Source of the DNA: Halalkalicoccus sp. CG83 | GTDB taxonomy: Archaea > Halobacteriota > Halobacteria > Halobacteriales > Halalkalicoccaceae | NCBI RefSeq assembly: GCF_037081715.1 | Contig: NZ_JAZDDH010000002.1 | Span: forward strand, 1 to 64,000 | DNA: 64,000 bases | Direction: 5' to 3' | Shown here: one piece after another, positions 1-64,000 of the stretch | Layout of the letters: each line of letters opens with the position of its first letter | Position numbering within the stretch: the first letter of the stretch is position 1 | Position numbers and translations under genes: made by a program | The notes under the pieces: generated by a model | What the model saw: the letters and a program-made list of their open reading frames with translations, nothing else | Told to the model about the DNA's origin: nothing | Databases searched by the model: none

Positions 1-128
1 TCGTCCTTGTCCTCACTGATGAGTCGGACGACCTCCTCGGTGAGGCCCTTCTCGCTGCGCAGGGCGCTGCGTTCCTCGTTCTTGTGGTCGAAGCGCTCCT
101 GGTTCTTGGTGAGTTCTTCCGAGCTCAT
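1..128 (-). CDS. sufB: Fe-S cluster assembly protein SufB, N-terminus only
   Basis: The first 42 codons of a leftward gene that leaves the window at its left edge. The ATG is at 128-126; the product opens MSSEELTKNQERF and continues with KGLTEEVVRLISEDKDE, the conserved N-terminal signature of haloarchaeal SufB. SufB is the scaffold of the SufBCD complex, which builds Fe-S clusters in the cytoplasm. Nothing of the core beta-helix domain is visible here, so the call rests on the N-terminal signature only. The gene is divergent from the FkbM methyltransferase that starts at 270. Confidence 0.8.
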   Translation of the reverse strand, partial: MSSEELTKNQERFDHKNEERSALRSEKGLTEEVVRLISEDKD

Positions 129-269
129 GATCTGGTTCGGGGTAGGCAGCGAGCGCGTAAGAATGTGTGCACGGCTGTGGGGGCGCGAAACCGGTTTCGG
201 TTACTCTCGCGATCCGAACGGACGAAGGGGAAACATCAAAGCCCGTTCCACCCGTCGATTGACACATCG

Positions 270-1097
270 ATGGGCCGAGACGAGCTTCTGCGCGCGGTGA
301 TCGGGGGCTCCAGCCGCGCGGCCCGTCGCGTTCTCCGTCTGGCTCGTCACCTCCCTCACGACGCGTACTACGGGCTCTCGACCCGCAACTACCGCCACCG
401 AGGGATTCTCACGCGAAAGCGCGTCCGTGAGGGGTCCTTCCGCAGCTACGAGCTCTACGACAGACACGGCAACGACTGGCTGCTCGACGCGCTGCTCGAT
501 CGCTGCTGGGACGACGACTGCGTCGTCGACGTCGGCGCAAACACCGGCGTTTACGCGCTGTCGGTCGCCGCCGAACGTCCCGAGGCGTCCGTCGTCGCGA
601 TCGAACCGGATCCGCGGACGGTCGATCGGCTCCGCGCGAACGTCGAGGCGAGCGGGTTCGACGACCGGATCGAACTCCTCCCGATCGGGCTCGGGGCCGA
701 ACCGACGACGCTGCCCTTCTACCGCTCGAACTACCACGAACTGAGCTCATTCAACCGGTACAACGCCGAGCGCTGGGAGGCCCGCGTCGTCGGCGTCGAG
801 GGAATTTCCGTGGAGACCCTCGATGGGCTCGTCGCGGACGGCGAGATACCGCCGCCGGACCACCTGAAGATCGACGTCGAGGGGTTCGGCCGCGAGGTAC
901 TCGAGGGCGCCCACGAGACCCTCGCGACCCACCGACCGTTCGTCTACGTCGAGCCCCACGCCACTCACGAGGACGAGCGCGATCGAACCGGGAGCGCGGC
1001 CGTGGGCATCCGCGCGATCCTCGAGGAACACGACTACGCGATCATCCCGGGCGAGGACGCGTGGGTCTGCGTTCCGGAGACGGAGGCCGACGCGTGA
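270..1097 (+). CDS. FkbM family SAM-dependent methyltransferase
   Basis: A 275-residue class I methyltransferase. The SAM-binding motif I is seen as DVGANTGVYAL (about residues 88-98), motif II acidic residue in AIEPD, and the FkbM-type IDVEGFGREVLEGA near residue 205. FkbM enzymes O-methylate sugars or polyketide-like substrates; the substrate here is unknown. The open frame extends upstream to 84, but the ATG at 270 puts the start just before a normal basic N-terminus, and the upstream part reads as non-coding. Its stop overlaps the GTG start of the next gene (GTGA), so the two are probably co-transcribed and translationally coupled, pointing to surface glycan or lipid modification. Confidence 0.82.
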   Translation: MGRDELLRAVIGGSSRAARRVLRLARHLPHDAYYGLSTRNYRHRGILTRKRVREGSFRSYELYDRHGNDWLLDALLDRCWDDDCVVDVGANTGVYALSVAAERPEASVVAIEPDPRTVDRLRANVEASGFDDRIELLPIGLGAEPTTLPFYRSNYHELSSFNRYNAERWEARVVGVEGISVETLDGLVADGEIPPPDHLKIDVEGFGREVLEGAHETLATHRPFVYVEPHATHEDERDRTGSAAVGIRAILEEHDYAIIPGEDAWVCVPETEADA

Positions 1098-1861
1098 ACG
1101 ACGTCTACGCCGGAACGACGCTGCGTCGTCTCCGGCTGCGCTGGGTCGTCGTCGCGAGCATCGCCGCCGTCGCGACGGCGCTTGCCTACGATCTGTTCAC
1201 CGCGCGCTTCGCGACCACGCTTGCCCGCCGCTGGCTCGTGCTCTCCGGGCTCGTCCTCGCCTACGAACTCGCGTTGTTGTGGCGCTTTCTCCCGCGCAAC
1301 CACGACGGCGAACGGCTGGCTCCCTCGCTCGGACCGGCGACGCTGCTCACCGTCGTTCGCGGCGTTGGCGTCGCCTTCCTCGCCGGCTTCCTCCTGTTGC
1401 CCCAGCCGACCGAGTCGCTGGTCTGGCTGCCCGCCGCGCTCTACGGGCTGGCGGCGCTTCTGGACTACGTCGACGGCACGCTCGCGCGCCTCACGGACCG
1501 CGTCACCGAGCTCGGGACGCGTCTCGACGTCGAGATCGACGCGCTCGGAATCCTGATCGCGCCGCTGCTCGCCGTGGCCTACGGACAGCTCCCGGTCTGG
1601 TATCTGCTCGCCGGCGCGGCACGATACCTGTTCGTCGCCGGGAAACGCCATCGCCGGCGGACGGGAAAGCCGATCCACGACCTGCCGTCGGGGCCGATCT
1701 CCCGGATCCTCGCGGGCGTCCAGATGGCCTTTCTCACCGTCGTCCTCTCGCCGCTGCTGACCCCGCCGGAGGCGACGGTTCTCGCGGCTGCCGTGCTGAT
1801 CCCGTTTCTCGCGAACTTCCTCCGGGACTGGTGGCACTTGACCGGACGACTCCCGAGATGA
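1094..1861 (+). CDS. CDP-alcohol phosphatidyltransferase family membrane protein
   Basis: A 255-residue polytopic membrane protein. It holds the full family signature DG-x2-AR-x8-G-x3-D-x3-D as DGTLARLTDRVTELG followed by TRLDVEID (about residues 121-143), which binds the CDP group and the divalent metal. These enzymes move a phosphatidyl or similar phospho-alcohol group from a CDP-activated donor to an alcohol, in the membrane. At least six hydrophobic segments flank the motif. I chose the GTG at 1094 because it overlaps the preceding TGA by four bases; the frame stays open further upstream without a better start. The lipid acceptor cannot be told. The MDR dehydrogenase and a methyltransferase follow on the same strand. 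Confidence 0.85.
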   Translation: MNDVYAGTTLRRLRLRWVVVASIAAVATALAYDLFTARFATTLARRWLVLSGLVLAYELALLWRFLPRNHDGERLAPSLGPATLLTVVRGVGVAFLAGFLLLPQPTESLVWLPAALYGLAALLDYVDGTLARLTDRVTELGTRLDVEIDALGILIAPLLAVAYGQLPVWYLLAGAARYLFVAGKRHRRRTGKPIHDLPSGPISRILAGVQMAFLTVVLSPLLTPPEATVLAAAVLIPFLANFLRDWWHLTGRLPR

Positions 1862-1937
1862 GGGCAAAGAACGATGGGGGCCGGCGTCGAAGGGCGGACG
1901 TGTCGATCACGAGCCCTCCCGTCGCTGAACGTCACTG

Positions 1938-2936
1938 ATGCCCGCACGCGCCGTCTCCTTTCGCGGTCCCGAGGAGGTCGCCGTCGTCCAGGAACCCGTT
2001 CCCCGGCCGGACGCCGACGAGGCGCTCGTCGAGGTCGAGTGTTCGGGGATCAGCCCGGGGACCGAACTGCTGCTCTACCGGGGCGAGGCGCCGACCGACC
2101 TCCCTGCCGACGAGACCATCCCCGCGCTCGACGGCGACCTCGAGTACCCGCTTCGGTACGGCTACGCCGTCGTCGGCCGGGTCCGGGAGGTCGGCGAGGA
2201 GGTTGATCCGGACTGGCTCGATCGACGGGTGTTCGCCTTCCACCCCCACACGAGTCACGTCTGCCTTCCGCCCGGGGAACTCCGGACGATACCCGAGGAT
2301 TGTTCCGCGGCAGCCGCGACACTGCTGCCGAACGTCGAGGCCGCCGTCAACTTCGCGATGGACGCCGGGCCGATCGTCGGCGAGCGTGCGGTCGTCTTCG
2401 GCCAGGGCGTGCTCGGTCTGCTCACGACCGCCCTGCTCGCCGAGTACCCGCTCGACGCGCTCTGTACGGTCGATCGCTACCCGATCCGGCGCGAGCGCTC
2501 CCGGACGCTGGGCGCCGACGCGACGTTCGCCCCCGACGAGGACGACGCCCTCCACGAGGCGCTCGACGGCGCGGATCTCGCGATCGAGCTCTCGGGCGAT
2601 CCGGCGGCGCTCGACGCGGCGCTTGAGGCCACCGGCTACGACGGCCGGGTGATCATCGGATCGTGGTACGGGAGGAAACGGGCCGACCTCGATCTGGGCG
2701 GGCGATTTCACCGGAGTCGGATCTCGATGCGGAGCAGCCAGGTGAGCACGATCGATCCCGAACTGCGCGGGCGCTGGGACAAGGACCGACGACTCGACGT
2801 CGCCTGGGACCGTCTGGTCGACCTCGACGCCGACGCGTTGCTCACCCATCGCGTTCCGGTAGAGGAGTGCTCCGAGGCATATCGACTGCTCGCCGAACGA
2901 CCGAACGAGGCGATCGGCGCCGTCCTCACCTACTGA
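1938..2936 (+). CDS. MDR-superfamily (zinc-type) alcohol dehydrogenase-like protein
   Basis: A 332-residue medium-chain dehydrogenase/reductase. The N-terminal GroES-like half carries SGISPGTELLLYRG, the variant seen in the BchC/threonine-dehydrogenase-like branch instead of the usual GICGTD zinc motif, and the Rossmann half has VVFGQGVLGLLTT (about residues 149-161, GxGxxG) for NAD(P) binding. Classic catalytic zinc ligands are not obvious, so activity may be zinc-independent. The 76-bp gap before it and a 1-bp gap to the next methyltransferase gene suggest an operon. In other haloarchaea I recall relatives of this gene close to pterin-like and glycosyltransferase genes; the substrate is unknown. 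Confidence 0.8.
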   Translation: MPARAVSFRGPEEVAVVQEPVPRPDADEALVEVECSGISPGTELLLYRGEAPTDLPADETIPALDGDLEYPLRYGYAVVGRVREVGEEVDPDWLDRRVFAFHPHTSHVCLPPGELRTIPEDCSAAAATLLPNVEAAVNFAMDAGPIVGERAVVFGQGVLGLLTTALLAEYPLDALCTVDRYPIRRERSRTLGADATFAPDEDDALHEALDGADLAIELSGDPAALDAALEATGYDGRVIIGSWYGRKRADLDLGGRFHRSRISMRSSQVSTIDPELRGRWDKDRRLDVAWDRLVDLDADALLTHRVPVEECSEAYRLLAERPNEAIGAVLTY

Positions 2937-2937
2937 G

Positions 2938-3834
2938 ATGAGCGAGAACGACTTCCAGCGCTACCTGCACGCGAAACGCACCGTCGACGATCGTGCGATC
3001 GATCGGCGGGTGCTCGATCGACTGACGGAGGAACTCCCCGCCGCCCGCCGGGTCGGTGAACCGCTCCGCGTCCTCGAGGTCGGCGCGGGCGTCTGTACGA
3101 TGCCCACTCGTTTGCTCGAGCGTGACGTCTTCCCCGACCGGACCCGATACGTCGCCGTCGACGAACGCCCGGAGAACGTCGCCGCGGCCCGTGATCACCT
3201 CCGCGAACGGGGGTTCGAGGCCGACGACGGGGACGAAAACGAGGGAACCGGACGGCTTCGATACGCTGATGGCGAGCGGACGGTCGACGTCGAGCCGGTC
3301 CACGGCGACGCGTTCAAAGTCGAGGACGAAGGCGAGTACGACCTGCTGATCGCGGGGGCGTTTCTCGACCTCGTCGACCTCTCGCGGGCGCTGCCACGGC
3401 TGTTCGATCGCCTCCACTCGGGGGGGCTGTTCTACTTCCCGATCACGTTCGACGGCGCGACGATCTTCGCCCCCGAACTCGCGCTCGACGACCGGATCGC
3501 GGAGCTCTACCACCGCGACATGAACGAACGCACCCGGGACGGACGGTCGGCGGGCCACAGCCGGACGGGGCGGCGACTGTTCACGCGGATACCGGAGGCC
3601 GGCGGCGAGATCCTCGCCGCGGGGAGTTCGGACTGGATCGTCCACCCGCCGTATCCCGCCGACGAGGCGTTCTTCCTCCGTCACATCCTCCGAACGATCG
3701 AGGGGGCGCTCTCGGGTCATCGGGAGCTCGACGCCGAGGTACTCGACGAATGGATCGAGACGCGCCGCGGACAGGTCGAACGCGAGGAGCTGACCTACGT
3801 CGCCCACCAGCTCGACGTCCTTGGGCGGCTCTAG
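2938..3834 (+). CDS. class I SAM-dependent methyltransferase
   Basis: A 298-residue protein with methyltransferase motif I VLEVGAGVCTMPTRLL at about residues 42-57, an acidic motif II (YVAVDERPEN) and a motif IV-like LLIAGAFLDLVDL. The fold is therefore a Rossmann methyltransferase; the substrate is not predictable. It starts one base after the stop of the MDR dehydrogenase, so both are likely translated from one message. Its 3' end overlaps the convergent CapA-like gene by four bases. The unusually long C-terminal part (about residues 160-298) has no motif I recognise. Confidence 0.8.
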   Translation: MSENDFQRYLHAKRTVDDRAIDRRVLDRLTEELPAARRVGEPLRVLEVGAGVCTMPTRLLERDVFPDRTRYVAVDERPENVAAARDHLRERGFEADDGDENEGTGRLRYADGERTVDVEPVHGDAFKVEDEGEYDLLIAGAFLDLVDLSRALPRLFDRLHSGGLFYFPITFDGATIFAPELALDDRIAELYHRDMNERTRDGRSAGHSRTGRRLFTRIPEAGGEILAAGSSDWIVHPPYPADEAFFLRHILRTIEGALSGHRELDAEVLDEWIETRRGQVEREELTYVAHQLDVLGRL

Positions 3835-4811
3835 GGTTCGACCACGAGGTGCTCGCCGTCGCGCTTGAACTCAGTCCCGAACGGTTCCGACAGGTCGCGC
3901 ATGCGTTCACGGCTCCACGCCGCGGCCCGCTTCGAGGCCGGGTGGACCGCGCAGTCGCTGATCTCCGTCGGAACGAGCCGGAGCTCCTCGATCTCCCCGT
4001 CCGCAATCCGGAGTTCGAACAGGAAACCCCGGTCGTTCCGCAGATCGGAATCGACCGCGTAGTCGTCGACGAAGTCGCCGCAGTCGTAGCAGATCGGCGC
4101 ACCGTCGTACAGCTCGATCCCCTGGAAGACGTGCGCCGAATGGCCGTGGAGCAGGTCGACGCCGCGATCGACCAGCCAGCGGGCGAACTCCTCGAACGTC
4201 TCGGGCGGCTCGGTCACCATGTTCGGCCTCCAGTGGAGCGACGCCACCAGCAGATCGGGGTCGCGTTCGCGCGCCCGATCGAGCGCTCGGTCGATGGCCG
4301 TCCGGGCCTTCCCGTCCTCGACGTCGATCTCGATCCGGGCGGTTCCCGGCGAGTCGGGGCCGGCGGCGTACTCGGGCGTGTTATCGGTGAGCGCGATCAC
4401 GGCGATCCGGAGGTCTTCGACCTCGACGATCGCCGGTTCGAACGCCTCCCGACGGTCGCGTCCCGCTCCCGCGTGCGCGATATCCGCTTCATCGAGATGG
4501 CGAAGGGTGTCGAGCAGCGCGGGCTCCTCGAAGTCCAGCACGTGGTTGTTCGCGAGGCTCGCGAAGTCGACGCCCACGTCAGAAAGCGCGGGGATCGCCC
4601 AGTCGGGGTCCGCCCGGAAGTGGAAGGGGTGGTTCGTCCGTCGCCAGGGGCGCCCGCGGGTCGAGAGACAGCACTCGAGGTTGACGAACAGTCCGTCGAG
4701 CGCCCGCAACCGCCCGCGAAGATCGCCCCAGACCGCCTCGACGGATCGACGGCGCTGGCGCTCGTCGACCTTTCGACCGAGCATCACGTCGCCGGTGAAT
4801 CCGAGTCGCAT
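3831..4811 (-). CDS. CapA family protein (poly-gamma-glutamate capsule-like metallophosphoesterase fold)
   Basis: About 326 residues with CapA/PGA_cap landmarks in order: FTGDVMLGRK at the N-terminus, NLECCLS, LANNHVLDF, LLVASLHWRPN and HGHSAHVFQGIELYDG. The Asp, Asn and His residues in these blocks are the likely metal ligands. CapA proteins in bacteria export or assemble poly-gamma-glutamate; in haloarchaea the role is not established, and no capB/capC partners are present here. No signal peptide is seen. The ATG at 4811 gives the standard MRLGFTGDV opening; an ATG six codons upstream (4829) is the alternative. It is convergent with the methyltransferase gene. Confidence 0.83.
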   Translation of the reverse strand: MRLGFTGDVMLGRKVDERQRRRSVEAVWGDLRGRLRALDGLFVNLECCLSTRGRPWRRTNHPFHFRADPDWAIPALSDVGVDFASLANNHVLDFEEPALLDTLRHLDEADIAHAGAGRDRREAFEPAIVEVEDLRIAVIALTDNTPEYAAGPDSPGTARIEIDVEDGKARTAIDRALDRARERDPDLLVASLHWRPNMVTEPPETFEEFARWLVDRGVDLLHGHSAHVFQGIELYDGAPICYDCGDFVDDYAVDSDLRNDRGFLFELRIADGEIEELRLVPTEISDCAVHPASKRAAAWSRERMRDLSEPFGTEFKRDGEHLVVEP

Positions 4812-4898
4812 ATCGGCGTTACGTGCCACTACGATACGAACTGCACGGCTGTTTGACGGGATCGGTCGGTAGGACGGACTTCAGTGATTTAGTGACAG

Positions 4899-5180
4899 TT
4901 AGTGACAGCCTCCGCCCGCCATCATCCCGTCGTGATCGTGTTCCTCGTGCATGGTGTCCCGGTCGTTCGCGTGTCCGTGACCGTCCATATGTTCGTGATC
5001 GTCTCCCCGTTCGTGTTCGTCGTGCTCGTGCTCGCTTTCTGTCGGCTCGTCGTAGCCGTGCTGTCCATCCTCTTCGTGGAATTCGGCGGCTGTCGCGTCG
5101 GCGGCAGTCGCCGCTGACAGTCCGACGCCGAGCAGCGAGAGCGCGAGCAACGTGACGGCTATCGTCGTGAGTGTGCGCAT
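4899..5180 (-). CDS. small exported histidine-rich protein, probable metal binder
   Basis: A 93-residue protein with a clear N-terminal hydrophobic signal (about residues 4-26, ending AATAADA), followed by about 65 mature residues with 13 histidines, many Asp/Glu, several HxH pairs, and a C-terminal GGGCH. The composition suggests binding of soft or borderline divalent metals (for example Zn, Ni, Cu) outside the cell; this is inference from composition only, and no family was recognised. The signal is Sec-like, not twin-arginine. A GGAGGT lies about 9 bases before the ATG. The neighbour upstream on the same strand is a membrane-anchored winged-helix protein, which could sense the same signal. 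Confidence 0.72.
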   Translation of the reverse strand: MRTLTTIAVTLLALSLLGVGLSAATAADATAAEFHEEDGQHGYDEPTESEHEHDEHERGDDHEHMDGHGHANDRDTMHEEHDHDGMMAGGGCH

Positions 5181-5304
5181 GTTCGGTTACCTCCACTCGT
5201 GTGTAGGCGCGTCTCCTACTCCTATCCGTGGGTGTGAACTGGCGGCGGAGATTGCCCGAGAACGTTCATCGAGCGCTGTGAGCGTTTTTCACGACCGAGA
5301 TCGT

Positions 5305-5829
5305 TCATCCGTCGGATTCGCGGCCTTCCAGGCGGTGGCCGGGGTAGATCCGATAGGTTCGACCCTGTCGTTCCCGCCGGAGCAGGCCGCGTTTCTCGAG
5401 ATCGGTCACCGTCTGGCTCACCTTCGCCTTCGAGAAGTCGGATCGATCGCGCACCTCGATCTGAGTCAGGCCCGGCGAGTCGAGCACCGGACCCAGGACC
5501 CGTTGTTCGTCCTCCGGTAACAGCTCGAGGGGATCGTTCTCGCGCTCGCCCTCGTTCGGCGGTTCGATCGGCTCCGAGGTCGCTCCGGCATCGGTGCTTT
5601 CCTCCTCGGAGTTCGAAGGTTCGGTCAGTCCGTCGCGTCCCACCGCGTAGAACCCGGCGACGACGGCGGCGGTGAGTATCCCGCCGAAGACGTACCAGAG
5701 GGCGCCGGTGCCGTGCATGGAGGCGTGCATCCCGCTCGCCGTTCGAGCGCTCCACCAGCCGGCGACGCCGAGGCCGAGCAGCGCCGCGACGACCGCGACT
5801 ACCAGCCGATCGGCGGTCCGTCGATCCAT
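5305..5829 (-). CDS. membrane-anchored winged-helix transcriptional regulator
   Basis: A 174-residue protein with two N-terminal membrane segments (about residues 9-25 and 43-63), an acidic linker (about 72-100), and a C-terminal winged helix of the MarR/HTH-20 kind at about residues 104-165: GLTQIEVRDRSDFSKAKVSQ is the recognition unit and GLLRRERQGRTYRIYPG the wing. The arrangement means DNA binding tethered to the membrane. The outward loop between the two membrane segments has Met and His residues (SGMHASMHGTG), which could bind metal. Same strand as, and 124 bp upstream of, the His-rich exported protein gene. Target genes are unknown. Confidence 0.78.
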   Translation of the reverse strand: MDRRTADRLVVAVVAALLGLGVAGWWSARTASGMHASMHGTGALWYVFGGILTAAVVAGFYAVGRDGLTEPSNSEEESTDAGATSEPIEPPNEGERENDPLELLPEDEQRVLGPVLDSPGLTQIEVRDRSDFSKAKVSQTVTDLEKRGLLRRERQGRTYRIYPGHRLEGRESDG

Positions 5830-5867
5830 CGACGGAGGTAGCGTTCGGGGTCACCTACGCCTTGCGA

Positions 5868-6200
5868 TCAGGTCGCGCGATCGATCGCTCGATCGATGTC
5901 GGCGATGATATCGGCGGGATCCTCGATGCCGACCGAGATCCGACCGAGGTCGTCGTTGACGCCGCTCGCGAGCTTCTCCTCGTCGGTGAGCCGCTGGTGG
6001 GCCGTCGAGGCGGGGTGGCTGATAAGCGCCTTCGCGTCGCCGGCGTTCGCGAGCAGGCTCGCGAGCTCGACCGCCTCGCAGACGCGCCGGCCTCGTAGCC
6101 AGCGCGGGACGACGTCCCGCGGGCGGACGGGTCCGACCCGTCAACGCCCTCGAGGCCGAACGTGATCGTGCCGCCGGAGCCGCGCTGGAGGCGAGGTCGG
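5868..6200 (-). pseudogene. 3' remnant of an O-acetylhomoserine sulfhydrylase/PLP-dependent metY-type gene
   Basis: The minus strand encodes a degenerate C-terminus of a Cys/Met-metabolism PLP enzyme: GSGGTITFGLEG, then an interrupting segment, then GYEAG, a one-base frame loss, then CEAVELASLLANAGDAKAL and LISHPASTAHQRLTDEEKL, ending DIDRAIDRAT at the stop (5870-5868). Only about 80 of the usual 420 or so residues remain, with no PLP lysine region. The interruption (about 6100-6144) is made of two adjacent perfect palindromes. The gene is thus dead. It fills most of the 425-bp gap between the winged-helix gene and the small membrane protein gene. Confidence 0.75.
6104..6142. repeat. two adjacent short palindromes inside the metY remnant
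   Basis: Two perfect inverted repeats lie side by side: GCGGGACG-A-CGTCCCGC at 6104-6120 and GACGGGTC-C-GACCCGTC at 6126-6142, each with 8-bp arms and a single-base spacer. They sit exactly where the coding similarity of the metY remnant is interrupted, so they look inserted rather than ancestral. Confidence 0.7.
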
Positions 6201-6255
6201 ATGAACTACCGTGCGCGGATCGAGGACGAGGGTGCGGCCGGCTCCGACGGGCGGG

Positions 6256-6456
6256 TCACTCCTCCCGCCAGGGCTCGGGAGCGACCCCGAGCGCGACCAC
6301 CAACGGTCTGTAGACCGCGCCGACCCCCAGCGCGATCACGACGCCGGCCCAGAACGGGATTCCGGCGAGGGCATCGACGACAGCGACGACGACGAACACG
6401 AGCACCATCACGGCGACGTAGTGGGGAACGAGCCGGCGCAGTTCCGTGGAGTCCAT
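6256..6456 (-). CDS. small two-helix membrane protein, conserved in haloarchaea
   Basis: A 66-residue protein with two hydrophobic segments: about residues 11-30 (VAVMVLVFVVVAVVDALAG) and 33-56. The N-terminus MDSTELRRLVPHYV is typical of small haloarchaeal membrane proteins of unknown function. The short charged C-terminus (PEPWREE) would be cytoplasmic. It sits between a dead metY fragment and the proteasome-like gene, both on the same strand, but with gaps that do not argue for a shared operon. No function can be assigned. Confidence 0.65.
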   Translation of the reverse strand: MDSTELRRLVPHYVAVMVLVFVVVAVVDALAGIPFWAGVVIALGVGAVYRPLVVALGVAPEPWREE

Positions 6457-6500
6457 GGTGACGTTCGGATCGCGACCACCGTAGAACCTCGCTCGTAACG

Positions 6501-7031
6501 CTATCCGTCCGCGAGCGTCCAGACGTCGATCTCCTCGCCCGTCTCGGCGTCGCGTTCGGCGACGGTCTCGAGGACGTCCTTCAGGGGCTCGGCGGCCTCC
6601 TCGACGCCGGTCTCGCGATCGACTCCGTCGAGCCCGCCGATCGCGACCTGCGCCCCGGTGCCCAGCGCGAGCACGTCGTCACCGACCGATCCACCCTCGG
6701 CGTCGATCGCCCGTAGCGCCGCGATCCCCTCCTCGCGCGCGGCGACGATCGCCTCGGCGCCCGTCTCGCTCGCGACGTCACCCGCGAGCCGTTCCAGTGC
6801 GTCAATGCTCGGCCCGTGGTCCTGACGGTCGCGTAGCTGACGCAGTTCGTCCTCGAGACGGCGGCCGAACTCCTGGATCGCGCTCGCGGAGCCGGTCGCG
6901 CCGGCGCCGGCGGCGTCGAACGCGAACAGCTTTCCGAGGTCGTCGCTCCGCACGGTACTCCCGTCGGTCGCACGCCGGTCGGCCGCGAGCGCGACGCCGT
7001 CCGCGAGCCTGATCCCGACTACGGTTCCCAT
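6501..7031 (-). CDS. proteasome subunit-like Ntn-hydrolase fold protein
   Basis: About 176 residues that align with 20S proteasome beta subunits: GTVVGIRLADGVALAADRRA at the N-terminus, then a short loop and LGKLFAFD. The positions of Asp17 and Lys33 are kept (AAD and GKLF), but the residue that aligns with catalytic Thr1 is Gly when VGI is held fixed; alternatively the Thr of MGT is Thr1 and one residue has been lost. It may therefore be a non-canonical or inactive relative. The ATG at 7031 gives MGTVVG; an ATG nine codons upstream (7058) would add a short propeptide ending in MG before the Thr. It stands alone, away from any psmA/psmB pair. Confidence 0.72.
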   Translation of the reverse strand: MGTVVGIRLADGVALAADRRATDGSTVRSDDLGKLFAFDAAGAGATGSASAIQEFGRRLEDELRQLRDRQDHGPSIDALERLAGDVASETGAEAIVAAREEGIAALRAIDAEGGSVGDDVLALGTGAQVAIGGLDGVDRETGVEEAAEPLKDVLETVAERDAETGEEIDVWTLADG

Positions 7032-7300
7032 ACCCCCCGAGACGGTAGCGGGCCACATGAACGTTGGTCCGACGAACCCGCCTCCTCCGTGGAGCGGCCT
7101 CGCCTCACGGCCGCTGGCCACGCGAACGGAAGAGGGGAGGTATCCCGAACGATCCCGATCGGACTCGAACTCGTTCTCGTTGCGGTCCGGCGACGCGAAA
7201 GGACGAACGCCGTACACGGCGTGACGACTGTGAACCCTTATGGTCGCCCGAGCGCGAGAGGGGGCATGCACCGACATGGCGGCCACGCGGAGGTGGGAGG

Positions 7301-7822
7301 ATGAGCGAGGCTCGCGCCTACACCGTCAGGCTCGAACTCGTCGACGAGCCCGGCGAGCTGCTGCGAGCGCTGCGTCCCATCGCCGAGAACGGCGGCAACC
7401 TGCTGTCGATCTACCACGAGCGTGGGAACCTCACTCCACGGGGACGCATCCCGGTCGCGGTCGACCTCGAGTGCCCGCCCGAGCGCTTCGAGGGAATCGT
7501 CTCGAGCCTGCGCGAGGCCGGCGTCAACGTCATCCAGGCCGGCGCGGAGCACTACAGCGAGGAGGTGAGCGTGATCCTGGTCGGTCCGCTGATCGAGACC
7601 GACCTCTCTGACACGCTGCGGTGGTTCGAGGAGTGTGGGAACCTCTCGGTGATCGATCTCTCGCTCTCGGCGCCGGAGGACGACCGACCCAGCGCTCGCC
7701 TCCGGCTGGCGGCGGCGGCCGACGGCGTCGAGAACGCGCTGGGACGCGTTCGCGAGCTCGCCTCCGAGAAGGGGCTGCTCGTGATCGAACCACAGCTCGA
7801 CCGCCCGGAGGGCGCCGCATGA
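7301..7822 (+). CDS. ACT-domain amino-acid-binding regulatory protein
   Basis: A 173-residue protein whose first 80 residues form an ACT domain (YTVRLELVDEPGELLRALRP, then GGNLLSIYHER), the small fold that binds amino acids in feedback-regulated enzymes. The second half (about 85-173) looks like a second, diverged ACT-like unit. A GGAGG lies just before the ATG at 7301. Its stop overlaps the ATG of homoserine dehydrogenase (ATGA), which makes translational coupling very likely. Homoserine dehydrogenases in many bacteria carry a C-terminal ACT domain that the present enzyme lacks, so this protein probably supplies threonine or methionine-type feedback as a separate subunit (inference). Confidence 0.82.
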   Translation: MSEARAYTVRLELVDEPGELLRALRPIAENGGNLLSIYHERGNLTPRGRIPVAVDLECPPERFEGIVSSLREAGVNVIQAGAEHYSEEVSVILVGPLIETDLSDTLRWFEECGNLSVIDLSLSAPEDDRPSARLRLAAAADGVENALGRVRELASEKGLLVIEPQLDRPEGAA

Positions 7823-8763
7823 GGCTCGCCGTCGTCGGCGCCGGCGCCGTCGGACGCGCGACCGTCGAGCTCGCCGGCGAGTACGGTCACAGCGTCACCG
7901 CGGTCGCGGACTCGACGGGCGCAGCGATCGACCCCGACGGCGTGGATCCCGAGACGGCGTTCGCGACGAAGGGCGAGACGGGAAGCGTCGGCTCCGACGA
8001 CCCCGACGCGGCGCTCGCCGCGGAGTACGACGTCCTCGTCGAGGCGACGCCGACTACGCTCGGCGACGCCGAGCCGGGCTTCTCGCACGTCCGGGCCGCC
8101 CTCGAGCGCGACCGGCACGTCGTCCTCGCGAACAAGGGTCCGGTCGCCGAGCGCTACGGCGACCTACGCGAACTCGAACGCGAGAGCGCGGGCGAGATCC
8201 GGTTCGAGGCGACGGTGGGCGGGGCGATCCCCGCCATCTCGACGATCGAGGACTTCGGCCCCAGCCGGATCACGGCCGCACGCGGCGTGCTCAACGGCAC
8301 CGCGAACTTCATCCTCACGCGCATGGCCGCCGAGGGGCTCGGCTACGAGCACGTGCTGAGCGAGGCCCAGGACCTCGGCGTCGCCGAGGCGGACCCCTCC
8401 TTCGACGTCGAGGGGACCGACGCCGCGCTCAAGTGCGTCATCATGGCGAACGTCCTGAGCGACGATCGGGAGTTCACCCTCGCGGACGCCGACGTCGAGG
8501 GGATCGAGGAGATCCCCGGTACCGCCCTCGAACTCGCCGCCGAGGACGGTCGGACCGTCCGGCTGATCGGCGAGGCGACCCGCTCGGGCGTTCGCGTCGG
8601 GCCGCGGCTGATCCCCGAGAACGGCACGCTCGCGGTCACCGGGACGCGAAACATCGTACAGATCGAGACGACCCATGCGGGCCGACTGAACGTCAGCGGA
8701 CGCGGCGCGGGCGGCCCCGAGACCGCGACGGCGATCCTCTCGGACGTCGGCCGACTGGGCTGA
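7819..8763 (+). CDS. hom: homoserine dehydrogenase
   Basis: A 314-residue NAD(P)-dependent enzyme that reduces aspartate semialdehyde to homoserine, the branch point to threonine and methionine. It starts MRLAVVGAGAVGRA (Rossmann GxGxxG), and has VVLANKGPVA and the signature region GVLNGTANFILTRMAAEG, followed by EAQDLGVAEADPSFDVEG with the catalytic acidic residues. The length matches the short archaeal form without an ACT domain. It overlaps the upstream ACT-protein gene by four bases, so both are made from one message. Confidence 0.93.
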   Translation: MRLAVVGAGAVGRATVELAGEYGHSVTAVADSTGAAIDPDGVDPETAFATKGETGSVGSDDPDAALAAEYDVLVEATPTTLGDAEPGFSHVRAALERDRHVVLANKGPVAERYGDLRELERESAGEIRFEATVGGAIPAISTIEDFGPSRITAARGVLNGTANFILTRMAAEGLGYEHVLSEAQDLGVAEADPSFDVEGTDAALKCVIMANVLSDDREFTLADADVEGIEEIPGTALELAAEDGRTVRLIGEATRSGVRVGPRLIPENGTLAVTGTRNIVQIETTHAGRLNVSGRGAGGPETATAILSDVGRLG

Positions 8764-8899
8764 GCCACCCCGGCCGTCGATCCGTCGGTTCTCTCGGGAG
8801 TCGCTTCCGTGTCGTTCGACGCTCGGACGACGGGTTCTCGACTCGCCGTCGTGGTCGCAAGCACGAGGGCTATGTGCGTCTCGGCACAAGCCACGACGA

Positions 8900-9988
8900 A
8901 TGGATACCCGTCCCGAACGTCTGAAGTCAGTCGCACAGTCGGTCGCCGACGAGGTCAGCGAACAGAACGTGCCGTTCATGGCCGGCAGCATCGCCTATCA
9001 GGCGTTCGTCTCGCTCATCCCCCTGCTGGCGCTGGTCTTCCTCGCCGTCGCGGTCGTCGGCGACCAGTCGATGGCGAACCAGGTCACCGACTACACCCAG
9101 TCGTTCCTCCCACCGAGCGCACAGGACCTGCTCAGCGGCTACATCCAGGGCGAGGCGGACAGCAGCACCGCCGGCGCGGGCGTCATCGGGGCCGTCACGC
9201 TGATCTGGGGGACGCTCAAGATCTTCCGCGGCCTCGACACCGCCTTCTCGGAGATCTACAACTCCACGGCGGAGAACTCGCTCGTCGACCAGATTACCGA
9301 CGGGCTCGTCGTCATCGCCACGATCGCCGGCGCGGTCATCGCCGCGGCGGTCGCCACGACCGCCTTCGCGGCCCTTCAGGAGATCCCGTTCATCGGCCTC
9401 CTCAACCCGGTGCTGCTGATCATCGGGCTGTCGATCGTCTTCTTCCCGATGTACTACCTCTTCCCCGACGTCGAGGACGTCACGCCCCGACAGGTCGTCC
9501 CCGGCGTGCTCGTCGCCGCGGTCGGCTGGGCGCTCCTGCAGGCGCTGTTCCAGATCTACCTCGCGTACGCCGGGACGGGGAGCGCGAGCGGCCAGGACGT
9601 CATCGGCGCGATCCTGCTGTTGCTGACGTGGCTCTACCTCAGCGGACTCGTCCTCCTGCTCGGGGCGGTCGTCAACGCGGTCCTCGCCGGCCGGGGTACC
9701 GCGGACGAGCAGCCGGACACCGACCGCGCCGTGGAGGAGCTCCACGACGAGGCCCGCGCCCTCGAACACGAACGGGAACGCCTCGAGCGGACGCGTACCG
9801 AACGGGCGACCGAGCGGAGCACGTCCGAACGACGGCGCGACGAGCCCGCCGAGTCCGACGAGCGCGATGGGGCCGACGACGTCGAGGCGTTGCGCCGGGC
9901 GAACCGGGCGCTGCGACGTCGGGTCCGGTGGTACGAGAAGCCGGTCTGGAAGCGGGCCGTCTGGCGGCTGCTCGGCTCCGGCCCATGA
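8900..9988 (+). CDS. YihY/BrkB family inner membrane protein
   Basis: A 362-residue membrane protein with six hydrophobic helices between about residues 29 and 264 (for example YQAFVSLIPLLALVFLAVAV), the layout of the YihY/BrkB family. The family was once called RNase BN by mistake; its function is not settled and transport has been proposed. The C-terminal 95 residues are highly charged with a coiled-coil-like run of Glu/Arg (about 275-345) that would be cytoplasmic. It stands alone between homoserine dehydrogenase and the elongation factor gene. Confidence 0.85.
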   Translation: MDTRPERLKSVAQSVADEVSEQNVPFMAGSIAYQAFVSLIPLLALVFLAVAVVGDQSMANQVTDYTQSFLPPSAQDLLSGYIQGEADSSTAGAGVIGAVTLIWGTLKIFRGLDTAFSEIYNSTAENSLVDQITDGLVVIATIAGAVIAAAVATTAFAALQEIPFIGLLNPVLLIIGLSIVFFPMYYLFPDVEDVTPRQVVPGVLVAAVGWALLQALFQIYLAYAGTGSASGQDVIGAILLLLTWLYLSGLVLLLGAVVNAVLAGRGTADEQPDTDRAVEELHDEARALEHERERLERTRTERATERSTSERRRDEPAESDERDGADDVEALRRANRALRRRVRWYEKPVWKRAVWRLLGSGP

Positions 9989-10067
9989 CGGGCCCGATGC
10001 GGCGGCCGATCCGTGCGAGCTAGTGTCAGGAATCGCCGGACGTGACGGAGGTAGCGTATCGAAATGG

Positions 10068-10100
10068 TTTTATGAACAACTGGCGAAAACCTCTGTATAA
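10068..10100 (+). promoter_or_regulatory. two candidate archaeal promoters for tuf-rpsJ
   Basis: Two TATA elements, each with a CGAAA-type BRE just upstream. The distal one is TTTTATG at 10068-10074 (CGAAA before it), 50 bases from the tuf ATG. The proximal one is GTATAA at 10095-10100 (CGAAAAC before it), about 27 bases from the ATG at 10124, the spacing expected for a leaderless message. Confidence 0.6.
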
Positions 10101-10123
10101 GCGCCTCTGCGCGTGAGACACCC

Positions 10124-11392
10124 ATGAGCGAAGACAAACCGCACCAGAACTTGGCCATCATCGGCCACGTCGACCACGGCAAGAGCACGCTCGTCGGCCG
10201 ACTGCTGTACGAAACCGGCAGCGTCCCCGAGCACGTCATCGAACAGCACAAGCAGGAAGCCGAAGAGAAGGGCAAGGGCGGCTTCGAGTTCGCCTACGTG
10301 ATGGACAACCTCGCCGAGGAACGAGAGCGAGGCGTAACCATCGACATCGCCCACCAGGAGTTCGACACCGACGAGTACTACTTCACCATCGTCGACTGTC
10401 CGGGCCACCGTGACTTCGTGAAGAACATGATCACGGGCGCCTCGCAGGCCGACAACGCGGTGCTCGTCGTCGCCGCCGACGACGGCGTCGCGCCCCAGAC
10501 CCAGGAGCACGTCTTCCTGGCCCGAACCCTCGGCATCAACGAGCTGATCGTCGGGGTCAACAAGATGGACCTCGTCGACTACAGCCAGAACGACTACGAC
10601 GAGGTCGTAAGCGAGGTCAAGGACCTGCTCAACCAGGTCCGCTTCGACACCGAGAACGCGAACTTCATCCCGATCTCGGCGTTCGAGGGCGACAACATCG
10701 CCGAGCGCTCCGAGAACACCGACTGGTACGACGGCAAGATCCTGCTCGAGGCGCTCAACGGCCTCGCGCCGACCGAGCCGCCGACGGACGCGCCGCTGCG
10801 CCTGCCGATCCAGGACGTCTACACCATCTCGGGCATCGGTACCGTCCCCGTCGGACGCGTCGAGACCGGCATCCTCGAGACGGGGATGAACGTCTCGTTC
10901 CAGCCCAGCGACGTCGGCGGCGAGGTCAAGACCGTCGAGATGCACCACGAGGAGGTCCCCCGCGCCGAGCCCGGTGACAACGTCGGGTTCAACGTCCGCG
11001 GCATCGGCAAGGACGACATCCGCCGTGGCGACGTCTGTGGCCCGGCCGACGACCCGCCGAGCGTCGCCGAGACGTTCAAGGCCCAGATCGTCGTGATGCA
11101 GCACCCCTCGGTGATCACCGCGGGCTACACGCCGGTCTTCCACGCCCACACCGCCCAGGTCGCGTGTACGATCGAGTCGATCGACCAGAAGATCGACCCC
11201 GCGTCGGGCGAGGTGAAGGAGGAGAACCCCGACTTCATCCAGTCGGGCGACGCCGCCGTCGTCACCGTCCGCCCGCAGAAGCCGCTCAGCATCGAGCCGT
11301 CACAGGAGATCCCCGAACTCGGGAGCTTCGCGGTCCGCGACATGGGTCAGACCATCGCGGCCGGTCGAGTGCTCGAGGTCAACGAGAAATAA
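10124..11392 (+). CDS. tuf: translation elongation factor EF-1 alpha (aEF1A/EF-Tu)
   Basis: A 422-residue GTPase that brings aminoacyl-tRNA to the ribosome. Nucleotide motifs are intact: GHVDHGKS (G1, about residues 13-20), DCPGH (G3) and NKMD (G4), followed by the two beta-barrel domains. The length is the archaeal norm. The acidic surface and the absence of insertions are normal for haloarchaea. rpsJ follows after three bases, the usual archaeal tuf-S10 operon. Two promoters are visible upstream, one placed for a leaderless transcript. Confidence 0.97.
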
Positions 11393-11395
11393 CCG

Positions 11396-11704
11396 ATGCA
11401 GCAGGCACGCGTCAGACTCGCCGGTACGAACCCCAACGACCTCGACAACATCTGCGACGACGTTCGCGAGATCGCGGACAAGACCGGCGTCTCGGTGTCG
11501 GGTCCGATCCCGCTCCCGACGAAGACGCTCGAAGTCCCGGCGCGTAAGTCGCCGGACGGAGAAGGGACGGCCACCTGGGAGCACTGGGAGATGCGTGTCC
11601 ACAAGCGCCTCATCGACCTCGACGCGGACGAGCGCGCGCTCAGACAGCTCATGCGCATTCAGGTTCCCAACGACGTCAGCATCGAGATCGTCCTCGAGGA
11701 CTGA
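11396..11704 (+). CDS. rpsJ: 30S ribosomal protein S10
   Basis: A 102-residue S10/uS10 protein of the small ribosomal subunit head. It starts [20 protein letters not shown] and carries [20 protein letters not shown] and [20 protein letters not shown], all standard for archaeal S10. It lies three bases after the tuf stop in the conserved operon order. The following gene is a rhomboid with a 100-bp gap, so this is probably the operon end. Confidence 0.97.
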
Positions 11705-11806
11705 CTCCGACGCCCGGAAGCGACTCCGGGTCCGATCTCGATCCGCACGCCACGCGGATCCGCCGCTCGCGCGCAGATTTTTGTAGTCCGCTTCGATAGT
11801 ACTGGC

Positions 11807-12421
11807 ATGGCGAGACGAATCTGGAGCCCCGTCCTGGAGACGCTCGCGCTGTTTCTGTTCGTCTTCGCGGTCCAGGGGCTGGCGTACGTCGTCGGTGCGG
11901 CGAGTCTCGTGGTGGGGCTGTTCGTGCTCAGACCCCCGATCGAGGTCCAGCCGTGGACGATCGTCACCAGCGTCTACGCCCACGGCTCGCTCGGCCACCT
12001 CGTCTCGAACAGCGTCGGCCTGGTCGTCTTCGGCTGGCCGATCGCCCGCGCGACGACGCGGATCCGGTTTCACGCGTTCTTCGTCGTCACCGGCGCGCTC
12101 GCCGGGATCGGCCAGGTCGTCGTCACCGGAAGCGGCGAGGCGGCCGGCGTCCTCGGAGCCAGCGGCGCCGTCTTCGCGCTGATGGGCTACCTGATCGCCG
12201 GCAACCGCCTCTCGGACGGTATCGCCGGCCTGATCCGGGTCCCCACCTGGCTGACCGCGGTCGTGTTCCTCGTTCTCGCCGCGGCGATCACGGTCGCGAC
12301 CGCGGCGCCCGGAGTCGCGCTGATCGCACACTTCACCGGCTTTCTCTTGGGATTGGTCGCCGGCCGTGTCGGCGTTCTGAACCCAGGATCGTCGCGGAAG
12401 GCGGCCGAGCAGACCGTCTGA
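11807..12421 (+). CDS. rhomboid-family intramembrane serine protease
   Basis: A 204-residue polytopic membrane protein. The catalytic Ser119 is in VLGASGAV (GxSG motif), the catalytic His175 in IAHFTGFLLGLVAGR, and an oxyanion-hole Asn68 follows HLVS. Six hydrophobic helices fit the basic rhomboid core. It would cleave membrane-protein substrates within the lipid bilayer; the haloarchaeal substrate is unknown. It ends about 90 bases before tRNA-Ala on the same strand. Confidence 0.83.
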   Translation: MARRIWSPVLETLALFLFVFAVQGLAYVVGAASLVVGLFVLRPPIEVQPWTIVTSVYAHGSLGHLVSNSVGLVVFGWPIARATTRIRFHAFFVVTGALAGIGQVVVTGSGEAAGVLGASGAVFALMGYLIAGNRLSDGIAGLIRVPTWLTAVVFLVLAAAITVATAAPGVALIAHFTGFLLGLVAGRVGVLNPGSSRKAAEQTV

Positions 12422-12511
12422 GTCGGCCGCCGTTCGGGCGTAGAGCGCCTCGAGAGCACCGACGTCCCGAAACACAAGCTACAAATAGCGCTCGTGGTTA
12501 CGAGACGACGA

Positions 12512-12583
12512 GGGCTCGTAGATCAGTGGTAGATCGCTTCCTTCGCAAGGAAGAGGCCCTGGGTTCAAATCCCAGCGAGTCCA
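12512..12583 (+). tRNA. tRNA-Ala (anticodon CGC)
   Basis: A 72-nt cloverleaf without intron. The acceptor arms GGGCTCG and CGAGTCC pair, with G3-U70, the alanine identity pair. The anticodon arm is CTTCC-TTCGCAA-GGAAG (anticodon CGC) and the T arm is CTGGG-TTCAAAT-CCCAG. The discriminator base is A and no CCA is encoded. It marks the left border of the lower-GC accessory segment. Confidence 0.96.
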
Positions 12584-12590
12584 TGTTTCT

Positions 12591-12618
12591 GCGCGCCGAG
12601 CACTCTCGCGAGGCGCGC
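12591..12618 (+). terminator. hairpin after tRNA-Ala
   Basis: GCGCGCC at 12591-12597 pairs with GGCGCGC at 12612-12618 across a 14-nt loop, starting 8 bases after the tRNA 3' end. It could end or help process the tRNA transcript. No T-run follows, so a terminator role is only possible. Confidence 0.35.
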
Positions 12619-12668
12619 GAATTCGATGTGAGCAGGGAGTGGAGCGAACGCAGTAAGCGAGGGGGGCT

Positions 12669-12681
12669 CCCAGCGAGCCCA
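12669..12681 (+). repeat. imperfect second copy of the tRNA-Ala 3' end
   Basis: CCCAGCGAGCCCA here repeats the last 13 bases of the tRNA gene (12571-12583, CCCAGCGAGTCCA) with one change, 98 bp apart. Such duplicated tRNA ends are what integrases leave as attachment sites. No integrase gene is visible nearby, so this could be an old remnant or chance. Confidence 0.4.
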
Positions 12682-12788
12682 CTACCGTTCTACATCCTCT
12701 CGAAGGTCACCAATAATCCAACACTGCGGCGGTAGAACGCGGATGCGAGCGTCTAGCCGTGAGTCCTCGCCTACTGACAAATTCGAGT

Positions 12789-13871
12789 TCACTCCTCCCA
12801 GTGGATGTCCTCCGCTCCACCCGATTCCCGAAGAGTAAACGGTCCCACCGCAAGCGTCCGCTTCGCCACAGTAGCGATGCGGAGGATATACGCCAACAGC
12901 ACGATGAACGGGGCAGTTCCGATCGTCACCGAAGCACACACCACCAGCAGGGCGGTATCCATGCCGAGTACCGTCCCGGAGATGAATCTCGGATCGAAGA
13001 ACAGGATCATCGCGAAGGCAGTGATGAGCGCCGGGACCGCCGTATAGAGGATCGCGTGCGAGAGGTTGATTAGCTCCCACTGGAAGTAAAACGTCTTAAA
13101 GTGTTCGCGAGCCGGGCCCAGAAACTGCAATATCTCCAGAAGATCGTCGAACTCGTTCAACACCTCCTCAGAAAGAGAGGACCGGTGTTCGTTCTGTATG
13201 CGACGACCGGTGTGTATCTTCCGCGAATAGTCGTAGTCCAATGCCGCATTGAGCACCTGAAACGTCCCGAACTCCGCCCCGTTCAGTTGATCGCTGACCT
13301 CCGATGCATTATCGGTGATATCGTCGATATACTCCTCGATCTTCTCATGGACGTCCCCTGCGATATCGTCGCTAATACCGTTTCGAACCGTGTCAGCCTG
13401 CTTCTGGCTCGCTTCGACGAGCGCCCGGAAGAACGTGGCTGGTTCGGTGGGACTCACGGTCAGTCCCGCGACATCCTCGACGTCCTGGCGAAAGTCCATC
13501 GCACCCTGCATCTGGTTGCGCTGCTTCCCAAGCGGACCGAGTTCCTGGGCAATCACGAGCTGATTGATCCCCAGGATCAGTGTGACGGCAGTGATGACAC
13601 CGGTGACGAGCGACGAGAACACGAAGTTCACCGATGACTCGGTTTGAAGGATGGTGATCGGAGCCGGACTGGCGGCGATGAACGCGACGAGCATGGCGAA
13701 GAGACCGATCGTCAGGATGCCGACGATGCTCCAGCGGTTCGCATCGAGAAGGATCCATCTCTTGAGGCGACCGTCGCCCGCTCGCTCCTGCATCGTATCG
13801 CCCGGGCCCGGATCGTTGTCGGACTGATCCAGAACAGACACTCTACCCTCCGGTCCGGCGGCGGGACGCAT
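12789..13871 (-). CDS. haloarchaeal polytopic membrane protein of unknown function
   Basis: A 360-residue protein with two N-terminal membrane helices (about residues 47-67 and 83-108), a long cytoplasmic helical region (about 115-265, starting ELGPLGKQRNQMQGAMDF), and two C-terminal helices (about 272-295 and 305-330). I recognise it as a haloarchaeal conserved type but know of no function. Its codon use is less GC-rich than the housekeeping genes around it. It reads toward the tRNA and sits at the left end of the accessory segment. The start is the first ATG (13871); an internal ATG at codon 27 (MQERAGDG) would also keep all helices. Confidence 0.7.
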   Translation of the reverse strand: MRPAAGPEGRVSVLDQSDNDPGPGDTMQERAGDGRLKRWILLDANRWSIVGILTIGLFAMLVAFIAASPAPITILQTESSVNFVFSSLVTGVITAVTLILGINQLVIAQELGPLGKQRNQMQGAMDFRQDVEDVAGLTVSPTEPATFFRALVEASQKQADTVRNGISDDIAGDVHEKIEEYIDDITDNASEVSDQLNGAEFGTFQVLNAALDYDYSRKIHTGRRIQNEHRSSLSEEVLNEFDDLLEILQFLGPAREHFKTFYFQWELINLSHAILYTAVPALITAFAMILFFDPRFISGTVLGMDTALLVVCASVTIGTAPFIVLLAYILRIATVAKRTLAVGPFTLRESGGAEDIHWEE

Positions 13872-14465
13872 AGGGAATTCGATTCGCCGGGCGGGAAACG
13901 TTTCGTCGCTCGATCGCGTTTCAGCCTCGTTTCGAGCTCCTCAGGTTCACTTCCCGTTTCGTCGGTTATCTGATCTCGTCTACACTTCCTTCCGTCATCA
14001 CGTGGGCCCGATCATCGGCTCGCGCTGTTTCCCACGCTCGATGCCCTCGAAGGAGAGGGCTCATCGACGGCGAACGCTTCACCCTCGCTGTCTAAGGCGA
14101 TCCTCTCGGGTATGACGACCGCGATCGTTCCCACCAAATCGACGATTGACTCGCCGTCTGTCGCCGGATGAATGTTCGCTGTCCGAGAGCGCCGTGTCCA
14201 ACACAGGTTAGCCGCCTCCGAACGGATGATGGTGTAGACGGTGGCGTGCCAACTCTTCAGACGAGCACCTGGTTCATCATCGACCTATTGAACTCAGCGT
14301 GCTGAATAGAGCGCGCGTATCTTGTAGTATTGACGGTACTACGAACCATGGACTGAGAAACGTTAACTCGCCACAAATCATAGTAGTGGTGTGATTCAAA
14401 GCCGACGCGTCGGTGTCTGAAACTCACAGAGCAAAGCGCAGCATCGAAGCAAGAGGAAACAATCC
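13872..14465. other. 594-bp gene-poor gap with one start-less open frame and an inverted repeat
   Basis: No complete gene is seen. On the minus strand a frame is open from 14284 to the stop at 14014-14012 (90 codons) but has no ATG or GTG after the preceding TAG; it reads VDDEPGARLKSWHATVYTI at its upstream end and could be the 3' part of a dead gene. Just before the flavin monooxygenase gene lies an inverted repeat, GTAGTA-TTGACGG-TACTAC (14324-14342), 123 bases before the ATG, a possible operator. The right half of the gap is AT-rich. Confidence 0.4.
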
Positions 14466-15650
14466 ATGACTGAACATTACGGGACCATCGTAATCGGCGG
14501 CGGCCAAGCCGGCTTGGCCGCCGGATACTACCTGAAAAAGTACGACCAAGACTTCGTCATTCTCGATGCGAGCGACCGCGTCGGCGACGCATGGCGGGCC
14601 CGTTGGGACTCCCTCCGGGTGTTCACGCCCGCCCGCTACTCGAGCCTACCGGGGATGGACTTTCCGGGCTCACCGTACGCCTTCCCTACGAAGAGCGAAG
14701 TGGCCGATTACCTGGAGGCCTACGCCCAGCGGTTCGACCTGCCCGTCGAACTCGGCGTCCGCGTGGACGGGCTGGAACGGAGCGGCGATGGCTTCCTCGT
14801 CACGGCAGGCGACCGGCGGATCGAGGCGGATACCGTCGTGGTGGCGATGGCGAGCTACCAGGTCCCGAAGGTCCCGGATTTCGCGGCGGAGCTCTCCGAC
14901 GACGTCGTCCAGCTGCACACGAGCGACTACCGCAACCCCGATCAGCTCCAGGACGGGGACGTGCTCGTCGTCGGAGCGGGCAACTCCGGTGCCGAGATCG
15001 CCCTCGACGTCGCCGCTTCACGCCGGCTGCAAGCGAGACGCTCCGCGTCTCGCCCTGTCGCCTCCGAGCACGAAACGTGGCTGTCGGGCCGGGACGTCGG
15101 CCACGTACCGTTCCACGTCGACTCGTGGGTCGGCCGTCACCTCGGGGTCCCGTTCGTAATGCGCGTGCTCTTCCACCGGATCTTCACGACGGGGACGCCG
15201 ATCGGGCGCCGTATCCGCCCGAAGATGCTCTCACAGGGCGGCCCGCTGGTGCGCACGAAGCCGGGCGATCTGGCCGCGGCCGGCGTCGAGCGGGTGCCTC
15301 GCATGACCGGCGTTCGCGACGGTCGCCCCGTCGTCGGGGACGACGACGTTCTCGACGTCGAGAACGTCGTCTGGTGCACTGGCTTCCGCCCTGACTTTTC
15401 GTGGATAGAGCTCCCGATCTTCGACGGGAAGGAACAGCCCAAAGAGCCCGTCCACGTGCGCGGCGTCGTCCCGGACGAGCCGGGACTGTACTTCGTCGGC
15501 CTGTTCTTCCTGTACGCGATGACGTCGGGGCTGTTCACCGGCGTCGGTAGGGATGCAGAGTACGTCGTCGACCACCTGACGTCGACGGCGCGGCAGCAGC
15601 CTCGTCCGAGCTCTACCGGATCGGTGGACGGACTCCTACAGCAGTCGTAG
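14466..15650 (+). CDS. flavin-containing monooxygenase / FAD-NAD(P)-binding oxidoreductase
   Basis: A 394-residue two-dinucleotide-binding flavoprotein. The FAD site is IVIGGGQAGLAAGYYL at residues 8-23, the NADPH site VLVVGAGNSGAEIALDV near residue 170, and ENVVWCTGFRPDFSWI near residue 300 is the ATG-type strand of this family (CzcO/TrkA-like). Immediately after the NADPH motif there is an extra stretch of about 18 residues (RRLQARRSASRP region) that relatives lack; it is encoded by a perfect palindrome at 15033-15053 and keeps the frame. Whether the enzyme still works is unclear, since the insert sits behind the NADPH-binding helix. The substrate is unknown. Confidence 0.83.
   Translation: MTEHYGTIVIGGGQAGLAAGYYLKKYDQDFVILDASDRVGDAWRARWDSLRVFTPARYSSLPGMDFPGSPYAFPTKSEVADYLEAYAQRFDLPVELGVRVDGLERSGDGFLVTAGDRRIEADTVVVAMASYQVPKVPDFAAELSDDVVQLHTSDYRNPDQLQDGDVLVVGAGNSGAEIALDVAASRRLQARRSASRPVASEHETWLSGRDVGHVPFHVDSWVGRHLGVPFVMRVLFHRIFTTGTPIGRRIRPKMLSQGGPLVRTKPGDLAAAGVERVPRMTGVRDGRPVVGDDDVLDVENVVWCTGFRPDFSWIELPIFDGKEQPKEPVHVRGVVPDEPGLYFVGLFFLYAMTSGLFTGVGRDAEYVVDHLTSTARQQPRPSSTGSVDGLLQQS
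15033..15053. repeat. palindrome inserted in frame in the flavin monooxygenase gene
   Basis: GCGAGACGC-TCC-GCGTCTCGC, a perfect inverted repeat with 9-bp arms and a 3-base spacer. It falls inside the protein stretch that has no counterpart in related monooxygenases, between the NADPH motif and the HETWLSGRDVGH block. Confidence 0.65.
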
Positions 15651-16109
15651 TTGAGTTCAGTGTTGCCCCCGGGTCTGAGAACGGCCAGTCTCGCGAACGT
15701 CGCCATCTCACACGGTCTACTTCGTCCTCACCTGGATCCGGATTACCCGTGGTGACCTCACCCGCTGTATCTCGCACAGGGTTTCTGGCAGCTACTCGGT
15801 AGTTCGCTACATCTCTGCAAGGTAACAAATGGGTAGTCAGCGGATCCTAGACGTCACTACTACCTATCCCCTGTCCAGATCGCGTACTGACTACAACGGT
15901 TGTATACAACAGACGGTCATCGCTCGTTTCAGTCCCTGGGAGACGAAACAGCCGTTAGGTATGTGTGCGTACCGAGTACCTTCCTCCTCGAAACACGTCG
16001 TCACAAAGCAACAGTCAGAAGTTTTGATAGTATGATACTTATATGTGGTATGGTGTCATAGAACACACTCCCGCTAGCTCTGTAGCGACGGGCATGCGGG
16101 AGTGAAACC
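15651..16109. other. 459-bp non-coding stretch ahead of the DUF1330 gene
   Basis: No convincing gene. It is lower in G+C than the flanks and holds a perfect 12-base palindrome GTTGTATACAAC (15899-15910), which could be an operator, a TATA-like CTTATATG at 16039-16046, and the structured leader described separately. A 68-codon open frame at 15829-16035 has a composition unlike a haloarchaeal protein and I do not call it. Confidence 0.5.
16066..16104 (+). promoter_or_regulatory. switch-like leader hairpin masking the ribosome-binding site of the DUF1330 gene
   Basis: CACTCCCGC (16066-16074) pairs perfectly with GCGGGAGTG (16096-16104), 9 bp around a 21-nt loop, and the 3' arm contains the GGGAG that lies 7 bases before the ATG at 16110. 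A second hairpin, CGCTA-GCTCTG-TAGCG (16072-16087), extendable with CCC/GGG to 16092, uses the same 5' bases, so the two folds exclude each other: one hides the Shine-Dalgarno sequence and the other exposes it. A TATA-like box at 16039-16046 puts the RNA start just upstream of the leader. Confidence 0.55.
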
Positions 16110-16583
16110 ATGAGCCAGGAACCCACTTCGAACGGCATCTTCCGCCGAACGCTGTTGAAAGCCGGGGCGGCCATAGCGGGCACGCTCGGGATGACAACGT
16201 CCGTAACCGCCAGTAGCCCTACGGAGGAGACACGGGATGACGAACAGGAACCAAGCGAACCCGATCCATGTCAGAAAGCATACCTCATCGTCGTCAGCGA
16301 GATAACGGACATGGACCGATTTATGAACGAATACCTTCCTGTTGCTGCTGAGACGGCTGATGCCTACGGCGGGGAGACACTCGTTTTCTCGTTTGACCCG
16401 AACGTGGTTGAAGGCGAATGGGACCATACTCTGACGGTCGTCGTGGAATTCCCATCCCTCCAAACAGCACGAGAGTGGTACGCCGATGAAACCTACCAGG
16501 AAGTCAAGCAGATTCGCCATGAGACCACCGCCTACACGAATCTGATATTTGCCCCTCAATTCGTCCCTGAAGATCTTTCATAA
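16110..16583 (+). CDS. Tat-exported DUF1330 domain protein
   Basis: A 157-residue protein. Residues 1-35 are a twin-arginine signal (RRTLLKAGAAIAGTLG), followed by an acidic linker and a DUF1330 domain (about residues 53-150) of the dimeric ferredoxin-like alpha/beta barrel kind, with VVVEFPSLQTAREWYADE as the family block. DUF1330 proteins are normally cytoplasmic and uncharacterised; export is unusual. The gene is less GC-rich than its neighbours and lies in the accessory segment. It has a structured leader that may control its translation. A hairpin 33 bases after the stop may end the transcript. Confidence 0.82.
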   Translation: MSQEPTSNGIFRRTLLKAGAAIAGTLGMTTSVTASSPTEETRDDEQEPSEPDPCQKAYLIVVSEITDMDRFMNEYLPVAAETADAYGGETLVFSFDPNVVEGEWDHTLTVVVEFPSLQTAREWYADETYQEVKQIRHETTAYTNLIFAPQFVPEDLS

Positions 16584-16615
16584 GGGATTTTATCACATTC
16601 CTTCTACTACTGAAT

Positions 16616-16641
16616 TGGATGAACCCTCCGTAGTTCATCCA
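16616..16641 (+). terminator. candidate terminator hairpin after the DUF1330 gene
   Basis: TGGATGAAC pairs with GTTCATCCA (9 bp, 8-nt loop), about 33 bases after the DUF1330 stop. No strong T-run follows directly, so it may act as an RNA 3'-end stabiliser instead. Confidence 0.45.
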
Positions 16642-16849
16642 CTATTTCCGGGAGTCTTGGGTAGTACCCGAAGGCCCCTTCCGCTGAACCCATCGGTAAC
16701 TGATAAACACCTCGGCGGTACGAAACTTCCCGTCTCGGCCGTAGGAACCCCGACGAGTCCGGCCGAGCGGATCGAACCCCGTCGTTTTCTCACGTCTCGT
16801 TCGCCGAAACGGTCAACAGAGCTATCAGTAGTATAGTTGTCATTTCGTC

Positions 16850-18127
16850 ATGGATCGTAGACGGTTCATCGAACTGTCCGCGGCAGGGACGGGTATCGCG
16901 CTCGCTGGATGTACGGCTAACGACGGGGCCGAGAACGCGAAGGCCGCCGAGGACGGGACCGACGTCGAGGAGGACCCGGAGGAGACCGAACCTGAGGAGG
17001 AGCGACCGGAGCCGGAGGGCGGCGACGGGCGTCCGTACACGCACTACTCGCTCGACGTTCGGGACGAGCGATCGGCGGGCTACCCGGTCTGGGTCGACCG
17101 GAACGGGCGCGTCTACGGGCGCGACGGTCCGCGCGTGCTGGTGAGCGACGACTGGTGGGAGACGACCGAGACCCTCTACTCCTTCGAGGAGGAGGGGACG
17201 AAGGATGAGTACGTGCAGACGGTCATCGTCCCGGACAGCGGGCGCGTGATCGCCGGAATCGGGGGACGCGGCGAGACCGGCGGAAAGGTCGAGCTCGTCG
17301 ACGAGGATCTCGGCGGGTCGGAGACGCTCTACCGGTTCGACTACGGCCGCGTCTCGAGCGAGTTCGGCCACGTCGCGTACGAGGACGTCGTCGTCATCGG
17401 CACGTACCATCTGTCGGACTTCGAGGCGAACAGACACGCCAACGAGGTGATCCTCTCGACCGACGGCGGGAAGTCGTTCGAGCTGATCCTCGAACCCGAA
17501 CTCCACACCGAGGACGCCGCCAACCACCACGTCCACGACGTGGAGTACGACCCGTACGCCGGGCGCATCTGGGTCGCGGTTGGCGACCACGGCAACTCAC
17601 AGATCTACTGGAGCGACGACCTCGGCGACTCGTGGACGGAACTCGACGAACGTGGTCGCGTGACGATGGTGACGCAGATCGCAGCGTTCGAGAACTGTGT
17701 CGCGTTCGGCACCGACGGCGTCCCCGAGGGGATCATCCGCTGGAAGCGCGACGGCCCGAACGACGAACCGGACGGCGTCGCGGACCTCGTCCGCCCGCAC
17801 GTCGAGATCGAGACCGACCCCGACGACGACGTGATGGAGCTGTACGCGCGGCGGCGCTGGCACGTTCGCGAGGACGACGGACGCGAGCTGTGTCTGATGC
17901 CCTTCGGCTACTCGACCATGCACGAGACCGCGAGCGACTCGGTCGTGCTCGCCAGCGTCGACGGCGACGAGTGGTACGAACTCTACCGAACCGAGACCCG
18001 GGACGTCCTGCTCTCGAACGTCATGGGTCCGCTCTCGATGGACGGCGACCGACGGACGCTCGTCTCCGATAGCTTCCAGGCGGAAGGACACCAGATCGAC
18101 GCGACGGTACCGTTGTTCTGGAACTAG
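16850..18127 (+). CDS. Tat-exported lipoprotein with a BNR/sialidase-like beta-propeller
   Basis: A 425-residue surface lipoprotein. The signal is RRRFIELSAAG with a lipobox ending in Cys21 (ALAGC), so it is exported by the Tat pathway and lipid-anchored. An acidic linker (about 22-60, mostly Glu/Asp/Pro) leads to repeated blades with SDDWWETTET, STDGGKSFELI and SDDLGDSWTELDE, the Asp-box/BNR-type repeats of sialidase-like propellers. No glycosidase active-site residues can be assigned, so this is probably a binding or scaffold propeller. It stands alone, at the right border of the lower-GC segment. Confidence 0.78.
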   Translation: MDRRRFIELSAAGTGIALAGCTANDGAENAKAAEDGTDVEEDPEETEPEEERPEPEGGDGRPYTHYSLDVRDERSAGYPVWVDRNGRVYGRDGPRVLVSDDWWETTETLYSFEEEGTKDEYVQTVIVPDSGRVIAGIGGRGETGGKVELVDEDLGGSETLYRFDYGRVSSEFGHVAYEDVVVIGTYHLSDFEANRHANEVILSTDGGKSFELILEPELHTEDAANHHVHDVEYDPYAGRIWVAVGDHGNSQIYWSDDLGDSWTELDERGRVTMVTQIAAFENCVAFGTDGVPEGIIRWKRDGPNDEPDGVADLVRPHVEIETDPDDDVMELYARRRWHVREDDGRELCLMPFGYSTMHETASDSVVLASVDGDEWYELYRTETRDVLLSNVMGPLSMDGDRRTLVSDSFQAEGHQIDATVPLFWN

Positions 18128-18366
18128 CTGCCGTTCGATCGTCGGCGAAACGATTCGAAAGGACCCGAACGAGGACGATGCCGGAGGAGGGTCGCTCGAT
18201 CGACGACGGGGGTCGCTTCCGTCGTGTCTCCATCCGGTTCCTCGATTCGGTGTGAACGAAACGACCCCACGGAGTCCGCGGGCAGCGGCGACGATCCGCC
18301 GGCCGATCGTCTCCCGGTGAATCCTTACTCCTCGACTACCTCTAGTGGGTAGGGAACGAAGTCGCC

Positions 18367-18516
18367 ATGATGCCACCGTTCATCCGCCGCTGTCCCGAGT
18401 GCGGCCACGTGAGTCTGAGTCGTCGGTTCGAGAGCGTCGATGACGACCCGAACCGCGTCGAGTGTCCCTCGTGTGACCATCGGTTCGAGCCGACCGAGAG
18501 CCCCTGGTTGAACTGA
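18367..18516 (+). CDS. small zinc-ribbon protein
   Basis: A 49-residue protein with two CxxC pairs, CPEC (about residues 9-12) and CPSC (about 33-36), flanked by basic residues: a treble-clef/zinc-ribbon. Such small zinc-finger proteins are common and functionally important in haloarchaea. The ATG is doubled (18367 and 18370). It has no operon partner; the J-domain/ferredoxin gene faces it. Confidence 0.7.
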   Translation: MMPPFIRRCPECGHVSLSRRFESVDDDPNRVECPSCDHRFEPTESPWLN

Positions 18517-18582
18517 ACGTCGAGACGTTCCGACCGTCGCCGGCTGGCTCGGTCGTGACTCGCCGACGGAGTCGAGTCGGGA

Positions 18583-19224
18583 TCAGTCGTTGGCGTGGGC
18601 TCGCTCGAACGGACGGGGCGGAAGACGGAGTTCGCCGAGGTCGGGCAGGTCCTTGACGTTGTAGACCACCTTCATCTCGTCGGTGGCCGGCGTGCCGTTG
18701 CACGAGAGCCGGATCCCCCGATCGAGCATCTCCGGCGGGAGGATGTGATTGACCGGCATCGCCATCTCGCCCTCCACGATCGCGACGGCACAGTTCGCAC
18801 ACGCCCCGCCCCGGCAGGCGTAGGGCCAGGCGAACCCGCGGTTCTCGGCGGCCTGCAGGAGCGACTCGCCGGGCTGGACCAGAAAGCGGCCGTGATCCGC
18901 CGCGTCGAGTCCCTCGTTGGCGGCCTTCTCGAAGAGATCCCCGTCGTCGAGCGTCCAGCCGTAGTCGTCGAGGACCTCGTAGTTGAGGTACTCGACCCGG
19001 GACTCCGGCCCCCGGTGGAGGTCGTCCTCCTCGGGATCGACGTCGATCCCCCCGCCGTTATCGCCCGCCTTCACCTCCTCGTACGCCTCCCTGACGAGCT
19101 GGAACTCCCGTGCGGAACCGCCCTGGTCCGGATGGCTCTCCATCACCCGGCGCCTGTACGTACGGTCGATCGCCTCCTCGTCTGCATCCGGATCGATCCC
19201 TAGAACGGCGAACGGGGACTCCAC
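18583..19224 (-). CDS. J-domain / [2Fe-2S] ferredoxin fusion protein
   Basis: About 213 residues with two parts. Residues 1-60 are a DnaJ J-domain (SPFAVLGIDPDADEEAI, then the HPD triplet in ESHPDQGG), which contacts Hsp70. The C-terminal part (about 110-205) is a plant-type ferredoxin with CRGGACANC and a later RLSC, the four Cys ligands of a [2Fe-2S] cluster. Haloarchaea are known to carry this fusion. The start is GTG at 19224: it begins exactly at the J-domain, and a TATA element (GATAAATC, 19249-19256) lies 28 bases upstream, as for a leaderless message; ATGs at 19290 and 19323 would come before that promoter. The fusion suggests a link between electron transfer and chaperone-assisted Fe-S protein folding (inference). 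Confidence 0.83.
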   Translation of the reverse strand: MESPFAVLGIDPDADEEAIDRTYRRRVMESHPDQGGSAREFQLVREAYEEVKAGDNGGGIDVDPEEDDLHRGPESRVEYLNYEVLDDYGWTLDDGDLFEKAANEGLDAADHGRFLVQPGESLLQAAENRGFAWPYACRGGACANCAVAIVEGEMAMPVNHILPPEMLDRGIRLSCNGTPATDEMKVVYNVKDLPDLGELRLPPRPFERAHAND

Positions 19225-19248
19225 GAACGGTCCTAGCCGGCCCAGGCT

Positions 19249-19256
19249 GATAAATC
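19249..19256 (-). promoter_or_regulatory. TATA box that sets the GTG start of the J-domain/ferredoxin gene
   Basis: GATTTATC on the minus strand, centred 28 bases from the GTG at 19224. This spacing is typical of leaderless haloarchaeal promoters and argues against the two upstream ATGs. Confidence 0.55.
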
Positions 19257-19400
19257 CCTCTCGACGGCGACTTCCCGGCGTACGATCCATTCCCGCGAAA
19301 CGATCGTCCGCGAGTCCCGTCACCTCCTGGGGACGAGTATTACTTCGTCCTGTAGTTAATCAGGGAAAGAACTAATACGCACCCCTCGCAATACCATACC

Positions 19401-19676
19401 ATGATCGCCCAGAAGGCCGGACGCCGAACCCCACGTCGGTCCGACGAGAAGCTCGCGATCCTGGAGTTCGTCCTCCAGCGAGACAGCGCCCGTCTCAGCA
19501 CCCTCATCGAGACGCTCTCGCTCGACGACGTCGAGACCCGCGACGTGCTGCTCGAACTGCGTGACGACGATCTCGTCTCCGCCTGCCCGCTGGACGAGGA
19601 CGACCTCGTCGTGACGTCGCTCCCGCGGCTCCGGGGCCAGGACCGGACGAAGATCCACCGCCTGCTCTACAACTGA
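19401..19676 (+). CDS. small winged-helix-like protein, haloarchaeal
   Basis: A 91-residue protein. Residues 14-70 (EKLAILEFVLQRDSARLSTL, then TRDVLLELRDDDLVSAC) look like a compact winged helix-turn-helix, so a DNA-binding or regulatory role is likely. No effector domain is present. A TATA-like ACTAATAC lies about 28 bases before the ATG, supporting this start. It is divergent from the J-domain/ferredoxin gene, so it could regulate it. I do not know a named family for it. Confidence 0.62.
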   Translation: MIAQKAGRRTPRRSDEKLAILEFVLQRDSARLSTLIETLSLDDVETRDVLLELRDDDLVSACPLDEDDLVVTSLPRLRGQDRTKIHRLLYN

Positions 19677-20113
19677 ACGATTGCCGACCGCTCGCTCGTT
19701 TTACGATCGATCCGTCCGACGGATCGTGACGACTACCGAGAACGCACTCCTCGCTCGGTCGCACCCTACTCCTTCACGCACCGTTCGAAGTCTCTCTACT
19801 CCCTTCGTCGCTCAAGTTGACGCCCGCGGTGAGCCCCGAGACGTCGCCCCCGACGATCAGTACGTCGATCGTTCGGTTCGACGATCGGGACTCCGGGGTG
19901 TTCTCGTGGACCGTGGACCGCCGACTCATGGCGAGGGATACGTCGCGACCGAAGCAATCGTGATCGTCCGGCCCCCTCGTCGACACTCACGATCGACACG
20001 TCCGGCGTCTGGTGCCTCTCGGGCAGCCGAGACTGCTGCCGCCGGCGCGAACCCACGAGGAACCGCATGACGTTAGTTCCCGGCTCGCCACGGGGCAACG
20101 CACGAATCCGATC
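19677..20113. other. 437-bp gap with a possible flavoprotein N-terminal stub
   Basis: No intact gene. On the minus strand, 19774-19986 is open and includes TIDVLIVGGDVSGLTAGVNL (forming near 19800-19870), which matches the FAD-binding motif that opens flavoprotein oxidoreductases, then stops after about ten residues. This reads as the N-terminal remnant of a lost dehydrogenase. The rest shows nothing recognisable. Confidence 0.4.
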
Positions 20114-20830
20114 ATGAACGACCTCCTCCGATCCGTGGTGACGGACTGGCTACGACGGGCGTACAACGCGACGATCAGGAACCACCTCCCGCGGAAGATC
20201 GGCTACTACAACGGCGTCGCGGTCCGGGCCCCGCGGCTGTTCGACTTCACCGATCACATCCCGGACTACAAGGCCGAACAGATGGACTGCATCGCCGCCG
20301 CGGTCGAGGCCGGGGACACGGTCGTCAACGTCGGCGGCGGTTACGGCGTCTCGACGGTCGTCGCGGCCCGTCGCGTCGGCCCGTCCGGCCGGGTGGCGAC
20401 CTTCGAGCCCGCGGAGGAGGTGCTCGGTCCGCTCCGCGAGACGGCCGAGATCAACGACGTCGCCGATCGCGTCGAACTGCGGCACGCCGCGGTCGGGTCC
20501 CCCTCGCACCCCAAGGGGTCGATCGAGGGGGCCGAGACCCTCCCGCCGTCGGCGCTTCCCGAGTGTGACGTCCTGATCCTGGACTGTGACGGTGCCGAGG
20601 CGGAGATCGTGCCCCGCCTCGAGATCCGACCGCGTGACCTCGTGATCGAGTCCCACCCCCGCTACGGCGTCGATACCGGAGCACTGCTGTCGGTTCTCTC
20701 GTCCATGGAATACGAGTTTCCGGATCGCTACTTCGACGGAACCGGGGGGACTCACCACTTTCTCGCCACGAGAACCCCGGAGAAGTACTCCGAGGAGTGC
20801 ACCGCCGGCCGCGACCGCCCGTCCGGCTGA
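20114..20830 (+). CDS. FkbM family SAM-dependent methyltransferase
   Basis: A 238-residue class I methyltransferase with VVNVGGGYGVSTVVAAR (about residues 73-89, SAM loop), FEPAEEV and LILDCDGAEAEIV, an FkbM-like variant of the DxExxE block. The frame is open further upstream, but the ATG at 20114 begins the usual basic N-terminal helix. It is unlike the first FkbM gene in the window (270-1097) outside the motifs. Substrate unknown; no glycan genes sit next to it. Confidence 0.78.
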   Translation: MNDLLRSVVTDWLRRAYNATIRNHLPRKIGYYNGVAVRAPRLFDFTDHIPDYKAEQMDCIAAAVEAGDTVVNVGGGYGVSTVVAARRVGPSGRVATFEPAEEVLGPLRETAEINDVADRVELRHAAVGSPSHPKGSIEGAETLPPSALPECDVLILDCDGAEAEIVPRLEIRPRDLVIESHPRYGVDTGALLSVLSSMEYEFPDRYFDGTGGTHHFLATRTPEKYSEECTAGRDRPSG

Positions 20831-20905
20831 ACGGCGCTCGGCGGAGACACCCCGGGCCGGACGAGCCGACCAGCCCGGGCCGGGATGCCGCTTCGGGGTA
20901 TCGTC

Positions 20906-21283
20906 TCAGGCCTCGGCCAGGACGGACTTGAGCGCGGTCGAGAGCTCCTCGAAGCGGTCGATCGAGAGCGAGTCGGTCGTCACCCAGACGCCGTGCTCGC
21001 CCTCGATGACCCGGGTGAGAAAGCCGTGTTCGAACATGCGGATCGTCGCCTCGTACTCCCCTAACTGGGTGTTCCGGTAGGCCGACTGGGAGCGAAAGCC
21101 CATCCGTTCGTGATCGGCGAACCCGACGAGGTCGGCCGTGCGGTCGAGATCCGACCGGAGGTAGAGCTGTTCGACGTGTTCCTCGTCGAAGTAGGTGATG
21201 CTCCGGAGTTCATCGCCGACGGCGGTCCGACAGACGCTCAACAGTTCCTCTTCGAGCTCCGGGTCGATGACGTTCTCGCCCAT
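20906..21283 (-). CDS. conserved haloarchaeal protein of unknown function
   Basis: A 125-residue acidic soluble protein (ATG at 21283). The pattern VIDPELEEELLSVCRTAVGD then ITYFDEEHVEQLYLRSDLD is one I recognise as a haloarchaeal family whose members resemble stand-alone sensory domains near bat-type regulators, with a roadblock/profilin-like alternation. No DNA-binding domain is present. It lies divergent from the UspA gene at 21525. No catalytic residues can be named. Confidence 0.68.
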   Translation of the reverse strand: MGENVIDPELEEELLSVCRTAVGDELRSITYFDEEHVEQLYLRSDLDRTADLVGFADHERMGFRSQSAYRNTQLGEYEATIRMFEHGFLTRVIEGEHGVWVTTDSLSIDRFEELSTALKSVLAEA

Positions 21284-21524
21284 ACCATCCAACCGACGGT
21301 AGGGCGGAATAAGCTGACGGTGGATGACTCGCCCGTCTCCGGCGAGTCGTTCCTCCCTTGATCTCCCTCGAGGATCTCCGGTACGGATCGGACGACGGTC
21401 GATCCACGCTGGAGCCCGCACTCGCGACCTCCCTCGATCCCTCGGAACTCGAACGCGTCTCCGATCACGATACGCGGTGTCGGCGACGGTAACTTACATC
21501 ACCATCTACCGTGAACTATCCTCC

Positions 21525-22088
21525 ATGGGAGTGGATACACTTCTACTGGCCGTCGGAGAGGAGGACGCCACGCGAATCGATCCGATCGCTGATACGGTGA
21601 TCGACGTCGCAGTTCCGACCGGGGCGACCGTCGTGATCGCACACGTCCTCACCGAGGAGACGTACCGGCGCGCGCTCGACGAGGCGGGCGAGGAGACGAC
21701 GACCGTTCTGGAGGAGCGCTTTAGGGACCGACTCCCCGACCGGCCCGGGTTCGAGGGCGACGTCCCGGCGTGGCTCGAACGGCGCTCCTGGACGGGCGAA
21801 GAGGTCAGACCGGAGGCGGTCGAGGCCGTTCTCGATCGAAAGGACCTGATCCGGGAGCTGGCGGTGGCGTTCGACGAGGCGGACGTCGAGTACGAGATCC
21901 GTGGCTCCGTCGGCGATCCCGCGGAACGGATCGTCGCCATGGCCGACGAACTCGACGCGGACTTCGTCGTCGTGGGCGGTCGGGACCGGTCGGCGACCAG
22001 CAGGAAACTGTTCGGGAGCGTCTCCCAGACGATCCTCAGGTCGGTGCGCTGTCCCGTGATCTCGATCCGGCAGGACGTCAGCGAGTAG
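21525..22088 (+). CDS. universal stress protein (UspA family), long variant
   Basis: A 187-residue UspA-fold protein. The N-terminal strand is MGVDTLLLAVGEEDATRID, and the C-terminal VVGGRDRSATSRKLFGSV is the nucleotide-binding loop, but without the exact G-x2-G-x9-G(S/T) spacing (GGRDRS...FGS), so it may or may not bind ATP. An insertion of about 40 residues (60-105, Arg/Glu-rich) separates the halves; ordinary Usp proteins have about 145 residues. The start is the ATG at 21525; the earlier open frame is not coding in character. Confidence 0.8.
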   Translation: MGVDTLLLAVGEEDATRIDPIADTVIDVAVPTGATVVIAHVLTEETYRRALDEAGEETTTVLEERFRDRLPDRPGFEGDVPAWLERRSWTGEEVRPEAVEAVLDRKDLIRELAVAFDEADVEYEIRGSVGDPAERIVAMADELDADFVVVGGRDRSATSRKLFGSVSQTILRSVRCPVISIRQDVSE

Positions 22089-22295
22089 CCGTCGATCCGC
22101 GCACTGTGCGTTCGATCACGCGTCGACGAACCACCTCTTCTTCCCCGAGGACACGTCGCCCGATCGACGACTCGCCTCCTTCCGCTCGTCCGACGAGCTC
22201 CTCCGGTCCTCCCGCCGATACTGTACGTGTGAGACGTTCTCGACGTATCATCGAACCTGGGGACCTTTCGCGCTTTCGTGCATATTAACTCGAGT

Positions 22296-22370
22296 ATGAG
22301 TAAAGCAACTCGCTACAAGCTGTTCGTACGGGACGCGAAGAAAGTCAGCAGCGACGAACGCCGGTACTGA
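22296..22370 (+). CDS. possible 24-residue micro-ORF
   Basis: ATG at 22296 and stop at 22368-22370 encode a basic 24-residue peptide, MSKATRYKLFVRDAKKVSSD then ERRY. Its Lys/Arg richness is unlike shadow frames in this GC-rich DNA, and it stands alone in a 334-bp gap. It could also be chance; the nearby TATA-like CATATTAA is too close to act for a leaderless start. Confidence 0.3.
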   Translation: MSKATRYKLFVRDAKKVSSDERRY

Positions 22371-22422
22371 ATCGTTCGGCACCCTCCTCACCGTTTCTCT
22401 CCTCTCTCATCGCTTCCGCACG

Positions 22423-23730
22423 CTACTCCATCTCCGCCTCCGTCGTCTCGGTCTCCGTCCCCTCTACGATCTCGAGGCCGCGGTTGTTGACTGCGTTGGG
22501 ATCGAGCCCCACCTCCTCGAGGAACTGTTTGTACTCGCGTTCGCACTGTTCGCCGGCCTTCTGGCGGTCCGACGCCCGATCGCAGAGCGCCACCAGGTCC
22601 TCCGGAACGTCGTTGGTGTAGACGATCCAGTGGTTGATCAGATCGGAGAGTCGGCGGATGGGGCTCGTGAAGTGTCCGTAGATCTCGAAGTTGAGCGCGT
22701 GGTGGCCGCCGAAGGGGTCGTTCATGTAGCGCGCACGCGGCATCACCTTCATCACCGCCCACTGGATCTTGCCCAACTGTCGTTCCGGGGCGCTCTCGAG
22801 GGTGGCGTTGACCGCCTTTCGGGGGTCGTCCCACGCCTCACCGGGGATCGAGACGCCGTCGAGCTCCTGGATCTCCTGGAGCGCCTTGTCCCACTCGTCG
22901 GGACTCGGTTGGGGGTGGACGCGGTACATCGCCTCGACGCCCCGACCCCACATGAGCTCGTGGGTAACCGCCTTGTTCGCCTTCAGCATGCACTCCTCGA
23001 TGATGGTGTGGGCGCGGTCCCGACGCGGGTTGAGCACGAGCGAGCCGTCCTCCTTTCGCTGCTCGTGCATCTGATCGGCCAGGTCGTGGACCAGCACGCA
23101 CTCCTCGTGCAGCGGCGCGTCGGGATCCTCGAGGCGCTTCTCGGCCTGCGCGTAGGTCAGTCGCTCGTTCGACTCGATCACCGACTTGTAGATCTCGATC
23201 GTCTCGTAGGAGAGGGTCTCCTTGTCGAGGTGCATCTCCACCGTATGCGCGAGTCGGTCCTCCTCGGGAACCAACGAGCAGACCGTCTCCGCGAGGGTGG
23301 GCGGCAGCATGTGTACCGTGTACGCCGGGAGATAGACGGTGTTGGCCCGCTCGACCGCCGAGGACCACATCGACGTCTCCGGGGTGACGTAGTGGGTCAC
23401 GTCCGCGATGTGGACCCAGAGGACGAACTCCTCGTCGCGCTCCTCGATCGAGATGGCGTCGTCGAAGTCCTGGGCGTCGATCGGGTCGGTCGTCCACGTC
23501 GTCAGATCGCGGAGGTCGCGGCGTTCGTCGACCTCGCTCTCGATCTCGCTCTGGACCTCCTCGGTGCGGGCTTCCGCCTCCTCGATCACCTCGGGGGGGA
23601 ACTCGTCGGGTATCTCGAACTTCTCGAACAGTTCCTCGCGCTTGTTCTCGAGGTGGCGCGCGAGCTCCTCGCTGATCTCGACCGGGCCCTGGCCCTCGAC
23701 GGTACCGGCCTCGGACTGGGCGTCGGTCAT
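22423..23730 (-). CDS. rnr: RNase R/RNB-domain 3'-5' exoribonuclease
   Basis: About 435 residues, mainly the RNB catalytic domain. The active-site block is TTDPIDAQDFDDAISIEER (about residues 80-98), whose Asp residues bind two metals; HIADVTHYV and GHFTSPIRRLSDLINH complete the RNB signature. The cold-shock and S1 RNA-binding domains of bacterial RNase R are absent, as is common in the haloarchaeal form. It degrades RNA processively from the 3' end in the cytoplasm. The start is the ATG at 23730 (MTDAQSEAG), two codons inside the longest frame. Confidence 0.88.
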   Translation of the reverse strand: MTDAQSEAGTVEGQGPVEISEELARHLENKREELFEKFEIPDEFPPEVIEEAEARTEEVQSEIESEVDERRDLRDLTTWTTDPIDAQDFDDAISIEERDEEFVLWVHIADVTHYVTPETSMWSSAVERANTVYLPAYTVHMLPPTLAETVCSLVPEEDRLAHTVEMHLDKETLSYETIEIYKSVIESNERLTYAQAEKRLEDPDAPLHEECVLVHDLADQMHEQRKEDGSLVLNPRRDRAHTIIEECMLKANKAVTHELMWGRGVEAMYRVHPQPSPDEWDKALQEIQELDGVSIPGEAWDDPRKAVNATLESAPERQLGKIQWAVMKVMPRARYMNDPFGGHHALNFEIYGHFTSPIRRLSDLINHWIVYTNDVPEDLVALCDRASDRQKAGEQCEREYKQFLEEVGLDPNAVNNRGLEIVEGTETETTEAEME

Positions 23731-23800
23731 ACGCATGCCTCCGGTGGCGTCATGCCCCCGGCTACGATCGAGAGCCAGTTAGACGTATCGGCGTGGCACC

Positions 23801-24112
23801 CTACCGCTCGCGCTCGCGTTCCTCGGCATCGACGGGGCCGTAGCGCTCCTCGACCAGCGCACAGTACCACGAGAGGAACTCCTCCTGTGGGTGTTCGCCC
23901 GCGTCGATCTCCACGAGCAGCCCCTCGAGTTCCTCGCGGGGCTGATGACAGAGCTCGCGATAGCAGCCCTTACAGAGGTGTTCGAACGTCTTCCCCTCCC
24001 GGTCCCACCGGTCGCCGTACTTGTCGTACTCGCGCGCGTCCGACCGTTCGACGTCGGCGTCACAGGCGATACAACTCACGGGCCGCTGGCCCTGTTTGCG
24101 GGGGCCCCACAT
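23801..24112 (-). CDS. haloarchaeal zinc-binding protein of unknown function
   Basis: A 103-residue protein with two Cys pairs, CIAC (about residues 14-17) and CKGCYREL (about 47-54), forming a likely zinc knuckle, followed by a conserved helical tail (EEFLSWYCALVEERYG). It opens MWGPRKQGQRPVSC, typical of a small haloarchaeal family I recognise but cannot name with a function. It lies 70 bp upstream of the RNB nuclease gene on the same strand, so both could share a message. Confidence 0.72.
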   Translation of the reverse strand: MWGPRKQGQRPVSCIACDADVERSDAREYDKYGDRWDREGKTFEHLCKGCYRELCHQPREELEGLLVEIDAGEHPQEEFLSWYCALVEERYGPVDAEERERER

Positions 24113-24239
24113 GCGTCGCTAGAGGAATGGCCCCCACTTAGCCCTTTTCGCACGGCCGACGCGAAGCGACCTCCGGATCACGAGCGGCCTTCCACCGCGG
24201 TTTAGTGGCCGCCGCCCCTCCCGTCGACGAACGGCCCCG

Positions 24240-24503
24240 ACCGACGACTTCGAGACCGTTCGCCAGAGGGCGATCGAGGCGATCGAACGCGATGACGTCG
24301 TCTCCGTCTACGCCGGCCTGATCCACGAGGACCGCCAGGACGCCTACTACTTCGCGAACGACGTCGACGACGAGCTTCAGCGCATGGCCGTCCGGCAGCT
24401 GGGCATGCTCACCCGAGTGCTCACCGAGCAGTCCGACCTCACCGCCGAGGAGGTCACTGAGATCGCGCGCGAGCGGGCCGACGAGATGAACCTCCAGTCC
24501 TGA
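24240..24503 (+). CDS. conserved haloarchaeal acidic helical protein, start codon not found
   Basis: The frame encodes TDDFETVRQRAIEAIERDD, then VVSVYAGLIHEDRQDAYYFA and VRQLGMLTRVLTEQSDLTAEE, to the stop at 24501-24503. The composition is fully protein-like and I recognise the family in haloarchaea, but there is no ATG, GTG or TTG in frame anywhere upstream near the conserved beginning. A GTG at 24206 in another frame would need one frameshift. It is therefore either broken at its 5' end, or carries a sequencing error. Function unknown. Confidence 0.55.
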   Translation, partial: TDDFETVRQRAIEAIERDDVVSVYAGLIHEDRQDAYYFANDVDDELQRMAVRQLGMLTRVLTEQSDLTAEEVTEIARERADEMNLQS

Positions 24504-24553
24504 CCGTCGTCGGGAACGGACGTTTTATGCGCGACGGCCGTCAGGAGGTGGGT

Positions 24554-25033
24554 ATGCAGGTCAGATCCCGCCACCACCTCCGCAACGACGAGGTGCGCGA
24601 ACTCGAAGCCGCCCTGGGGTCGGCGCTGGGCGTCGAGCTCGACGCCGACAGTTACGAGCTCGTCGAGCTCGCGGACTCCCCGTTCGACCTCGTGCTCGTC
24701 GACGGCGAGCCCGCGGTCTTCTACTACGAGGACGAGCCCTTCCTCACCGTTCGCGGGGCGAACGACCACCCGCCGGAGACGGGCGTCGTCACCGTCGACG
24801 CCGGCGCGGTGTCGTTCGTCTCGAACGGTGCCGACGTGATGCGCCCCGGCATCGTCGACGCCGACGACGACATCGAGCCCGGCGACCTCGTCGCGATCGC
24901 CGAGGAGTCCCACGGCAAGGTGCTGGCGGTCGGTCGCGCGGAGACCGGCGGCGACGACATGGTCGGCGAGTCCGGAAAGGTCGTCGACTCGATCCACCAC
25001 GTCGGCGACGATCTCTACGCGTTCACCGTGTAG
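24554..25033 (+). CDS. PUA-domain RNA-binding protein
   Basis: A 159-residue protein: the N-terminal half (about 1-75) is a pre-PUA domain (SRHHLRNDEVRELEAALG), the C-terminal half (about 76-155) a PUA domain (GVVTVDAGAVSFVSNGADVM, then EPGDLVAIAEESHGKVLAVG). PUA proteins of this kind bind structured RNA and are related to archaeosine transglycosylase and the MCT-1/eIF2D partner. The ATG at 24554 is preceded by AGGAGGTG. It may act in translation or RNA modification; no catalytic domain is attached. Confidence 0.85.
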   Translation: MQVRSRHHLRNDEVRELEAALGSALGVELDADSYELVELADSPFDLVLVDGEPAVFYYEDEPFLTVRGANDHPPETGVVTVDAGAVSFVSNGADVMRPGIVDADDDIEPGDLVAIAEESHGKVLAVGRAETGGDDMVGESGKVVDSIHHVGDDLYAFTV

Positions 25034-25088
25034 TCCGGCCGACGACCCCCTTCCGCCTTCCCCTGCAGAACGCGTTCCGTCTTCTCGG

Positions 25089-25769
25089 TCACCCGCCGTC
25101 CTCGTCGGCCGTCCCATGGGTCTCGGCGTGGCCTCGCCTGGCCAGCTCGTACGTTCCGCGGAGCTCGGCGATCGGCTCCTCGCTCGCGTCGACGCGGAGG
25201 TCGTCGTACGCCGCCACCGGCGTCGGTTCCGTCGCCGAGACGACCCGAAGCGCCGAGCTCTGAACGGAGCGCTCCGTCCGCCGGTCCCCGCCCACGTCCT
25301 GGCCCGCCGCCAGCGCGTCGATCAGTCTCTCGGCGAGCGGTCGATTCCCGTCCCGGTTCGCCTCGTACGTCTCGGCGGTCGCCTCGAGCACGGACTCGTC
25401 GGCCAGCAGGTTTCCGGCGACGGTGTAGCCCTCGCCCTCGCGGTGGCCGAACCACCCCCGACACTCGTCGCCGGAGAAGGCGAACGTTCCTTCGTGGTCG
25501 ACGCCGTGGAGCTGGCGGCTCTCGACGTCGTCGTCGGCGTTCAACAGCGCACGGAGGGCGTCCTCGATCGCCAGCCCCTTGTCGACGTAGCCGAGCCCCC
25601 GACGACCTAGATCGACGTTGACCAGACTCTGTGTGGCGATCGCGCCGTTTCCGCTCACGAACGGGCAGAGCCGACCCACGCCCGGAAGGCGCGTCGTCAC
25701 CGCGACGCCGAACCGACGGCCGTCGGCTCCGTCGTTAGTGGGTTCACGAACACAGATGCTGAACGTCAT
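25089..25769 (-). CDS. DUF1028 Ntn-hydrolase-like protein
   Basis: A 226-residue protein of the DUF1028 family, whose structures show an Ntn-hydrolase fold. It opens MTFSICVREP and has FGVAVTTRLPGVGRLCPFVS and GNGAIATQSLVNVDLGRRGL as family blocks. The Ntn nucleophile would be the residue after Met1 (Thr2), which is present. The reaction is not known. The ATG at 25769 gives the normal start; the frame remains open upstream. The gene is divergent from sepF. Confidence 0.8.
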   Translation of the reverse strand: MTFSICVREPTNDGADGRRFGVAVTTRLPGVGRLCPFVSGNGAIATQSLVNVDLGRRGLGYVDKGLAIEDALRALLNADDDVESRQLHGVDHEGTFAFSGDECRGWFGHREGEGYTVAGNLLADESVLEATAETYEANRDGNRPLAERLIDALAAGQDVGGDRRTERSVQSSALRVVSATEPTPVAAYDDLRVDASEEPIAELRGTYELARRGHAETHGTADEDGG

Positions 25770-25827
25770 CGTCGGCGGTTCGCTGGGCGCCGACAAAAAG
25801 GCGTCTCGACGCGTCTGACGCAAGAAC

Positions 25828-25833
25828 TATACG
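25828..25833 (+). promoter_or_regulatory. TATA box of sepF
   Basis: CTATAC, about 25 bases before the ATG at 25855, the spacing for a leaderless message. Confidence 0.5.
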
Positions 25834-25854
25834 CGCAGGGGAGCACCCTCGTCC

Positions 25855-26223
25855 ATGGGGTTTATGGACAAACTGCTGGGCGAGCAGACCTCCCAAAGTC
25901 GCCGCCGAAACGTCGACGACTACGTCGAGGTCGGCCTCGGCGACGTCGAGGCGGGCCCGGGCGAGGGGGGTACGCAGATACACATCGCCGAGATCGACGG
26001 CCAGCGCGACCTGATCGCGATCAAGGACGCCATCTACGACGGGGACATCGTCATCGCGGACATCGTCAGGCTGCGAACGAGCGACAGCACGGTCGAGCAC
26101 GTCATCGACGAGCTCAGACAGGTCGCCCAGGAGGTCGACGGCGACATCGTTCAGAAGGGTGACGATCAGATCATCGTCGCCCCGACGGGACTCTCGATCA
26201 ACCGGAAGAAGCTCGGTCGCTGA
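25855..26223 (+). CDS. sepF: archaeal cell-division protein SepF (FtsZ membrane anchor)
   Basis: A 122-residue protein that tethers FtsZ to the membrane at the division ring in archaea. The N-terminal MGFMDKLLG is a short amphipathic membrane-binding helix; a linker (RRRNVDDYVEVGLGD) follows; residues 40-122 are the SepF core with AIKDAIYDGDIVIADI and GDIVQKGDDQIIVAPTGLSI. Length and order match archaeal SepF. It stands between divergent and convergent neighbours without an operon. Confidence 0.92.
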   Translation: MGFMDKLLGEQTSQSRRRNVDDYVEVGLGDVEAGPGEGGTQIHIAEIDGQRDLIAIKDAIYDGDIVIADIVRLRTSDSTVEHVIDELRQVAQEVDGDIVQKGDDQIIVAPTGLSINRKKLGR

Positions 26224-26228
26224 GCGAG

Positions 26229-26564
26229 CTATCCGCGACCGCCCTCGCTGCGGTCGATGCCCATGACGCTCTCGGGCTGATCGACGCCGAAGCTCTCGCC
26301 GGCCTCCGGTGCCCGTACCGTGACCTCCTCGATCTCCGGCCACTGGAGCAGTTCGGCCTCGATGTTGCCGGTCGTGATCTCGCTGACCTCACAGCCTCGA
26401 CAGCCGCCGCCGAGTTCGATGATGGTCTCGCCGCCGGGCTCGGCCTTGCGGACGGCGCTCGTCCCGCCGTGCATCTCGATGATCGGCATCTGTTTCGCGA
26501 TCCAGGTCTCGACCCGGGACTGGAGCGTCTCCGCGTCGTCGGGGTCGCCGGCGTCGGTGCTCAT
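26229..26564 (-). CDS. NifU-like C-terminal domain protein (Fe-S scaffold/carrier)
   Basis: A 111-residue protein made of a NifU C-terminal domain, with the cluster-binding CxxC in GGGCRGCEVSEITT (about residues 53-66). Such stand-alone Nfu proteins carry a [4Fe-4S] cluster to client proteins in the cytoplasm. The domain starts near residue 13 (LQSRVETWIAKQMPI). It is convergent with sepF, with five bases between the two stops. Confidence 0.88.
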   Translation of the reverse strand: MSTDAGDPDDAETLQSRVETWIAKQMPIIEMHGGTSAVRKAEPGGETIIELGGGCRGCEVSEITTGNIEAELLQWPEIEEVTVRAPEAGESFGVDQPESVMGIDRSEGGRG

Positions 26565-26640
26565 TGCTCGAACGTAGTCCGTGTGGACTCGAAAGGGTTT
26601 GGGTTGTTCTCGCGGGCGTTGGGCCGAACGATCGCCTCAC

Positions 26641-27612
26641 TCACAGCCGCGAACGGTCGCCGGTCCCGCCGGTGAGCGCGCTCGCGACCGCGCCGTGGAG
26701 GACGACGTCGTCGCCGAGCGTCGTGAGCCGGATCTCGGGGAGGTTGACGAACACCATCTCCTCGAGCTTCTCCCGGACGGGATCGAGCGTCAGTTCGGGG
26801 TTGTTCGTCGCGACCGCCCCGCCGACGTAGACCACGAGCGGGGCGTAGGCGTGGACGAGGTTCGCGACGCCCATCGCGTTCCAGTGGCTGACCTGGTCGA
26901 TCACGTAGCGGGCGAACTCGTCTCGCTCGGCCTGCTCGAACACGTCGGCGGCGGAGAAGTCGGGGTCCTCGATCGGGAGGCCGGTGTCCATCCCCTGTGC
27001 GTCCCGGTAGAGCAGTCGGGCGTACTCGGGGATGTTGTTCCCCGAGCAGTAGGCCTCCCAGTGGCCGTCGTGGCCACAGCCGCAGGTCCGCAGCCCCTCG
27101 GGATCCAGCGTCATGTGGCCGACCTCGCCGGCGTTGCCGTCCCAGCCGGTGAGGACGTTGCCGTCGACCGCGACGCCGGCACCGATCCCCGAGGAGATGG
27201 TCAGGTACACCATGTCGTCGGGGTTGCGCTCGGCGTGAAAGCGTTCGCCGATCACCCCGGCGATGGTGTCGTTGTGGAGGTAGACCCGCTCGGAGCCGAT
27301 CAGCTTCTCGACGGGCCCCGTCAGCGGGACCGTCTCGACGGTGTCGGGGAGGTTCGCGGGGTTCTCGATCGTCCCCGCCGCCAGGTCGAACGGTCCGAAG
27401 CTCCCGATCCCCGCCGCCCGAACCTCCCGTGGATCGACCTCTGCCATCGAACAGGCCTCGCGGAGCGTCCGCAACACCGCCTCGGTGACGTCGATGCCCG
27501 TCGGTCCGGCCGGGGTCGATCGTTTCGCCGTCGCCAGGATCGTCCCCTCCTCGTCGGCGACGGCCGCTCGGGTGTTCGTCGCGCCGAGGTCCACGCCGGC
27601 GTAGTATGCCAT
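26641..27612 (-). CDS. ROK family glucokinase-type sugar kinase
   Basis: A 323-residue kinase. The ATP-binding block is GVDLGATNTRAAV near the N-terminus; the sugar-binding Asn-Asp pair is in YLHNDTIAGVIGE; TISSGIGAGVAVDG follows, and the zinc site CGCGHDGHWEAYCS (about residue 170) is the ROK signature. It likely phosphorylates glucose or a related hexose with ATP. The ATG at 27612 gives MAYYAGVDLG; upstream codons are not conserved in character. No sugar-transport gene is adjacent. Confidence 0.9.
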   Translation of the reverse strand: MAYYAGVDLGATNTRAAVADEEGTILATAKRSTPAGPTGIDVTEAVLRTLREACSMAEVDPREVRAAGIGSFGPFDLAAGTIENPANLPDTVETVPLTGPVEKLIGSERVYLHNDTIAGVIGERFHAERNPDDMVYLTISSGIGAGVAVDGNVLTGWDGNAGEVGHMTLDPEGLRTCGCGHDGHWEAYCSGNNIPEYARLLYRDAQGMDTGLPIEDPDFSAADVFEQAERDEFARYVIDQVSHWNAMGVANLVHAYAPLVVYVGGAVATNNPELTLDPVREKLEEMVFVNLPEIRLTTLGDDVVLHGAVASALTGGTGDRSRL

Positions 27613-27737
27613 CCTGATTGCCGAAACGAGTCGCGCGTCACTTAACTGCATAGATTCTGCCGACAGCGTTCACATGATACCCCCGCACAGGCCGGGTCGC
27701 CCATTATCCGACCGGTCGCCCTACTCGCGACCGTATC

Positions 27738-28562
27738 ATGAGCTCCGATTCTCGCACCCGACCGACCGAGGACGACGAGGGAAAGAACGTACTCGACGCA
27801 AACGGCGACCGCGTCGGCCTCGTAGCCGCAGTCGAGGGGGGGACGCTCCACGTCGAGACCGATCCGAGCATCACCGACGACCTCAAGGCCGCGCTGGGCT
27901 GGGGCGACGCCGAGGACACCCGGGCCGTCGACGAGTCCGAGATCGAGCGGATCACCGGCGACACCGTCCACCTCGCGTCGAGCGGGGGCGGAGCGGACAC
28001 CGGGACCGCCGACACCGAGGGCGTCGAGCCGGGCACCGGCTCCGAGTCCGGCATCGGGGCCGGCTCCGAGACCGGAGCCCGCGAGGACGTAGCTGCGGAC
28101 GAACGGGCGGCGGGGTCCGGGGAGGTCGGCGACGCGGGCGACGGGACCACCCCCCGATCCACGGACACCGCCGGAAGTGAGGAGGACGACACGGAGGTCT
28201 CCGAGATGCCGATGGACGACACGGGCGACGTCACCACCGGCCGGACGACCGAGTCCGGCGGAAGTGACGAGATGAGCGAGACGGGGGTCGACGAGGCTGC
28301 CGAGGATGGGGCGACCGAGGAGATGGGCGTCCCCGGCGAGGGGGTCGGAACGCCCGAGGACGAGGACGTTCAGGACCCCGCCCCAGACGAGCCGCGCGAC
28401 GCCGAGGACGCCCGCGAGGTGGCCGACGACCTCGACGAGGACACCGAGGGCCCGACCGAGAACCCCGAGGAGCAGCCCTCGGTCGGCGAGGCCGCTACCC
28501 GCGGGGCCGAGGAGGACGACGCGAAGCTCGGCTCCGACGACGAACGCGACGACCGCCAGTAG
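27738..28562 (+). CDS. PRC-barrel-like protein with a long acidic disordered tail
   Basis: A 274-residue protein. The first 75 residues (NVLDANGDRVGLVAAVEGG, then ALGWGDAEDTRAVDESEIER) resemble a PRC-barrel domain as seen in RNA-processing and photosynthetic-reaction-centre H proteins. The rest (about 80-274) is almost entirely Asp, Glu, Gly, Thr and Ser and must be disordered, with repeats of the type DTEG/EDGE. Neither part has catalytic residues. The tail is unusually long even for a haloarchaeon. It stands alone, convergent with the UspA gene. Confidence 0.7.
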   Translation: MSSDSRTRPTEDDEGKNVLDANGDRVGLVAAVEGGTLHVETDPSITDDLKAALGWGDAEDTRAVDESEIERITGDTVHLASSGGGADTGTADTEGVEPGTGSESGIGAGSETGAREDVAADERAAGSGEVGDAGDGTTPRSTDTAGSEEDDTEVSEMPMDDTGDVTTGRTTESGGSDEMSETGVDEAAEDGATEEMGVPGEGVGTPEDEDVQDPAPDEPRDAEDAREVADDLDEDTEGPTENPEEQPSVGEAATRGAEEDDAKLGSDDERDDRQ

Positions 28563-28592
28563 CGCGGAGCCGAGGCGAACGCGGAGTATCCG

Positions 28593-29039
28593 TCAGTCCT
28601 GGACGAAGGTGACGGGACACGGCGAGGAGAGCATCACTTCCTGGGCGGTGCTTCCGAAGACCGCCTTGCCCGCCGGGCTCCGCCTGCGCCCGCCGACGAG
28701 CACGCGGTCGGCGCCGACGTCCTCCGCGAGGCCGACGATCGACTCGCCGCGGTCGCCGACGGAGCCGCGGATCTCGTAGTCGATCCCGGCGGCGTCGAGC
28801 GACTGGGCGATGGTCCGGGTCTCGACGTGGCGTTCGGCGACGGCGCTGGGGTCGGGACGATCGCCGGCGCTGAAGTCGAGGCGGTCTACCACCTCGTCGT
28901 ACTCCCGCTGGGTGAACACGTGTCCTAGTACCACGTGTGCGCCCGTCGGCCCCGCGACGTCGATCGTCGCCTCGCCGAGTCGTTTCGCCCTGTCCTCGTC
29001 GTCCTGCCCGATCGCGACTAGTATCGTTTCGATCGCCAT
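28593..29039 (-). CDS. universal stress protein (UspA family)
   Basis: A 148-residue Usp protein of normal length. The first strand is AIETILVAIGQDDEDRAKRL, and the nucleotide loop region VLVGGRRRSPAGKAVFGSTA (about residues 118-137) has lost the second Gly of the usual ATP motif (GGRRRSP), so ATP binding is uncertain. The role in stress survival is inferred from the family. It is the second of four Usp-like genes in the window and is convergent with the acidic PRC-like gene. Confidence 0.83.
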   Translation of the reverse strand: MAIETILVAIGQDDEDRAKRLGEATIDVAGPTGAHVVLGHVFTQREYDEVVDRLDFSAGDRPDPSAVAERHVETRTIAQSLDAAGIDYEIRGSVGDRGESIVGLAEDVGADRVLVGGRRRSPAGKAVFGSTAQEVMLSSPCPVTFVQD

Positions 29040-29139
29040 GCCCCACGTACATGTCCATTCGTTATAAACGCTTACCGGACCTCGACCGTCGTGAGCGCGA
29101 TTCCCGCACAGCTATGGGACGACCGCCCCGACTCACGAC

Positions 29140-29877
29140 GTGATCGAACCCGACCTCGAGGGGCGGACCGTTCTAGTGACCGGCAGCGCGAAGGGTCTCG
29201 GCCGAGCGTTCACGCTCGCCTGTGCCGACCGGGGTGCGGACGTCGCCGTCCACTTCAAGACGAGCGAATCAGCGGCCCGTGAGGTCGCCGAGTCGGCCCG
29301 CGAGCGCGGTGCCGAGACGACGACCGTCCGCGGCGACGTCACCGATCCCGACGAGGTCGACGCGCTGTTCGGGATCGTCGAGGCCGACCTGGGTCCGGTC
29401 GAGATCCTCGTGAACAACGTCGGCGCGTTCGCGCCGCGACACTGGGCCGAGATCGACGTCGAGACGTGGCGACGCGTGATGGAGACGAACGTCACCGGCA
29501 CCTACCTCTGTTCGAGGCGCGCGCTGACGGGGATGCGCGATCGGGGCTACGGGCGGATCGTCAACGTCGGCTACGCCTCGAGCGAGAAGGGGATGGTCAA
29601 CCCGAAGAACGCCCCCTACTTCATGGCGAAGTCGAGCGTGCTGATGTTCACCCGGATGCTGGCGGCCGACACCGCGGAGGACGGGATCACCGTCAATGCG
29701 GTCTCGCCGTACGTGATCGAGAACTCCGCGGAGTTCCCCGAGGAGCTCCCCCGAGGGCGACCCGCGGCCTACGAGGACGTGATCCAGGCGCTCTTTACCT
29801 TCCTCGAGGAGGGAAGCGGCTACATCAGCGGCACGAACCTCGAGGTCGACGGCGGCTGGCTTCCCGAGGACGTCTGA
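29140..29877 (+). CDS. short-chain dehydrogenase/reductase, SDR family
   Basis: A 245-residue NAD(P)-dependent oxidoreductase. The cofactor motif is VTGSAKGLG (about residues 12-20), then LVNNVGAFAP, and the catalytic Ser of VGYASSEKGM and Tyr-x3-Lys of YFMAKSS are in place. It resembles 3-oxoacyl-ACP reductase type SDRs, but the substrate cannot be told. The start is GTG at 29140, with a TATA-like AGCTATGG about 28 bases upstream. The truncated DRTGG gene follows after 42 bases. Confidence 0.88.
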   Translation: MIEPDLEGRTVLVTGSAKGLGRAFTLACADRGADVAVHFKTSESAAREVAESARERGAETTTVRGDVTDPDEVDALFGIVEADLGPVEILVNNVGAFAPRHWAEIDVETWRRVMETNVTGTYLCSRRALTGMRDRGYGRIVNVGYASSEKGMVNPKNAPYFMAKSSVLMFTRMLAADTAEDGITVNAVSPYVIENSAEFPEELPRGRPAAYEDVIQALFTFLEEGSGYISGTNLEVDGGWLPEDV

Positions 29878-29919
29878 ACGCTCGGAGACCGTTTCCGCGC
29901 GGTCGCATCGACGGGCGCG

Positions 29920-30264
29920 ATGGGCGGTGACTCCACGCTCCGACACTTTCGGCGGACGCGAAACGCCGCGCTGATCACGGGCGGCGACCGTTCCGACGTC
30001 CGGACCGTCGCGCTCGAGGCCTCGGGTGTGACGCGTCCCGTCCTCACCGGGGGGATCCGGCCGTCGAGCGCGGTCGTCGGCAAGGCCGAGGAGCGGGGGG
30101 TCCCGATCATGGTCGTCCGGTCCGACACGCTCTCGACGATCGACCGCGCCGAGGACGTCGTCAGACGCGGTCGAACGCGGGATGCCGAGACCGTCGAGCG
30201 GATGTGCGGGCTGCTCTCGAAGCACGCGGACGTCGAGAGCGTGCTCGACGGGTACCGACCGTAG
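29920..30264 (+). CDS. DRTGG-domain protein, probably the truncated C-terminus of a phosphotransacetylase-like protein
   Basis: A 114-residue protein that is only a DRTGG domain (ITGGDRSDVRTVALEASGV, then LTGGIRPSSAVVGKAEERG and DTLSTIDRAEDVV). In haloarchaea this domain is normally the C-terminal third of a roughly 350-residue protein whose N-terminus is a BioD/Pta-like P-loop domain. Here that part is absent, and the SDR gene ends 42 bases upstream. It may be a pseudogene left by deletion or a stand-alone domain; the ATG at 29920 and intact frame do not decide. Confidence 0.68.
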   Translation: MGGDSTLRHFRRTRNAALITGGDRSDVRTVALEASGVTRPVLTGGIRPSSAVVGKAEERGVPIMVVRSDTLSTIDRAEDVVRRGRTRDAETVERMCGLLSKHADVESVLDGYRP

Positions 30265-30338
30265 CGCTTCGACCGAACGGCCCTCGACCGGCGTGTGCAA
30301 GCGTACGGCAGTTAATCGATACACCGTAATCCACGACC

Positions 30339-30518
30339 GTGAGCGTTCCATTCCAAGCGCACGACGACGACGGACCGTTCCGCCTCATCACGCACGAGGA
30401 GGGCGAGCGGCTCGACTGCTGGACGGTCGTCCCCGAGACGCTTGCGTCCGACGAGCGATACACCGCCTGGATCAGCGCCGACTCCTCGACGTTCGCCGAC
30501 CTCGAGGAGTGGCGCTGA
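30339..30518 (+). CDS. small haloarchaeal protein (DUF7511-like)
   Basis: A 59-residue acidic protein starting at GTG 30339. The sequence RLDCWTVVPETLASDERYTA and WISADSSTFADLEEWR are typical of a small haloarchaeal family of unknown function often found near HTH regulators. There is no signal peptide or membrane helix. The frame ends at 30518, 220 bp before the GIY-YIG gene on the other strand; that gap holds nothing I can read. Confidence 0.68.
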   Translation: MSVPFQAHDDDGPFRLITHEEGERLDCWTVVPETLASDERYTAWISADSSTFADLEEWR

Positions 30519-30737
30519 TCGTCCACGGCTTACGAACCCGAACGCGGTCGCAGTCGAAACGGTCCGTCCCGTCGTTTCCACGCGCCGGAATCGCCGTCGT
30601 CCTCTTCTCTGCCCCTCACGCGCCCGCTGATCGCCGTCGTTCACCCGAGCGGCCGCGGCCGCGTTCGACTCGGAGCCGGAGCGAAACGCCCTCCGGCTCG
30701 TCGGTCGGGGCCGGGGTCTCCGCGTGCGGACGGCCGG

Positions 30738-31136
30738 TCACCTGTGAGCGCGTTCGACCGCCGCCAGCAGCGTTCGTCGGTCGTCCGTGTACGCCAGATG
30801 TGACGAACAGCCGCAGTCCGAGGCTCCGAACCCCGTGATCCCGGCGTCGGGGAGAGCGCGGGCGACCGCACACTCGATCTCCCGTTCGGTGGTGCGAACC
30901 GCCCGATCGACACGAGTCGCGTCGTGGTCGAGCAGGTAGTCGACGTGCCAGTGGTGGACGTCTCGCTCGCCACGCGCGAGCTCGCGATGTCGGTCGACCC
31001 GCGAGAGGCCGCCGGGACCGAACGCGCTGCCGGTGTACGCGTACCAGCCGGCCGGGAAGCGGTGTTCGCCCAGCGCGCCGACCTCGATCGTCGTCGACTC
31101 CGAGAGCTCGATCACGAGCGTGTACGTCCCGCCCAT
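30738..31136 (-). CDS. DUF123 / GIY-YIG-like nuclease-fold protein
   Basis: A 132-residue protein of the DUF123 family, distant relatives of GIY-YIG nucleases. The family block is WYAYTGSAFGPGGLSRVDRH (about residues 31-50), and a C-terminal Cys-rich patch ASDCGCSSHLAY is typical. DUF123 proteins are thought to bind or cut DNA in some contexts. The start is ATG at 31136 (MGGTYTLVIEL); the frame stays open to 31955 but the upstream part is Arg-rich shadow of the regulator gene in another frame. Confidence 0.82.
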   Translation of the reverse strand: MGGTYTLVIELSESTTIEVGALGEHRFPAGWYAYTGSAFGPGGLSRVDRHRELARGERDVHHWHVDYLLDHDATRVDRAVRTTEREIECAVARALPDAGITGFGASDCGCSSHLAYTDDRRTLLAAVERAHR

Positions 31137-31267
31137 GGTCGGTCCGGGATCGCCGACGTAACGACGCTGTCGGTCGTACTCTAGACGTTCGGGTTCCGGC
31201 GGCCGATGCGTTCGCGACCGGGAGATCCGCTCTCCGAGCGCGCGCTCGAGCCGACGTCGCCGCAGGG

Positions 31268-31945
31268 CTACGACCGCTCGGTCGGTGCCGGCGGTGCCGC
31301 CCCTTCCCGTTCGGGGAGCTCGCGGACGAACCGCTTCACGATGACCTCCTCGACGCGGTGGAGCGTCTCGCTGCAGGTCGACTTCGCGACGCCGAGTTCC
31401 TCGGCGAGCTCCGTGAGCGAGCACCCCCGTGGCGTGTCGTAGTACCCGCCCTCGACGGCCGCCAACAGCACCTCGCGCTGTCGCTCCGAGAGCAGCTCCT
31501 CGGTGTCGACTCGCTCGTGGACGTACTCGACCTCGAACCGGAGTCCGAACCTCCGGAGCCGGTCGCCGAGCACGGAGAGGTGCTCGCGCGAGCCGGTGAC
31601 GTCGACGGTCGCGACCCCGTTCCGGATCTCGACCGGGAGCTCGATCGGGGTTCGTGACTCCCGTGCCGAGAGCAGGATCAGGGGCTCGGTCGTCTCGAAC
31701 TGGACGATCGCCCGTCCCTCGTCGCGCTGGAGGACCGACAGCGACGCGAGGTCGTCGGCCGCGCGCATCTCCGCGAGGATCGACTCGACGTCCGGCGCGT
31801 CGATCCGCACCACCCCGAACCCGGCGTCCTCGCCGTCGCCGGGCATCGCCGCCAGCACGCGGAAGTCGGCCTCCGGCTGAGCCGTCGAGACCTCCTCGAT
31901 CCAGACGCCGTCCGGCAGCGTGATCGACAGCCGCGTCCGTGCCAT
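31268..31945 (-). CDS. bat-type (HTH-10) transcriptional regulator
   Basis: A 225-residue protein with an N-terminal sensor region of about 140 residues and a C-terminal HTH-10 (bacterio-opsin activator type) domain: LLSERQREVLLAAVEGGYYD then GCSLTELAEELGVAKSTCSE (about residues 160-200). HTH-10 proteins bind promoters near target genes. No PAS or GAF domain is present, so the N-terminal part is likely a ligand or partner sensor of the short form. It ends 131 bp before the DUF123 gene on the same strand. Targets unknown. Confidence 0.85.
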   Translation of the reverse strand: MARTRLSITLPDGVWIEEVSTAQPEADFRVLAAMPGDGEDAGFGVVRIDAPDVESILAEMRAADDLASLSVLQRDEGRAIVQFETTEPLILLSARESRTPIELPVEIRNGVATVDVTGSREHLSVLGDRLRRFGLRFEVEYVHERVDTEELLSERQREVLLAAVEGGYYDTPRGCSLTELAEELGVAKSTCSETLHRVEEVIVKRFVRELPEREGAAPPAPTERS

Positions 31946-32055
31946 GTGTGTACACGAGCCGTTTTCGTTCGGCGGTGAATACGCTGTCGTTTCGAGCGCC
32001 GGCGGTCAGCGGTCGCGGTGGCCTCGGCCACTCGCCCGCCGATCTCAGCCGGCGA

Positions 32056-32457
32056 CTAACAGCAGAACATGAACGGGTAGATGAGCGCGACGCGGTCGCC
32101 GTCGCTCAACTCGGTGTCAAGCCCGTCGAAGTGCTCGTTGAACCGCCCGTTGACGGTCACGCGGGCGTACTTGCGCGTCTGCTCGCCCTCGGGGTTCTTC
32201 CGCCAGGTGCCCGGTAGCTCGTCGGGAGTGGGCGCCCAGCCGCTGTGGGTGGCCTCGGCCTCCGTCTCGGCGATGAGCATGTGCTCGATGTCGTGCTCCT
32301 CGAACAGCGCCGCGAGCAGGTCGCGGAGCTTCGTCCCCTCGAACTCGTACTGAAAGCGGTGTTCGCCTACCGCGGTGTAGACGTGCCCGGTGCAGACGAC
32401 CGTGACGGTGCGATCGGACGTTCGCTCGGGCTCGCCCTCGGATCGCGTCGTGCTCAT
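32056..32457 (-). CDS. MoaD/ThiS-like ubiquitin-fold protein ending in Cys-Cys
   Basis: A 133-residue protein with a beta-grasp ThiS/MoaD fold: VVCTGHVYTAVGEHRF at the start and YARVTVNGRFNEHFDGLDTE then LSDGDRVALIYPFMF at the end. Normal MoaD, ThiS and SAMP proteins end in Gly-Gly, which is adenylated and carries sulfur or forms isopeptide bonds; this one ends in FCC. It cannot be conjugated in the usual way; the two terminal Cys might bind metal or sulfur instead. An insertion of about 35 residues (65-100) is also unusual. The ATG at 32457 is the natural start. Neighbours are a bat regulator and an MFS transporter. Confidence 0.7.
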   Translation of the reverse strand: MSTTRSEGEPERTSDRTVTVVCTGHVYTAVGEHRFQYEFEGTKLRDLLAALFEEHDIEHMLIAETEAEATHSGWAPTPDELPGTWRKNPEGEQTRKYARVTVNGRFNEHFDGLDTELSDGDRVALIYPFMFCC

Positions 32458-32549
32458 GGAGGGTCGTAGTCCCCGGAGCACGGAAGCCACGATCCCGAAC
32501 ACGTTCGGTTGCGGGACGAACGCGCCCTCCCTCCCCTCGACGTCGGGAC

Positions 32550-33737
32550 TCAGAGACCCAGATCCAGCGTCCGGTTGAGCACGAGCGCCGCCACCACTAC
32601 CGAGAGCAGCGCGACGAACACCGAGAACGCCGCTCCCCAGCCCGCGAGGTCGGCGACGCTGCCGACGACGGCGCTTCCGGTCGCGCTGACGATCATGTAC
32701 GCCGTCCGCACCAGCCCGAAGCCCGCCCCCTGCTCCTCGGCCGAGAGGTTGTCCATGAAGCGCGGCAGGATCGCGGCCCCCCAGCTCATTCCCGTTCCGA
32801 CCAGCACGATCGCGCCGACGAGGACCGGAAGCCCGGCCCCGACTACCAGCGTCCCGTACCCGGCGATCCCCGAGAGCGCACAGAGCCCGGCCGCCGCGTC
32901 GCGCCCGATCCGGTCCGAGAGCACGCCCACGCCCGGCTGGGTGATCCCGTGGACGACGAAGTAGAGCGAGAACAGCGCGCTCGCGGCCGCCGCCGAGTGG
33001 CCGTGGTGGTAGATCAGGAAGGCGGGGAGGAAGGAGGCGGTCGCCTGCCAGACGAACTCACAGAGGATCGCGAGCAGCGCGGTGAAGGCGATCCGCGGGC
33101 GGGTAAGCAGGTCCCGAACGGGCCCGAGGGCGAAGCGTTCGCGCATCGGCTGGCCCGGGCGGGCGGGCTCGGTGGGCCGCACCTTCCAGGCGAACAGCAG
33201 GAAGATCGGCGCCGCGACGAGCGCGCCCAGCCCGATCGAGGCGCGCCAGCCGACCCAGCCGGCGACCGCCGCGGCGGCGACCGGCGCGAGCAGGCCGGCG
33301 AGCGGCGCCCCCGAATTGTGCAGGCCGATCGCGGTGCCGACCCCGTCGAACGTTCGCGTCAGCAGGCTGGTCGCGACGCTGTAGTGGAGGCCGGCGACCC
33401 CGCCCAGAACGACGGTGAGAAGCACGAAGACCGGCATCGACGGCGAGAGCGAGAGCAGGCCGCTCGCCGCAGCCGTGAGTCCGATCGCGGCGAGGATCAC
33501 CGTCCGTTCGCCGTAGCGGTCCGCGAGCACGCCCGAGGGGAACTGCGCGAGCGCGTACGCCGCCCAGAGCCCCGTCAGCGCCAGCCCAACCAGCCCGGAG
33601 GAGGCGCCGAACGCCGCCTCGATCCGGGGAACGACGGGGCTGATCACCAGCCGCGCGACCATCGTCGCGAAGAACGCGAGCGTACAGAGGACGAGGACCG
33701 TCCACCGATAGTCCCATTCCCGCTTCCGCCGAGCCAT
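32550..33737 (-). CDS. MFS transporter
   Basis: A 395-residue major facilitator with 12 hydrophobic helices. Helix 2-3 loop has GVLADRYGERTVILA (the MFS GxLaDrxGrr signature, about residues 68-82), repeated in weaker form as GVLSDRIGRDAAAG in the second half. Substrate cannot be told; the closest overall style is nitrate/oxalate-type or drug-type MFS. Its neighbour is the CC-tailed MoaD-like gene, 93 bp downstream on the same strand. Confidence 0.85.
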   Translation of the reverse strand: MARRKREWDYRWTVLVLCTLAFFATMVARLVISPVVPRIEAAFGASSGLVGLALTGLWAAYALAQFPSGVLADRYGERTVILAAIGLTAAASGLLSLSPSMPVFVLLTVVLGGVAGLHYSVATSLLTRTFDGVGTAIGLHNSGAPLAGLLAPVAAAAVAGWVGWRASIGLGALVAAPIFLLFAWKVRPTEPARPGQPMRERFALGPVRDLLTRPRIAFTALLAILCEFVWQATASFLPAFLIYHHGHSAAAASALFSLYFVVHGITQPGVGVLSDRIGRDAAAGLCALSGIAGYGTLVVGAGLPVLVGAIVLVGTGMSWGAAILPRFMDNLSAEEQGAGFGLVRTAYMIVSATGSAVVGSVADLAGWGAAFSVFVALLSVVVAALVLNRTLDLGL

Positions 33738-33816
33738 CCCCTCTGCCTACCCGAGCCACCCCGAAGTCCCCGTCGATCCCGGTCAGCTATATGCTCCCGG
33801 GCACCCTACTCGGACC

Positions 33817-34728
33817 ATGCGCGTCGTCACCCTGCTACCCTCGGCGACCGAGATCGTCCACGCGCTCGGCGTCGAACCCGTCGCGGTCTCGCACAGCTGC
33901 GACCACCCGCCGGAGGTCCGCGAGACGCCCGCGATCACCCACACCTCGGTCGACGTGGCGGCCGACAGCGCCAGCATCGACGAGGCGGTGCTCGAGGCCG
34001 AGCGCGCGGGCGGCGTCTACGGGATCGATGCCGAGGAACTCGAGCGCGCCGACCCCGACCTGATCGTTACGCAGGGAGTCTGCGACGTCTGTGCGGTCGA
34101 CACCGTCCTCGTGCGGGAGGCCGTCGAGGAGCGAGGGCTGGACTGTGAGGTGCTCACGACCGATCCCCACAGCCTGGAGGACGTCCTCGCGGACGTCGAG
34201 CGGATCGGACGGACGATCCGCCGCGAGGAGCGCGCCACCGCCCTGGTCACCGATCTCCGCAGGCGAATCGAGCGCGTCCGCGAGCGCACGCCCGACGAGG
34301 GCGGGCCACGCACCCTCGACCTCGACTGGATGTCCCCGGTGATGGTCGGCGGCCACTGGGTGCCCGAGCTCGTCGAATCCGCCGGCGGCGAGTACGGGAT
34401 CGTCGAACCGGGCCGGGCCTCGACGCCCGTCGAGTGGTCCTCGGTGATCGAGTTCGACCCCGAGGCGCTCGTGGTCGCGCCCTGTGGGTTCGACGTCGAT
34501 CAGACCGTGGAGAACCTCGCGGAGCTCACGGGCCGGGAGGGCTGGGAGGACCTCACGGCCGTTCGCGAGGGGCGAGCCTGGGTGGTCGACGGCTCGGCGT
34601 ACCTCAACCGCCCGAGCCATCGCCTGGTCGACTCGCTCGAGGTACTCGCCGGCTTACTCCACCCTGAGCGGTTCGACGCACCCCCCGAGACCGTGGCTCG
34701 GCCCCTCTCGACGCGATCAGTCGCGTAG
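33817..34728 (+). CDS. cobalamin-binding BtuF-like periplasmic-binding fold protein, without export signal
   Basis: A 303-residue protein of the BtuF/TroA-like fold. It opens RVVTLLPSATEIVHALG (family block) and has VSHSCDHPPEVRETPAITH and DLDWMSPVMVGGHWVPELVE. It lacks a signal peptide and lipobox, so it acts in the cytoplasm, unlike transporter-linked BtuF; it may hand over corrinoid inside the cell. No btuC/btuD genes are near. Its last 12 bases overlap the convergent TVP38-type gene (34717-34728). Confidence 0.83.
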   Translation: MRVVTLLPSATEIVHALGVEPVAVSHSCDHPPEVRETPAITHTSVDVAADSASIDEAVLEAERAGGVYGIDAEELERADPDLIVTQGVCDVCAVDTVLVREAVEERGLDCEVLTTDPHSLEDVLADVERIGRTIRREERATALVTDLRRRIERVRERTPDEGGPRTLDLDWMSPVMVGGHWVPELVESAGGEYGIVEPGRASTPVEWSSVIEFDPEALVVAPCGFDVDQTVENLAELTGREGWEDLTAVREGRAWVVDGSAYLNRPSHRLVDSLEVLAGLLHPERFDAPPETVARPLSTRSVA

Positions 34729-35358
34729 CCGCGAATAGAGCGGCTTTCCCACCACGAGCAAACCGACTAGCGTGAGCGCGAGAACCGTGAGGGGGTCGAG
34801 CCCCTCGATCCCCTCGGCGCTGAACGCCTCGAGCTGTGCGCCGACGAACACCAGCCCGACGAGCCAGGGAAGGTCGCCGACCACGGTGCCGAGGACGAAC
34901 CTGCTCGTTCGCACGCCGGCGACGCCCGCACCGTAGGAGACGAGGTCGGCGGGAACCGGAAGCAGCCGTGCGCCCGCGACCGCCCGAAGGTCGCCGGTCG
35001 TCTCGGCGAACCGTTCGCCCAGCTCGCTCACTCGGCCGAACGCACCGGCGTCGGCCTCGAGGTATCGCCCGATCGCGAACGGCGGGAGGCTCGTGAGCAG
35101 GAGGCCGACGAGGGCGATGAGGACGCCCGAGACGAGCCCGAAGTAGAAGCCGACGGCGACGGCAAACGGGCTGTGTGGCCAGCCGACGAACGGCCGAAGC
35201 AGGTAGAGCGCGAACAGGAGGGGAAGCAGCCACGGCGAGCCCTGAAGCGCCAACAGAACCTCGACGGCCCGCTCGGGCCCGAACGCGACGGCCGCGACCA
35301 CGATCGCGCCGAACAGCGCGAACCCGAGCAGCGCCCGGAGGCGATCGCGCGTGGTCAC
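34717..35358 (-). CDS. TVP38/TMEM64 (VTT-domain) membrane protein
   Basis: A 213-residue membrane protein with five or six hydrophobic helices and the VTT block PFAVAVGFYFGLVSGVLIAL, then SLPPFAIGRYLE and GARLLPVPADLVSYGAGVAG. This is the DedA/TVP38 group, linked to lipid scrambling and membrane homeostasis. The haloarchaeal role is unknown. It is convergent with, and overlaps by 12 bases, the BtuF-like gene. Confidence 0.83.
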   Translation of the reverse strand: MTTRDRLRALLGFALFGAIVVAAVAFGPERAVEVLLALQGSPWLLPLLFALYLLRPFVGWPHSPFAVAVGFYFGLVSGVLIALVGLLLTSLPPFAIGRYLEADAGAFGRVSELGERFAETTGDLRAVAGARLLPVPADLVSYGAGVAGVRTSRFVLGTVVGDLPWLVGLVFVGAQLEAFSAEGIEGLDPLTVLALTLVGLLVVGKPLYSRLRD

Positions 35359-35445
35359 GTCCGCGCTACGCCCGCCTCGCCGATGAACCTGCCGTCCGAA
35401 CCACGCCGATCGGACGACCCGACTCTCGACGGACCGTCGATCGGC

Positions 35446-36780
35446 TCAGGCGTACGGCTCGAACTCCCTCCCGAACGCGAGGAAGTACGCCGTGCCGGCG
35501 ACCCCGATCAGGCTCGAGAGCGCGAACGCCACGGTGGGACTGCCGCCGTAGGCGAGGTCGGTCCCCGGGATCGAGAGCCCGCCGTAGATCGCACCGCCGA
35601 GCGCCGCGCTCGGGATCACGACCGCGTTGCGCACGAGGTAGTACGCCCCCGAGACCCGCCCGCCGGTATCGCGTTCGGCGGGGCCGACGATCAGCGCCTT
35701 GTGGGCGGGGAGCCCGGCGAACCGAAGCCCCGAGAACGCGAACAGCAGTGCGACCACCCCTGCGTTCGCGGGTGCGGAGATAAGGAGTACCGGGAAGACC
35801 GCGTACACCGCGAAGCCGAGCGCGACGACCGGCTTCAACCCCACCGATTCGGCGAACTTCGCGGCCAGCGGCATCGAGACCAGCGCGATCACCATCTCGA
35901 CCGCGAGCAGCACGCCGAAGAAGACGGCGGGAGAGAGGTCGAACGGGCCGATCGTGAGTCCGACCTCGAGGAACTGGGTGACGACGATCACGAAGAAGAC
36001 GTAGACCATGCCGTTGGCGAAGCGCACCAGGGTGTCGCCGACCAGCAGGGGGCGGAGTTCGGGGGGTAAGTTCCGCAGGTCGTTCCGGATCGCGTCGAGA
36101 CCCTCGAACTCCTTGCCGAAGGAGTCCTCCGATTCGTACAGGTAGTGCTGGACGGCCGTCGCGAGCAGGCCGAAGACGAGAGCGATCGCGAGGACGTACC
36201 GGAAGCCGACGGCGAAGTCGGCGAAGCGGTAGAGCACGCCGGCGGCGATCAGCGGGCCGACGAGGAAGGCGGTTCGACGGAAGACCTCGGTGCTCGCGAA
36301 GCCGCGGGCGAGCCGCGAGGGTGGGACCGCCTGCTTGACGATGGCGAACGTCGCACCGAGCCCGAACGACTTCCAGGCCTGCGCGAGGAACAGTCCGACG
36401 AAGATCCAGATCCACGGCTCGAGGACGACCCCGCCGATCTCGACGGTACCGAGGGCGGGCGCGACGAGCCAGAACGCGAACCCGAGACTCGAGAGCAGGC
36501 CGAAGGCGGTGAGCGAGACCCGCGAGCCGATTCGATCGGAGAGCACGCCGCCCGGATAGGGGTAGACGGCGCTGATGACGTTCCCGACGCTGCCGAACAG
36601 TCCGATCACGAACGCACTGGCGCCCAGTGCGGCCATGTACTCAGGAATGTATCGGCTGGTCATCTGGAAGCCGAGGCTGAACGCGAACATCGCGAGCGAG
36701 AGGACGAGCACGTCCCGTTCCAGGGAGAGGAACCGTCGGAACGTCGAGAGGGCGTCCAGCGACTCGGGCTCGGCGCTCAT
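35446..36780 (-). CDS. MFS transporter
   Basis: A 444-residue major facilitator with 12 predicted helices and the helix 2-3 signature GGVLSDRIGSRVSLTAFG (about residues 76-93). The central cytoplasmic loop (about 205-235) is longer and acidic. The substrate is not clear; a sugar or drug exporter is possible. An inverted repeat lies 130 bp upstream of the ATG (36910-36925). The neighbour upstream on the same strand is a LMW phosphatase/arsenate-reductase-like gene, so arsenic or metal efflux is one option (inference). Confidence 0.83.
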   Translation of the reverse strand: MSAEPESLDALSTFRRFLSLERDVLVLSLAMFAFSLGFQMTSRYIPEYMAALGASAFVIGLFGSVGNVISAVYPYPGGVLSDRIGSRVSLTAFGLLSSLGFAFWLVAPALGTVEIGGVVLEPWIWIFVGLFLAQAWKSFGLGATFAIVKQAVPPSRLARGFASTEVFRRTAFLVGPLIAAGVLYRFADFAVGFRYVLAIALVFGLLATAVQHYLYESEDSFGKEFEGLDAIRNDLRNLPPELRPLLVGDTLVRFANGMVYVFFVIVVTQFLEVGLTIGPFDLSPAVFFGVLLAVEMVIALVSMPLAAKFAESVGLKPVVALGFAVYAVFPVLLISAPANAGVVALLFAFSGLRFAGLPAHKALIVGPAERDTGGRVSGAYYLVRNAVVIPSAALGGAIYGGLSIPGTDLAYGGSPTVAFALSSLIGVAGTAYFLAFGREFEPYA

Positions 36781-36909
36781 CCCCGGCCGTCGGCCGTACT
36801 CCCGCTGGTCTCGAAGCGACGTCGACGTTCACGCCGTCGTCCCCGCGTCGGCGCGTCCTTCGTGTTCGGATCCATGCTACCGGGTGGATTATCGGCGGCG
36901 ATCACGTTA

Positions 36910-36925
36910 CTGGTATCGGTACCAG
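36910..36925. promoter_or_regulatory. inverted repeat between the LMW phosphatase and MFS genes
   Basis: CTGGTA-TCGG-TACCAG, 6-bp arms with a 4-base spacer, 33 bases after the end of the phosphatase gene and about 130 bases before the MFS start. It could be an operator for the MFS gene or a weak 3'-end hairpin. Confidence 0.35.
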
Positions 36926-36957
36926 AACCGTGGACCGCTCTCGCCGCTCCGCCGAGC

Positions 36958-37371
36958 CTACCCGCCGGTCTCGATCCGATCGAAGAGGTCGGAAACGCGG
37001 CGTTCGATCTCGTCGCGCTGGGCGCGTGTGGCGTCGATCGCGTCGCCGCTGGGGTGGGCGACCTCCCACGTCTCGGTCTCTCCCTCCCAGTCCGCCGGAC
37101 GAACTCCCTCGATCGAACAGCCCATCGTCACGACGTGTGTCGCGCTCTCGACGTCCGACGGCGTGATCGCTCGGGGCTCCCGATCGCGGACGTCGATCCC
37201 CTTCTCGTCCATCACGTCGATCACCTCTCGATGGATACGGTCGGCGGGGTCGGTGCCGCCGGTGAGCAGTTCGACGTCGAGACCTCGGCGCTCGCGCTCG
37301 CGTTCGGCGAACGCGGTCGCCATCTGGCTCCTCCCTGCGTTTCCGGAACAGACGAACGCGACGGTCGTCAT
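36958..37371 (-). CDS. low-molecular-weight protein tyrosine phosphatase / arsenate reductase-like
   Basis: A 137-residue protein. The catalytic P-loop is VCSGNAGRSQMA with Cys8, and the general-acid region is VVTMGCSIEGVRPADW with Cys85. In thioredoxin-linked arsenate reductases a third Cys follows within this region (usually VCP); here it is Arg91, so the disulfide relay is incomplete. The protein may be a phosphatase or use another Cys pair. The ATG at 37371 is set by a TATA element (ATAAAG, 37397-37402) 28 bases upstream. Confidence 0.8.
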   Translation of the reverse strand: MTTVAFVCSGNAGRSQMATAFAERERERRGLDVELLTGGTDPADRIHREVIDVMDEKGIDVRDREPRAITPSDVESATHVVTMGCSIEGVRPADWEGETETWEVAHPSGDAIDATRAQRDEIERRVSDLFDRIETGG

Positions 37372-37396
37372 ACGCTCCGGTAGGGGATCGGAGCGG

Positions 37397-37402
37397 ATAA
37401 AG
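37397..37402 (-). promoter_or_regulatory. TATA box of the LMW phosphatase gene
   Basis: CTTTAT on the minus strand, centred about 28 bases before the ATG at 37371; a leaderless start is expected. Confidence 0.5.
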
Positions 37403-37600
37403 ACCGAGTCGACGATCGACCTCGAGGACGGAAACGGACCGCATAGATGCGCGGACGGACGTGAGGTGGATGAGCTCCGCACGTGCCCCTGACAGCGCGT
37501 TCCGGTCACGACGCGCCATCGGGACGAACAGCCCCGTCGAAGGAAACGGTACTCCACAACCTGTTGCGTTCGTCGGAGACGACAGTGCAACCAGTTGCAC

Positions 37601-40066
37601 TCACTCCAGCAGCGACGCGAACGACGCGCGTTCGGCCGCCCTGAGCGTCCGGTGAAACGTCGATCGGTTGACTCCCAACTGCTCGGCGAGTTCGGCGCCC
37701 GTCGTCTCGCGCGGATCCTCGAAGTAGCCGCTGAAGTACGCCACCTGTAGGATCTCCTGCTGGCGGTCGGTCAGTTCCGCCGTGGCCGCCCCCTGCCGTT
37801 CGGATCGGGCCATCGACGGGCGGTCGAGATCGTGGCGGCCGACGAGCTCGACGGTCCGGTAATCCGAGCGCAGCGACTCGACGAACCGGCGGACGGCCGA
37901 CTCGGTGGGCATCTCGACGGTAACGGTCACCTCCTCGGCCGTGGCGGTCATCGATTCGATCCTCCCGCCGTGTTCGACGGCCTCGTCGAAGAGACACGGC
38001 TTCTCGTCTCGAACCGGCGGCCGGACGATCAGTTCGTAGAGCGCGTCCCCCTCGACGACTCGATGACTGGTCTCGATTCGGTCGATCCCCGCGACGAGTT
38101 CGTCCATTCGCTCCGGCGTGGTACCGTCCACGGCGACGAACCACCGGGACGCGCCGTCGGAACGGGGAACCAGGCCCCGGTGTTCGATCCGACAGCCCTC
38201 GTCGGCGAGTCGCTGGGGGGCGAACTCCGGATCGCGAACGCGGAGGCGTAGCTCGGTGACGCCGTCGCTCGCCAGCGCGTTTCGCGTCTCCATGGCGTCG
38301 ATCGCGTACCCGATCGTCTCGCCGAGTTCGCGGAGCACGCCTCGTTCGCGCTCGCCGAACGCGTCGGCGCGATCGGCGTAGACACAGAGGACGCCGTAGC
38401 TTCGACCGCGGTGGGCCAACGGCACCGCCGCGATCGACTGGTAGTTTCGCGAGAGCGCCTCCGTCCGCCGGTCCTCGTCTCGGTCCTCCAACAGCGCGCG
38501 ATCGACGGCGAGCTCCCCGGTGCGGGCCGTCCGCGCTGGCGCCGAGTCGTCGGCCTCGGTCGACGACTCGAGCTTCTCGAGATACGACTTCGGGATGCCC
38601 GACCACGCTTCGGGATCGATCCCTTCGTCGACCACCTCGCCGATCCAGGCGAACCGATAGGGCTCGGCCGCGGCGAGGCGCTCACAGACGGTCGACGTGA
38701 TCCCGGCTCGACAGTCGGATCGGACGATCGCCTGGGTGACGCTCCGTATGATGTCGGTGACGTGGTTGAGTCGTTCGAGCTCCTCGTTGGCCCGCTGGAG
38801 GGTCTCCCCCTGTTCGCGGAGGGCGGCTTCCCGTTCGGTTCGATTGAGCGCGGCCTCCACGTCGTCACACAGGAGGCGGGCGAGCGAGACGGCCTCCTCG
38901 TCGAACGCCGCCGTTCGATCGGTCGGAACGACGAGCACCCCGTGGGTACCGATCGGGATCACGGCCGCCCTCACGCCGTCGTCGACCATCCGCGTCTCGC
39001 CGTCGACGAACGCCTCCCAGATCGGCGAGCCGTCCTCGATGCTCGATCGTACCTCGACGACCTCCCTCGCCGCCGGGCTCCGGGCGGCCGGTCGCAGTGC
39101 GTGGGTCTCCGAATCGAACGCGTACACCGCGGTCCGCGAGACCGGCAACAGCTCCGTGGCGGCGGCGACCGCGAGCTCGCACACCTCCTCGCCGGATTCG
39201 GCCCGCATCATCCGAGTCGTCGCCTCGTGTACCGTCGAGAGCGCCTGCTCGCGGCGTTTTCGGCCGGTGATGTCCTTCACGACGAAGACGGCGCCGTCGA
39301 ACTCGCCGTCCTCGTACAGCGGGACGCCGTTGATCGACAGCCACCGACTCTCTCCGTCGATTCGGGCCGGATACTGGAGGTCGTAGACCGGCTCCTCGCG
39401 CTCTCGGATCACGTCGAACGGCCGTTGGCCCGCCGGCACCGGCTCGCCGTTCTCGTAGATCGTCCAGGGGACCTCCGACAGCGGCGTCCCGGCGATCTCG
39501 TCGGTTCCCATGACCTCGTTCATGCGCTCGTTGCCGAACGTGATCGTTCGCTCGGCGTCGATGACGAGGATCGTCACCGGACAGGTGTCGAGGATCCGCT
39601 TCGTGAGATCGCGCTCGTGGCGGAGCTGCTCCTCGATCCGCTTTCGTTCGGTGATGTCCACCGCGATGCCGACCACCTCGTCGATCTCGCCGTTCTCGTC
39701 CTCGACCGGGAACGACCGGTCGTGGATCCAACGCACCTCCCCGTCGGGCCGTTCGATCCGGTAGATCTCGTCGAACCCACCCCGTTCGATCTCGTTGTCC
39801 ACGGCGTCGGCGACGCGTTCGCGGTCCTCGGGATGGACCGACTCGAGCAGCGTCTCCGGGTTCTCGTACAGTTCCTCGCGCGATCGTCCCCACACCTCCT
39901 CGAAGGCGGGGTTGACGTAGATCGTTCCGAACCGCTCGGGATCGCTGATCCAGAACACCTCCTTTGCGTGCTCGGTGAGCCGACGGAACTCCCGCTCGTG
40001 CTCCTGGAGATATCGACCGGCGCTCTCGTCGATCGGCGATCGTTTAACTCCCGTCGGATCGGCCAT
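37601..40066 (-). CDS. PAS-PAS-GAF-GAF bat-type (HTH-10) sensor regulator
   Basis: About 821 residues. Two PAS domains (about residues 20-145 and 150-275, ending VDITERKRIEEQL and VKDITGRKRREQAL), two GAF domains (about 280-430 and 460-610), then the bacterio-opsin-activator region and a C-terminal HTH-10: LTDRQQEILQVAYFSGYFED and GAELAEQLGVNRSTFHRTLR. It is a soluble one-component sensor; no histidine kinase is attached. The signal could be light, oxygen or redox, but no cofactor-binding Cys or His can be assigned. The start is ATG at 40066, 29 bases after a TATA box; earlier ATGs (40093, 40159) lie at or before that box. Confidence 0.85.
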   Translation of the reverse strand: MADPTGVKRSPIDESAGRYLQEHEREFRRLTEHAKEVFWISDPERFGTIYVNPAFEEVWGRSREELYENPETLLESVHPEDRERVADAVDNEIERGGFDEIYRIERPDGEVRWIHDRSFPVEDENGEIDEVVGIAVDITERKRIEEQLRHERDLTKRILDTCPVTILVIDAERTITFGNERMNEVMGTDEIAGTPLSEVPWTIYENGEPVPAGQRPFDVIREREEPVYDLQYPARIDGESRWLSINGVPLYEDGEFDGAVFVVKDITGRKRREQALSTVHEATTRMMRAESGEEVCELAVAAATELLPVSRTAVYAFDSETHALRPAARSPAAREVVEVRSSIEDGSPIWEAFVDGETRMVDDGVRAAVIPIGTHGVLVVPTDRTAAFDEEAVSLARLLCDDVEAALNRTEREAALREQGETLQRANEELERLNHVTDIIRSVTQAIVRSDCRAGITSTVCERLAAAEPYRFAWIGEVVDEGIDPEAWSGIPKSYLEKLESSTEADDSAPARTARTGELAVDRALLEDRDEDRRTEALSRNYQSIAAVPLAHRGRSYGVLCVYADRADAFGERERGVLRELGETIGYAIDAMETRNALASDGVTELRLRVRDPEFAPQRLADEGCRIEHRGLVPRSDGASRWFVAVDGTTPERMDELVAGIDRIETSHRVVEGDALYELIVRPPVRDEKPCLFDEAVEHGGRIESMTATAEEVTVTVEMPTESAVRRFVESLRSDYRTVELVGRHDLDRPSMARSERQGAATAELTDRQQEILQVAYFSGYFEDPRETTGAELAEQLGVNRSTFHRTLRAAERASFASLLE

Positions 40067-40091
40067 GACATTCGAAAGGAGAAGGACCGTC

Positions 40092-40098
40092 ATAAACC
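40092..40098 (-). promoter_or_regulatory. TATA box that sets the start of the PAS/GAF regulator
   Basis: GTTTATG on the minus strand, about 29 bases before the ATG at 40066. Leaderless spacing; it argues against the longer frame start. Confidence 0.5.
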
Positions 40099-40285
40099 TG
40101 TTCGCACCCTGAACGCTTTGGTCCTCGCGCTCCTCGAATCGCGCGATGAGAACGACCACTATCGGGCCGCACCGGACGACCGCACGGATCGCCTGGGTTC
40201 GCCCGAACGACGTCGGTGCCGTCGTTCGCGATCAGGCCCCGTACACGGCCGTCCGACCGCGCGCGGCGAGACCGGGGGTGGCGGT

Positions 40286-40687
40286 ATGATCGAGGTCGCG
40301 GACCTGGACCACGTCGCCGTCCGTGTGAGCGACGTCGACCGCGCCCTGGAGTTCTACCACGAGCTGCTCGGTCTCCCGATTCGCGACCGCGCACTGTTCG
40401 AGGACGGCGAGCTACCGTTCGTCGCCGTCGTCGCCGGCGGCAGACACCTCCATCTCGTCCCGACCGACGAGCCCATCGACGTCGACGGCGAGCACGTCTG
40501 TCTGTTGCTTCGCTCGGACGACACCGACTCACGCGGGGCGATCGAGGGGTTCCTCGACGAACTACGCGAGGCCGGCGTCGACGTCGAGGAGGGCGAACCC
40601 CGCGAACGACTCGGCGCGTACGGCCGTGACTGGGCCGCCTACGTCCGTGATCCCGACGGTCGACGCGTCGAGCTGAAGTTTCACTGA
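40286..40687 (+). CDS. VOC (glyoxalase/bleomycin-resistance) family protein
   Basis: A 133-residue protein with the two paired beta-alpha-beta units of the VOC fold. It opens DLDHVAVRVSDVDRALEFYH and has HLHLVPTDEPIDVDG and a C-terminal YVRDPDGRRVELKF. The metal ligands His9, His52-region and Glu near the C-terminus are kept, so a metal-dependent lyase or dioxygenase is possible. Similar to lactoylglutathione-lyase-like proteins of unknown substrate. Its last 7 bases overlap the convergent UDG-like gene. Confidence 0.82.
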   Translation: MIEVADLDHVAVRVSDVDRALEFYHELLGLPIRDRALFEDGELPFVAVVAGGRHLHLVPTDEPIDVDGEHVCLLLRSDDTDSRGAIEGFLDELREAGVDVEEGEPRERLGAYGRDWAAYVRDPDGRRVELKFH

Positions 40688-41181
40688 GGTCGGCTCAGGA
40701 TCGCCGCGAAGTCCTCCTCTAGCGTGTCCACTTTGCTCCGGTCGTAGAGGGCGGCCGCAGGGTGGAACGTCGGGATCGCTTCTCGATTCCGAACGGTCCT
40801 CGACTCGCCGCGCAGGTCGGTGATCGTCTCGTCGGTATCGAGCAGCTCACGCGCGGCGAACGACCCCATCGGCACGATCACGTCCGGGTCGACGCGATCG
40901 ATCTCCGCGTCGAGCACCCCGCACCACGCCTCGATCTCGTCGCGGTACGGATCGCGGTTCTCCGGCGGTCGCACCTTCACGAGGTTCGTGATGTAGATCT
41001 CCCGCCGGCCGATCCCCACCTCCTCCAGAACGCGCTCGAGCCGTTCGACCTCGTCGGCTCCGGGCGCCTCCCCGACGGGCATCACGTCGGCATCGAGCGG
41101 GTCGACCGACGGGACGAACTGCGAGCGGTCGAACCGTTCCTCGGGGACGGCCGCGAGTTCGGTCTCGAACTCCGGGCACAT
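40681..41181 (-). CDS. uracil-DNA glycosylase superfamily protein with a missing active-site segment
   Basis: A 166-residue protein of the UDG superfamily (family 4/5-like): VMPVGEAPGADEVERLE, IYITNLVKVRPPENRDP and a C-terminal TFHPAAALYDRSKV are the conserved blocks. In relatives the first block continues as GxPFxGxxG, which binds the uracil; here that stretch is gone and the chain passes directly to VLEEVG. The N-terminal Fe-S cysteines are reduced to one Cys (MCPEF). Activity on uracil in DNA is therefore doubtful. Start: ATG at 41181 (MCPEFETEL); the ATG nine codons upstream is possible. Confidence 0.72.
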   Translation of the reverse strand: MCPEFETELAAVPEERFDRSQFVPSVDPLDADVMPVGEAPGADEVERLERVLEEVGIGRREIYITNLVKVRPPENRDPYRDEIEAWCGVLDAEIDRVDPDVIVPMGSFAARELLDTDETITDLRGESRTVRNREAIPTFHPAAALYDRSKVDTLEEDFAAILSRPQ

Positions 41182-41301
41182 GTCCCGTCCAACGGACGGC
41201 GGACGCAAAAACGGGCAGCCGGCGATGTCCGACCCGACGTCGCGATGCCGTCATCCGAATCGCTAAGTAAAGCGAAACGAACGTGCCGGTGTCGAACGGC
41301 A

Positions 41302-41904
41302 ATGGAACGCGTTCCGTGCGACGAGGTCGTCCGCGCGTGGCTCGCCCGGGAGCGAGACGACCTCGAGGACTCGATCGAGGCGCTCTCCCCCGAGGCAGCC
41401 CTCGACGCGCTGCTCAGCGAGAACCCCGGCGCGGCGGCGTTCCTCTGGCGCGACGCCCCCGTGACCTGCTACCGGCTCTCCCTCTCTCGCGAGGAGTTCG
41501 ACCGACTCCACGTCGTCCCCGGGCCCGAGGGGATGCTCTGGCGGGCGCTCTCGCCAGACGGCACCGTTCGGGGTGCCGCGGCGCGGATCGACCACGGCGA
41601 TCCCGAGCGGCTGACCCGCGAGACCGGCGTCGACGTGCTCGCCATCGAGTCGCTCGCGACGTCGATATCCTCATCCTCGGTAGAGGAGCCGTTGGTCCTC
41701 TCGACGCGCCGGGGCGCGGTGCCGTGGCGCGTCGCCGACGGCAACCACCGCGCGACGGCGATGGCGCTGTCGGTGCGGCGCGGCGGCGAGTACGTCCCGT
41801 GGCCGGCGTATCTCTGCGTGGGGGCGAACCCGGTGCTCGAACCGCTCTCCCAGCGCGTTCGCGGCCTCTTCGGACGGCTTCGTCGGGATTCCAAAACGCA
41901 ATAA
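41302..41904 (+). CDS. haloarchaeal protein with a ParB-like DGNHR motif
   Basis: A 200-residue soluble protein. Residues 1-90 are helical with charged patches; at about residue 150 the block VADGNHRATAMALSVRRGG resembles the DGxHR nucleotide-binding motif of ParB/Srx-type proteins. This might mean CTP or ATP use; it is a weak resemblance. The ATG at 41302 is preceded by no clear SD. It ends 26 bases before the GTG of arfA, so co-transcription is likely. Confidence 0.55.
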   Translation: MERVPCDEVVRAWLARERDDLEDSIEALSPEAALDALLSENPGAAAFLWRDAPVTCYRLSLSREEFDRLHVVPGPEGMLWRALSPDGTVRGAAARIDHGDPERLTRETGVDVLAIESLATSISSSSVEEPLVLSTRRGAVPWRVADGNHRATAMALSVRRGGEYVPWPAYLCVGANPVLEPLSQRVRGLFGRLRRDSKTQ

Positions 41905-41906
41905 AG
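41899..41906 (+). promoter_or_regulatory. TATA box of arfA
   Basis: CAATAAAG, overlapping the stop of the preceding gene and about 28 bases before the GTG at 41931; a leaderless start is expected. Confidence 0.45.
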
Positions 41907-41930
41907 CCATGGTCCCCACACTACCCTATA

Positions 41931-42698
41931 GTGACGACACAGATCTCGCTGGTCCAGATCGACAACTACGGGCCGTGGACGGTAACGCCCGAACCCCGCC
42001 GCGAGGTCGACCTCCAGACGCTCCAGTCGCGCCTATACGCCGACCTCTGCCAGGCGATCGGCCGGGAGGGTGGCTACGTCTTCTTCACCCGTTTCGACAA
42101 CATGATCGCCGTCACCAACGGGCTCGACCTCGAGGACCACGCGCTGATTCAGGAGTCGATCGGCAACCGGTATCCCGTCTCGATCAGCATGGGCGTCGGC
42201 GTCGCGGAGACCCCCCGGAAGGCGCTGGCGGACGCCACCGAGGTGCTCCAGACCGCCGGTAGCGCCCAGGACGGCGAGCGTCGCGAGATCCTCGGCGGGG
42301 AGCCGCTCGAGGTCGACCGCACCGCGGAGGACGTCCGGATCGCCCACTTCGACGTGGTCGACGTCACCGGCACCTACACCGACCGGGTCGACGCCTTCGA
42401 GACGTTCATCACGATCGAGCAGGGCTACGCCGCGCTGATGCGCCACATGCACCGCGAGCACGACTCGCTCTCCTTCTTCGTCGGCGGCGACAACATCATC
42501 GCGGTCTGTCCCGAACTCGCGTCCGAGCGCTACGAGAGGGCGATCGAGCACGTCGCCCGGGAGGCAGGGGTCGATCTCCAGGTCGGCGTCGGACGCGGCA
42601 CGACCGCCCACGGTGCCGGTATGGCCGCGAAACACGCGCTCGAGGCGTGTCGCCACAACGGCACCCGCGTCGAGCGAACGATCCCGGCCGACGACTGA
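41931..42698 (+). CDS. arfA: GTP cyclohydrolase III (IIa)
   Basis: A 255-residue enzyme that opens GTP to a formylaminopyrimidine, the first step of archaeal riboflavin and F420 biosynthesis. It begins TTQISLVQIDNYGPWTVTPE (after a GTG start) and has GGYVFFTRFDNMIAV, then SFFVGGDNIIAVCPE, the diagnostic ArfA/GGDEF-like fold repeats with metal-binding Asp. The GTG at 41931 gives the standard N-terminus; TATA 28 bases upstream supports it. pdxT follows on the other strand. Confidence 0.93.
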   Translation: MTTQISLVQIDNYGPWTVTPEPRREVDLQTLQSRLYADLCQAIGREGGYVFFTRFDNMIAVTNGLDLEDHALIQESIGNRYPVSISMGVGVAETPRKALADATEVLQTAGSAQDGERREILGGEPLEVDRTAEDVRIAHFDVVDVTGTYTDRVDAFETFITIEQGYAALMRHMHREHDSLSFFVGGDNIIAVCPELASERYERAIEHVAREAGVDLQVGVGRGTTAHGAGMAAKHALEACRHNGTRVERTIPADD

Positions 42699-42721
42699 CC
42701 GGCGCGACGGCGCTCACGCCT

Positions 42722-43306
42722 TTACTGCTCGAAGAACGCCAGGTCGTGGATCCCCGACGACCCGGCGAGTTCCGGGTGGAACGCCGTGCCGACGACGGGG
42801 CCGTCCCGGACGGCGACGATCCGTCCGTCGTGTTCGGCGAGCACCTCGACGCCCTCGCCGACCTCGGTGACCTGTGGCGCGCGAATGAACGCTGCCGGGA
42901 ACGGCTCGTCGCAGCCCTCGACGTCGAGCGACGTCTCGAAGCTGTCGCGCTGGCGGCCGAAGGCGTTGCGATCGACGGCCGCGTCGATCAGTCCCAGACA
43001 CTCGACGCGCTCGTCGCCCGCGTCCCGTGCGGCGACGATCAGCCCAGCACACGTCGCGAGAAGCGGCTTTCCGGCCGCCACGTGCTCCTCGATCTCGGGG
43101 GCGATCCCCCCGCGGTGGACGAGCCGGGAGATGGTCGTGGACTCGCCTCCTGGCATCGCCAGCAGGTCACAGTCGGGGACCACCCCCGACTCCCGGACCT
43201 CCCGCACCTCGACCCGCTCGCCGTGGCGGGCGGCGGCGCGCTCGATCGCGTCGGCGTGCTCGCTGACGTTGCCCTGGACGGCGACGACGCCCGCGATCAG
43301 GCCCAT
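42722..43306 (-). CDS. pdxT: pyridoxal 5'-phosphate synthase glutaminase subunit PdxT
   Basis: A 194-residue type I glutamine amidotransferase. It opens GLIAGVVAVQGNVSEH, has the Cys nucleophile in LLATCAGLIV (about residue 86) and a C-terminal HPE (FHPELAG) with the catalytic His-Glu. It feeds ammonia to PdxS to make PLP from ribose 5-phosphate and glyceraldehyde 3-phosphate. It lies 25 bases from the pdxS stop, same strand, downstream of it, so pdxS-pdxT form one transcript. Confidence 0.93.
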   Translation of the reverse strand: MGLIAGVVAVQGNVSEHADAIERAAARHGERVEVREVRESGVVPDCDLLAMPGGESTTISRLVHRGGIAPEIEEHVAAGKPLLATCAGLIVAARDAGDERVECLGLIDAAVDRNAFGRQRDSFETSLDVEGCDEPFPAAFIRAPQVTEVGEGVEVLAEHDGRIVAVRDGPVVGTAFHPELAGSSGIHDLAFFEQ

Positions 43307-43331
43307 CGTTCGGCTTCGATCACGGCTACGG

Positions 43332-44240
43332 TCACACGCCGCGTCCCTGGAGGCGCTCCTCCTCGGGGAGGTTCGCGTTGGCCTCGCCCTTCATCCCCCC
43401 GCCGATCCCCTCGGTGATGCCGGCGAGCGTCTCGGGGTCGTCCCAGGCGTTGACCGCCTCGACGATCGCCTCGCCCATCGCCTCGGGGTTCTCGGCGCCG
43501 AAGATGCCGCTACCGACGAAGATGCCGTCACAGCCGTGGTGCATCATCAGCGCGGCGTCAGCGGGCGTGGCGATCCCGCCGGCCGCGAAGTTCACGACCG
43601 GGAGGCGTCCGCTCTCGGCGGTCTCCTCGACGAGGGCCGCCGGCGCCTCGTGTTCGCGGGCCCACGCGGTCCGTTCCTCGCTGGACATCCCCTGGAGCTT
43701 TCGGATCGTCGCCTTGATGTTCCGCTGGTGGTGGACGGCCTGGTTCACGTCGCCGGTGCCCGCCTCGCCCTTCGTGCGGATCATGGCGGCGCCCTCGTCG
43801 ATGCGTCGAAGCGCCTCGCCGAGGTTCCGCGCGCCACAGACGAACGGCGCGGTGAACTCGCGCTTCTCGATGTGGTAACTGTCGTCAGCGGGCGTGAGCA
43901 CCTCGCTCTCGTCGATCATGTCGACGCCGATCGTCTCGAGGATCTCCGCCTCCTTCGTGTGACCGATCCTCGATTTGCCCATCACGGGGATGGAGACCTC
44001 CTCGATGATCTCCCGGACGTCGCCGGGGTCGGCCATCCGGGCGACGCCGCCGCGCTTTCGGATGTCCGCCGGGACGGCCTCGAGCGCCATCACCGCGACG
44101 GCGCCGGCGTCCTCGGCGATCCGGGCCTGCTTCCGGTCGACGACGTCCATGACGACGCCGCCCTTCTGCATCCGGGCGAACCCGCGCTTGACGAGGTCGG
44201 TCCCGTGACGGAGCTCCTCGAGATCGGTCGGTTGTGACAT
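43332..44240 (-). CDS. pdxS: pyridoxal 5'-phosphate synthase subunit PdxS
   Basis: A 302-residue TIM-barrel enzyme that assembles PLP. Landmarks are [16 protein letters not shown] at the N-terminus, [19 protein letters not shown] with a catalytic Lys, and [17 protein letters not shown]. The ATG at 44240 ([13 protein letters not shown]) is normal for archaeal PdxS; the frame continues to 45497 upstream, but that part is the shadow of the sorbosone dehydrogenase gene. It partners with the downstream pdxT. Confidence 0.95.
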
Positions 44241-44363
44241 ACCGGATCTTGGACTCCGTGGACTAATGTACGTCGATGCCGGAGGCGAGCGGTTCCTCTC
44301 CTTCGGCCTCGCCGATCGACGGCACGTGCAGGTATTTCCGTCCCGGATTCGTAGGGCCGCTCC

Positions 44364-45692
44364 ATGGTTCCCCGCACCGGCCGCCGCCGGTTCCTGGCGG
44401 CGGTCGCCGCCGGTACGACGACCGGCCTCGCCGGCTGTTCGATGGACGGCTCCGACGACGCCGAGGCCGACTCGGCCGATTCCGACAGGGTGCAGCCGGC
44501 GACGCTCACCGGCCTGCCGGACGCGATCGCCCTCGAACTCGTGACGGACGAACTGGTGACGCCGACCGCCGTCGCATTCGTGCCCGACGCCGATCGGCGG
44601 TACGTCGCGGAACGGGAGGGGGTAGTCCACGTCCACGAGGACGACCGCCTCGACGAGCCGCTGCTCGATCTGACCGGCTCGATCGAGTCCGGCGGCGAGC
44701 AGGGACTGCTCGGCCTCGAACTCCACCCCGAGTTCGCCGAGAACCGACGGCTGTTCGTCCGCTACAGCTCGCCGTCCCGGCCGGGGACGCCCGACGGTTA
44801 CAGCCACACGTTCGTCCTCGCGGAGTTCGAGGTGAGCGAGGACGGCAGGGAAATCGTGGCCGACGCCGAGCGCGCGGTCCTCGAGATCCCCAAGCCCAAC
44901 GAGATCCACAACGCCGGCGACATCGCGTTCGGGCCGGACGGCTACCTCTACGTCCCGGTCGGCGACAGCGCCGCGTCCCCCGACCTCGAATGGCAGGGGC
45001 CCGGCACCGGCGGTTACGGCCAGGACGTCGTCGAGAACCTCCTGGGAAGCGTCCTCCGCATCGACGTCGACGACCGGGCGGACGGCGAGGGGTACTCGGT
45101 GCCGGACGACAACCCCCTGGTCGGTGAGGACGGTCTCGACGAGTACTACGCGTGGGGCTTTCGGAACCCCTGGCGGATGTCGTTCGACGGCGACGACCTC
45201 TTCGTCGCCGACGTCGGGAAGGACGAGTGGGAGGAGGTGAACCTCGTCGAGCGCGGCGGCAACTACGGCTGGAACGTCAAGGAGGGAACCGGCTGTTTCA
45301 ACGCCGAGAACTGTCCGAACGAGACGCCCGAGGACGTCCGCGGCGGCGAGCCGTTGCTCGATCCGATCGTCGAGTACCCACACCCCGGCGGCGAGGAGGA
45401 GCCGGCGGTCGGCGGCGTCTCGGTGATCGGGGGGCACGTCTACCGCGGCTCGGCGCTCTCGGAACTGGAGGACACATACGTCTTCGGCGATCTCCACGCG
45501 GACGGCCGGCTGTTCGCCGCCCGACCCGCCGAGGACGGCGGGCTGTGGTCGATCGGCACCGTCGAGATCGCTGCGGGCGCGGAGGGCCTCGAACGGCTCT
45601 TCGCGTTCGGCCGCGACCCCGTCGGGGAGCTCTACGTGCTCGGGAGCGGCGCCGACGCGAGCGGTCTCTTTCGGATCGTTCCGGCCTCGTGA
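44364..45692 (+). CDS. Tat-exported lipoprotein, PQQ-type sorbosone/glucose dehydrogenase
   Basis: A 442-residue secreted beta-propeller of the soluble glucose/sorbosone dehydrogenase family. The signal is [12 protein letters not shown] with lipobox LAGC (Cys25). Family blocks are [34 protein letters not shown] with the catalytic His of IHNAG, and [12 protein letters not shown]. It likely oxidises an aldose outside the cell using PQQ; no pqq genes are visible here. It is divergent from pdxS. Confidence 0.88.
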
Positions 45693-45759
45693 GGTCCGAC
45701 CCGGTCGTGGTAGCTCGACCGGGCCGAACTATTTGGGCTCGCGGCCGTATCCTCCCTCC

Positions 45760-46143
45760 ATGTACCGCGTCTCCGTCTCGACCGACTTCGTCGCACAGCA
45801 CTTCCTCACCGTCCCCGACCCCGGCCCCGAGGGCGAGCCCCACTCGCACCGCTACGAACTGGAGGTTCGCTGTCGGGGTCCCGAACTGAACGAGTACGGC
45901 TACCTGCTCGACATCGACGAGCTAATCGCGGCGGTCGACGCCGTCGAGGAGCGCTACCGGGACGAGCTACTCAACGACCGCGAGGCCTTCGACGGGTTGA
46001 ACCCCAGCGTCGAGCACTTCGCGCGGATCGTCGCCGACCGCCTTGCCGGGAGCCTCGACGCCCCGGAGGTCGAGACGCTGACGGTCAGGCTCCACGAGGA
46101 CGAGATCGCCTGGGCGAGCTACGAGCGGGCGTTGACGGCCTGA
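45760..46143 (+). CDS. 6-pyruvoyl-tetrahydropterin synthase-like protein without the catalytic Cys
   Basis: A 127-residue PTPS-fold protein. Zinc ligands are His14 (AQHF) and His28/His30 (PHSH), but the Cys of the C-x3-HGH motif is replaced by Glu24, so this is not QueD; it may be a PTPS-like lyase of another pterin step. The ATG at 45760 has a TATA-like AACTATTT about 30 bases upstream. It overlaps by one base the glycosyltransferase gene, so the two are coupled. Confidence 0.8.
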   Translation: MYRVSVSTDFVAQHFLTVPDPGPEGEPHSHRYELEVRCRGPELNEYGYLLDIDELIAAVDAVEERYRDELLNDREAFDGLNPSVEHFARIVADRLAGSLDAPEVETLTVRLHEDEIAWASYERALTA

Positions 46144-47198
46144 TGTACGTCGGCCTCGTCGTCTATGGCGACCTCGAACCGCGGTCGGGGGGCTACCGCT
46201 ACGATCGCGAACTCGTCGAGGGGCTCCGCGCCTGCGGCGACCGCGTCGACGTGATCTCGCTGCCGGAGACGGGCTACCTCCGCAGTCTGGGTCACGGCCT
46301 CTCGTCGCGACTCTCCCGAGCGTTCGACCGGCCGTTCGACGTCCTCCTGCAGGACGAGCTCTGTCATCCCTCGCTGTTCCGGGCGAACCGCACGGATCGT
46401 GGCTACCCGATCGTCTCGATCGTCCACCACCTCCGATCGAGCGAGGACCGCTCCCGGGTCGATCGATGGCTCGCCACGGGCCTCGAACGCCGATACCTTC
46501 GGAGTGTCGACGCCGTGGTCTGTCCCAGCCGGGCGACCCAGCTGTCGGTCTCGCGGCTCGCGTCGGTTCCCGGAATCGTCGCCTGGCCCGGGCGGGGACG
46601 CTTCGCCCCGCGGATCTCGGCGACGGCGATCCGCGAACACGCCCACGAGGGGCCTCTCGAACTGCTGTTCGTCGGCAACCTCGTCCCGCGCAAGGGGCTC
46701 GACGACCTGGTTCGCGGGCTCGCGCGGGTCGACGGCGACTGGCGGCTGACCGTCGTCGGGAGCGAGGGCAACGCGGGTCACGTCGCTCGGGTCCGGACGC
46801 TGATCGACGACCTCGATCTCGCCGATCGGGTCCGGTTCACGGGCTGGCTCGACGACGACGCGCTCGCCGAACGGTTCGAACGCGCCCACCTGCTCGCGGT
46901 CCCCTCGAGCCACGAGGGGTTCGGCATCGCTTATCTCGAGGGGATGGGGTTCGGTCTGCCGCCGATCGCGAGCGCCGACGGCGGCGCCGCCGATCTCGTG
47001 GACGACGGTCGGACCGGGTTCCTCGTCGCGCCGAACGACCCGGCGGCGATCGGCCGCGCCGTCGGTTCCGTGATCGACGACCGCGCTTTCCTCGCCGACC
47101 TGGGGATCGCCGCGCGCGAACGCTACGAGCGCCACCCGACTCGCGAGGAGACCGCGGGTCGGATCCGCGCGTTTCTGGAGACCCGGATCGGCGGGTAG
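46143..47198 (+). CDS. glycosyltransferase family 4 protein
   Basis: A 351-residue GT-B glycosyltransferase. The N-terminal half opens YVGLVVYGDLEPRSGGYRYD; the C-terminal donor-binding half has ELLFVGNLVPRKGLDDLVRG, DRVRFTGWLDDD, and SHEGFGIAYLEGMGFGLPPI, the GT4 E-x7-E signature. It uses a nucleotide sugar; acceptor unknown. Overlap with the PTPS-like gene suggests a glycosylated pterin or linked modification (inference). Convergent with queC. Confidence 0.87.
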   Translation: MYVGLVVYGDLEPRSGGYRYDRELVEGLRACGDRVDVISLPETGYLRSLGHGLSSRLSRAFDRPFDVLLQDELCHPSLFRANRTDRGYPIVSIVHHLRSSEDRSRVDRWLATGLERRYLRSVDAVVCPSRATQLSVSRLASVPGIVAWPGRGRFAPRISATAIREHAHEGPLELLFVGNLVPRKGLDDLVRGLARVDGDWRLTVVGSEGNAGHVARVRTLIDDLDLADRVRFTGWLDDDALAERFERAHLLAVPSSHEGFGIAYLEGMGFGLPPIASADGGAADLVDDGRTGFLVAPNDPAAIGRAVGSVIDDRAFLADLGIAARERYERHPTREETAGRIRAFLETRIGG

Positions 47199-47199
47199 C

Positions 47200-47868
47200 T
47201 CAGTCCGTCGCGTACGCGATTGGGTCCTCGCTGCCGGCGCGCTCGAACGCCTCTCGCCTGTAGGAACAGGAGTCACAGGTCCCGCAGGCCGGCTCCTCCG
47301 CGCGATAACAGCTCCACGTGTGCTCGTAGGGGACGCCGAGATCGAGGCCGCGTTCGGCGATCTCGGTCTTCGAACGTTCGACGTACGGCGCCTCGATCGA
47401 GATCGCCGTACCTGGCTTCGTCCCCGTATCGACGACGCCCTGGAACGCCTCGAAGAAGGCGGGCCGGCAGTCGGGGTAGCCCGCGAAGTCCTCGCTGTGG
47501 GCGCCGATGAAGACGGCCTCCGCGCCGCGGGCCTCGGCGTAGGAGACCGCCATCGACAGCAGGTTCGCGTTCCGGAAGGGGACGTACGTGTCGGGGATCT
47601 CATCATCGTCGCTCGCGTCGCCCACCGCCATCGACTCGTCGGTGAGGCTCGAGCCGCCGATGGCACTGAGATGATCGGTCTCGATGTGGAGGAAGTCGCT
47701 CGCGTCGAGTTCCTCGGCGATCCGGTACGCGCAGTCGTACTCCTTCCCCTCGGTTCGCTGGCCGTAGGAGGTGTGGAGCGCGCTGATCTCGTAGCCCTCG
47801 TTTCGAGCCTCGTAGGCGGCGGTCGCGCTGTCCATGCCCCCCGAGAGGAGGACGACGGCTTCCGTCAT
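47200..47868 (-). CDS. queC: 7-cyano-7-deazaguanine synthase QueC
   Basis: A 222-residue ATP-dependent enzyme that converts 7-carboxy-7-deazaguanine to preQ0, needed for archaeosine in tRNA. It has the pyrophosphatase loop VVLLSGGMDSATAAYEA at residues 5-21 and the zinc Cys cluster CYRAEEPACGTCDSC near the C-terminus. The ATG at 47868 gives MTEAVVLLSGG. queE lies 1.9 kb downstream in window order (49804-50586), with the DUF389 gene between them. Confidence 0.94.
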   Translation of the reverse strand: MTEAVVLLSGGMDSATAAYEARNEGYEISALHTSYGQRTEGKEYDCAYRIAEELDASDFLHIETDHLSAIGGSSLTDESMAVGDASDDDEIPDTYVPFRNANLLSMAVSYAEARGAEAVFIGAHSEDFAGYPDCRPAFFEAFQGVVDTGTKPGTAISIEAPYVERSKTEIAERGLDLGVPYEHTWSCYRAEEPACGTCDSCSYRREAFERAGSEDPIAYATD

Positions 47869-48006
47869 GGGCGAGCGGATGCGCCGAGCGTGAATAGACC
47901 CCTCGGAACTCACGGGGATCAGTGAGGGGGCGTCTCTCCTCGTAGTCGGACGATCGAAACCGGACTGGAACGATCGAGCATCCCGAAAACTACCACGAGC
48001 CGGCCG

Positions 48007-49347
48007 TCACTGCGACTCCCTCAGGACGTAGCGGACGTATATCTCGGCTTGACTCGAGTCGAGAATCGGTCCGATACCCGGAACGTGGAACGAGGACCGA
48101 ATCCGCGTGTCGGTCCGCTGCTGGATGCTATCGGCGAGGGACAGTGGTTCCTGTCCAGGCGGAACGCTGACGGTGACTATGACGCGTTGGGGCTGCTGGA
48201 ACGGGACCGGATCTTCATACTGCACTTCGGTGTCGATCAGTTCGACGTCCGCGCCCGTCTCGGCGTCGACGGCGGCCGAGACGTCGCTTCGGAGCTCCTG
48301 CTCGAACTGCGAGGTTCGATAGGCGTCGTAGGAGACCAGCCCGAGAAACCCCGAGAGGACGAGCGTGAGTGCGATGAACACGAGGATCCGCCGTCGCGTT
48401 TCCCTCGACGCCCGGTTCTCTTTCGACCAGGTCGTCGGACGATATCCCTTGTACCAGAACACGCCGAGGCCGGCGATGTTGATCGCACAGACGTTGACGA
48501 GTACGGACACGCTCGCGCTCAACGCCACGACCGGCATGCCGTATGCGATACCGATGCCGACGACGCCGAGCGGCGGGACGAGCGCTGCGGCGACCATCAC
48601 GCCTACGAGAACCTCCGACGAACCGGCCGTCAGACTCCACGCGCCGGCGACACCCGCACCGATCGCGATCACGAGCGTGAGGAGGTCAGGTGAGACACGG
48701 CTGTTGATCTCCGAGATCGCGAGAACGTCGGTGCCCGGCGGCACGAGGTTCGTCGCTTGAACGAACAGCGTGAACAGCGTCGCGGCGGCGACGGCGGCGA
48801 CGAGCCCGATCGCCTGCTGTTTGACCCCTTCGCGAAAGAGGTTCTCGTTGTCGAGCACCGTTCCGACGCCCGTACCGATCGCCGGGCCCAACAGCGGGGC
48901 GATCACCATCGATCCGACCACGACGGCCGCGGAATCGAGCAGTAGTCCGGTGGTGGCGACGATCGAACTGATGGTCGTCAGGAGGAGGAACGTTCGATGC
49001 GCGGGCGACATGTCCTCGGCCCGTTCGAAGAGTTCCTCGCGGGCGATGCGGGTCGTATCCCTCGGATCGCCGCCCTTCTCGTAACGGGATTCGAGTTCCT
49101 CGAACTGCCGGGAGACGACGGTTTCGGCCGCCGTGACGATGACGTACGAGTCCTCCTCCGTCTGGACCTCCCTGAGCTGTGACAGAATCGGTTCGACGGC
49201 GGGGGTCGGAAGCGGAAAGGAGATCACCGAGTTCAGATCGCGATCGCTCGCCTCCTCCGTAAGGACGAAATCGATGTTCTCCTCGTCGAGAATGTCGACG
49301 ATGGCTCCTCGTTTCTCCTCCGAAACGAGGACCTGTACGAGTCGCAT
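48007..49347 (-). CDS. DUF389 / TIGR00341-type membrane protein
   Basis: A 446-residue protein. Residues 1-115 are a soluble N-terminal domain (RLVQVLVSEEKRGAIVDIL), followed by seven membrane helices (about 118-345, including VVVGSMVIAPLLGPAIGTGV, the DUF389 block), and a soluble C-terminal domain of about 95 residues. DUF389 proteins are uncharacterised; a transport role has been guessed. The small 55-residue gene just upstream ends 2 bases before its ATG. Confidence 0.85.
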   Translation of the reverse strand: MRLVQVLVSEEKRGAIVDILDEENIDFVLTEEASDRDLNSVISFPLPTPAVEPILSQLREVQTEEDSYVIVTAAETVVSRQFEELESRYEKGGDPRDTTRIAREELFERAEDMSPAHRTFLLLTTISSIVATTGLLLDSAAVVVGSMVIAPLLGPAIGTGVGTVLDNENLFREGVKQQAIGLVAAVAAATLFTLFVQATNLVPPGTDVLAISEINSRVSPDLLTLVIAIGAGVAGAWSLTAGSSEVLVGVMVAAALVPPLGVVGIGIAYGMPVVALSASVSVLVNVCAINIAGLGVFWYKGYRPTTWSKENRASRETRRRILVFIALTLVLSGFLGLVSYDAYRTSQFEQELRSDVSAAVDAETGADVELIDTEVQYEDPVPFQQPQRVIVTVSVPPGQEPLSLADSIQQRTDTRIRSSFHVPGIGPILDSSQAEIYVRYVLRESQ

Positions 49348-49349
49348 CG

Positions 49350-49517
49350 TCACTCGTCCGTGATACCGCCGGAGTCGGCGTTCGAACCGTCCGTTTCGGG
49401 ACCCGGTCCCGAGACCATCCGGCCGCCTACCTGCCCCATCCAGTCGGCGACGTTCTCGAACAGTCGGTGCGGTCGCCGTTGCCGCGTCAGCGTCGGTCCT
49501 CGGTCTGATCGTTCCAT
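49350..49517 (-). CDS. small basic/acidic protein coupled to the DUF389 gene
   Basis: A 55-residue reading frame (ATG at 49517, stop at 49352-49350) with MERSDRGPTLTRQRRPHRLF at the start and a central FENVADWMGQVGGRM helix. It has GGAG 5 bases before its ATG and a TATA-like CTATAACC about 30 bases further upstream. Its stop lies 2 bases before the DUF389 ATG, which suggests translational coupling and a real small gene, perhaps a membrane-surface partner. No family is known to me. Confidence 0.55.
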   Translation of the reverse strand: MERSDRGPTLTRQRRPHRLFENVADWMGQVGGRMVSGPGPETDGSNADSGGITDE

Positions 49518-49589
49518 CGTTACTCCGTATTCACACCTGCGTACAGGTTATAGATGTGTATTGCTTATGCAGGGATGATCCATATCCTA

Positions 49590-49800
49590 TCAAAAGATGA
49601 TTGATTCGGCGAGGCGGTCTTCGATCGAAGACGGCTCCGTTTCGGATGGAGTGACCGTAATCCAGTATGCGGGTTTCCCGTCCCTATCTTCAGAGATGAG
49701 ATCCCCGTGTTTACCGAGGACGGGCGGATAGAGCGAGTCAGCCGTGGAGCCGTGACTAACGAGCGAGGGTCGTACTTCGTCGGACCGTGCTTCTACTGCT
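49590..49800 (-). pseudogene. start-less open frame, possible remnant of a lost gene
   Basis: On the minus strand, the frame ending at the stop 49592-49590 reads ADSLYPPVLGKHGDLISED, then GKPAYWITVTPSETEPSSIED, in protein-like composition, for about 70 codons back into the queE end. There is no ATG or GTG. It resembles the end of a lost soluble protein, but no family is recognisable. The region 49518-49803 shows nothing else. Confidence 0.35.
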
Positions 49801-49803
49801 CTC

Positions 49804-50586
49804 TCAGGTTCCCGGCGCGTCGTTCCACAGGTCGACGTGCAGTCGCGGGGTGTAGCGAAAGCCGTACTCCATCGCGAGATCCGCGACCGTCCCCTGAGTC
49901 TCGTCGAGCCGGTCGCGCGTCGCGCCCTCGGGCATCAACAGGACGTCCTCGTCGGCCACCGGAACCCGTTCGCGAAGCCGGCCGAGCAGCTCCGTGATCT
50001 CCTCGACGTCCCCTCGATCGGTGACGACGAACTTCAGCTGGTGGTCGTAGCGTTCGATCAGCGTCGAGAGCGCCTCGAGGTCGAGTCGGCGCTCCTCGTG
50101 GCGTTCCGCCCACTCGCCCTCCCCCTTCGGGTCGCGTTCGGGCGTGGGAGTGCTGCTCTCGAGTTTGGGACTGACGCTCGCGAGGTCGATCGGGGTATCG
50201 GGGTCGGGGACGATCGTCCCGTTGGTCTCCACGGTGGTGTGATAGCCCGCCTCGGCGAGCCGTCCCAACAGTCCCTCGCTCGCGTCGTGGAGCAGCGGCT
50301 CGCCGCCCGTGAGGACGACGTGATTCGCGCCGTGCTCGTCGACCCGCTCGTGGACCGTGTCGAGGTCCATCCAGTCGCCCGAGGGCTCCCAGGAGGTGTG
50401 ATAGGAGTCGCAGAACCAACACCGGAGGTTACAGCCGCTGGTGCGGACGAACGTGCTCGGCATGCCGGCGAGCCGTCCCTCCCCCTGGAGCGAGTGAAAG
50501 AGCTCGTTGATCGGCAACGCCGGGGCCTCCGTCCGTGGTTCGGAACGGTCGGATCCGGCGGGGGTCTCCGAGCGAGGGTTCGTCAT
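49804..50586 (-). CDS. queE: 7-carboxy-7-deazaguanine synthase QueE
   Basis: A 260-residue radical-SAM enzyme that makes 7-carboxy-7-deazaguanine from 6-carboxytetrahydropterin on the path to preQ0/archaeosine. The Fe-S motif is CNLRCWFC (CxxxCxxC) in VRTSGCNLRCWFC, and the N-terminus has INELFHSLQGEGRLAGMPS, the QueE entry loop. The ATG at 50586 gives MTNPRSETP; the ATG ten codons upstream is possible. A QueD gene was not found in the window. Confidence 0.93.
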   Translation of the reverse strand: MTNPRSETPAGSDRSEPRTEAPALPINELFHSLQGEGRLAGMPSTFVRTSGCNLRCWFCDSYHTSWEPSGDWMDLDTVHERVDEHGANHVVLTGGEPLLHDASEGLLGRLAEAGYHTTVETNGTIVPDPDTPIDLASVSPKLESSTPTPERDPKGEGEWAERHEERRLDLEALSTLIERYDHQLKFVVTDRGDVEEITELLGRLRERVPVADEDVLLMPEGATRDRLDETQGTVADLAMEYGFRYTPRLHVDLWNDAPGT

Positions 50587-50715
50587 GGGCGAGCCGAGGC
50601 GCCGCAGGCGGGTCAACGTTGCGCACCCGCGGCGACCCGCGATCCGACCCCGACGAGCCCGGCTTCCGCGACTCCCGACCGCGGTTTTATGTCCCCCTCG
50701 GTCGTGGCATGAGGT

Positions 50716-51219
50716 ATGGCACTGATAGAGATAACGGTCGACAACCCTTCACTCATCAACACCGGCGAGGGCGGGGCGACGAGCGAGGACGAGGAGTCGG
50801 GTCTCGGGCTCTCGAGCGGGCGGAGCGAGAACGAGAGCGACGCCGACACCGACCTGATCGGAACGGTCGGAACCCTCGTAACCGCGCTCTCCGCGCTCGC
50901 CGGCGTGCTCCGCCAGCTCCGCTCGGAGGAGACGGAGGGCACCGAGGGCGGCCTCGACCTCGTCGACGAGACCGCCGAGGAGGACGAGCCGCTCATCGGC
51001 AGCGCTGACGAGATCGGCGACACCGAGGACGAGGCGCTCGAGACCGGCCTCGAGGGCGAAAGTGACGACGAGGACGAGGACGTCGCTGCCGACGAGGAGT
51101 CGTCGGGCTCCGGCCTCGGAACGAAGGTCGCCGTCCTGCTCGTCGTCGTGCTGGTCGTGGCCGTCCTGCTCTCCCGGGGCGACGACGAGGACGTCGAGTT
51201 CGAGGAGTTCGACGCGTAG
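50716..51219 (+). CDS. acidic tail-anchored membrane protein
   Basis: A 167-residue protein, mostly Glu/Asp/Gly with low complexity (about residues 18-135), one hydrophobic segment near the middle (about 47-68) and one at the C-terminus (KVAVLLVVVLVVAVLLSRG, about 137-156) that acts as a tail anchor. The N-terminal MALIEITVDNPSLINTG is not acidic and could be a small interaction motif. No function is known. The acidic content is extreme even for a haloarchaeon. Confidence 0.62.
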   Translation: MALIEITVDNPSLINTGEGGATSEDEESGLGLSSGRSENESDADTDLIGTVGTLVTALSALAGVLRQLRSEETEGTEGGLDLVDETAEEDEPLIGSADEIGDTEDEALETGLEGESDDEDEDVAADEESSGSGLGTKVAVLLVVVLVVAVLLSRGDDEDVEFEEFDA

Positions 51220-51298
51220 AACGACGAGCGAACTCCGCAGGGGATCGTCGATACCGCGACGTCCGGATTTTTGTACGGGCGTTTCGAACCGTCGTCTG

Positions 51299-51439
51299 AT
51301 GACCGCTACCACGGGATTGCCTCCGGAGACGATCGTCGTGCTTCTGCTGTTGGGGCTCGCGCCGGTCGTGACGTATCTGCTCTACCGAATCGATCGACGA
51401 CGGGCCGACGGCTACGTCTCGGTGCTGGGGAGGCGCTGA
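51299..51439 (+). CDS. small single-helix membrane protein upstream of the symporter
   Basis: A 46-residue protein: ATG at 51299, one hydrophobic helix (VVLLLLGLAPVVTYLLYR, about residues 13-30), then a basic tail (RIDRRRADG). Its stop overlaps the symporter ATG (ATGA at 51437-51441), so both are coupled. In many bacteria a DUF3311-type two-helix protein precedes a solute:sodium symporter; this may be a shorter counterpart that helps assembly or activity. Confidence 0.68.
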   Translation: MTATTGLPPETIVVLLLLGLAPVVTYLLYRIDRRRADGYVSVLGRR

Positions 51440-52887
51440 TGGTCTCCGCGCTCGCACTCACCTTCGGCGCGTACCTGCTGATCCTGATCGCCATCGGGCT
51501 GTACTTCTTCCTCACGACCGAGACCGAGCGGCTCTCGGACTACCTGCTCGCCGGACGGGACGTCGGTACGTGGCCGATCGCGGTCTCGGAGGTCTCCTCC
51601 GTGGCCAGCGGCTGGACGTTCTTCGCGTGGGTCGGCGTCGGCTTCACGATCGGTCTCGGCGGGCTCTGGTTCTCGTTGACGATGGTGCTGCTGGTGATCC
51701 TGATGTACCGCTACGTCGCCTCGCCCTTCCGGCGCCGCTCGGAGGAACTCGACAGTCTCACCGTCGTCGACCACCTCTCGAGGGCGTTCGCCGACGAGCG
51801 GCTCGGCCCCGCGATCCGTCTCGTCTCGACCGTCGCGATCGTCCTCTTCATGACCTCCTACATCGGCGCGCAGATCATCGCGGCCGGCCAGGCGATGGAC
51901 ACCGGACTGGGAATCGACTACGCGAACGCCATCGTCCTCGGGGGTCTCGCGGTCGGATTGTACACGGTTCTCGGCGGGTTCAACGCCTCGGTGTGGACCG
52001 ACTTCTTCCAGGGGATCCTCATCTTCGTCGCCGTCGTCTCCCTGCCCGTACTCGCGATCCTCGAGGTCGGCGGCTGGTCTCAGTTCCTCGTGGAGGCCAA
52101 CGCCGCGAGCCCCGATCTCCTCTCGCTCTCGGCCGGCGAGGCCGGGCGGGGGCTCGCGCTGTTCGCGCTCGCGTACGTCACGTTCGCGTTCGGGACGATC
52201 GGCCAGCCCCACTCGCTGATGCGCTTTCAGGCGATCCGCTCCGAACGCCTCGTCAGTGCCGCCTCGGTGATCGCCGTCACCTTCCAGACGCTGCGGCTGG
52301 TCGTCCCGCTGTTCATCGGCATCGCCGGACGGGTGCTCTACGAGGACGTCGGCAACCCCGAGAACGTCGCGATGGTGATGCTCGTCGACCTCTTTCCCGC
52401 TGCCGTCGCGGGGATCCTGCTCGCGGCGATCGTCAGCGCGATCCTCTCGACGTCTGACTCGATGCTGATCGTCACCTCCTCGGACGTCACCCGCTTCTAC
52501 GAGGCGTACGTCGATCCCGACGCGAGCGAGGCCCGCCTGATCGTCCTCGGGCGCGTCGTCGTCGCGAGCGTAGCGCTGTTGGGCATCGCGCTCGCGTGGC
52601 TCCAGCCTGGAACGATCTTCGAGATCATCGAGTTCGCGTACGTCGGCATGGGCGTCACCTTCGGGCTGCCGCTGTTGTTCCTGCTGTTCTGGGAACGCAC
52701 CACCGCCGAGGCGGTGTTCGCTGGCGTGACGGTCGGGCTGGCGGGGTCGATCGTCAACCTCTACGTCCCGCCGTTCTCGAACTACTTCCCGATCCTCGTC
52801 TGGCCCGTCACCGTCGGCGCGATCCTGCTCGTCGGCTACGCGACGTTCGACGAACGCCGGACGACGACCGCGGCGACGGCGGACTGA
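51439..52887 (+). CDS. sodium:solute symporter (SSS family)
   Basis: A 482-residue transporter with about 13 hydrophobic helices. It opens MVSALALTFGAYLLILIAIG and has RLSDYLLAGRDVGTWPIAVS, the SSS block with the Na+ site, and FGTIGQPHSLMRFQAIRS (PutP-like). It probably imports an organic solute (for example a carboxylate or amino acid) with Na+; the specificity cannot be told. It begins at the stop of the small membrane protein gene. UspA follows on the other strand. Confidence 0.9.
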   Translation: MVSALALTFGAYLLILIAIGLYFFLTTETERLSDYLLAGRDVGTWPIAVSEVSSVASGWTFFAWVGVGFTIGLGGLWFSLTMVLLVILMYRYVASPFRRRSEELDSLTVVDHLSRAFADERLGPAIRLVSTVAIVLFMTSYIGAQIIAAGQAMDTGLGIDYANAIVLGGLAVGLYTVLGGFNASVWTDFFQGILIFVAVVSLPVLAILEVGGWSQFLVEANAASPDLLSLSAGEAGRGLALFALAYVTFAFGTIGQPHSLMRFQAIRSERLVSAASVIAVTFQTLRLVVPLFIGIAGRVLYEDVGNPENVAMVMLVDLFPAAVAGILLAAIVSAILSTSDSMLIVTSSDVTRFYEAYVDPDASEARLIVLGRVVVASVALLGIALAWLQPGTIFEIIEFAYVGMGVTFGLPLLFLLFWERTTAEAVFAGVTVGLAGSIVNLYVPPFSNYFPILVWPVTVGAILLVGYATFDERRTTTAATAD

Positions 52888-52891
52888 TCGC

Positions 52892-53320
52892 TCACCGCAC
52901 CACCGTCACCGGTATCGGCGAGCGCCGGACGACGTTCTCCGCGACGCTCCCGAGCAGCACCCGGCTGATGCCCGATCGGCCGTGGCTCCCCATCACGATG
53001 TGTTCGACGTCGTGCTCGGTGGCGTAGTCGAGGATCGCGCGTGCGTCCTTGCCGGTCACCACCTCCGTCTCGACCGTGAGGCCGCGTTCCTCGGCCCGCT
53101 CCCGTGCCTTCTCGACGATCTTCTTCGCCTGTTCGCGGCGCTGCTCGCGTAGCTGGTCGAGGTCGACCCAGCCCTCGATCCCGCCGTACGTGTTGAACTC
53201 GCGGGGGTCGATCACGTGGAGTATCGTTACCCTCTCCTCGGCGAACTCCTCGAGCGCGTACTCCAGGGCGGCTCGCGCCTGCTCCGATCCATCGACGGGC
53301 ACCAACACTCGTTTGACCAT
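52892..53320 (-). CDS. universal stress protein (UspA family), ATP-binding type
   Basis: A 142-residue Usp protein with the intact nucleotide motif G-x2-G-x9-G(S/T) as GSHGRSGISRVLLGS (about residues 115-129), so it should bind ATP. It opens KRVLVPVDGSEQARAALEYA. It is convergent with the symporter gene with four bases between the stops. Confidence 0.9.
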   Translation of the reverse strand: MVKRVLVPVDGSEQARAALEYALEEFAEERVTILHVIDPREFNTYGGIEGWVDLDQLREQRREQAKKIVEKARERAEERGLTVETEVVTGKDARAILDYATEHDVEHIVMGSHGRSGISRVLLGSVAENVVRRSPIPVTVVR

Positions 53321-53386
53321 GGTGATAGGTTGGCGTTCTGAATGATTATCCCTTGTGGTGGGTTCGTCGAACCGGCCGCTGGACGG

Positions 53387-53791
53387 CTACTCGTCCCGGT
53401 CGGCCCGCTTGCGCCATCGGCGGCGCTGGCGGCGCTCGCTGACGTGGCCGAGCCCGTCCGCGAGCTCGTCGCGCAGCTCGGTCTCGAACCCGTCGATCCC
53501 GTCGAGCAGCCCCGTTCGGAACTCCTCGACCAGCTCGTAGGACCAGTCGTCGCCGTACGCACCCGCGGGCAGGTGATCGTCACGGAGCTCGTTCGCCAGC
53601 TCCTCGTGGCCCGCCGAGCGGAGCTCCTCCTCCGCCTCGTAGAACCGGTCCATCGCGCGACCGAGCTCGTGGTGGAACGCCAGCAGGTCGCCGTAGGCCC
53701 GGTGAACGTACTCGATCCCGAGCTGGCAGTCGTGTAGCGCCCTCCGCTCGGGCTCGCTCAGATCGGGCTCGCTCTCGCTCGGGTCTGCCAT
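53387..53791 (-). CDS. conserved haloarchaeal helical protein of unknown function
   Basis: A 134-residue soluble, highly charged, mainly helical protein (LGIEYVHRAYGDLLAFHHEL and EFRTGLLDGIDGFETELRD). It is conserved in haloarchaea as far as I can tell, and has no catalytic signature. The C-terminal QRRRWRKRADRDE is basic and may bind nucleic acid or lipid. It is divergent from the AOR gene (81 bp between the starts). Confidence 0.65.
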   Translation of the reverse strand: MADPSESEPDLSEPERRALHDCQLGIEYVHRAYGDLLAFHHELGRAMDRFYEAEEELRSAGHEELANELRDDHLPAGAYGDDWSYELVEEFRTGLLDGIDGFETELRDELADGLGHVSERRQRRRWRKRADRDE

Positions 53792-53871
53792 GTCCGATCC
53801 ACTCTACGGGTCGCCATAGCCCTTTCCCGGAGCAACGAGCTTATGACCGCTTCGGGCGTTACCTGTGACGA

Positions 53872-55614
53872 ATGTCGAACCCGCCGGATCGCCTGCTTCG
53901 GGTCGATCTCACCCATCGGACGGTCACCACCGAACGCGTCCCCGAGCGATGGCTCCAGGAGTACGTCGGCGGGAAGGGGCTCGGCGCTCGCTACCTCTAC
54001 GATGAGCTCGCACCCGGTACCGACCCGCTCGGACCCGAGAACGCCCTGCTGTTCATGATCGGGCCGCTCACCGGACGGGCGCCCGGCGAGCCGCGCTACG
54101 CCGCGATAACCAAGTCACCGCTGACGGGTGCCTTCCTCGACTCCTACAGCGGCGGCGAGTTCGCGGGGGCGCTTGCGGGTTCGCTCGGGAACTGCCTCGG
54201 AGTGATGATCACCGGGCGAGCCGTAGAGCCCCTCGCGCTCGTCGTCGAGGACGGCGAGGCGACGCTCGAACCCGCCGGCGAACTGTGGGGTGCGGACGCC
54301 GAGGCGACCGCGGAGACGCTCGAGGGTCGCGTCGCCTGTATCGGCCCTGCGGGCGAGAAGCGGGTGAGCTACGCGACCATCGCCGCCGACGGCGGCGACC
54401 ACCACGCCGGCCGGGGAGGCGCGGGCGCGGTGATGGGATCGAAGCGGCTGAAGGCCGTCGTCGCCCGGGGCGACCCGCCCGAGGACTCCTCGGCACTGTA
54501 CGAGACCTACGAACGGCAGTTCCTGGACGAGGGGACGGGCCGATGGCAGGCGACGAGCGAGACGCTCGAGTCGGTCGACTTCGCCGACGAGGTCGGGGCG
54601 CTCGCGACCCACGGCTGGCAGGAGAGCCGGTTCGAGGGAACGGACGGGATCGGCATCGAGGCCGCCCGCGACGCCGCGACGGGGCGGGAGCGAGACGGTC
54701 CCATCCCCGGCGGCTTCGAGGTCGACACCGACGAAGGCGAGAGCGTCCCCCGCGGGGCGGCGCCGATGACGCTCGGTGCGGGCCTCGGCATCGACGAGTT
54801 CGACGCGGTCGCGACGCTCGGCGCGCGCTGCGACAGGTTAGGAATCGACGTCATCTCGACGGGCAGCGCCGTCGCCTGGGCGATCCGCGCGAGCACCGAC
54901 GGGCTGATCGACCGCGAGATCGAGTTCGGCGACGGGGCCGCCGCCGCCGATCTGGTGGAGGAGATCGCCGCCCGTTCGACGCCGCTGGGAGACGCGCTCG
55001 CCGACGGCGTCGAGCGAGCGGTCGAGGAGTTCGGCGGTGAGGACCTCATCCCCGCGGTGAAGGGGATGGCGCTCCCCTCCTACGACCCGCGGGGAGCGAG
55101 CGCGATGGCGCTCGCCTACGCCACGAGCGATCGGGGCGGCTGTCACCGCCGCGCCCGGCCCATCGAGAGCGAGGCGCTCTCGCCTGACTGGGACGACGCC
55201 GAGCGCGTCCGGCGCGTGATCGACGAGCAGGACCGCCGCTCGGTGCTCTGGAGCCTGATCGTCGACGACTTCGTCGGCGAGGGGTTCGCCGACCTGGGCG
55301 CGGCGTGGCTCTCGGAACTGGGCTACGATCACACCCCCGAGACGCTACGACGGACGGGCGAGCGGATCTGGACGCTCACCCGGCTGTTCAACGTCCGCGA
55401 GGGCCTCGAGCGCGAGGCGGACGCGGTGCCGACGCCGCTCACCGAGCCGGCCGTCGGCGGGCCGAACGACGGCCACGCGATCGACGCCGGGGAGTTCGAG
55501 GCGCTGCTCGATCGCTACTACGCCGCCCGCGGCTGGGACGAGCGGGGTCGGCCCACGCGTGAGACGCTCGATCGACTGGGGCTGGACGACCTGAACGAGG
55601 GTTCGAAACGATGA
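53872..55614 (+). CDS. aldehyde ferredoxin oxidoreductase (AOR) homologue lacking Fe-S and several pterin ligands
   Basis: A 580-residue protein of the AOR family. The N-terminal tungstopterin domain is clear: RLLRVDLTHRTVTTERVPER, YVGGKGLGARYLYDEL, ITKSPLTGAFLDSYSGGEFA. Canonical AORs hold a [4Fe-4S] cluster with CxxCxxxC and one more Cys, and a D-x2-GLC that binds pterin; here the first region is GIGIEAARDAATGRERDGPI without Cys and the second is SVLWSLIVDDF without Asp or Cys. So it probably cannot pass electrons like a normal AOR. The coupled partner gene overlaps by four bases. Confidence 0.85.
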   Translation: MSNPPDRLLRVDLTHRTVTTERVPERWLQEYVGGKGLGARYLYDELAPGTDPLGPENALLFMIGPLTGRAPGEPRYAAITKSPLTGAFLDSYSGGEFAGALAGSLGNCLGVMITGRAVEPLALVVEDGEATLEPAGELWGADAEATAETLEGRVACIGPAGEKRVSYATIAADGGDHHAGRGGAGAVMGSKRLKAVVARGDPPEDSSALYETYERQFLDEGTGRWQATSETLESVDFADEVGALATHGWQESRFEGTDGIGIEAARDAATGRERDGPIPGGFEVDTDEGESVPRGAAPMTLGAGLGIDEFDAVATLGARCDRLGIDVISTGSAVAWAIRASTDGLIDREIEFGDGAAAADLVEEIAARSTPLGDALADGVERAVEEFGGEDLIPAVKGMALPSYDPRGASAMALAYATSDRGGCHRRARPIESEALSPDWDDAERVRRVIDEQDRRSVLWSLIVDDFVGEGFADLGAAWLSELGYDHTPETLRRTGERIWTLTRLFNVREGLEREADAVPTPLTEPAVGGPNDGHAIDAGEFEALLDRYYAARGWDERGRPTRETLDRLGLDDLNEGSKR

Positions 55615-56327
55615 CCGACAGCATCGACCTCGACGAGATCGAGACCGAGACGGACGAGGCCTCGGAGGGACCCGACCCGAACCGCGGCGACTGGTTCTGG
55701 CGCGGTAAGGGGGAGCCGGAGGACGAGACTCCAACGGCCGGGACCGACGCCGATTCGGGGCCGGCCGCCGACTCGACCGACGACGGAAGCGGCTCCGAGA
55801 CGCCGACCGGCCCCGGAGCGGCGACGCCGCACGTTCCCCGCGAGAACCGGAACAGGCCCGTCGGCATGCCGACCGACCAGGGCGGGGCGGGGGGAACCTC
55901 CGCACGGCAGGCGGCCGAGGACGAGCGAAACGACGGGGGCGTCCCCGAGGAGGCCTCGGGTCCCCACGGTGGGGGTGCCGACGAGATGACGATGGCGTTC
56001 ACCTACCGAGCGGCGAAACGCCTCGCTGATCCGGGGTTCGTCTTCGCGAGCGCGGCGTGGGCCGACTGGGTCGGCCTCGTCGGCGAGGCCGACGCGCACG
56101 TCCTCAACAAGTTCCAGCGCGAGAACGGGATCGACGCCGACTTCTTCAACGGCTCGGGCACCGGCCCCGCCGAACGCCTGGCGGAGATCACCGAGATGTC
56201 GATGTTCTTCGCCGAACGGATGGTCCTCGTCGGCACGGCCGAGGAGGAGTGGATCGCGGAGGAGGCGGGCTGGGAGTTCGTCCCGGTGGAGACCGCGGCG
56301 GAGAAGGCCGGCTGGGAGCTCGAGTAA
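55611..56327 (+). CDS. AOR-coupled haloarchaeal protein with a disordered N-terminus
   Basis: A 238-residue protein whose ATG overlaps the AOR stop (ATGA). Residues 1-125 are disordered and acidic (Asp, Glu, Gly, Pro, Thr); residues 125-238 form a folded helical unit with AFTYRAAKRLADPGFVFASA, NKFQRENGIDADFFNGSG and EMSMFFAERMVLVGTAEEEW. I know of no named function; the coupling to the AOR homologue suggests a partner subunit. A decayed second copy of its folded part is seen at about 58100-58225. Confidence 0.75.
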   Translation: MTDSIDLDEIETETDEASEGPDPNRGDWFWRGKGEPEDETPTAGTDADSGPAADSTDDGSGSETPTGPGAATPHVPRENRNRPVGMPTDQGGAGGTSARQAAEDERNDGGVPEEASGPHGGGADEMTMAFTYRAAKRLADPGFVFASAAWADWVGLVGEADAHVLNKFQRENGIDADFFNGSGTGPAERLAEITEMSMFFAERMVLVGTAEEEWIAEEAGWEFVPVETAAEKAGWELE

Positions 56328-56527
56328 GCGCCCCGCCACGCCGGAGGCCGTTCCGACGAACCCACGAGACGGCGCATGATCGACCGTGATAAATACCTCC
56401 TGCTATGGAAGCGCGAACGTTAATATCAGATTAGTCACCCGCCTCTGGACATGGGTAGGGACGTGGGAGTCAACAGTTGGAGAGGCCTCGAACCCCGACG
56501 ACCGGCGATACGCTCGGTGAGAACCCG

Positions 56528-56769
56528 ATGAGCGACACGGATCCCGATTCCAACTGGAACGTACCTGACGGCGGCGGTCGTATCGAGGTGGCGGAAACCA
56601 CGTCCAACCGTCGGCGTGGTTCGTCGCACTCCTTCACCGATCCGGAGCTCCAGCGGATCGGCGATACGTCGCTGGTCCCGCACCCCACCGCCGAGACGAC
56701 GGGGATCGTGTCGTCGCCGTCGTTCAGGACGGATCCGAACGGTACTTCCATCAGGTCGAGGGCTGGTAG
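56528..56769 (+). pseudogene. frameshifted small reading frame before the racemase gene
   Basis: An open frame starts at 56528 with MSDTDPDSNWNVPDGGG and reads on in protein-like manner to about 56690. The last codons before the racemase ATG look better in another frame, DDGDRVVAVVQDGSERYFHQ then VEGW and TAG at 56767-56769. One frameshift near 56695 would join them into a roughly 80-residue protein. The unit ends immediately before the ATG at 56770. Confidence 0.35.
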
Positions 56770-57441
56770 ATGACGCTCGGCGTCCTGGGCGGCGTCGGTC
56801 CCGCCGCGACGGTGAACTTCCTGGAGACGCTGATAGCGATCACGCCGGCGCGCAGGGACCAGGACCACATCGAAACGATCGTCTACAACGATCCGACCGT
56901 CCCCGACAGGACGGACGCGATCCGCGGCGAAGACGACGTACGAGAGCATCTGGTCTCGAACGCGGAGGCGTTGGACCGGATGGGCGTCGAGTACGTCGTG
57001 ATCGCGAGCAACCTCACGCACTACTGGTTCGAGGACGTCGCGAATGCTGTGGATGCGGAGATGATCCACATGATACGGGCGGTGTGTGAGGAGATCGGCG
57101 AGCGGGAGTACGATCGCGTCGGACTGCTGACCACGACGACCGCGCGCGATATCGGACTGTACGAACGGTTTCTCGACGACGCCGAACCCGTCTATCCCGA
57201 CGAGATGGATACCCTGATGGAAGCGATCTATCGGTACAAAGCCGGCCACAAGGCGGATGCACGGCGTCGAGTCGACGACACCGTCCGCGACCTGTCGGCG
57301 GAGGTAGATGCCCTCGTGTTGGGGTGTACCGAGTTCTCCGCGATGGAGTGGACGGAGGTCGGTCCGACGATCGACCCCGTCGAGGTCGTCGCGGGCGAAT
57401 GCGTGGCGGAACTGTACTCGGGGGAAACGCTCGGTGACTGA
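56770..57441 (+). CDS. aspartate/glutamate racemase family protein with Cys1 changed to Ser
   Basis: A 223-residue protein of the Asp/Glu/hydantoin racemase fold. It opens TLGVLGGVGPAATVNFLETL and has the second catalytic Cys186 in LVLGCTEFSAME. The first catalytic position, normally Cys in xACNTAH, is Ser80 in VIASNLTHYW, so classic two-base racemisation is doubtful; a decarboxylase or isomerase role, or weak activity, is possible. The preceding short frame ends at its ATG. Confidence 0.82.
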   Translation: MTLGVLGGVGPAATVNFLETLIAITPARRDQDHIETIVYNDPTVPDRTDAIRGEDDVREHLVSNAEALDRMGVEYVVIASNLTHYWFEDVANAVDAEMIHMIRAVCEEIGEREYDRVGLLTTTTARDIGLYERFLDDAEPVYPDEMDTLMEAIYRYKAGHKADARRRVDDTVRDLSAEVDALVLGCTEFSAMEWTEVGPTIDPVEVVAGECVAELYSGETLGD

Positions 57442-57593
57442 GTCACCAGGGACTGCTGGCTACGTTCGAGACGTCTCTCGCGTTCCGTCCATCGACTGCC
57501 GGCCACATTGGATCACGGCGGCATACGATCCCGAACGGCCCCTTCGTATACACGGACGCGAAGACCTTTCCGAAAGTACGACGGTGCCCTTCT

Positions 57594-58100
57594 ATGGAAA
57601 CGAGCCCCCTTCGGAAGGACGAGATCGAACCCTTCGTCGACGAGTTGTGGCTCCCCGCTCGGCGTGAAATGACGACGATGCGGGAGTACGCGATCGCGGA
57701 CGATATCCGCCAGAAAGGACTGACCCACCATCGTTCCCGGCTCTCCGACGACGATCTCATCACGTATCTCGCTCGTCGCGAACGGCAGTTTCTCGGATAC
57801 GTGACCGCGGAAGTCCGGACTCCGACGCCGTTCTTCCAACAGGTACGGGAGTGCCACATCACCGAGATATTCGTCCGGAAGGACGCCCGTCGGCGAGGGG
57901 TCGCGGCAGCACTGCTCGATACGGCCGAGGACTGGGGGCGTGCCAAGGACTGCGAACACCTCGATCTCTACGTCGATCGGGAAAACACGGCCGCGAAAAC
58001 GCTCTATGAAGAGGAGGGATACGCCGTCGAGCGATACACGATGAAGAAACGATTGGAGGGCGAAACCAGCGACGAATCGGACAACGAGACGGTACGGTGA
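57594..58100 (+). CDS. GNAT family N-acetyltransferase
   Basis: A 168-residue acetyltransferase. Motif A, which binds acetyl-CoA, is ITEIFVRKDARRRGVAAALL (about residues 90-109, with RRRGVA), and motif B is LDLYVDRENTAAKTLYEEEG. The substrate (a protein N-terminus, an amine or an antibiotic-like molecule) cannot be told. The C-terminus (GETSDESDNETVR) is a short acidic tail. A decayed copy of the AOR-partner gene begins right at its end. Confidence 0.88.
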   Translation: METSPLRKDEIEPFVDELWLPARREMTTMREYAIADDIRQKGLTHHRSRLSDDDLITYLARRERQFLGYVTAEVRTPTPFFQQVRECHITEIFVRKDARRRGVAAALLDTAEDWGRAKDCEHLDLYVDRENTAAKTLYEEEGYAVERYTMKKRLEGETSDESDNETVR

Positions 58101-58225
58101 GTGCCGCGAAGCGCCTCGCGGCTCCGGAATTCGTCTTCCCGGGTGGCGTAGGCCGACCGGACCGCCGAGGAAGCGAATCGGGAGTTCGTGCCCGTCGAGA
58201 TCGCGGGCGAGAAGTCGGCTGAGGA
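58100..58225 (+). pseudogene. decayed partial copy of the AOR-coupled gene
   Basis: Two pieces match the folded part of the gene at 55611-56327 in different frames. The first reads SAAKRLAAPEFVFPGG, like RAAKRLADPGFVFASA, with GGCGTAGGCCGACC matching GGCGTGGGCCGACT. The second reads REFVPVEIAGEKSAED, like WEFVPVETAAEKAGWE. About 120 bp between the two are deleted and the frame is lost. It is a dead tandem duplicate, showing that the region once carried two copies. Confidence 0.65.
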
Positions 58226-58230
58226 TCCGA

Positions 58231-58401
58231 TTAGTCGTCGCCGTCGTTTCGGTCCTCGTCGTCGAGGTCGAACGAGACCTCGCCGTCGACCTCGCCGTCG
58301 TTGATCTCGTGGGGACCGGTGTGTGACCAGGTCTCGTGGCCGTCGATCGTCTCGATGGCCGGCTCGGGTCTCCAGTCGGTCTGCTTCTTCTCGTGTGTCA
58401 T
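58231..58401 (-). CDS. small acidic haloarchaeal protein
   Basis: A 56-residue protein, MTHEKKQTDWRPEPAIETID at the start and DLDDEDRNDGDD at the end. The ATG at 58401 has a TATA box (GTATAAG, 58427-58433) about 28 bases upstream, which supports the start and a leaderless message. A WSHTGPHEI patch in the middle is conserved in character. No function known. It overlaps nothing and lies next to the decayed gene. Confidence 0.6.
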   Translation of the reverse strand: MTHEKKQTDWRPEPAIETIDGHETWSHTGPHEINDGEVDGEVSFDLDDEDRNDGDD

Positions 58402-58433
58402 AGGGTAACGATGCGGCTCGAACGGCTTATACC

Positions 58434-58772
58434 CTACCCTTCGGTGCGGTCGTCGTCCAGGAACACCCGCGCGAACAGGTCGACGTAGAGCGCGAGGACG
58501 CCCTCGGGACCGATCCCCACTCGTTCGGCTTGTTCGTCGAGAAACGCCGCGAGCTCGGCGCTCGGCTCGTATCGGATCGTCCCGTCCTCGACGTCGAACT
58601 CGACGTCGGTGTGGCCGCCGACGAGATGTTCGATCTCGAGCAGCGCCTGTTCGGCCTTCACGCTCATCGCCTCCTCGTCGTCCATCATCCGGCGGTCGCC
58701 CCACTCGGCGGCGGCCGTCCTGAACCGGTCGCTCGCCTCGATCGAGATCGAGGCGTCGTGTTCCTCACCCAT
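58434..58772 (-). CDS. haloarchaeal protein of unknown function
   Basis: A 112-residue soluble protein. The middle part has MDDEEAMSVKAEQALLEIEH and the end AAFLDEQAERVGIGPEGVLA then LYVDLFARVFLDDD, mostly helical with an acidic surface. It starts one base into the stop of the upstream two-helix membrane protein gene (58772), so the two genes are coupled. I recognise no family with a function. Confidence 0.65.
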   Translation of the reverse strand: MGEEHDASISIEASDRFRTAAAEWGDRRMMDDEEAMSVKAEQALLEIEHLVGGHTDVEFDVEDGTIRYEPSAELAAFLDEQAERVGIGPEGVLALYVDLFARVFLDDDRTEG

Positions 58773-59035
58773 CAGCGCCGTTCGGGCGGGAAGCTCTCGG
58801 GTGCGGGGTCCGATTCGGCGAGTTCGGCGTACAGATAGACGAGCAGGACGCCGAGAACGAGCAGTACGATCAGCCCCATCAGTCCGCTGACGCCCGAGGG
58901 GCCGACCCAGTCGGTGGCCAGTATCGAGTCCATGCTACCGAAGACGCTGGCGGCGGTCACCGCGAGCCAGGCGCCGAATAGCAGGGACGCGATGGTGAGC
59001 ACCGGGTTGTGCTCGATCGCGGTCTTGAGTGCCAT
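58772..59035 (-). CDS. small two-helix membrane protein
   Basis: An 87-residue protein with two hydrophobic helices (about residues 12-31, LTIASLLFGAWLAVTAASVF, and 50-69, LMGLIVLLVLGVLLVYLYAE). The ATG at 59035 is set by a TATA box (GATAAAAG, 59059-59066) 28 bases upstream. Coupled to the soluble gene downstream. Function unknown; it might anchor the partner. Confidence 0.65.
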   Translation of the reverse strand: MALKTAIEHNPVLTIASLLFGAWLAVTAASVFGSMDSILATDWVGPSGVSGLMGLIVLLVLGVLLVYLYAELAESDPAPESFPPERR

Positions 59036-59058
59036 GCTCGAACGTGGGTGTGTGTCAC

Positions 59059-59066
59059 GATAAAAG
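59059..59066 (-). promoter_or_regulatory. TATA box of the two-helix membrane protein gene
   Basis: CTTTTATC on the minus strand, centred 28 bases before the ATG at 59035; the leaderless spacing supports this start. Confidence 0.5.
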
Positions 59067-59075
59067 CGTTGCGCC

Positions 59076-59702
59076 TCACGCCATCTGGCCGGCGAGTTCG
59101 TCCTCGAACTCGACGACGCCCGAGAGGAGGTGACCGACCGCCTCGTAGAACGCGCTGTCGGCGTACTCGACGACGTCCGCGGCGCAGTCGTCGATCCAGC
59201 GGGTCAGGTGCTCCTCGAGAAAGACCCGTTCGTAGCCGAACGCCTCCTCGGCGCCGGTTCGCTGGCGTTCGATCTGCCTGCGAAGGAAGGCGAGCTCGAC
59301 GGCGACGTAATCGGCCTCCTCGGGGTAGCTCTCGGGAGGCTTCCAGCCCGCCGCGCCGTAGCTCGACTCGACCATCGCCTTCCCCTTCCCGAGGTAGTCC
59401 ATGTCCTCCCGGTAGTAGCTCTCGTGGGCGGTGACGGGCGGGCGTGGTCCGACGAATATCCGGGTGTACTCGCGGTTGAGTTCGGTCTGGACCTCCTCGA
59501 TCGGTCGGCCCTCGTTCGCGTCGATGAACGCCCGCAGCCGCTCGAAGCCCGCGTCGAGGTCGTCGTCGATTCCCTCCGTCGGGAAGCGGATCTCGCCCGA
59601 GAGCAGCGACTCGACGAACTCCTCGGTCGGCGGGTTCCAGAGCGCCTCGATCAGGAAGTCGACCAGTTCGAGCCGCGCGGCGTAGATCGCGTCGTCGTCC
59701 AT
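59076..59702 (-). CDS. TorD/DmsD-type molybdoenzyme chaperone
   Basis: A 208-residue all-helical chaperone (LVDFLIEALWNPPTEEFVES, then GPRPPVTAHESYYREDMD with the family block, and the C-terminal WIDDCAADVVEYADSAFYE). TorD-like proteins bind the Tat signal of molybdopterin enzymes until the cofactor is inserted. The ATG at 59702 follows the stop of the polyferredoxin gene by one base. Its client is very likely the Tat-exported oxidoreductase at 62033. Confidence 0.83.
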   Translation of the reverse strand: MDDDAIYAARLELVDFLIEALWNPPTEEFVESLLSGEIRFPTEGIDDDLDAGFERLRAFIDANEGRPIEEVQTELNREYTRIFVGPRPPVTAHESYYREDMDYLGKGKAMVESSYGAAGWKPPESYPEEADYVAVELAFLRRQIERQRTGAEEAFGYERVFLEEHLTRWIDDCAADVVEYADSAFYEAVGHLLSGVVEFEDELAGQMA

Positions 59703-59703
59703 C

Positions 59704-61842
59704 TCAGTTGCCTCGGTCGTAGACCAGGAACGCCCGGCAGTCCGGACAGTAGTTGAAGACGCTCTCCTCCGCGTTCGGCGCCAGCCCCGCGACGAGGTCG
59801 CCGACCTCCTCCTCGATCTTCGCGGCCGAACGCTCGCTCGTGAACGGATCCCCACACCGGGCGCACTCGAGCATCTCGCCTTCGAACGTCTGGACCCAGG
59901 CGGGATCGCCGTCCGCGTTCTCCGTATCGGTCTCCGAGCGGTTCTCCGGGAGCAGCGAGAGGTCCAGCCCGTCGTGCATGGTGATCGCGCTCTCGGGACA
60001 GCCCTCCTCGCAGAGCCCGCAGTTGACGCACTTCTCGTGGTTGAACTCCAGTCCCCACTCCGTCCGGCGGATGGCGTCGGTCGGACAGAGGTTCGAACAC
60101 GTCGGTGTGAGCGTGCAGGCGTCGTTCACCTCCATCCGGCCGAAGTCCTTCAGCCCGCGGATCACCTCGCGTTCGGGATCCGCGTGTTCGAGAACGGCGC
60201 GGACGCTCTCGAGCGTCCAGCCGTGGTTGTAGAACTCGGGGTTCTCGTGGTCGCTGTGGAGCAGGGTGCCGTCCGCGCGGTGCTCGCCCTCCGGAACGGG
60301 CGAGGGATCGAGGGACTCCTCGAACGCCGCGAGCGAATCGGCGAACGCCTCGGGATCGTCGGCCTCGGGCGCGAAGAAGCCAACGCGCTCGCCCAGCCCC
60401 AGATCCCGCGTTGCCCGGTTGAGCCGCTCGACCAGTTCCTCCTTCGGATCGGCCCCCGAGTGGCGACAGTCACACCCGCATCCGAGGATCGCGACGCCCG
60501 CCGCGCCGCAGGCCAGCGCGTGGGCGACGTGTGACTCTCCCACCGTATCCGCGCAGTTCACGCCCACGGGGAGGATCGGTGGGTACTCGATCCCCCCGCC
60601 CGCGGCGGCTCGCCGGCCGTACTCGCTCAGCGCGTCGTCGGCACGCTCGCCGCAGACGAACGCGACGATGGGGGTCTCGATGCCCGAGGAACCCCGTGAG
60701 AGCCAGCCGCCCTGATCCGCGCCGGTCGAGAGCAGTGCCTCGACCTCGCGAGCGATCCGCTCGTTCGAGGGCTCGCGCAGGCTCACCGCGCCCGTCGGAC
60801 AGGAACTGGTACAGGCGCCGCAGTTCTGACACGCGATCGGATCGATTTCGACCTCGTCGGGACGGGGCTTCGCGACCGCGTCGTGGGGGCAGGCGTCGTA
60901 GCAGGCCCGACAGCCCTCCTGGTTCGATTCCCCCGAAGCGCAGACGTCCATCTCGAAGTCGAGGAACTCGGGCTTCCGGATCCCGCCCAACAGGCTCTCG
61001 ACGGCGGCCACCGTCTCCGGGCCCGCGTTGGTGTAGTAGCCGATCCGTCCACCGCGGGCCTTCGGCTTCGCGCCGGGGTAGACCACCTGATCGACCTCGA
61101 GCTCCCGGGTGACGCCGTCCATCTCGATGGCGTCGGTCGGACAGACGTCGGTCCACTCGCCGTCGGGCGCCTCGGGTGCGATGTCGACCGGCCGCCGGGT
61201 GACCATTCCGTCGGGACCCTCGTGGACGCACTTCATACAGGAGATGCAGTCCTCGGTGACGCGTGCTTCAAGCCGGACGGAGAACTCGCCGAACTCCCCC
61301 GTGACGTCGGATACCCGGCCGCGCTCGATCGTCACGTCGTCGAGACCGTCGGTGCCGGCGAACTCCTTTCCGTCGGCGATCAGCGTCACCTCGGCGTCCC
61401 CCGAGAGGGTCGCGGCCGCCTCGGCGTCGCCGACGACCGCGACGCGCTCGCCGGCCTCTCGAGAGATCGAGCGGCTGATCGCTTCCTCCTCGAGGCCGGC
61501 GTAGCGCGCGTTGACCAGCCGCGCCGTCTTGTCGGTCGCCTCCTTCTCGGAATGGACCCAGCCCGCCCCCTCTCGCTGGTCGACGAAGGAGACCATCTCG
61601 GGATGGAGGCCGTGTTCCTCCGCGACGCCCCCCAGCTTCTCCTGGACGCCGGGTTCGGGACAGGTGATCAGGAGCTCGTCGAGCTCGTACTCCTCGATCA
61701 CCTGCTCCATCGCCGGAAGCCCGTCCCCACACAACAGCTCGGAACTGGCGGCGATGTCGACCTCCTCGATCCCCTCGCGGGCGGCCTCGAGGTCGATGTC
61801 GCAGGTGCCAGCACACGAGCAGACGAACGCGCCGGTTTTCAT
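59704..61842 (-). CDS. HdrA/MvhD-like polyferredoxin with a degenerate flavin region
   Basis: A 712-residue Fe-S protein. It opens KTGAFVCSCAGTCDIDLEAA (HdrA-like N-terminus), has a weakened Rossmann stretch (VAVVGDAEAAATLSGDAEVT, no GxGxxG), then 4Fe-4S units at CISCMKCVHEG, CRACYDACPHDA and CQNCGACTSSCPTGA, an MvhD/FlpD hydrogenase-subunit domain (IVAFVCGERADD to GCGCDCRHSG, about residues 385-505), further clusters CSNLCPTDAI and CVNCGLCEEGCPESAI, and a C-terminal zinc-like CARC/CPDC pair. It likely moves electrons between a soluble donor and the molybdoenzyme encoded divergently. The ATG at 61842 gives MKTGAFVCSC; TorD follows after 1 bp. Confidence 0.85.
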   Translation of the reverse strand: MKTGAFVCSCAGTCDIDLEAAREGIEEVDIAASSELLCGDGLPAMEQVIEEYELDELLITCPEPGVQEKLGGVAEEHGLHPEMVSFVDQREGAGWVHSEKEATDKTARLVNARYAGLEEEAISRSISREAGERVAVVGDAEAAATLSGDAEVTLIADGKEFAGTDGLDDVTIERGRVSDVTGEFGEFSVRLEARVTEDCISCMKCVHEGPDGMVTRRPVDIAPEAPDGEWTDVCPTDAIEMDGVTRELEVDQVVYPGAKPKARGGRIGYYTNAGPETVAAVESLLGGIRKPEFLDFEMDVCASGESNQEGCRACYDACPHDAVAKPRPDEVEIDPIACQNCGACTSSCPTGAVSLREPSNERIAREVEALLSTGADQGGWLSRGSSGIETPIVAFVCGERADDALSEYGRRAAAGGGIEYPPILPVGVNCADTVGESHVAHALACGAAGVAILGCGCDCRHSGADPKEELVERLNRATRDLGLGERVGFFAPEADDPEAFADSLAAFEESLDPSPVPEGEHRADGTLLHSDHENPEFYNHGWTLESVRAVLEHADPEREVIRGLKDFGRMEVNDACTLTPTCSNLCPTDAIRRTEWGLEFNHEKCVNCGLCEEGCPESAITMHDGLDLSLLPENRSETDTENADGDPAWVQTFEGEMLECARCGDPFTSERSAAKIEEEVGDLVAGLAPNAEESVFNYCPDCRAFLVYDRGN

Positions 61843-61961
61843 TAGACGGTGGGTAGTGAAGGGTGGGGAAAGGTCTTGCGACCGGGCGAGAAACACGACG
61901 CCCTTCCCGGGTTCTATTCCAAGCGCAACACTAATACGCGTCTACTCAATAGCCGTAAACC

Positions 61962-62036
61962 ATGAAGGGGACTATCACGGATAATTCACGGCGTCGGGCC
62001 GTGAACTGCTCGGATCGGAGTGGTGGGGGAACATGA
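61962..62036 (+). CDS. 24-residue upstream ORF coupled to the molybdoenzyme gene
   Basis: ATG at 61962, stop at 62034-62036 that overlaps the molybdoenzyme ATG (ATGA). The peptide is MKGTITDNSRRRAVNCSDRS followed by GGGT. A TATA-like CTAATA (61931-61936) lies about 28 bases before its ATG, the leaderless spacing, so the transcript should begin at this ORF. It contains the hairpin arms at 61985-62005. It may be a regulatory leader peptide, or chance. Confidence 0.4.
   Translation: MKGTITDNSRRRAVNCSDRSGGGT
61985..62005 (+). promoter_or_regulatory. leader hairpin before the molybdoenzyme gene
   Basis: TTCACGGC-GTCGG-GCCGTGAA, 8-bp arms and a 5-base loop, 27 bases before the ATG at 62033 and inside the upstream ORF. 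It could control coupling of translation between that ORF and the enzyme. Confidence 0.45.
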
Positions 62037-64000
62037 GTGCCGAACCGGTCACGCTGGACCTCGATCGGCGATCGTTCCTCAAGGCCAGCGCGCTCGCGGG
62101 TGCGGTCGCGCTCGGCGGCGCTGGCGCGGGCCAGGCCCTCGCACAGGACGAGGAGGAGGAGAAGCCGGGGACGAGGCCCGACGCCGAGATGTCGAAGACG
62201 ATCTGTAACTACTGTGCGGTCGGCTGTGGCTTCCGCGGCGTCAAGGAGGGCAATTCGTTCGTCGCGATGGAGCCGTGGTTCGAGAACCCGATCAACAACG
62301 GCTCGCTCTGCTCGAAGGGAGCGGGGATCCTCGAGACCGAACACTCCGACCGGCGCCTGAAACGCCCGATGCGTCGGATCGACGGCGAGTGGCAGTCGAT
62401 CTCGTGGAACGAGGCCTACGACATCATCGAGGAGAAGTACGCCGAGATCCTCGAGGAGTACAGCCCCGAGAGCGTCATGATGATGGGCAGCGCCCACCAC
62501 GCGAACGAGGAGGCCTACGCCTTCCGAAAGCTGGCGGCGTTCATGGGGACGAACAACTGCGACCACCAGGCGCGGATCTGTCACTCGCCCACCGTCACCG
62601 GACTGGCGAACACGTGGGGCTACGGGGCGATGACCAACACGATCAACGACTACCGGAACTTCGATCTCCTGCTCATCATCGGGCAGAACCCCACCGAGTC
62701 CCACCCGATCGCGATGCAGCACATCCTCGAGGGACAGGCCCGAGGGGGCACGATCGTCTCCATCGATCCCCGGTACACGAAAACCTCGGCACACGCGGAC
62801 CACTACCACCGCCTCCGGCCGGGCACCGACGTGGCGCTGCTGATGGGGCTGATGCGCTACCTCCAGCAGCAGAACGAACTCGACCAGGAAATGCTCTCGG
62901 GCCGGGTCAACGGCTGGCCCGACGTCGAGACCGAACTCGAACACTACGACCTCGAAACGGTCGCCGACATCACCTGGATCGACGTCGAGGACCTCGAGGC
63001 GATCGGCGACCTGATGATCGAGAACAAGCCCAACATCCAGATCGAGTGGGCGATGGGCGGCACCCAGCACAACAACGGCACCCAGAACATCCGGTCGTAC
63101 GCGCTGACCTCGCTGGCTGCGGGAAGCGCCGCTCGAAGCGGCGGCGGCCTGCAGGTGATGCGCGGACACGCGAACGTCCAGGGCGCAACCGACCTCGGGG
63201 TCGACGCCACGATCCTGCCGGGCTACTACTCGGTGTCGGCGCCCGGCTCGTGGGTCCACTGGACGAACGTCTGGGACCAGAGCCCGTGGACCAGCGGCTC
63301 GACGGACTTCTGGGACCTCTACGAGCGCTTCGCGCTGATGCCGAACGACATGTGGCAACAGATGACCGAGGGCGACGAGGCGGCCGCGGCGGGGGAGGCA
63401 GAGGAGGAGGAGGAGAGCGAGGGCGAGGACGACGTGGCCGAGGACGTCGAGGAGGCCGAGGACACCGGGTCGGGTCCCGAGCAGGACTCACCGACCGAGG
63501 CCGGCGACCAGTCGGGCGACCCCGCCGACCAGGGCGGCTCCGGCGACGTCGACAACCCCGATCAGGACACCACCCAGCAGGCCGAACGCCGGATCGAGGA
63601 CCGTTCGATGATGTTCCAGGACGGGCTCACCGTCGCCCGCTGGTACGAGGCCGCCCTCCAGCAGGAGGATCGACTCCACGAGTCGAACCTCTACCAGCCC
63701 GACCCGCTGAAGATGACGTTCATCTGGGGCCACTCGGTCAACTCCATCACCGAGATGGACAAGATGAAGAAGGCGATGGAGGCGCTCGAGCTTCTCGTGG
63801 TGGTCGACGTGTTCCCCTCGATTGCGGGAACGCTCGCCGACGCCGACGCCGACAACATTCTGTTGCTCCCGGCGTCGAGCCAGTACGAGCACCACCGCTC
63901 GGTGACCAACTCGCATCGCTCGGTCCAGTGGAGCGAGCCCGTCTCGCCGCCGGCCCACGACTCCAAGCCGGACCTCCAGATCATGCAGGAGCTGGCCGCG
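62033..64000 (+). CDS. Tat-exported molybdopterin oxidoreductase, formate dehydrogenase alpha-like (3' end outside window)
   Basis: The first 656 residues of a large enzyme that continues beyond the right edge. It has a twin-arginine signal (LDRRSFLKAS), a [4Fe-4S] motif CNYCAVGC (about residues 58-65) with GSLCSKG, and a Cys where formate dehydrogenases have Sec/Cys (ARICHSPTVTGL), followed by the bis-MGD domains. A very acidic disordered insertion lies at about residues 447-522. It is probably a formate dehydrogenase-like enzyme working with the divergent polyferredoxin and TorD. Confidence 0.88.
   Translation, partial: MSAEPVTLDLDRRSFLKASALAGAVALGGAGAGQALAQDEEEEKPGTRPDAEMSKTICNYCAVGCGFRGVKEGNSFVAMEPWFENPINNGSLCSKGAGILETEHSDRRLKRPMRRIDGEWQSISWNEAYDIIEEKYAEILEEYSPESVMMMGSAHHANEEAYAFRKLAAFMGTNNCDHQARICHSPTVTGLANTWGYGAMTNTINDYRNFDLLLIIGQNPTESHPIAMQHILEGQARGGTIVSIDPRYTKTSAHADHYHRLRPGTDVALLMGLMRYLQQQNELDQEMLSGRVNGWPDVETELEHYDLETVADITWIDVEDLEAIGDLMIENKPNIQIEWAMGGTQHNNGTQNIRSYALTSLAAGSAARSGGGLQVMRGHANVQGATDLGVDATILPGYYSVSAPGSWVHWTNVWDQSPWTSGSTDFWDLYERFALMPNDMWQQMTEGDEAAAAGEAEEEEESEGEDDVAEDVEEAEDTGSGPEQDSPTEAGDQSGDPADQGGSGDVDNPDQDTTQQAERRIEDRSMMFQDGLTVARWYEAALQQEDRLHESNLYQPDPLKMTFIWGHSVNSITEMDKMKKAMEALELLVVVDVFPSIAGTLADADADNILLLPASSQYEHHRSVTNSHRSVQWSEPVSPPAHDSKPDLQIMQELAA

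Follow-up and report, generated by a model that had tools for sequence, protein, structure and literature searches.

Two overlapping inverted repeats lie directly before a DUF1330 gene of the haloarchaeon Halalkalicoccus sp. CG83, and in the messenger RNA one of them would bury the ribosome-binding site. Do the repeats constitute a translational switch, as the initial annotation of this DNA suggested, or do they serve the gene in another way? The window, which is the whole stretch of DNA analysed here, is 64,000 nucleotides long, and the gene, promoter and stems described below are on its forward strand.

The gene, its promoter and its two stems

The gene (16110..16583) encodes a protein of 157 aa, and its assignment to DUF1330 is confirmed by Pfam (PF07045, E 1.7e-22). 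The N-terminus is of the twin-arginine type. The Tat signal postulated earlier is recognizable by eye (RRTLLKAG), but Pfam gives it 12 bits against a cut-off of 22.7. DUF1330 relatives with 50-61% identity across almost the whole length are present in a minority of Halobacteria; two scans of genome contigs with DUF1330 proteins returned nothing that was confirmed. The gene lies in a segment of about 1 kb with a lower GC content, 0.52-0.56 compared with 0.65-0.70. When the DNA was compared with that of nine members of the same family, no counterpart of the gene appeared at that place. The flanking genes are present in these nine relatives, at separate places, and the region from 15.76 to 16.80 kb gives only short matches in them, one of which, in genome G003, falls in the DUF1330 coding part. 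The description of the segment as accessory is therefore upheld by both base composition and comparison. Farther upstream, a perfect 30-bp palindrome with the centre ctcgacgtcgag is located at 15342-15371, inside a flavoprotein gene (14466-15650).

The promoter is represented by a TATA box, TTATATG (16039..16045), 70 nt 5′ of the ATG. Between it and the start site, alignment and a promoter-pattern search identified a promoter-proximal motif (16048..16060), which may be a regulator site; its consensus in the leader family described below is GTATGTTRACGTG, and the version in the window, GTATGGTGTCATA, is degenerate. Across 464 kb of this genome, TATA-like 5-mers are most frequent at a distance of 28-30 nt from the start codon, on its 5′ side. 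Therefore, judging from this spacing in leaderless-type genes, the window mRNA probably starts at about 16067-16071, where A16067 is the sole purine. Such a start would not be downstream of 16074, which the initial annotation had named as one case that would speak against its proposal. A tiny frame in frame with the gene (16050-16061, ATG GTG TCA TAG) is probably 5′ of the transcription start.

Both stems are present at the coordinates reported for them. Stem A (16066..16104) pairs CACTCCCGC (16066-16074) perfectly with GCGGGAGTG (16096-16104), and it covers a Shine-Dalgarno-like (SD) GGGAG at 16098-16102, 7 nt 5′ of the ATG at 16110; the best duplex of the GGGAG region with the anti-SD is worth -8.1 kcal/mol. 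Stem B (16072..16087) pairs CGCTA (16072-16076) with TAGCG (16083-16087). The proposed CCC/GGG extension of stem B is possible but needs a bulge: either C71-G90, C70-G91 and a U69-G92 wobble are formed over an AC bulge, or CCC/GGG is formed over a GAC bulge with release of C72. The two stems share only three bases, 16072-16074, and to this extent they exclude each other, but an outer stem of 7 bp is compatible with an inner GCUA/UAGC hairpin of 4 bp, at -14.0 kcal/mol for the two together.

When 16040-16130 is folded with RNAfold, as had been recommended, the structure is strong (-35.3 kcal/mol, z = -3.5), and of 200 dinucleotide shuffles one equals it. For the leader proper, between the inferred start and the ATG, z is -5.1 and none of 300 shuffles is as good. 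In the best predicted fold, stem A is capped by a small apical pairing other than stem B. Stem B alone is worth -6.4 kcal/mol and its extended form -7.1 kcal/mol, in comparison with -24.8 kcal/mol for the best stem A fold; at 37 C the latter thus has an advantage of about 17.7 kcal/mol over extended stem B. According to the ViennaRNA model, the stem B pair 16074-16085 does not exceed a probability of 0.0001 between 37 and 70 C or in 3 M salt, whereas stem A exceeds 0.96 under the same conditions. Since stem B is unpopulated and stem A dominates, the leader at equilibrium is predicted to be one structure, not two. The cost of opening the SD region is 16.5 kcal/mol in the window, and none of 200 controls is as high. 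Among 418 gene starts computed in 464 kb of the same genome and contig, 2, the window's own being one, have nine or more uninterrupted base pairs over the SD region; the count is approximate, as the starts come from a simple script. A 9-bp stem over the SD is hence rare, though not unique in the genome.

The predicted folds depend on where the message begins. Starts at or before 16070 retain stem A, and starts at or after 16071 lose its 5′ arm and give stem B. The 5′ arm of stem A straddles the inferred start zone; the stem B hairpin is downstream of it.

A family of promoter-hairpin leaders

About 17 further genes in Natrialbaceae-type genomes are preceded by the same combination of promoter, start region and a hairpin at the position of stem B. 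These genes encode DUF1330, cupin, plastocyanin-like, Lipoprotein_15, DUF1326 and DUF7343 proteins ("plastocyanin-like" is a label given by eye, and Pfam gave no match for that protein). The distance from TATATG to the ATG in the homologous leaders is 60-73 nt. For example, the leader L010, which precedes a DUF1330 gene 51% identical to that of the window in a genome of another family (f4), has a distance of 72 nt versus 70 nt in the window. Its hairpin, TCGCTGA/TCAGCGA, stands in place of CGCTA/TAGCG, and AGCGACGGG follows the hairpin in both. Cupin, plastocyanin-like and Lipoprotein_15 genes came to light through weak matches confined to the twin-arginine N-terminus; these genes have the same promoter and a hairpin at the same position. 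Because these first members had been found through the N-terminus, 391 genomes were searched in an unbiased manner with a covariance model built from ten leaders. This model recovered the leaders found through the N-terminus; its additional matches lie before plastocyanin-like, cupin, DUF1326 and DUF7343 genes. With the exception of the window, all its strong matches in the 391 genomes are in f4 genomes, one of which is that of H. turkmenica (Natrialbaceae). One more member, L153, was added by a promoter-only pattern search. It precedes an exported HAD-like gene and folds as a nested hairpin; its membership is based on promoter and hairpin position, and its score with the family model is unclear (E = 0.4).

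An independent model was built from 16 leaders with the window left out. It finds the window leader with 44.3 bits (E = 2.3e-9 in 64 kb), a score that covers promoter, hairpin and start region jointly, and the next best match in 464 kb of the same genome has 11.4 bits. On the strength of this match we consider the window leader a member of the family by sequence. The family comprises about 18 copies, has no Rfam entry and was previously uncatalogued; a search of the leader region against Rfam gave no match up to E = 5. In the window's own genome the family model (R1) detects the single window copy only, and the consensus promoter (with at most 3 mismatches) was not found there. No leader was seen, by model at the gene start or by eye, in DUF1330 relatives of the MTNEPNPD type (L006-L009, L045/L060, L064) or in the DUF1330 copy from the same genus (L003). 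Therefore, the leader does not simply track the DUF1330 family. An import of gene and leader together, as envisaged in the initial annotation, would fit these sequence comparisons, because the locus is absent from the nine relatives and the relatives of the leader are confined to f4.

A number of other loci resemble parts of the module. In H. turkmenica, a DUF1330 gene on pHTUR01 (L156) is not preceded by the family leader; it lies beside a helix-turn-helix gene and also beside a cluster of plastocyanin, metal transporter and multicopper oxidase genes, and a copper link for DUF1330 is possible. Plasmid pHTUR02 of the same species carries two near-identical copies of the module (L105 and L113, at ~146.5 and 122 kb), about 128 nt before genes for membrane-anchored DUF7343 helix-turn-helix proteins; these proteins are possible regulators of the gene set. 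A DUF1330 gene with an internal TAA in genome G054 (L015) may be a degenerated member of the family: 5′ of 1501 it has weak versions of the motif and the hairpin (13.5 bits, E 0.23). In about a dozen genomes of genus g10 (L124-L135), the motif TATGTGGTGTGTTGACGTG is found 69 nt 5′ of 3-hydroxyacyl-CoA dehydrogenase genes. No hairpin is evident by eye in these leaders, and the GTATGTTRACGTG-like motif without a hairpin means that promoter motif and hairpin are separable. Some cupin leaders outside the family (L083, L086, L022, L082) contain hairpins near or over the SD, e.g., TCCTCCTGCTGGGAGGA, which suggests that structured leaders are common for exported cupins. A DNA search of the 391 genomes with the bare leader was discarded, as it gave mostly unrelated short matches. 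Also rejected was L041, where a CCCGCTAC..GTAGCGACGGG hairpin is located 5′ of a divergent DoxX-like gene and to which the family model gives no score; its hairpin at 1501-1530, CCCGCTACTCTCGTAGCGACGGG, is nearly stem B of the window.

Conservation of the two stems

The initial annotation had looked to homologous leaders for compensatory changes in both stems. Such changes are seen in stem B; stem A is not conserved. In the model-fitted alignment, with the window left out, 90% of the cells of the main helix pair, and 3 of 500 shuffles attain as high a covariation score. Sliding the pairing partners reduces the covariation score from 0.307 to at most 0.192. In an alignment of ten leaders made from sequence only, the score is reached in 17 of 500 shuffles. 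These covariation figures derive from 10-17 partly related sequences, and the shuffle controls ignore relatedness. The arms vary among leaders (GCTA/TAGC, CTGA/TCAG, CCGATT/AATCGG) and the loop sequences differ; the adjacent motif is conserved.

The position of the hairpin is equally constrained. A perfect stem of at least 5 bp starting 26-40 nt after TATAT occurs in 7 of 10 gene types (1.3 expected, nominal p 3e-5), and all seven begin 32-36 nt after TATAT. Counting all leaders, such a stem is present at that register in 8 of 16, with 1.9 expected from shuffles; the other half has no perfect 5-bp stem, i.e., the hairpin is imperfect in about half of the members. Fifteen of the 16 leaders fold better than their own shuffle mean (mean z -1.7). 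The alignments show the stem B hairpin to be conserved, with pairing kept through compensatory changes; going by the TATA spacing, its first base in the relatives is probably at most a few nucleotides away from the 5′ end of the message. A chance origin of the leader hairpin is unlikely given the z of -5.1 for the fold, the 44.3-bit model match and the fixed register.

Stem A, which buries the SD, is specific to the window. SD occlusion is well above control in the window only. It is marginal in L153 (0.03) and L013 (0.065), and in L010, L099, L112 and L073 the opening cost is below or about that of the controls.

Possible function of the leader

Recurrence of the module before unrelated genes, a conserved hairpin and a constant hairpin register are observed. 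What they mean is best captured, to our mind, by a recurrent promoter-leader module in which a 5′-terminal mRNA hairpin tunes stability or translation and is here extended over the SD; we give this explanation about an even chance of being right. The module would consist of a TATA box, the GTATGTTRACGTG motif just 3′ of it in the relatives, and a short hairpin whose 5′ arm would start at about the first mRNA nucleotide, followed by a purine-rich ribosome-binding region and the ATG. The promoter would set the timing of message production, and the hairpin may protect the message, lower the initiation of translation, or both. In the window, the hairpin appears to have grown into a 9-bp stem that covers the SD as well, and the result would be a strong, essentially constant damping of translation, if the message starts at or upstream of 16070. 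A role as a 5′-terminal hairpin seems the most likely one because of the anatomy of the leader and because of results in Haloferax volcanii, where a stem-loop in the 5′-UTR lowers translation, its stabilization abolishes translation and its destabilization raises it (PMC2636863).

The main rival operates at the DNA level. A palindrome whose distance from the TATA box is fixed could just as well be a DNA element, and the inverted repeats may be wholly or partly the site of a regulator, e.g., a membrane-anchored helix-turn-helix protein of the DUF7343 type, with RNA pairing as a by-product. The conserved GTATGTTRACGTG motif adjoins the repeats, and the two leaders before DUF7343 genes on pHTUR02 would fit autoregulation; the degenerate motif of the window itself also counts against the 5′-terminal hairpin. 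However, arms that change with pairing kept and loops of varying length are unusual for a protein site, and the repeats begin at, not before, the inferred transcription start. We regard such an operator as unlikely, yet deserving of serious attention. That stem A is a functionless palindrome which arose by chance in a drifting leader, with only the promoter being of importance, would be consistent with its lack of conservation and with the one other gene start among 418 that has a stem at least as long. The exceptional fold of the leader (z = -5.1) and the coincidence of its hairpin with that of the family make this rather improbable.

The original proposal, in which stems A and B alternate to bury and free the SD in response to a ligand, ions, heat or folding kinetics, has in its favour that both stems exist and overlap, that the predicted fold of L098 also buries its SD, and that synthetic riboswitches masking SD and AUG work in H. 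volcanii in a salt-dependent manner (PMC8241225). Since stem B lies 5′, it can form first during transcription, and a kinetic role is conceivable. At equilibrium, however, the energies are out of balance by 17.7 kcal/mol, and stem B is unpopulated up to 70 C and in 3 M salt. The burial of the SD is peculiar to the window copy, and the leader of ~40 nt contains nothing resembling a ligand-binding domain, conserved or otherwise, and no Rfam match. An RNA thermometer is rejected, as no melting is predicted up to 70 C. The window leader is probably not a two-state switch, and we find one operated by ligand, ion or heat unlikely; including folding kinetics, the proposal is still improbable. Alternatively, the choice of start site could set translation: a start at about A16067 would yield mRNA with a buried SD, and one at or after 16071 an SD-free mRNA with stem B. 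The inferred zone spans this boundary, where the fold flips from A to B between 16070 and 16071. This argument derives from sequence and energy models, and the same arrangement is seen in no relative; we consider it very improbable.

The 5′-terminal hairpin that we favour can be compared with several known systems. The 5′-UTR of HVO_0721 (hp) of H. volcanii (Brenneis and Soppa 2009, PMC2636863) is likewise a short structured leader, and its predicted stem-loop lowers translation. The HVO_0721 leader lacks an SD and depends on its 3′-UTR for regulation; the window leader differs in having the SD inside the stem and the hairpin at the inferred 5′ end, and in recurring with a shared promoter before many genes. 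The synthetic theophylline riboswitches of H. volcanii (PMC8241225) share the SD-masking stem, but they carry an aptamer and mask the AUG too, whereas the window leader contains no part similar to an aptamer, and the AUG lies outside the main stem. A natural archaeal riboswitch is known, the fluoride riboswitch of Thermococcus kodakarensis (cited in PMC8241225). Like this riboswitch and RNA thermometers, the window leader is a leader RNA before a gene, but it has no Rfam match, no conserved ligand core and no predicted melting to 70 C. Hairpins at or near the mRNA 5′ end are also a feature of bacterial messages of the ompA and ermC type, in which they can block 5′-dependent mRNA decay. A stability effect is putative here, and the decay enzymes of archaea differ from those acting on these bacterial mRNAs.

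As a long shot, the leaders may belong to an undescribed regulon, in which the common promoter motif, read by a membrane-anchored DUF7343-type regulator, is coupled to the 5′-terminal hairpin, and in which the start site or the folding pathway decides SD exposure. Control would then be jointly transcriptional and translational, and the regulon would cover scattered exported proteins: DUF1330, cupins and plastocyanin-like proteins. According to dRNA-seq of H. volcanii, 72% of protein-coding transcripts are leaderless, and the same study came to the conclusion that translational control in haloarchaea does not typically involve structured leaders (PMC4983044). A promoter-plus-hairpin leader before unrelated genes, mostly for exported proteins, would counter this conclusion, and the ~18 leaders represent a defined set for testing leader function in haloarchaea.
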